Shown here: positions 1 through 14,236 of the stretch, piece after piece
Position numbering within the stretch: the first letter of the stretch is position 1
How the letters are laid out: the number at the start of each line of letters is the position of its first letter
NCBI GenBank assembly: GCA_947259315.1
Contig: CAMYLR010000024.1
Coordinates: 1 to 14,236, forward strand
DNA: 14,236 bases
Direction of reading: 5' to 3'
From: an uncultured Gemmatimonadales bacterium
GTDB taxonomy: Bacteria; Gemmatimonadota; Gemmatimonadetes; JACCXV01; JAHWKZ01
Notes under the pieces: model-generated
The model's input: only the letters and a program-made list of their open reading frames with translations
Database searches by the model: none
Told to the model about the DNA's origin: nothing
Position numbers and translations under genes: made by a program

Positions 1-860
1 TCCTTGCGGAATTTGATCCATTCCCTGAGCAGTTCAACCAGGTCGAAGGTGCGTGGCCGTCCATCGAGACCAATCACGTTCATGTTGACGCGCACGGTAC
101 GCTCGAGTGACGTCGTCGAGAACAAGTGCGACATCAGCTGCTCAGGATCGACGCCGCGCTTCTTGCTGATAACAATGCGCGTCGGCTCCTCGTGATCGGA
201 TTCATCGCGCAGCTCGTCGACTTGAGGCAACTTCTTGGCGCGCATCTGCGACGCAATTTGCTCGAGGATTTTCGAGCCCGAGATCTGGTGTGGCAGCTCG
301 TGGATGATGATGTCGCTCTTCTCCACCTTGTACGCCGCACGCAAGCGCAAGGTGCCGTTGCCTGTCGAATATATCTGCTTGATGTCGGCGCGCGTCTGCC
401 ACCACTGGGAATCGTAGGCCGCTACCGCGCGTTCCGCTTCGGCTTTTGCGCCACGGACTCGGAAAATGTCGCGACCCGCATCGAGCAGGGAGTGGGTGAA
501 ATCCCACTGGTAGATCGTGGTGTACGTGAGCGGAGCCGTGAACTGCGACCCACCGAGATTGAAATTGCCAGATTCTGTACGCTGAGCTAGGCCTTGAAAG
601 CCTACCTGCGGCATCAGGTTGCCGTACGCGTCCCATAATCCTGCGCCGGCGGCGGATCGATTGAAAGCCGATTGAAGAACGACCGGGTTCTCTCGCTGTC
701 CGGCCTCGAGCGCGGCCGCCAATGACAGTCGCAACGTGTCGCTGGCCTGCGCTTGGGCCAACGCGGCGCCCGGCGTCGCCACGAGACAAACGAGGGTCAA
801 TGCCAGCTGATGGTACGCGCGCCGGTATCGGTTCGGGGAAAACATATGGCCTCGCTTCAT
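1..860 (-). CDS. Chimeric frame: TolC-like N-terminus joined in frame to ParC (topoisomerase IV A) fragment, partial
   Basis: One open frame of 286 codons runs off the left edge. Residues 1-36 form a signal peptide (basic start, hydrophobic LALTLVCLVA, then GAALAQ). Residues 40-155 resemble the N-terminal part of a TolC-family outer-membrane factor (RLSLAAALEAGQRENP, an aromatic LTYTTIYQWDFTHSLLDAG stretch, EAERAVAAYDSQWWQ). From about residue 157 the protein is ParC-like: IKQIY.TGNGTLRLRA, HELPHQISGSKILEQIASQM, RAKKLPQVDELRDESDHE.PTRIV and NMNVIGLDGRP follow the ParC region after the catalytic-tyrosine domain. The GyrA/ParC winged-helix domain and active-site Tyr are absent. The switch lies in TRADIKQIY (residues 156-164, bases 369-395). 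An alternative ATG at 845 has GAGG 4 bases upstream; the ATG at 860 has no clear Shine-Dalgarno. As drawn it can be neither a working efflux channel nor a topoisomerase. It may be a fusion pseudogene or an assembly join; the frame itself is certain. Confidence 0.7.
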   Translation of the reverse strand, partial: MKRGHMFSPNRYRRAYHQLALTLVCLVATPGAALAQAQASDTLRLSLAAALEAGQRENPVVLQSAFNRSAAGAGLWDAYGNLMPQVGFQGLAQRTESGNFNLGGSQFTAPLTYTTIYQWDFTHSLLDAGRDIFRVRGAKAEAERAVAAYDSQWWQTRADIKQIYSTGNGTLRLRAAYKVEKSDIIIHELPHQISGSKILEQIASQMRAKKLPQVDELRDESDHEEPTRIVISKKRGVDPEQLMSHLFSTTSLERTVRVNMNVIGLDGRPRTFDLVELLREWIKFRK

Positions 861-945
861 CGACAATCGTGCGTTTGATTCGTGATGCGACGCTGCCGCG
901 CGGTCTATCGTTCAATTGTGCGCGACACGTGGGATGGGGCCTGCG

Positions 946-2172
946 TCAGTAGTTCTCTAGAATCTGTACCCGATCACCACCCCACGTCATCTCTAGCGTC
1001 CGTTGCTCGGCCTCGAACCGGAACCGGCCAGCGCCCGTTGTCATCCGTGCCGAGCCACGAAAGCGCTGCGCGGTAGCTTCCGCGTAAGCGTTGGCAAAGC
1101 GCTCGGCAGCGTCTGGCGAGTCCCAGACGAGCGTCCACCCGTACGCCAGCTCGCCCGACGGTTTTTCGTAGAGCACATAGCGATCGCCGTCCCAGCCGGC
1201 TGCCCCGTTCGCCGCCACAGAGTCGCCCAGCACGGCGGCCAAGATGAGGCCCGTGCCGAACTCGCCCCAACTGCCATCGGTTAGCTCGCGACCGAGCTCG
1301 GCTCGCCGGGGAGGGTTTGGCGTCCGGGGTTGATCGCGCGTTTGCCAGTAGCGATCGGGATGCAGTATCTGTTCGGTTGACGCCGGCGGGTCACGATACA
1401 GCGCGTCGACCGACTCCCACCCACCCTCGCGCAGCGCGGCGATGACGAAGCTCGCCCCCTCGACGTACGGGAACAGCAGCAACCGTTGCAGCGCCTCGGG
1501 TGCCTGATCGAAGGCCGGATAGGCTTGGGCGATGGCGCCCGAGTTTCCGGTCAGCAGATCGGCGGGGTCGGGGAGCTGCTCGATCGAAGCGCCGGTCGGA
1601 GCCAGCATGAAGGCGAGCATCGCCGCCATCGCGTCGCCCTCTGCCACCGCCACGCGAGCCAGCGCGGCGTCCTCGCTAGGCCCGAGCTCACCCAGCCAGG
1701 CCCCCAGGTCGAAGTGTTGGTCCTGGAGGGCGTGGGTCACCTCGTGAGCCACGACCGCCCGCTGGAGAAGCTGGGGCAACCAATCGGCCAGATAGAACGT
1801 TTTCCTGTGCGGATCATAGTAGCCCGCCACCTGTTCGGTATACAGGCGGACGACGAGATCCTTGAGGTCGGCCCCGACGGGGAGCAGGCCGCAGTGCGAT
1901 AGCAGCGCGCTTTGTGCGATCCAGTCCGCAGGCGACATCTGGCGCTCGAGCGACTGGGTCGCATACTGCCGGATCGTTTCCCGGTCGCTGACCTGGAAGT
2001 CGACCGGGCCCCGCCAGTCGAGTTGGCGGATGTCGGCCAGTTCTTGGCCGACTGCGCGGGCCGCGACGACGAGTGCTGACGGCGCCTCGCGCTGAGCGGC
2101 CACCGGGTTTGGGGACGACATCAACGCGCCGGCGACCAGCACGGTGATCGTGAGTCGGCGCGCTGGGTTCAT
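946..2172 (-). CDS. Secreted HEXXH zinc metallopeptidase-like protein
   Basis: A 408-residue protein with a signal peptide (MNPARRLTITVLVAGALMS, cleavage probably after PVAAQ near residue 27), so it is periplasmic or secreted. The visible motif is HEVTH at residues 143-147 inside VVAHEVTHALQDQHFD, with EGD at 178-180 as a possible third ligand; this is the gluzincin-type HEXXH plus downstream Glu arrangement. Just before it, YTEQVAGYYDP and FYLADW are typical of unnamed exported peptidase-like proteins. The C-terminal ~120 residues contain no motif I recognise. The ATG at 2172 is chosen over a TTG four codons upstream (2184) because it overlaps the stop of the preceding lipoprotein gene as ATGA, implying translational coupling. 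The substrate is unknown. The HEXXH call is firm; catalytic activity is inferred from the motif. Confidence 0.8.
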   Translation of the reverse strand: MNPARRLTITVLVAGALMSSPNPVAAQREAPSALVVAARAVGQELADIRQLDWRGPVDFQVSDRETIRQYATQSLERQMSPADWIAQSALLSHCGLLPVGADLKDLVVRLYTEQVAGYYDPHRKTFYLADWLPQLLQRAVVAHEVTHALQDQHFDLGAWLGELGPSEDAALARVAVAEGDAMAAMLAFMLAPTGASIEQLPDPADLLTGNSGAIAQAYPAFDQAPEALQRLLLFPYVEGASFVIAALREGGWESVDALYRDPPASTEQILHPDRYWQTRDQPRTPNPPRRAELGRELTDGSWGEFGTGLILAAVLGDSVAANGAAGWDGDRYVLYEKPSGELAYGWTLVWDSPDAAERFANAYAEATAQRFRGSARMTTGAGRFRFEAEQRTLEMTWGGDRVQILENY

Positions 2173-2888
2173 GGGCGAGACCAAGTGACGTTGCGCGTCA
2201 CTTCTTCTATACGGAGAAGGTCATGAGGTGGATCGGCGGCAAACCAGTATCGCTCCTCGAGCCACGAGACGCGCAGGTGCACAGGGTACGCACGCACGCT
2301 CGCGCCGCCGCGCGTGACCAAACTCGGAGCTCCGATCTCGAGACGCGCAGGGATCGCCCGTTGCTCGAACGCGAGCACGAAGTTGAAGCTCGCGACCCGG
2401 CCAGCTTCGAAGTCGAGCGCCGTGAGAGTCAGCGGGAGCTGCGCTTGGTCGAGGGTCGGCGGCGGGGTTCGCACATTGGTTTCGCGGCTGCCGGTCGGGG
2501 TGGTGATCGCGAGCCGTGCTTGGCCGTCGAAGCCGCGACCGTAGTTGACCTCGGCAGTCAAGTTCCCGTCGTCCCGATGTACGCGCTGGAAACTAGAGAC
2601 AGGAGTGTGCGAGCGCGGATCGATTATTGCGACCAGACTGTCGAGCCCGGTACTGGTGCGGCGGTAGCGAGCGAGCCGCAAGTCCCGGCGCCCCGAGGTG
2701 ACAGCGAAAAGGAGCGTGTCACCGGCGGCGCTGACGAGGGTGAACTCACCCTCCGCCAACGGTCGATCTGCGAACGGCAGCTGCGGTATGGCTCCGGTTC
2801 CGGCCTTCGATCCATCACCGGGGCCGCAAGCCAACAGCCCGAGGAGAAGCAGGGTGGCGGCTATGTTGAACAGTGGATTACGACGCAT
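2169..2888 (-). CDS. Predicted lipoprotein, possibly DUF3108-like, function unknown
   Basis: A 239-residue protein opening with MRRNPLFN, a hydrophobic helix and the lipobox LLAC (Cys21), so a type II signal peptide and membrane-anchored lipoprotein are expected. No Asp follows the Cys (CGPGDG), which in enterobacterial rules would favour the outer membrane. The body is rich in predicted beta-strand with few charged clusters. The C-terminal stretch YWFAADPPHDLLRIEE resembles periplasmic DUF3108-type proteins, a weak impression only. The frame is open 38 codons further upstream, but the lipobox fixes ATG 2888 as the likely start. No strong Shine-Dalgarno is visible. Its stop overlaps the metallopeptidase start by ATGA, so the two probably form an operon and may act together in the envelope. 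Confidence 0.8.
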   Translation of the reverse strand: MRRNPLFNIAATLLLLGLLACGPGDGSKAGTGAIPQLPFADRPLAEGEFTLVSAAGDTLLFAVTSGRRDLRLARYRRTSTGLDSLVAIIDPRSHTPVSSFQRVHRDDGNLTAEVNYGRGFDGQARLAITTPTGSRETNVRTPPPTLDQAQLPLTLTALDFEAGRVASFNFVLAFEQRAIPARLEIGAPSLVTRGGASVRAYPVHLRVSWLEERYWFAADPPHDLLRIEEVTRNVTWSRP

Positions 2889-2915
2889 CGAAGCGATAAG
2901 ATAAGGATTCGACGA
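2889..2915. promoter_or_regulatory. 27-bp divergent spacer between lipoprotein and TPR genes
   Basis: Only 27 bases separate the two divergent start codons. The plus-strand half holds AAGGA (2903-2907), a good Shine-Dalgarno eight bases before ATG 2916. The minus-strand half reads CTTATCTTATC, in which TATCTT could be a -10 box with TTGGCA about 19 bases upstream, inside the TPR gene; this spacing is longer than ideal. Promoters for both genes must therefore lie at least partly inside the opposite coding sequence. The spacer and Shine-Dalgarno are seen directly; the -10 assignment is weak. Confidence 0.35.
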
Positions 2916-3839
2916 ATGGACATGCCAAAGCGATCCAGGCGGCTTTGCACGCTCATCGTAGCGGCGGTCGTTTTTACGCCCGTGCTCGGTATCGAGTTGC
3001 AAGCGCAGGACATTCAGCCGCTGGCCCCGGTACTGGAACCGAACGACCGCGAAGAGCCAGAGGACGGCGTCGAGACACCCAGCCCCGACGGGCCCGAGCT
3101 TATCCCGTTACCCGAAGCACCCAACCGAAACACGGCAGCGTCCAGAGATCGGATCCGCGTGACGACGGTGCTGCCGGCGTCGTGGAGTGGTGTCGTGGCC
3201 AGTTACCAACCGCTGTGGATCGGGATCCTGTCACCGAACGGCTTCGGCTTGCATCGCTGGATACCCTACTTCGCGTCGTCGGCGTTGGCCCCGGTGCTGA
3301 CAGCGCATCCGTTTTTTGGGCCGTGGGGGGTGCTCAGCTACGATGGCTGGATCCTCGACCGCTACCGCCAGGTCTGGGCCTCGGCCCAGCCACCGGAGCG
3401 ATTCGCTGAGGCCGGTCACTGGTTGCAGCTCGGGGATCGGGCGATGGCCGAGCGAAGCGCGACCGAGGCGGCCACCGCCTACCGCCACGTGACGCTTGTA
3501 GTTCCCGATTTTCCGCTGGGTTATCTCGGTCTCGGCGCGGCGCTGGCAGAGCTCGGCGACGACCTCGGCGCGGCACAGGCGTTTCGGCAGAGCCTCGATC
3601 GCTACCCGGCGTGGCTCGGGCTGGCCGTTGATTGGTCGCTCCTCTATGGCCGCCGGGACCGGCTCGAGGCGGTTCAAGCCGCCGCCGACCGACGTGCCGA
3701 GAGCGGGTCGTCCAACAGTCAGTTTGTGGCTGGCGTTTTGCACATGTTCGGTGACGATCCCACTCTGGGACGCGAACTGCTAAGCGGGCTCCCGGACGAC
3801 CCCCACGCTGTCCACTTGATGTCCCGAGGTCCCCGCTAG
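2916..3839 (+). CDS. Exported TPR-repeat protein of unknown function
   Basis: A 307-residue protein. Residues 1-31 look like a signal peptide (MDMPKRSRR, then LCTLIVAAVVFTPVLG, ending ELQAQ); there is no lipobox. Residues 32-75 are a Pro/Glu/Asp-rich linker. Residues 80-165 are an aromatic, Trp-rich region (LPASW, YQPLWIGILSP, HPFFGPWG, YDGWILDRY) that I cannot assign. Residues ~162-260 contain one or two TPR-like helix pairs (LGDRAMAERSATEAATAYRH, LGLGAALAELGDDLGAAQAF). The frame is open further upstream across the antisense of the lipoprotein gene, but AAGGA at 2903-2907 and the signal sequence select ATG 2916. It is transcribed towards the regulator and the Tad locus. No tadD gene (the usual TPR lipoprotein) is seen in the visible part of the operon, so this may fill a related scaffold role, but that is inference from position only. 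Confidence 0.75.
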   Translation: MDMPKRSRRLCTLIVAAVVFTPVLGIELQAQDIQPLAPVLEPNDREEPEDGVETPSPDGPELIPLPEAPNRNTAASRDRIRVTTVLPASWSGVVASYQPLWIGILSPNGFGLHRWIPYFASSALAPVLTAHPFFGPWGVLSYDGWILDRYRQVWASAQPPERFAEAGHWLQLGDRAMAERSATEAATAYRHVTLVVPDFPLGYLGLGAALAELGDDLGAAQAFRQSLDRYPAWLGLAVDWSLLYGRRDRLEAVQAAADRRAESGSSNSQFVAGVLHMFGDDPTLGRELLSGLPDDPHAVHLMSRGPR

Positions 3840-3866
3840 GCTACCCGAGCGGACGCTGACCGACCC

Positions 3867-3882
3867 GATCGCGGAAGCGATC
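3867..3882 (+). other. GATCGC/GCGATC hairpin with GGAA tetraloop
   Basis: A perfect 6-bp stem closes a GGAA loop (GNRA type) 27 bases after the TPR gene stop. It is followed by C and A runs rather than T, so it is a poor intrinsic terminator. It could be an mRNA 3'-end stabiliser. It lies just ahead of the candidate -24/-12 promoter of the next gene. Confidence 0.35.
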
Positions 3883-3892
3883 CCCCCAAAAC

Positions 3893-3907
3893 GGTACAGG
3901 ACTTGCA
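3893..3907 (+). promoter_or_regulatory. Candidate sigma-54 (-24/-12) promoter of the regulator gene
   Basis: The sequence CGGTACA-N4-TTGCA has GG at 3893-3894 and GC at 3905-3906, exactly the ten-base gap of the sigma-54 consensus TGGCACG-N4-TTGCA. The -12 box is perfect and four of seven -24 positions match. Transcription would begin near 3918, only about five bases before ATG 3923, giving an almost leaderless mRNA; no Shine-Dalgarno is visible ahead of that ATG, which fits. The match may still be chance. Confidence 0.35.
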
Positions 3908-3922
3908 GCTTCCGGTCGCGTC

Positions 3923-4909
3923 ATGAAGACCGAAAAGGACCTCGCTCTGGTTCTGCCCGATCTCCCCCCCGAAAGTGTCGCATCTGACTACTGGGAGATC
4001 GGCGCACACCCGAATTACCTGCTCAGCGTGAACGAGGACGTTGTCGGGGCGCGAGACCGGTTGTCGCAGGTTTCCGACACCTCGCTGACGGTCATTCTGT
4101 ACGGCGAACGTGGGGTGGGGAAGGAAGTCCTGGCGCACGGAGTCCACAGTCTCTCGAGCCGCGCCGAGAAGAGCTTCACAGCGCTCAACGCCTACGCAGT
4201 CCCGAGAGCTTCGATCGATCGCGAGCTGTTTGGTAACGGATACGGCGGAAAGCTTGACGGCGGCGAAGATGGGACGATGTACATCCACGGTATCGAGTCG
4301 CTCTCCCAGGACATTCGCGAGCGGTTGGTGGAGTGGAAGCGCGATCGTGAGAGCTCATCCGAACCGAGTGCGCGGATCATCCTGAGCTGCGAAGCGCCGT
4401 CGATGACCGCCGACGGACTGACGGAGCTCGAGCGGATGTGGGCGCCGGCCGGTGGCGCCGTGCGGGTCGAGATCCCCCCGCTGCGCGAGCGACCCGAGGA
4501 CATTCCGCTGTTAGCGACCCACATCGTCCAGAAGTATGGACCCTTCTACGGCTCCAGCATCCGAGTTCTCCGCGGTAGCTTCCTGCGCTTCTTGCAGGCC
4601 TACCAGTGGCCTGGAAACACGCGCGAACTCGAGCGGGTCCTGAGACGCTTTCTGGTGATCGAAGACGAAGAGGTGATCCGTGCCGAGTTGGGCAGCAAGC
4701 AGCCGGTGCAGGACACCTTCGACGACGAAGCCGAGACGGGGGGCTCGCTCAAGGCGATGGTCGCCCGCGCGGTGAGCCGGGTCGAGAGCCGCGAGATCGC
4801 ACGCGCATTGGAGCGCGCACGCTGGAACAAGAAGCGCGCGGCGGCAGACTTGGGGATCAGCTACAAGTCCCTCCTCAACAAGATCAAGCAGTACGAGATC
4901 GAGACGTAG
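3923..4909 (+). CDS. Degenerate NtrC-family (bEBP-like) regulator with Fis-type HTH
   Basis: A 328-residue protein with an AAA+ domain of the sigma-54 activator family but no receiver domain (only ~40 residues precede it). Walker A is intact (GERGVGKE, 61-68). After ELFG (101-104), where the family has the GAFTGA loop that contacts sigma-54, this protein has only GYGGKLD. The Walker B position reads TMYIHGI (118-124) instead of LFLDEI, so both acidic residues are lost. The usual FRxDLYYRLN arginine-finger stretch is replaced by LERMWAPAGG (169-178). PPLRERPEDIPLL (185-197) and YQWPGNTREL (227-236) are retained, and residues 296-324 form a canonical Fis-type helix-turn-helix (RARWNKKRAAADLGISYKS). 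ATP hydrolysis and sigma-54 remodelling are unlikely; ATP- or ligand-gated DNA binding is more plausible, perhaps TyrR-like. Its position directly before the pilus promoter region suggests it regulates the Tad operon. There is no Shine-Dalgarno before ATG 3923. Confidence 0.85.
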   Translation: MKTEKDLALVLPDLPPESVASDYWEIGAHPNYLLSVNEDVVGARDRLSQVSDTSLTVILYGERGVGKEVLAHGVHSLSSRAEKSFTALNAYAVPRASIDRELFGNGYGGKLDGGEDGTMYIHGIESLSQDIRERLVEWKRDRESSSEPSARIILSCEAPSMTADGLTELERMWAPAGGAVRVEIPPLRERPEDIPLLATHIVQKYGPFYGSSIRVLRGSFLRFLQAYQWPGNTRELERVLRRFLVIEDEEVIRAELGSKQPVQDTFDDEAETGGSLKAMVARAVSRVESREIARALERARWNKKRAAADLGISYKSLLNKIKQYEIET

Positions 4910-4933
4910 GAGCCGGGTTTCGGCTCTCGTTTT
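4910..4933 (+). terminator. Intrinsic terminator after the regulator gene
   Basis: Directly after the TAG stop, GAGCCG (4910-4915) and CGGCTC (4921-4926) form a 6-bp stem with loop GGTTT, followed by TCGTTTT. The compact GC stem and T-rich tail fit a rho-independent terminator separating the regulator from the pilus operon. Confidence 0.6.
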
Positions 4934-4949
4934 GCAACCGCGGTTGCAA
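4932..4949. promoter_or_regulatory. Perfect 18-bp palindrome, candidate operator
   Basis: TTGCAACCGCGGTTGCAA is its own reverse complement across all 18 bases. It overlaps the end of the terminator tail and lies about 225 bp upstream of the predicted start of pilin transcription. A symmetric site of this length is typical of a dimeric helix-turn-helix regulator; the adjacent Fis-type protein is the obvious candidate, though that pairing is inference. As RNA it could also form a second hairpin behind the terminator. Confidence 0.5.
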
Positions 4950-5058
4950 TTCCCCGAAAAGTCCGCCGTAACTGCATATCCCTCAATTCGTTAGCCGGGT
5001 TTCTCTGGGGCCAGGAAGGGCTTCTCGGACCCCCTCGACGGTACTCGATTCCATGATT

Positions 5059-5090
5059 GTGGAAAGCGTGTTCCACGGTGGTGTTCCACC
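5059..5090. repeat. Clustered TTCCAC half-sites, candidate upstream activating sequence
   Basis: GTGTTCCAC occurs twice (5068-5076 and 5081-5089), 13 bp start to start. A third, inverted half-site GTGGAA at 5059-5064 pairs with TTCCAC 5071-5076 as an 18-bp interrupted palindrome; GGTGG (5077-5081) also pairs with CCACC (5086-5090). The cluster ends about 50 bp upstream of the -24 element, roughly -78 to -108 from the predicted start, where sigma-54 enhancer-binding proteins usually bind. Confidence 0.45.
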
Positions 5091-5140
5091 GGGGCGCATC
5101 GGGCCGCCAAAACGCCAGGATCACCGCCCCGGGGGCGTTG

Positions 5141-5156
5141 TGGCACGCGAAGTGCA
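5141..5156 (+). promoter_or_regulatory. Sigma-54 (-24/-12) promoter of the Tad pilus operon
   Basis: TGGCACG (5141-5147), four bases, then GTGCA (5152-5156) differs from the consensus TGGCACG-N4-TTGCA at one position only. GG (5142-5143) and GC (5154-5155) are separated by exactly ten bases. Transcription would begin near 5167, leaving a ~40-base leader ending in a strong Shine-Dalgarno for the first pilin. It is the only near-perfect match noticed in the window and lies in its longest non-coding stretch (4910-5207), behind candidate activator sites. Confidence 0.7.
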
Positions 5157-5207
5157 TTTCCAGGGGGCGAGTAGCGTGTAACGACCAACCTCACGAACAG
5201 AGGAAGG

Positions 5208-5435
5208 ATGATCGCAAGAGTCGCAGAAACGCCCGGGCAAACTGGGGAAGCGGCAGTCCCGCGAACTCTCGGCAGTGCGCTGCGGGCTGATGAAGGACAG
5301 GACCTCGCGGAGTACGCGATCCTCATCGGACTTATCGCGCTCGTCGTGATTGGGGCGGTCACGCTGTTCGGAACACAACTAGTAGCGGCTTACAACAACA
5401 TCACAAACCAATTGCCGTTTGTCGGTGGATCGTAA
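5208..5435 (+). CDS. flp: Flp-type type IVb prepilin 1
   Basis: A 75-residue Flp pilin, the structural subunit of the Tad pilus. A 30-residue leader ends in ADEG and is followed by QDLAEYAILIGLIALVV: the prepilin processing motif G^xxxxEY with Glu at +5 and Tyr at +6, then the hydrophobic assembly helix. TadV would cut after Gly30, giving a 45-residue mature pilin with tail YNNITNQLPFVGGS. The leader is longer than is usual for Flp. ATG 5208 is immediately preceded by GAGGAAGG (5200-5207), a strong but closely spaced Shine-Dalgarno; no nearer in-frame start was seen. First gene behind the sigma-54 promoter. Its assembly helix is nearly identical to that of the second pilin, so the pair is probably a tandem duplication. 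Confidence 0.9.
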   Translation: MIARVAETPGQTGEAAVPRTLGSALRADEGQDLAEYAILIGLIALVVIGAVTLFGTQLVAAYNNITNQLPFVGGS

Positions 5436-5451
5436 GTCGAAAACCCCACGT

Positions 5452-5466
5452 GGCCCTGAGTGGGCC
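5452..5466 (+). other. Hairpin abutting the second pilin's Shine-Dalgarno
   Basis: GGCCC (5452-5456), loop TGAGT, GGGCC (5462-5466) form a 5-bp GC stem directly followed by GGGAGGA (5467-5473), the Shine-Dalgarno of the second pilin. It could affect mRNA processing or translation between the two pilins; short GC stems are common by chance in such DNA. Confidence 0.35.
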
Positions 5467-5481
5467 GGGAGGAAACAACTG

Positions 5482-5664
5482 ATGGTAGCACTTTGGAACG
5501 CTTTCTGGAACGATGAGTCGGGTCAGGACCTGGCTGAGTACGCGCTGTTGATTGCGCTGATCGCGCTGGTCGTGATCGCCGCAGTCACGCTGTTGGGTCA
5601 GAACATCAACACGGTGTTCACCAACATCGCCAACGCTCTGACTGGAGCTGCTGGCGGGTCGTAG
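5482..5664 (+). CDS. flp: Flp-type type IVb prepilin 2
   Basis: A 60-residue Flp prepilin. The leader MVALWNAFWNDESG (14 residues, typical length) precedes QDLAEYALLIALIALVV, again with Glu+5 and Tyr+6, so TadV should cleave after Gly14 to give a 46-residue mature pilin ending ALTGAAGGS. The frame is open back to 5419, overlapping the first pilin, but GGGAGGA at 5467-5473 selects ATG 5482. The short leader and good Shine-Dalgarno make this the more likely major pilin, with the long-leader copy as a minor or variant subunit; this ranking is inference. It is followed by two hairpins that probably limit read-through into tadV. Confidence 0.92.
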   Translation: MVALWNAFWNDESGQDLAEYALLIALIALVVIAAVTLLGQNINTVFTNIANALTGAAGGS

Positions 5665-5674
5665 TCACTACGAC
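5658..5674 (+). other. 7-bp hairpin across the pilin stop codon
   Basis: GTCGTAG (5658-5664) and CTACGAC (5668-5674) are perfectly complementary around loop TCA, and the TAG stop of the second pilin lies in the left arm. It may protect the 3' end of an abundant pilin mRNA. Confidence 0.45.
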
Positions 5675-5687
5675 TCTCCACCGAGGA

Positions 5688-5732
5688 GCCGGGGTCCGAA
5701 GCACGGGGGAACGGGCCCCGGCCTTCCTTGTT
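5688..5732 (+). terminator. Terminator or attenuator between pilins and machinery genes
   Basis: GCCGGGGTCC (5688-5697) pairs with GGGCCCCGGC (5713-5722) as a 10-bp stem with one G-T wobble and a 15-base loop, followed by CTTCCTTGTT. The stem is strong and the tail moderately T-rich. A leaky terminator here would give excess pilin transcript over secretin, ATPase and platform transcripts, a common arrangement. The rest of 5665-5789 shows no gene. Confidence 0.55.
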
Positions 5733-5789
5733 AGAGAACTCAAGATCCCCCCGGGTCGGGCCCAGGCCGATGGTTCTAACAATCAGGTC

Positions 5790-6299
5790 ATGATTCACAC
5801 GCTCAGCACTCTCGCGTTAACGGTCGTCGTGGTGTTGGCTGTGGCGTCTGATCTTCGCACCCGTCGCATCCCGAACGTACTGACGGTTTCCGGCTTGGGC
5901 GTCGCGCTCGCGCTGCGGGCGATGACCGGCGTCGATGCTCTTGTCGCGGGGTTGCTTGGCGGAGCGATCGCGCTTGGTCTAACCCTGCCGTTGGTGATGC
6001 TCGGCGGGTTGGGTGGTGGCGATTCAAAGCTGCTCGTCGCGGTCGGAGCGTTTCTCGGTCCCACAGGCCTCCCCATGGCCCTGCTCGTCACCGCGCTGGT
6101 CGGTGGCGCCATGGCACTGGGGTTGGTCGTGTACCGTGGAGTGCTCGGCGCGACTCTGCTGCACTGCTGGCAGCTGACTAGCCGGCTTTGGACCCCACGC
6201 GCCCCTGAACCTCTTCGGACCCTTGGAACTCCTGGCGCGGTGGCGATCCCGTATGGGGTCGCGATTGGGGCCGGGGCAATCGCAGGATGGATCCTATGA
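5790..6299 (+). CDS. tadV: TadV/CpaA prepilin peptidase (A24 family)
   Basis: A 169-residue multi-pass inner-membrane aspartic protease that removes prepilin leaders from Flp and TadE-type proteins. The two catalytic aspartates of the GxGD family are visible: Asp21 in ASDLRTRRIPN, just after the first membrane helix, and Asp78 in LGGGDSKLL. Both have their usual neighbours (R-x-x-x-IPN; GGGDxK). About five or six hydrophobic segments follow. It lacks the N-terminal methylase domain of PilD, as normal for TadV. ATG 5790 has only a weak CAGG upstream. The stop overlaps the tadE start as ATGA, so the two are translationally coupled. Confidence 0.92.
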   Translation: MIHTLSTLALTVVVVLAVASDLRTRRIPNVLTVSGLGVALALRAMTGVDALVAGLLGGAIALGLTLPLVMLGGLGGGDSKLLVAVGAFLGPTGLPMALLVTALVGGAMALGLVVYRGVLGATLLHCWQLTSRLWTPRAPEPLRTLGTPGAVAIPYGVAIGAGAIAGWIL

Positions 6300-6751
6300 A
6301 TTGCGAAATTCGTCGCTTTACCCGGCGCTTGTGCCGCCCCACCCCCGAAAAGGAAACAGGCCAGACCTTAGTCGAGTTCGCCCTAGTTATTCCTATCCTT
6401 TTGGCACTTGTCATCGGGATCTTCGAGTTCGGGCGAGCGTGGAACGTCTATCAGGTAATCACCAATACCGCTCGGGAGGGCGCGCGCCTTGCAGTCATAC
6501 CGAGCAGTGACGAAACCGGGGTACGGACCGCTATCGATCAAGGTCTCACGGCGGCCGCGCTCGATCCCGGCCAGAGCGTGGTGACGATCACCGGGCTTGG
6601 AGGCGGGACCGGGACCCCGACGACAGTACAGCTCGATTATCCGTACCAGTTTCAGTTCATAGGCCCGATAGTTGCGTTCCTGGACGGGCCCGATGACGAC
6701 ATGAACGGGGCGATCACCCTGTCGACGACCGTCATCATGCGTAACGAGTAG
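6296..6751 (+). CDS. tadE: TadE-like minor pseudopilin
   Basis: A 151-residue TadE-family protein. Gly22 followed by QTLVEFALVIPILLALVIGI is a class III prepilin cleavage site (Glu at +5, Phe at +6) and assembly helix; FEFGRAWNVYQVITNTAREGAR is the conserved TadE stretch after it. The ~85 C-terminal residues form a small soluble domain. TadE is known to be processed by the same peptidase as Flp and to be needed for pilus assembly. ATG 6296 is chosen over 6287 because it overlaps the tadV stop (ATGA) and AGGA at 6284-6287 is correctly spaced from it. It ends with TAG immediately followed by TAA. Confidence 0.9.
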   Translation: MNCEIRRFTRRLCRPTPEKETGQTLVEFALVIPILLALVIGIFEFGRAWNVYQVITNTAREGARLAVIPSSDETGVRTAIDQGLTAAALDPGQSVVTITGLGGGTGTPTTVQLDYPYQFQFIGPIVAFLDGPDDDMNGAITLSTTVIMRNE

Positions 6752-6764
6752 TAAACGCTCAACC

Positions 6765-6800
6765 AGTAGTAGCGAGTAAGCAAGTAGTAGCTAGTAAACG
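6765..6800 (+). repeat. Two tandem 18-bp repeats rich in stop codons
   Basis: AGTAGTAGCGAGTAAGCA and AGTAGTAGCTAGTAAACG lie end to end and match at 15 of 18 bases. A related piece, GAGTAGTAAACG, overlaps the tadE stop just before them. The gap 6752-6836 also holds a small hairpin (GCCTG 6809-6813, CAGGC 6818-6822) and the Shine-Dalgarno GGGAGG (6825-6830) of the next gene. The function of the repeats is unknown. Confidence 0.6.
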
Positions 6801-6836
6801 AGGGACAGGCCTGCTACCAGGCACGGGAGGAAACCA

Positions 6837-7646
6837 ATGAACCGCAAGCGTAGAAAATGGATGGCGCTCGTGCTGGCGCTCGTTTCGGGCGGCACGGCGG
6901 GCTATCTCGCGATGAATTACTTGCGTGAGCCAGTGCAAACGGCAGTCAGAAGTCAGCCCAGCGCCACTCAGGTGGCGGTAGCTGCGCGCGACATGCCGGT
7001 TGGATCGGTGCTGAGCTCCGCTGACATCAAGATGGTCGATTGGCCGAGCAACAACGTGCCGCCGGGCTACGCCAGAGACGCCCAAAAGATCGTGGGTCAT
7101 GGTTTGATTCAAGCGGTCAGCCTGAACGAGCCGCTGCTATCAGCCAAGATGGCCAGCAAGGAATCCGGTGGTGGCCTGCCGATCGTGATCCCGGAGGGGA
7201 TGCGTGCGGTCAGCGTCAAGGTCGACGAGGTGATCGGTGTGGCCGGTTTTGTCCTGCCGAGCACCAGAGTCGACGTGTTGGTGACGCTGAACCCGACCTC
7301 CGAGCGCGAAGCGGCGACGACGCGAGTGATTTTGCAGAACGTCCAGACGCTGGCCGCGGGCCAGACGATTCAGCGCGACGAAGAGGGTACGCCGCAAACG
7401 GTCACCGTTATCACGCTTCTCGTTACACCTGAGCAGTCAGAGAAGCTGACGTTGGCATCGACCGAGGGCCGGATCCATCTTGCGCTGCGCAACATGCTCG
7501 ACATGGAAGAGGTTGAGACCGATGGAGTTCGGGCCGGCACGCTCGTGCGTTCCGCTCGCCCCGTCCGCCGTGCCTCGACCCCACGTCGCGCCGGACAGAG
7601 AATCGTGACGTTCAACGGAACTCAGCGTACCGAAACCACCTTCTAG
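6837..7646 (+). CDS. cpaB: CpaB/RcpC pilus assembly protein
   Basis: A 269-residue inner-membrane-anchored periplasmic protein. Residues 8-27 form one membrane helix after a basic start (MNRKRRK). Residues ~44-108 match the SAF/beta-clip domain (VAVAARDMPVGSVLSSADI, then LNEPLLSAKM). The RcpC-like domain follows (~115-225), including GMRAVSVKVDEV.GVAGFVLP, RVDVLVT and VTPEQSEKLTLASTEGRIHLALRN, all typical of CpaB. The tail (residues 235-269) is basic and ends in RIVTFNGTQRTETTF. CpaB is thought to link the secretin to the inner membrane and modulate it. Start ATG 6837 is six bases after GGGAGG. It precedes the secretin gene with a 13-base gap. Confidence 0.93.
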   Translation: MNRKRRKWMALVLALVSGGTAGYLAMNYLREPVQTAVRSQPSATQVAVAARDMPVGSVLSSADIKMVDWPSNNVPPGYARDAQKIVGHGLIQAVSLNEPLLSAKMASKESGGGLPIVIPEGMRAVSVKVDEVIGVAGFVLPSTRVDVLVTLNPTSEREAATTRVILQNVQTLAAGQTIQRDEEGTPQTVTVITLLVTPEQSEKLTLASTEGRIHLALRNMLDMEEVETDGVRAGTLVRSARPVRRASTPRRAGQRIVTFNGTQRTETTF

Positions 7647-7659
7647 GCGGAGGCCAATC

Positions 7660-9042
7660 ATGAGAGCCAAAACCCCCAAACTCATCAACCGCCGTTGGCA
7701 CTTCTCGGCGCGCCTGCTCCCGCTCGTCGTCGGCATCGCTGTGTATGGCCTGACGCAGCCCGTCGCGGCAGCGGGACAGGCCGCCGGATCCCAAGAGGGT
7801 CGGACGGTCAACCTGGCCAAGGGTACCGCGCAGTTGGTTACCCATCCGGCCGCGATGCGTCGAGTGTCAGTGGCGAGCGCGGACGTGGCGGAAGCCGTCG
7901 TCGTGTCGCCCAACGAGTTGCTCATTCACGGGCGCGAGATCGGCACCACGAGTCTGGTGATATGGGATGCCGAGGGAGGGCGCACGCTCTACCCGGTCGA
8001 GGTCACCCTCGATGCGGCCGCTCTGGAGACCCACTTCCGAGCCCTGTTCCCCGACGAGCAGATCGAAGTGTCGGCCAGCGGCAACACGTACATCCTGTCA
8101 GGCAATGTGACCAACTCGACAACGGCTGAACGGGCGGTCGAAATCGCCGAAGCCAGCGAAGCGATGGTGGTCAACAACATGTCGGTGCCCAGGCCGCACC
8201 AGATCCTGCTGCAGGTAAGGTTCGCCGAGGTGAGCCGTACAGCGATGCAGGAGTTGTCGGTGAACTTCTTGTTGCTCGATCCGAACAACCCGCGGGGTGA
8301 CGACGAAGGTCTAATCTCGACGGGTCAGTTCAATCCGTTCAGCGAGAACTTCGTCAACTCGCGGCGCGGTCCCGAGTCGGCGTTCTCCGACAAGATCAAT
8401 CTGTTCTTGTTCCACGATAACGAGCGGTTTAGCGCGTTCATTCGCGCGCTTCAAAGCCAGGGTGACTTCAAGAGCCTGGCTGAGCCCAACTTGTTGGCGC
8501 TCGACGGTGTTGAAGCGTCGTTCCTGGCCGGGGGTGAGTTCCCGTTCCCGGTCTCGCAGGGACAGTCTGACGCCATCACGCTCATCTTCAAGGAGTTCGG
8601 GATCCGGCTGGTGTTCACACCCAAGGTGCAGAACAGCGGCAACATCAAGCTGAAGGTCGAGCCTGAAGTATCGACGCTCGATTTCGCGAGCGGCTTGCAG
8701 GCGTTTGGCTTCCAGATCCCGACGATCCTGTCGCGGCGGGCGACGACCGAGGTCGAGCTCAAGGACGGGCAGACCTTCGCCATCGCTGGCCTGATCGACA
8801 ACTCGATCGCCGAGAACCTGTCCAAGGTCCCGGTGCTCGGACACATCCCGATCCTGGGCAAGCTCTTCCAGTCGCAGGACCTGCGACAGAACCGGAGCGA
8901 GCTGCTCGTGCTGGTGACCCCGCGCCTGGTACAGCCATCGGATGACGCGCCGCCGATTCCGACCGGCGAGCCCGAGGATTGGAAGTGGAAGCGTTCGCTC
9001 AAGGAGTCCCCCGGTCAAACCGGAAGAGACGGAGGTGTCTAG
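7660..9042 (+). CDS. cpaC: CpaC/RcpA outer-membrane secretin
   Basis: A 460-residue secretin forming the outer-membrane pore for the Flp pilus. Residues 1-38 are a signal peptide. Residues ~47-117 are the pilus-type N-terminal secretin domain (GTAQLVTHPAAMRRVSVASA, ELLIHGREIGTTSLVIWD). A short BON-like segment lies at ~133-176 (YILSGNVTNSTTAERAVEIA). The secretin core (~180-424) carries ILLQVRFAEVSRTA, LAEPNLLALDG, ASFLAGGEFPFPV, the beta-lip region, TEVELKDGQTFAIAGL and the signature VPVLGHIPILGKLFQS...ELLVLVTPRLV. Its length is normal for CpaC. GGAGG at 7649-7653 sets ATG 7660. The short Pro-rich tail (428-460) has no recognised domain. No separate pilotin gene is seen. Confidence 0.95.
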   Translation: MRAKTPKLINRRWHFSARLLPLVVGIAVYGLTQPVAAAGQAAGSQEGRTVNLAKGTAQLVTHPAAMRRVSVASADVAEAVVVSPNELLIHGREIGTTSLVIWDAEGGRTLYPVEVTLDAAALETHFRALFPDEQIEVSASGNTYILSGNVTNSTTAERAVEIAEASEAMVVNNMSVPRPHQILLQVRFAEVSRTAMQELSVNFLLLDPNNPRGDDEGLISTGQFNPFSENFVNSRRGPESAFSDKINLFLFHDNERFSAFIRALQSQGDFKSLAEPNLLALDGVEASFLAGGEFPFPVSQGQSDAITLIFKEFGIRLVFTPKVQNSGNIKLKVEPEVSTLDFASGLQAFGFQIPTILSRRATTEVELKDGQTFAIAGLIDNSIAENLSKVPVLGHIPILGKLFQSQDLRQNRSELLVLVTPRLVQPSDDAPPIPTGEPEDWKWKRSLKESPGQTGRDGGV

Positions 9043-9045
9043 CAA

Positions 9046-10197
9046 ATGACGCGTACACTTTCGGGCCGAAAGACCAACCCCCTTAACAGCGAGCGCGGGA
9101 GCTCCGCGATCCTGGTGGCGATTACGATGACCGCGCTGTTGTCAGCGGTCGCGCTGGCGGTCGACGTGGGCATGCTGCTCAACTCGAGGAGCGAGGCTCA
9201 ACGTGCGGCCGACTCGGCCGCGCTGGCCGGTGCCGGTTCGCTGCTGATCGACGAGGACAATGAGCCTCGAGCGCGCAATACCGCCATTCAGTATGGGGGC
9301 ATGAACACGGTCCGAAAGGACGCGGTTACGGTTCTACCCGAAGACGTCGACGTCGATCTGGCGTTGGCCCGCGTCACCGCGCGGGTGCGCCGGACGGAAG
9401 ATCGTGGCAGTGCGGTCGCGACGTGGTTTGCCAATGTGTTTGGTGTCGACGAGGTCGACATCGCCGCGACCGCCACGGCCCAGGTGCAGCCAGCCGGCCG
9501 GGCGACGTGTGTCAAGCCGTTCGCCATTCCGGATCAATTCCTGGACATGGACGGAGACGGTGAGTTCGACGAGGGGATCGACCAGTACGACCCCAACGTC
9601 CACGGCTACGGCTCCGACTGGCGCAACCCCGGGAGTCCCGGCGACGATCTCGAGGGCTTCATCAATGACTTTGGGCGACAGGTCGACCTGAAGCAGGGTG
9701 GGCCGGTGAATTTCCAGCCCAGCTGGTACTACCCCTGGGATGTGCCCGATGCCGAGGGCGCACCATCCACTGGTGGTGCGCGCTACCGTTGGAACATCGC
9801 CAACTGCAACACGGCCGTCATCTCGCTCGGCGAGGAGTACTGGATCGAGGGTGGAAACATGAACGGCCCGACCCGTCAGGGCGTGCACGACTTGATGGAC
9901 CTCGACTCGGGTGCGTACTGGGACACGTTCTCAAACGCGGTCGAGGGCAGTGACTGGGCTCCCAACTGGGAGGGCAGTCCTCGGGTCGGCATCATCCCGG
10001 TGTTTAACCCGTCACGCGAGTTTGATCCGGGCAAGCAACCGATTGAGTTCACGAATTTTCTCGCCGTCTTCTTCGAGGACATTCAGGGAGGCGGTCAAAA
10101 CCAGCAGGTCATTGGACGGATCATGTATGCGTCCGGTATCGGTGGCGGCAATGGCGGCACCGCTCCGGGCATCAGATTCGTGCAACTGGTCGAGTAG
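9046..10197 (+). CDS. tadG: TadG-like pilus protein with Ca-binding-type Asp loop
   Basis: A 383-residue protein whose N-terminus matches the TadG-like pilus domain: RGSSAILVAITMTALLSAVALAVDVGMLLNSRSE, with one membrane helix (~19-41) followed by AQRAADSAALAGAG, typical of TadG/TadE-related proteins. The rest is predicted periplasmic and not of the von Willebrand type seen in some TadG proteins. It is rich in Trp, Gly and Asp. Residues 167-179 read DMDGDGEFDEGID, resembling EF-hand or thrombospondin-3 calcium loops. Cys155 and Cys264 may form a disulfide. The secretin gene ends three bases before it; GGAGG at 9031-9035 gives a rather long ten-base spacing to ATG 9046. It could be an envelope scaffold or a tip/adhesion component. 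The N-terminal assignment is firm; the C-terminal role is unknown. Confidence 0.82.
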   Translation: MTRTLSGRKTNPLNSERGSSAILVAITMTALLSAVALAVDVGMLLNSRSEAQRAADSAALAGAGSLLIDEDNEPRARNTAIQYGGMNTVRKDAVTVLPEDVDVDLALARVTARVRRTEDRGSAVATWFANVFGVDEVDIAATATAQVQPAGRATCVKPFAIPDQFLDMDGDGEFDEGIDQYDPNVHGYGSDWRNPGSPGDDLEGFINDFGRQVDLKQGGPVNFQPSWYYPWDVPDAEGAPSTGGARYRWNIANCNTAVISLGEEYWIEGGNMNGPTRQGVHDLMDLDSGAYWDTFSNAVEGSDWAPNWEGSPRVGIIPVFNPSREFDPGKQPIEFTNFLAVFFEDIQGGGQNQQVIGRIMYASGIGGGNGGTAPGIRFVQLVE

Positions 10198-10213
10198 CTA
10201 AGCGAGGTACCCC

Positions 10214-11512
10214 GTGACCGATAACACCCCCATCAGCGGCGCCGTCATATCGACGGACCCCAAGTTCCGGGCCGTCTTTCACGGCAACGGCGATGGTGAG
10301 ACACAACCGGTCGAGGTGGCGTTCGAGATCATCGTCCCCTTCGCCGAAGTCAGCCACGGCCACCTCGAGGAGCTGAGGGTCGTCCAACCCTCGATCGTGT
10401 TCATCGACCTCGAGGACGACCCGATCCTCGGCTGCAAGCTGGCGCAGTTCCTGGTCGAGACAAACCCGGCGCTGCGGTTGGTCGCGGCGGGCACGGATGG
10501 GTCACCCGAGTTCCTGATGACGGTGATGCAGGCCGGCATCAGCGAGTACTTGCCGAAGCCGGTCACCGAAGATGCACTGGTGGCGGCGATCGGCCGCGTC
10601 AGTCGTAAGCTCGGCGCCAAGGTCACCCAGGCCGCGGGTCCGGCTCGACGCGAGCCCGGCAAGCTGTTGGCTTTCTTTGGCACCAAGGGCGGGTCTGGTT
10701 CCACGACGGTCGCCACGAACCTGGCGATCCAGGTCCACCGCATGACCGGCAAGCGAACGGTGCTCGTCGACCTCGACCTCGAGCTCGGTGAGATCGCGCT
10801 CTATCTCGGTGTAGAGCCGCGGTTCAACTTCGTTGACTTGGCCAAGAACTTTCACCGCATGGACGCCGGTCTGCTGGCCTCGTTTATCGAGTGTCACGAC
10901 TCCGGCGTACACCTGCTGTCTGCTCCGTATCATCCGGAGCGGGCGGAATCGGTGACCGCGGATCACGCCAAACAGATCATCCAGTTCTTGAAACAGCACT
11001 ACGAGTACGTCTTCGTTGACGTCTCGAACTCATTTTCGGCGCGAACGTTGGCGGCTTTTGAAAAGGCCGACGAAGTGTACCTCATCGCCACCGCCGACCT
11101 GCCATCGCTGCGCAACATCCAGCGCTGCCAACATCTGATCGGTCGGTTGTCCAACATCGGTGAGCTGCGGTTGGTGGTAAACAGGTATCACCCCGACTGC
11201 GACATCACGCTCGAGGATGTCGAAAAGTCGATCGGGATGGAGATCTACTGGGCCCTGCCGAACGACTATCAGTCGGTCATCTACGCTATCAACACGGGTC
11301 AGCCGGTCATCCTCGATGACAGCAGCCCCTATACGCACGAGCTCGAAGCGCTGGCCGCAAAAATGACCGGCCTGCCGAGTGCGAGCGCGCATCGCAAGGG
11401 GTGGTTCTCCCGCAAGGTGGTGGATCCCTTGAAGAGTTTCCTTGGTACGGAGGCCGATGAGGAAGAGGCCCTCATGCTGCCGCCGGCCGTAGTCGGAGGT
11501 GAACGCGCGTGA
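10214..11512 (+). CDS. tadZ: TadZ/CpaE pilus-localising ATPase with receiver-like domain
   Basis: A 432-residue MinD/ParA-superfamily protein that places the Tad complex at its cellular site. Residues ~10-135 form a receiver-like domain (IVFIDLEDD with Asp65 at the phospho-acceptor position, [13 protein letters not shown] with Lys115), lacking the usual N-terminal acidic pair. The ATPase domain starts at ~150 with KGGSGSTT (158-165), a Walker A variant in which the signature lysine of KGGxGKTT is Ser; such variation is known in TadZ/Cpa[13 protein letters not shown] (181-192) and YVFVDVSN (265-272) follow as switch and Walker B regions. The start is GTG 10214 with GAGGT (10204-10208). The stop overlaps the tadA start as GTGA. 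The C-terminal ~40 residues are a charged tail. Confidence 0.9.
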
Positions 11513-13008
11513 GCGACAACAAAGACCCGTACACGATCCCGCTGTTCTCTGAAGAGGGCGCGGTGAACAGGGAGAAGCTGCCCTGGGACGGCGCCGAGGA
11601 CGGCGGAGCCGAGACAGGCACCACAGCTACGGAACCCATCGAGCCTGCGGGGTTCGATCCGGACGAGTTTGATCCGGAGATGGTTTCCATATCGCCCGAC
11701 GGCATACAGCGGGGCGATGACACCACGCACGAGATCAAGAGCCGGATTCACAAGCTGCTGCTCGAGAGGCTGAACCTGACCAACCTCGACCAGTACGATC
11801 AGGATCAGGTGGTGGCCGAAATCCGGAAGGTCGTCCAAACCTTGCTCGATCAGGAATCGGCGCCGCTCAACTACGACGAGCGCGAGGCGTTGGTCGAGCA
11901 GGTCTTGCACGAGATCTTCGGTCTCGGACCGCTCGAGCCGTTGCTCCAAGACCCGACGGTTTCCGACATCCTCGTCAATACGTACGATGACGTTTTTATC
12001 GAGCGCGACGGCAAGCTCGAAAAGACGGACGTCCGGTTCAAGGACGATCGGCACTTGTTGCAGGTCATCGACCGCATCGTGTCCGCAGTGGGACGTCGAA
12101 TCGATGACTCGAGCCCGATGGTGGACGCGCGGCTGGCCGACGGGTCACGTGTCAACGCGGTGATTCCGCCGCTGGCGATTGATGGACCACACGTTTCGAT
12201 TCGTAAGTTCAAGAAAGATGCGTTGTCGGCGGAGGACCTGCTGCGGTACGACACGATGACGCCTCAAATGCTGGAGCTCCTTCAGGGTATCATCAAGGCT
12301 CGCCTGAACACGTTGATCTCGGGCGGTACCGGCTCGGGTAAGACGACTCTGCTCAACGTGTTGTCGTCCGCGATCCCGGTCAACGAGCGCATCGTGACGA
12401 TCGAGGACTCGGCCGAGCTGCAGCTTCGTCAGCCCCACGTCGTGCGGTTGGAGACGCGGCCGCCAAACGTCGAGGGTTTGGGCGAGGTCCCGGCGCGTCA
12501 GCTGGTGATCAACGCGCTGCGTATGCGACCCGACCGCATCATCGTTGGTGAGGTTCGTGGTGCAGAGGCGGTCGACATGTTGCAGGCGATGAACACCGGA
12601 CATGACGGCTCGCTGACCACGCTTCACGCGAACGCTCCGCGCGACGCGATGAGCCGGCTCGAGACGATGATCGCGATGGCGAACCTGAACCTGCCCGACA
12701 AAGCGATGCGGCAGCAGATCGCCAGCGCAATGGATGTGATCATCCAGGTCAACCGCATGGCCGACGGAACACGCCGATTGATCTCGATCTCCGAGGTCGT
12801 GGGGATGGAAGGCGACGTGATCACGATGCAAGACATCTTCGTGTTCGAGCGTCAGGGGATCGATGAGAACGGCAAAGTCATCGGACAGTTCAAGGCCACC
12901 GGGATTCGGCCCCGATTCGCCGAACAGCTAAAGACCTGCGGCATCGACCTGCCGACCGCCATGTTCTCGAACCTCGAGTACGGCCACTCGACCCAAGAGG
13001 AAGCCTAA
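11509..13008 (+). CDS. tadA: TadA/CpaF pilus assembly ATPase
   Basis: A 499-residue hexameric secretion ATPase of the VirB11/CpaF family that drives Flp pilus polymerisation from the cytoplasmic face. The N-terminal ~70 residues are an acidic, low-complexity extension. A helical N-domain follows ([28 protein letters not shown]). Core motifs are all present: Walker [10 protein letters not shown] (272-280), Asp box VTIEDSAEL (296-304), Walker [10 protein letters not shown] (343-351) and His box [12 protein letters not shown] (364-375). The start is GTG 11509 with GGAGGTG (11495-11501) seven bases upstream, overlapping the tadZ stop; its stop overlaps the tadB start as TAATG. No degenerate catalytic residue is seen. 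Confidence 0.96.
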
Positions 13009-14012
13009 TGGATCGCGTAATGGACCAACTTCCCCCCAACGTGATGCTGGCGATCCTCGTGTTCGCAGCGGTGGCGTGCGCGGTCATCGTCCTCGCTGTG
13101 TTGTGGGAGTGGTGGGGTGACCGGAAGCGTCAGCGCGACCTAGCCCGACGCTTGGCGGGCGTTGAACCCAGCGCTGAGGGGCAAGGCAGCGACCCGTTCG
13201 GTGATCTCTTCAAGGAGGCGACGAGCGCTGATGTCAAGTGGCTGCAGCCGGTTGTAGCCCGAGTCCCCCATACGAGAGACCTGCAGCATCTGCTCGACCA
13301 GGCCGACATGCCGTGGCAGGTAGGGACTTTCTTGCTCATCACGATCGGCGCGGCGATGGCCTTTGGTACGATGGCGCTGCTGATCACGAACAACACGATG
13401 GTAGCGATCGCGGCAGCCGCGCTCGCGGCGGCGTTGCCATATGTCTACGTGCGGCGTCGCAAGACCAAGCGATTGCGGGCTTTTGAGGAGTGCTTCCCGG
13501 AGTCGATCGACCTGCTGGGGCGAGCGATCCGAGCCGGTCACGCCTTCTCGACTGGACTGCAGATGGTGGCCGACGAATCGCCAGAGCCGATCGCCGGAGA
13601 GTTTCGTCGGGTTTTTGAGGAGCAGAAGTTCGGTTTGAGCATAGACGATTCGCTGCTCGCACTGGCGGATCGGATCGAGCTCGTCGATATGCGAATCTTC
13701 GTTACGGCGGTTCTTATCCAACGCGAGGTGGGTGGTAATCTGGCTGAGATCCTCGACAAGATCTCGTATACGATTCGCGAGCGGTTCACGATTGAGCGAC
13801 AGGTCCGGGTCTACACCGCCCAGGGCCGTTTCACCGGATACCTGTTGGGTATCCTGCCCATCGCCGTTGGCTTCTTGATCTTCCTGTTGAACGGCGAGTA
13901 CATGACTGTGCTCTGGGAGAGGGACATCGGCCGCATGCTGATCTCTATTGCCGCCGTGCTTCAAGTCATCGGTTTCTTCGTGATCCGAAAAATCATCAAC
14001 ATCGAAGTGTAG
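13008..14012 (+). CDS. tadB: TadB inner-membrane platform protein
   Basis: A 334-residue polytopic protein with one type II secretion F-domain (T2SSF). Membrane segments lie at about residues 11-33, 105-124, 127-145, 275-296 and 306-326. The cytoplasmic F-domain (~160-270) holds ECFPESIDLLGRAIRAGHAF, ADESPEPIAGEFRRVFEEQK, AVLIQREVGGNLAEILDKI and IRERFTIERQVRVYTAQGR, the standard TadB signature. It is known to form, with TadC, the platform on which TadA acts. ATG 13008 overlaps the tadA stop (TAATG), so a ribosome can re-initiate directly. Confidence 0.95.
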   Translation: MDRVMDQLPPNVMLAILVFAAVACAVIVLAVLWEWWGDRKRQRDLARRLAGVEPSAEGQGSDPFGDLFKEATSADVKWLQPVVARVPHTRDLQHLLDQADMPWQVGTFLLITIGAAMAFGTMALLITNNTMVAIAAAALAAALPYVYVRRRKTKRLRAFEECFPESIDLLGRAIRAGHAFSTGLQMVADESPEPIAGEFRRVFEEQKFGLSIDDSLLALADRIELVDMRIFVTAVLIQREVGGNLAEILDKISYTIRERFTIERQVRVYTAQGRFTGYLLGILPIAVGFLIFLLNGEYMTVLWERDIGRMLISIAAVLQVIGFFVIRKIINIEV

Positions 14013-14022
14013 GTAGAGAGCG

Positions 14023-14236
14023 ATGCTGTTATACCTCGTCGTCGGCCTAATCATGTTCTCCGTCATCGCGCTGGTGTGGGGCTTGGCTTCAATGGCCCCA
14101 GCACGGTCACGCTCGATTTCGCGACGTCTGAGCGAGCTGCAAGCCGGAGGCGGTGATCAGTTCGCGATTCAACACGCCATACAGCGTCGTCGCCGCCAAG
14201 AAAAGCGGGAGAAGATGCAGGGCATCCTCGAATCGT
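14023..14236 (+). CDS. tadC: TadC inner-membrane platform protein, N-terminal part only
   Basis: 71 codons are visible before the right edge. The protein begins MLLYLVVGLIMFSVIALVWGLA, a single membrane helix, followed by a basic cytoplasmic stretch (ARSRSISRRLSEL, QRRRRQEKREKM). This matches the N-terminus of TadC; the F-domain would lie outside the window. It starts 10 bases after the tadB stop, with AGAG (14017-14020) as a weak Shine-Dalgarno. The call rests on position right after tadB and the N-terminal layout. Confidence 0.8.
   Translation, partial: MLLYLVVGLIMFSVIALVWGLASMAPARSRSISRRLSELQAGGGDQFAIQHAIQRRRRQEKREKMQGILES

Follow-up and report, generated by a model that had tools for sequence, protein, structure and literature searches.

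A bEBP relative lacking catalytic and sigma-54 contact motifs, encoded beside a conserved sigma-54 pilin promoter in one family of Gemmatimonadota

REG is a paralogue of the sigma-54 activators (bEBPs) that has lost loop L1, loop L2, Walker B, and both arginine fingers, yet has been kept by strong selection next to the conserved sigma-54 promoter of a pilin gene. It is encoded in a 14,236-nucleotide stretch of DNA, referred to here as the window, from an uncultured Gemmatimonadales bacterium. The reading we prefer, to which we assign a probability of about 40%, is that REG is a non-hydrolysing, cis-encoded modulator. It would bind a dyad beside its own gene and tune the sigma-54 promoter of the pilin gene flp1, which would be fired by another bEBP. 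REG would more likely be a brake than a booster, although this direction is a guess.

The REG protein: motifs kept and lost

The gene for REG (3923..4909, forward strand) is an open reading frame of 328 amino acids with an ATG start codon. The protein is a stand-alone bEBP-like regulator and matches the Pfam families Sigma54_activat (E 5e-15), AAA_lid_14 (8e-19), and HTH_8 (6e-11). No N-terminal sensor domain was found by Pfam in REG, and about 40 residues precede the AAA+ core. Against the NCBIfam equivalogs for NtrC-type activators, REG scored far under the cut-offs. A structure model was built with AlphaFold2 from an alignment of 35 sequences. Its mean pLDDT is 80, with values mostly of 85-94 across the AAA+ core and the HTH and values below 50 for residues 1-31. 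The model matched NtrX, LuxO, NtrC1, FleQ, and PspF with Z-scores of 22-23, and VpsR with 21.9; VpsR was also the second-best PDB sequence match. REG belongs to the sigma-54 activator (bEBP) fold, with the AAA+ Sigma54_activat domain, the lid, and the Fis HTH all present.

Motifs were compared at 74 positions that at least 85% of a set of about 120 canonical bEBPs share, and 40 of the 74 are retained by all four REG orthologues described below. Walker A (GERGVGKE, residues 61-68, 4103..4126, forward strand) is invariant in the four, with G61, E62, G64, G66, K67, and E68 kept. All four also keep N89 in the switch Asn column, the PPLRxRxxD segment, and an invariant WPGN-REL with R234 of sensor II. 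The Fis-type HTH that gives the HTH_8 match (residues 285-328, 4775..4906, forward strand) contains NKKRAAADL, again invariant in all four orthologues. The kept set is made up of the nucleotide-binding residues (Walker A, switch Asn, sensor II), the lid, and the HTH.

The losses are likewise common to the four orthologues. The GAFTGA loop is deleted, which removes the FTGA columns, and the Gly of loop L2 is gone. At the Walker B position (TMYIHGIE, residues 118-125, 4274..4297, forward strand), both acids, D and E, are replaced by H122 and G123, giving YIHGI. The arginine fingers, which are the two Arg of the FRxDLYYR segment, are missing as well; the columns of PspF R162 and R168 read E/E/E/E and A/A/A/V. 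For comparison, the catalytic set of PspF is D107, E108, R162, and R168 (PMC12054792). A preliminary description of this DNA had listed Walker A, the PPLRER region, sensor II, and the Fis-type HTH as kept, and GAFTGA, Walker B (as YIHGI), and the arginine fingers as lost. Both lists proved accurate, and the Gly of loop L2 is a further loss.

Because the nucleotide-binding set is kept and the catalytic set is lost, REG is predicted to bind ATP without hydrolysing it and, we infer, is unable to make the usual contact with sigma-54. The kept residues suggest that ATP-bound REG would form a dimer or a small oligomer. The motif losses argue strongly that REG would be unable to open the sigma-54 holoenzyme, and flp1 would therefore need another activator.

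Another possible explanation of this pattern is that REG enters the hexamers of an activator, where it would accept a neighbour's arginine finger, offer none in return, and stall the ring. Such a cap would be expected to be one-sided, with Walker A and sensor II retained but the arginine fingers gone, as in REG, and hetero-oligomers of paralogous bEBPs are known (VnfA1-VnfA3, HrpR-HrpS, and FleQ-FleT; PMC9542535). However, REG is only about 30% identical to the other bEBPs of its genome and carries many non-catalytic changes in the AAA core (the L136, R137, and Q132 columns), which makes the compatibility of its interfaces with other bEBPs doubtful. We regard a stalled mixed ring as decidedly unlikely.

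Orthologues, distribution, and origin

REG orthologues were found in four genomes, which represent three genera of one Gemmatimonadota family: the window genome (G000), G001 (96% identity to G000), G002 (67%), and G003 (64%). We looked for an intact GAFTGA and Walker B in these close orthologues, which the preliminary description had said would speak against its proposal. Neither is present in any of the four, and the motif losses are identical in 4/4. Between G000 and G001, Ka/Ks for REG is 0.032, the lowest among six neighbouring genes, with a Ka of 0 for the lid and 0.02 for the HTH. The large loss of activator motifs could by itself be taken as the mark of a decayed or mis-assembled activator without function. 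This is barely credible for a gene with an intact frame and HTH that is found in three genera at 96-64% identity with the same losses and a Ka/Ks of 0.03; the shared losses and the Ka/Ks rule out decay or sequence error.

A profile search of 395 genomes of the phylum detected no REG in the 391 others. The profile scored 634 bits for the orthologues and dropped to 150 bits for ordinary bEBPs. Neither REG nor the Tad protein CpaF was detected in G004 (only 81% complete) or G005, the order's other two genomes, and the presence of REG thus tracks the Tad locus in the order's six genomes. No viral copies of REG were found. A role as a phylum-wide Tad regulator was rejected, since 78 of the 395 genomes have a CpaF match and REG occurs in this family only. 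REG is likely a family-level addition to the Tad locus.

The surroundings of REG are stable. A gene that is TPR-like by inspection (2957..3839, forward strand, provisional start codon) lies 84 bp before REG, in an order kept in G001, G002, and G003. Downstream of REG, also on the forward strand, lie flp1, the Flp/Fap pilin gene flp2 (5482..5664, Pfam Flp_Fap), and a tad operon (5790..14012) whose genes were assigned by Pfam and synteny as TadV, TadE, CpaB, CpaC, TadG, CpaE, CpaF, and TadB. The order TPR-REG-flp1-flp2-tad is retained in G002 and G003 and, in G001, as far as the contig end.

A second tad cluster is located about 10 kb past the first (L116:10255-19001; G000 C24:24254-33000). Its genes include at least four of flp type and two that are TadG-like; only a weak -24/-12 site (p 0.2) was found before its first flp. 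Between the two clusters, before the second flp set, a 1434-aa histidine kinase is encoded (L116:5750-10054; HAMP, PAS, HisKA, HATPase; AtoS/NtrY-like). An AAA protein with weak family matches only (L116:1326-2924) follows the TadC-like gene of the first cluster.

In a quick tree of the lid and HTH, REG groups with L037, L037b, L069, L123, and L123up at a provisional support of 97% SH-aLRT. L037 and L123 are contigs that, as read from their translations, carry polysaccharide genes and adjacent bEBP pairs. REG may descend from polysaccharide-locus bEBPs of this type, with long-branch effects a possible influence on the placement. Two other origins were considered and set aside. Canonical bEBPs also precede flp in two other families (L178, L184), but their clade is not that of REG, and a grouping of REG with the six bEBPs of its own genome is unsupported in the quick tree. 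The bEBP pair at L037:2224-4740 adjoins nucleotide-sugar genes, and its second member, L037b, is a stand-alone protein with GAFTRA and FLDQI.

REG could also be a helper, that is, a positive partner that an active bEBP would require at flp1, serving as a DNA anchor or a non-catalytic subunit. HrpR/HrpS and FleQ/FleT, which like REG have no N-terminal sensor domain (PMC9542535), are paralogues that act together at sigma-54 promoters; L037, in the same clade as REG, pairs an intact bEBP with an altered stand-alone one; and REG follows the Tad locus through the six genomes of the order. In contrast to REG, which has none of the motifs needed for hydrolysis or sigma-54 contact, HrpR and HrpS retain all activator motifs (PMC7057263), and no partner bEBP gene adjoins REG. 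We consider a helper role unlikely.

The flp1 promoter and candidate operators

flp1 (5208..5435, forward strand) encodes a Flp-type pilin of 75 aa. The top-scoring -24/-12 site before it is TGGCACGCGAAGTGCA (5141..5156, forward strand), and its position is conserved: in 4/4 genomes, 67-70 bp separate the best site of the REG-flp1 gap from the flp1 ATG downstream. The four sites are TGGCACGCGAAGTGCA, TGGCACGCGAAGTGCG, TGGTACGAGCGCTGCC, and CGGTACGGCCGATGCT, with shuffle p values of 0.001, <0.001, 0.04, and 0.07. A looser -24/-12 pattern gave 3 matches against 1.5 expected in the window alone, which is not significant, and the weight of the promoter call thus rests on conservation. The preliminary description had placed REG directly upstream of this promoter. 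The site is there in all four genomes, but 231 bp separate the REG stop codon from the -24 box.

A consensus terminator scan of 3600-5900 called nothing. The scan thus did not call a weakly terminator-like hairpin that was seen by eye just 3' of REG (4910..4926, forward strand; GAGCC-GGGTTTC-GGCTC, then TCGTTTT). Two moderate -24/-12-like sequences, at 3727-3742 and 3766-3781 inside the end of the gene preceding REG, could be due to chance.

The window genome encodes one rpoN, the gene for sigma-54, and six canonical intact bEBPs. Among the Tad loci of other families in the class, about nine that lack REG show a fair -24/-12 site upstream of flp, and two have an ordinary bEBP upstream. Since such REG-less loci also have the site, sigma-54 control of Tad pilins is probably older than REG in this class. 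The idea of an unusual control switch for Tad pili in the preliminary description is partly supported: a sigma-54 promoter does stand beside a stable bEBP relative, but the promoter itself is not peculiar to REG. A literature search with partial coverage found no paper that describes a Tad locus under sigma-54 control, which is weak evidence.

Two dyads in the REG-flp1 gap are candidates for regulator binding. The first, the P site (4932..4949), is a perfect 18-bp palindrome, TTGCAACCGCGGTTGCAA, the sole zero-mismatch match in the genome. As TGCAA-N6/7-TTGCA, it has 1 mismatch in G001 and G002 and 2 in G003, and it lies 208, 208, 279, and 280 bp from the -24 box across the four genomes. The P site is a candidate operator private to this locus. 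It was rejected as a genome-wide box, with one full-match site and similar numbers of weak matches for a control pattern. The second, the D site (5059..5076; GTGGAAAGCGTGTTCCAC, GTGGAA-N6-TTCCAC), is the sole exact copy in the 2.4-Mb genome and a candidate enhancer (UAS). Its distance to the -24 box is 81-82 bp in one genus but 127 bp in both others. Out of 1024 5-bp dyads tested over the four intergenic regions, the three best conserved were TTCCA, TGGAA, and TGCAA. Each dyad alone is weak in G002 and G003 (shuffle p 0.01-0.17, spacer 5-7), so this conservation is a footprint and not proof.

Elsewhere, D-type copies with 0-1 mismatches in G001 C210, G002 C165, and G002 C30 have a -24/-12 site scoring 13-17 at 88-186 bp downstream. 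Most other exact or one-mismatch copies sit within long frames. At the other Tad promoters of the class, no D-type dyad was seen save a weak one in L179. In G002 C165, two perfect tandem copies of GTGGAA-N6-TTCCAC (L233:3538-3577) stand ahead of a -24/-12 site at 3724, which in turn precedes an outer-membrane-like gene; polysaccharide-type genes, as judged by inspection, are next to them. In G002 C30 (2245-2262; L253:1046), a one-mismatch dyad lies 138 bp before a near-perfect -24/-12 site, TGGCACGAGGATTGCC, and the frame that reads through downstream is prolyl oligopeptidase-like by inspection.

The copy in G001 C210 precedes a type IVa pilin gene. In the window genome, the corresponding gene (pilA; L163:4194-4556, reverse strand, G000 C19) has the -24/-12 promoter TGGCACCCGTCTTGCG, and an intact bEBP is encoded directly upstream of it (L163:4806-6284, reverse strand in L163; G000 C19:73814-74731). 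In G000 and G001, a relative of the D-site dyad (1 or 2 mismatches) precedes the pilA -24 box by 88 bp, compared with 82 bp at flp1; the G000 copy has 2 mismatches (shuffle p 0.05). The layout of bEBP, -24/-12 promoter, and pilin is common to the pilA locus and REG-flp1, and is the order known for PilR and other pilA-adjacent bEBPs. In contrast to the disarmed REG, which stands before a Tad (Flp) pilin, the pilA-side bEBP keeps REC, GSFTGA, and Walker B (LDE). Because the adjoining pilA has a related dyad and a parallel layout, the pilA-side bEBP is the best candidate for the true flp1 activator. The separate activator supposed in the preliminary description is plausible in this respect, with an intact bEBP beside pilA and a related dyad at a similar distance.

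Modulation in cis, the reading we prefer, could then proceed as follows. The Fis HTH of REG would recognise a dyad in the REG-flp1 gap, with 4932-4949 the simplest choice and the D site (5059-5076) a possible second. A canonical bEBP, for which position and the related dyad point to the pilA-side protein, would activate flp1. REG would occupy or reshape the enhancer region and so tune this activator, which would allow the Tad pilus to be controlled independently of the type IVa pilus. It seems very unlikely that REG is instead a dedicated dead subunit, one that would join or cap the rings formed at the Tad promoter by the pilA-side activator. In that arrangement, one activator would serve two pili and its dead paralogue would set the Tad share.

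Relation to known bEBPs without GAFTGA

With its bEBP homology, absent GAFTGA, and intact DNA-binding domain, REG fits the class of GAFTGA-less bEBPs, although the N-terminal signal domain of that class (REC in VpsR and NtrC) is absent. TyrR, DhaR, HupR, and YplP resemble REG in being bEBP homologues whose sigma-54 contact loop is not usable. Their N-terminal domains and targets are different, and they are not known to stand beside a sigma-54 pilin promoter. The defective GAFTGA of these four was described by Francke et al. 2011 (PMC3162934). The kind as such is already known, since about 110 of roughly 5000 bEBP homologues deviated in GAFTGA in that survey (PMC3162934). NtrC of Rhodobacter capsulatus and Caulobacter likewise has a deletion around GAFTGA in a recognisable NtrC-type protein but, unlike REG, has a REC domain and a cognate kinase. 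Walker B matters in Caulobacter NtrC, where the D235A variant did not sustain growth in defined medium (PMC10274813); REG, by contrast, lacks both Walker B acids. VpsR of Vibrio cholerae combines the bEBP fold with no GAFTGA and an altered Walker B (LND for LDE), and regulates a surface structure. It differs from REG in having a REC domain, binding c-di-GMP, and acting at sigma-70 promoters, whereas REG lacks an N-terminal domain and lies at a sigma-54 promoter.

Counting against modulation in cis is that GAFTGA-less bEBPs of known role mostly act at sigma-70 promoters (PMC10274813); no sigma-70 scan result points to a REG target here. REG could do the same in the manner of VpsR, R. capsulatus NtrC, or TyrR and activate or repress housekeeping promoters, its own or distant ones such as those of polysaccharide genes, with the neighbouring sigma-54 promoter not a target. 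The closeness to VpsR in sequence and fold and the grouping, in the quick tree, with bEBPs of which two, L037 and L123, lie in polysaccharide loci both favor such a role. However, REG has a conserved position beside a sigma-54 promoter in four genomes and lacks the REC domain of VpsR and NtrC. The c-di-GMP residues of FleQ are Arg185 after Walker A, plus Arg144 and Arg334 (numbering of PMC10723142). Our comparison covered the Arg185 position, which is His72 in the REG of the window and G001 and Arg in G002 and G003. A scan of 3600-5900, of little power in this phylum, found no sigma-70-like promoter. Overall, we consider a sigma-70 role rather unlikely.

In the literature covered, we found no description of the combination seen in REG, with no L1, L2, Walker B, arginine finger, or sensor domain and a fixed place before a sigma-54 pilin promoter. 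If REG acts at flp1, it would show that sigma-54 transcription can be regulated by a pseudo-AAA+ subunit, and it offers a clean natural way to ask what the AAA+ module does besides hydrolysis. The presence of related dyads before both pilA and flp1 also suggests that type IVa and Tad pili may be connected in this phylum, which has been little studied. Disarming has also occurred independently in a separate REC-AAA-HTH family from Granulosicoccaceae and a Chromatiales symbiont (L097, L103, L109, L112, L113, L115), which has lost GAFTGA, the Walker B acids, the arginine fingers, and the sensor II Arg.
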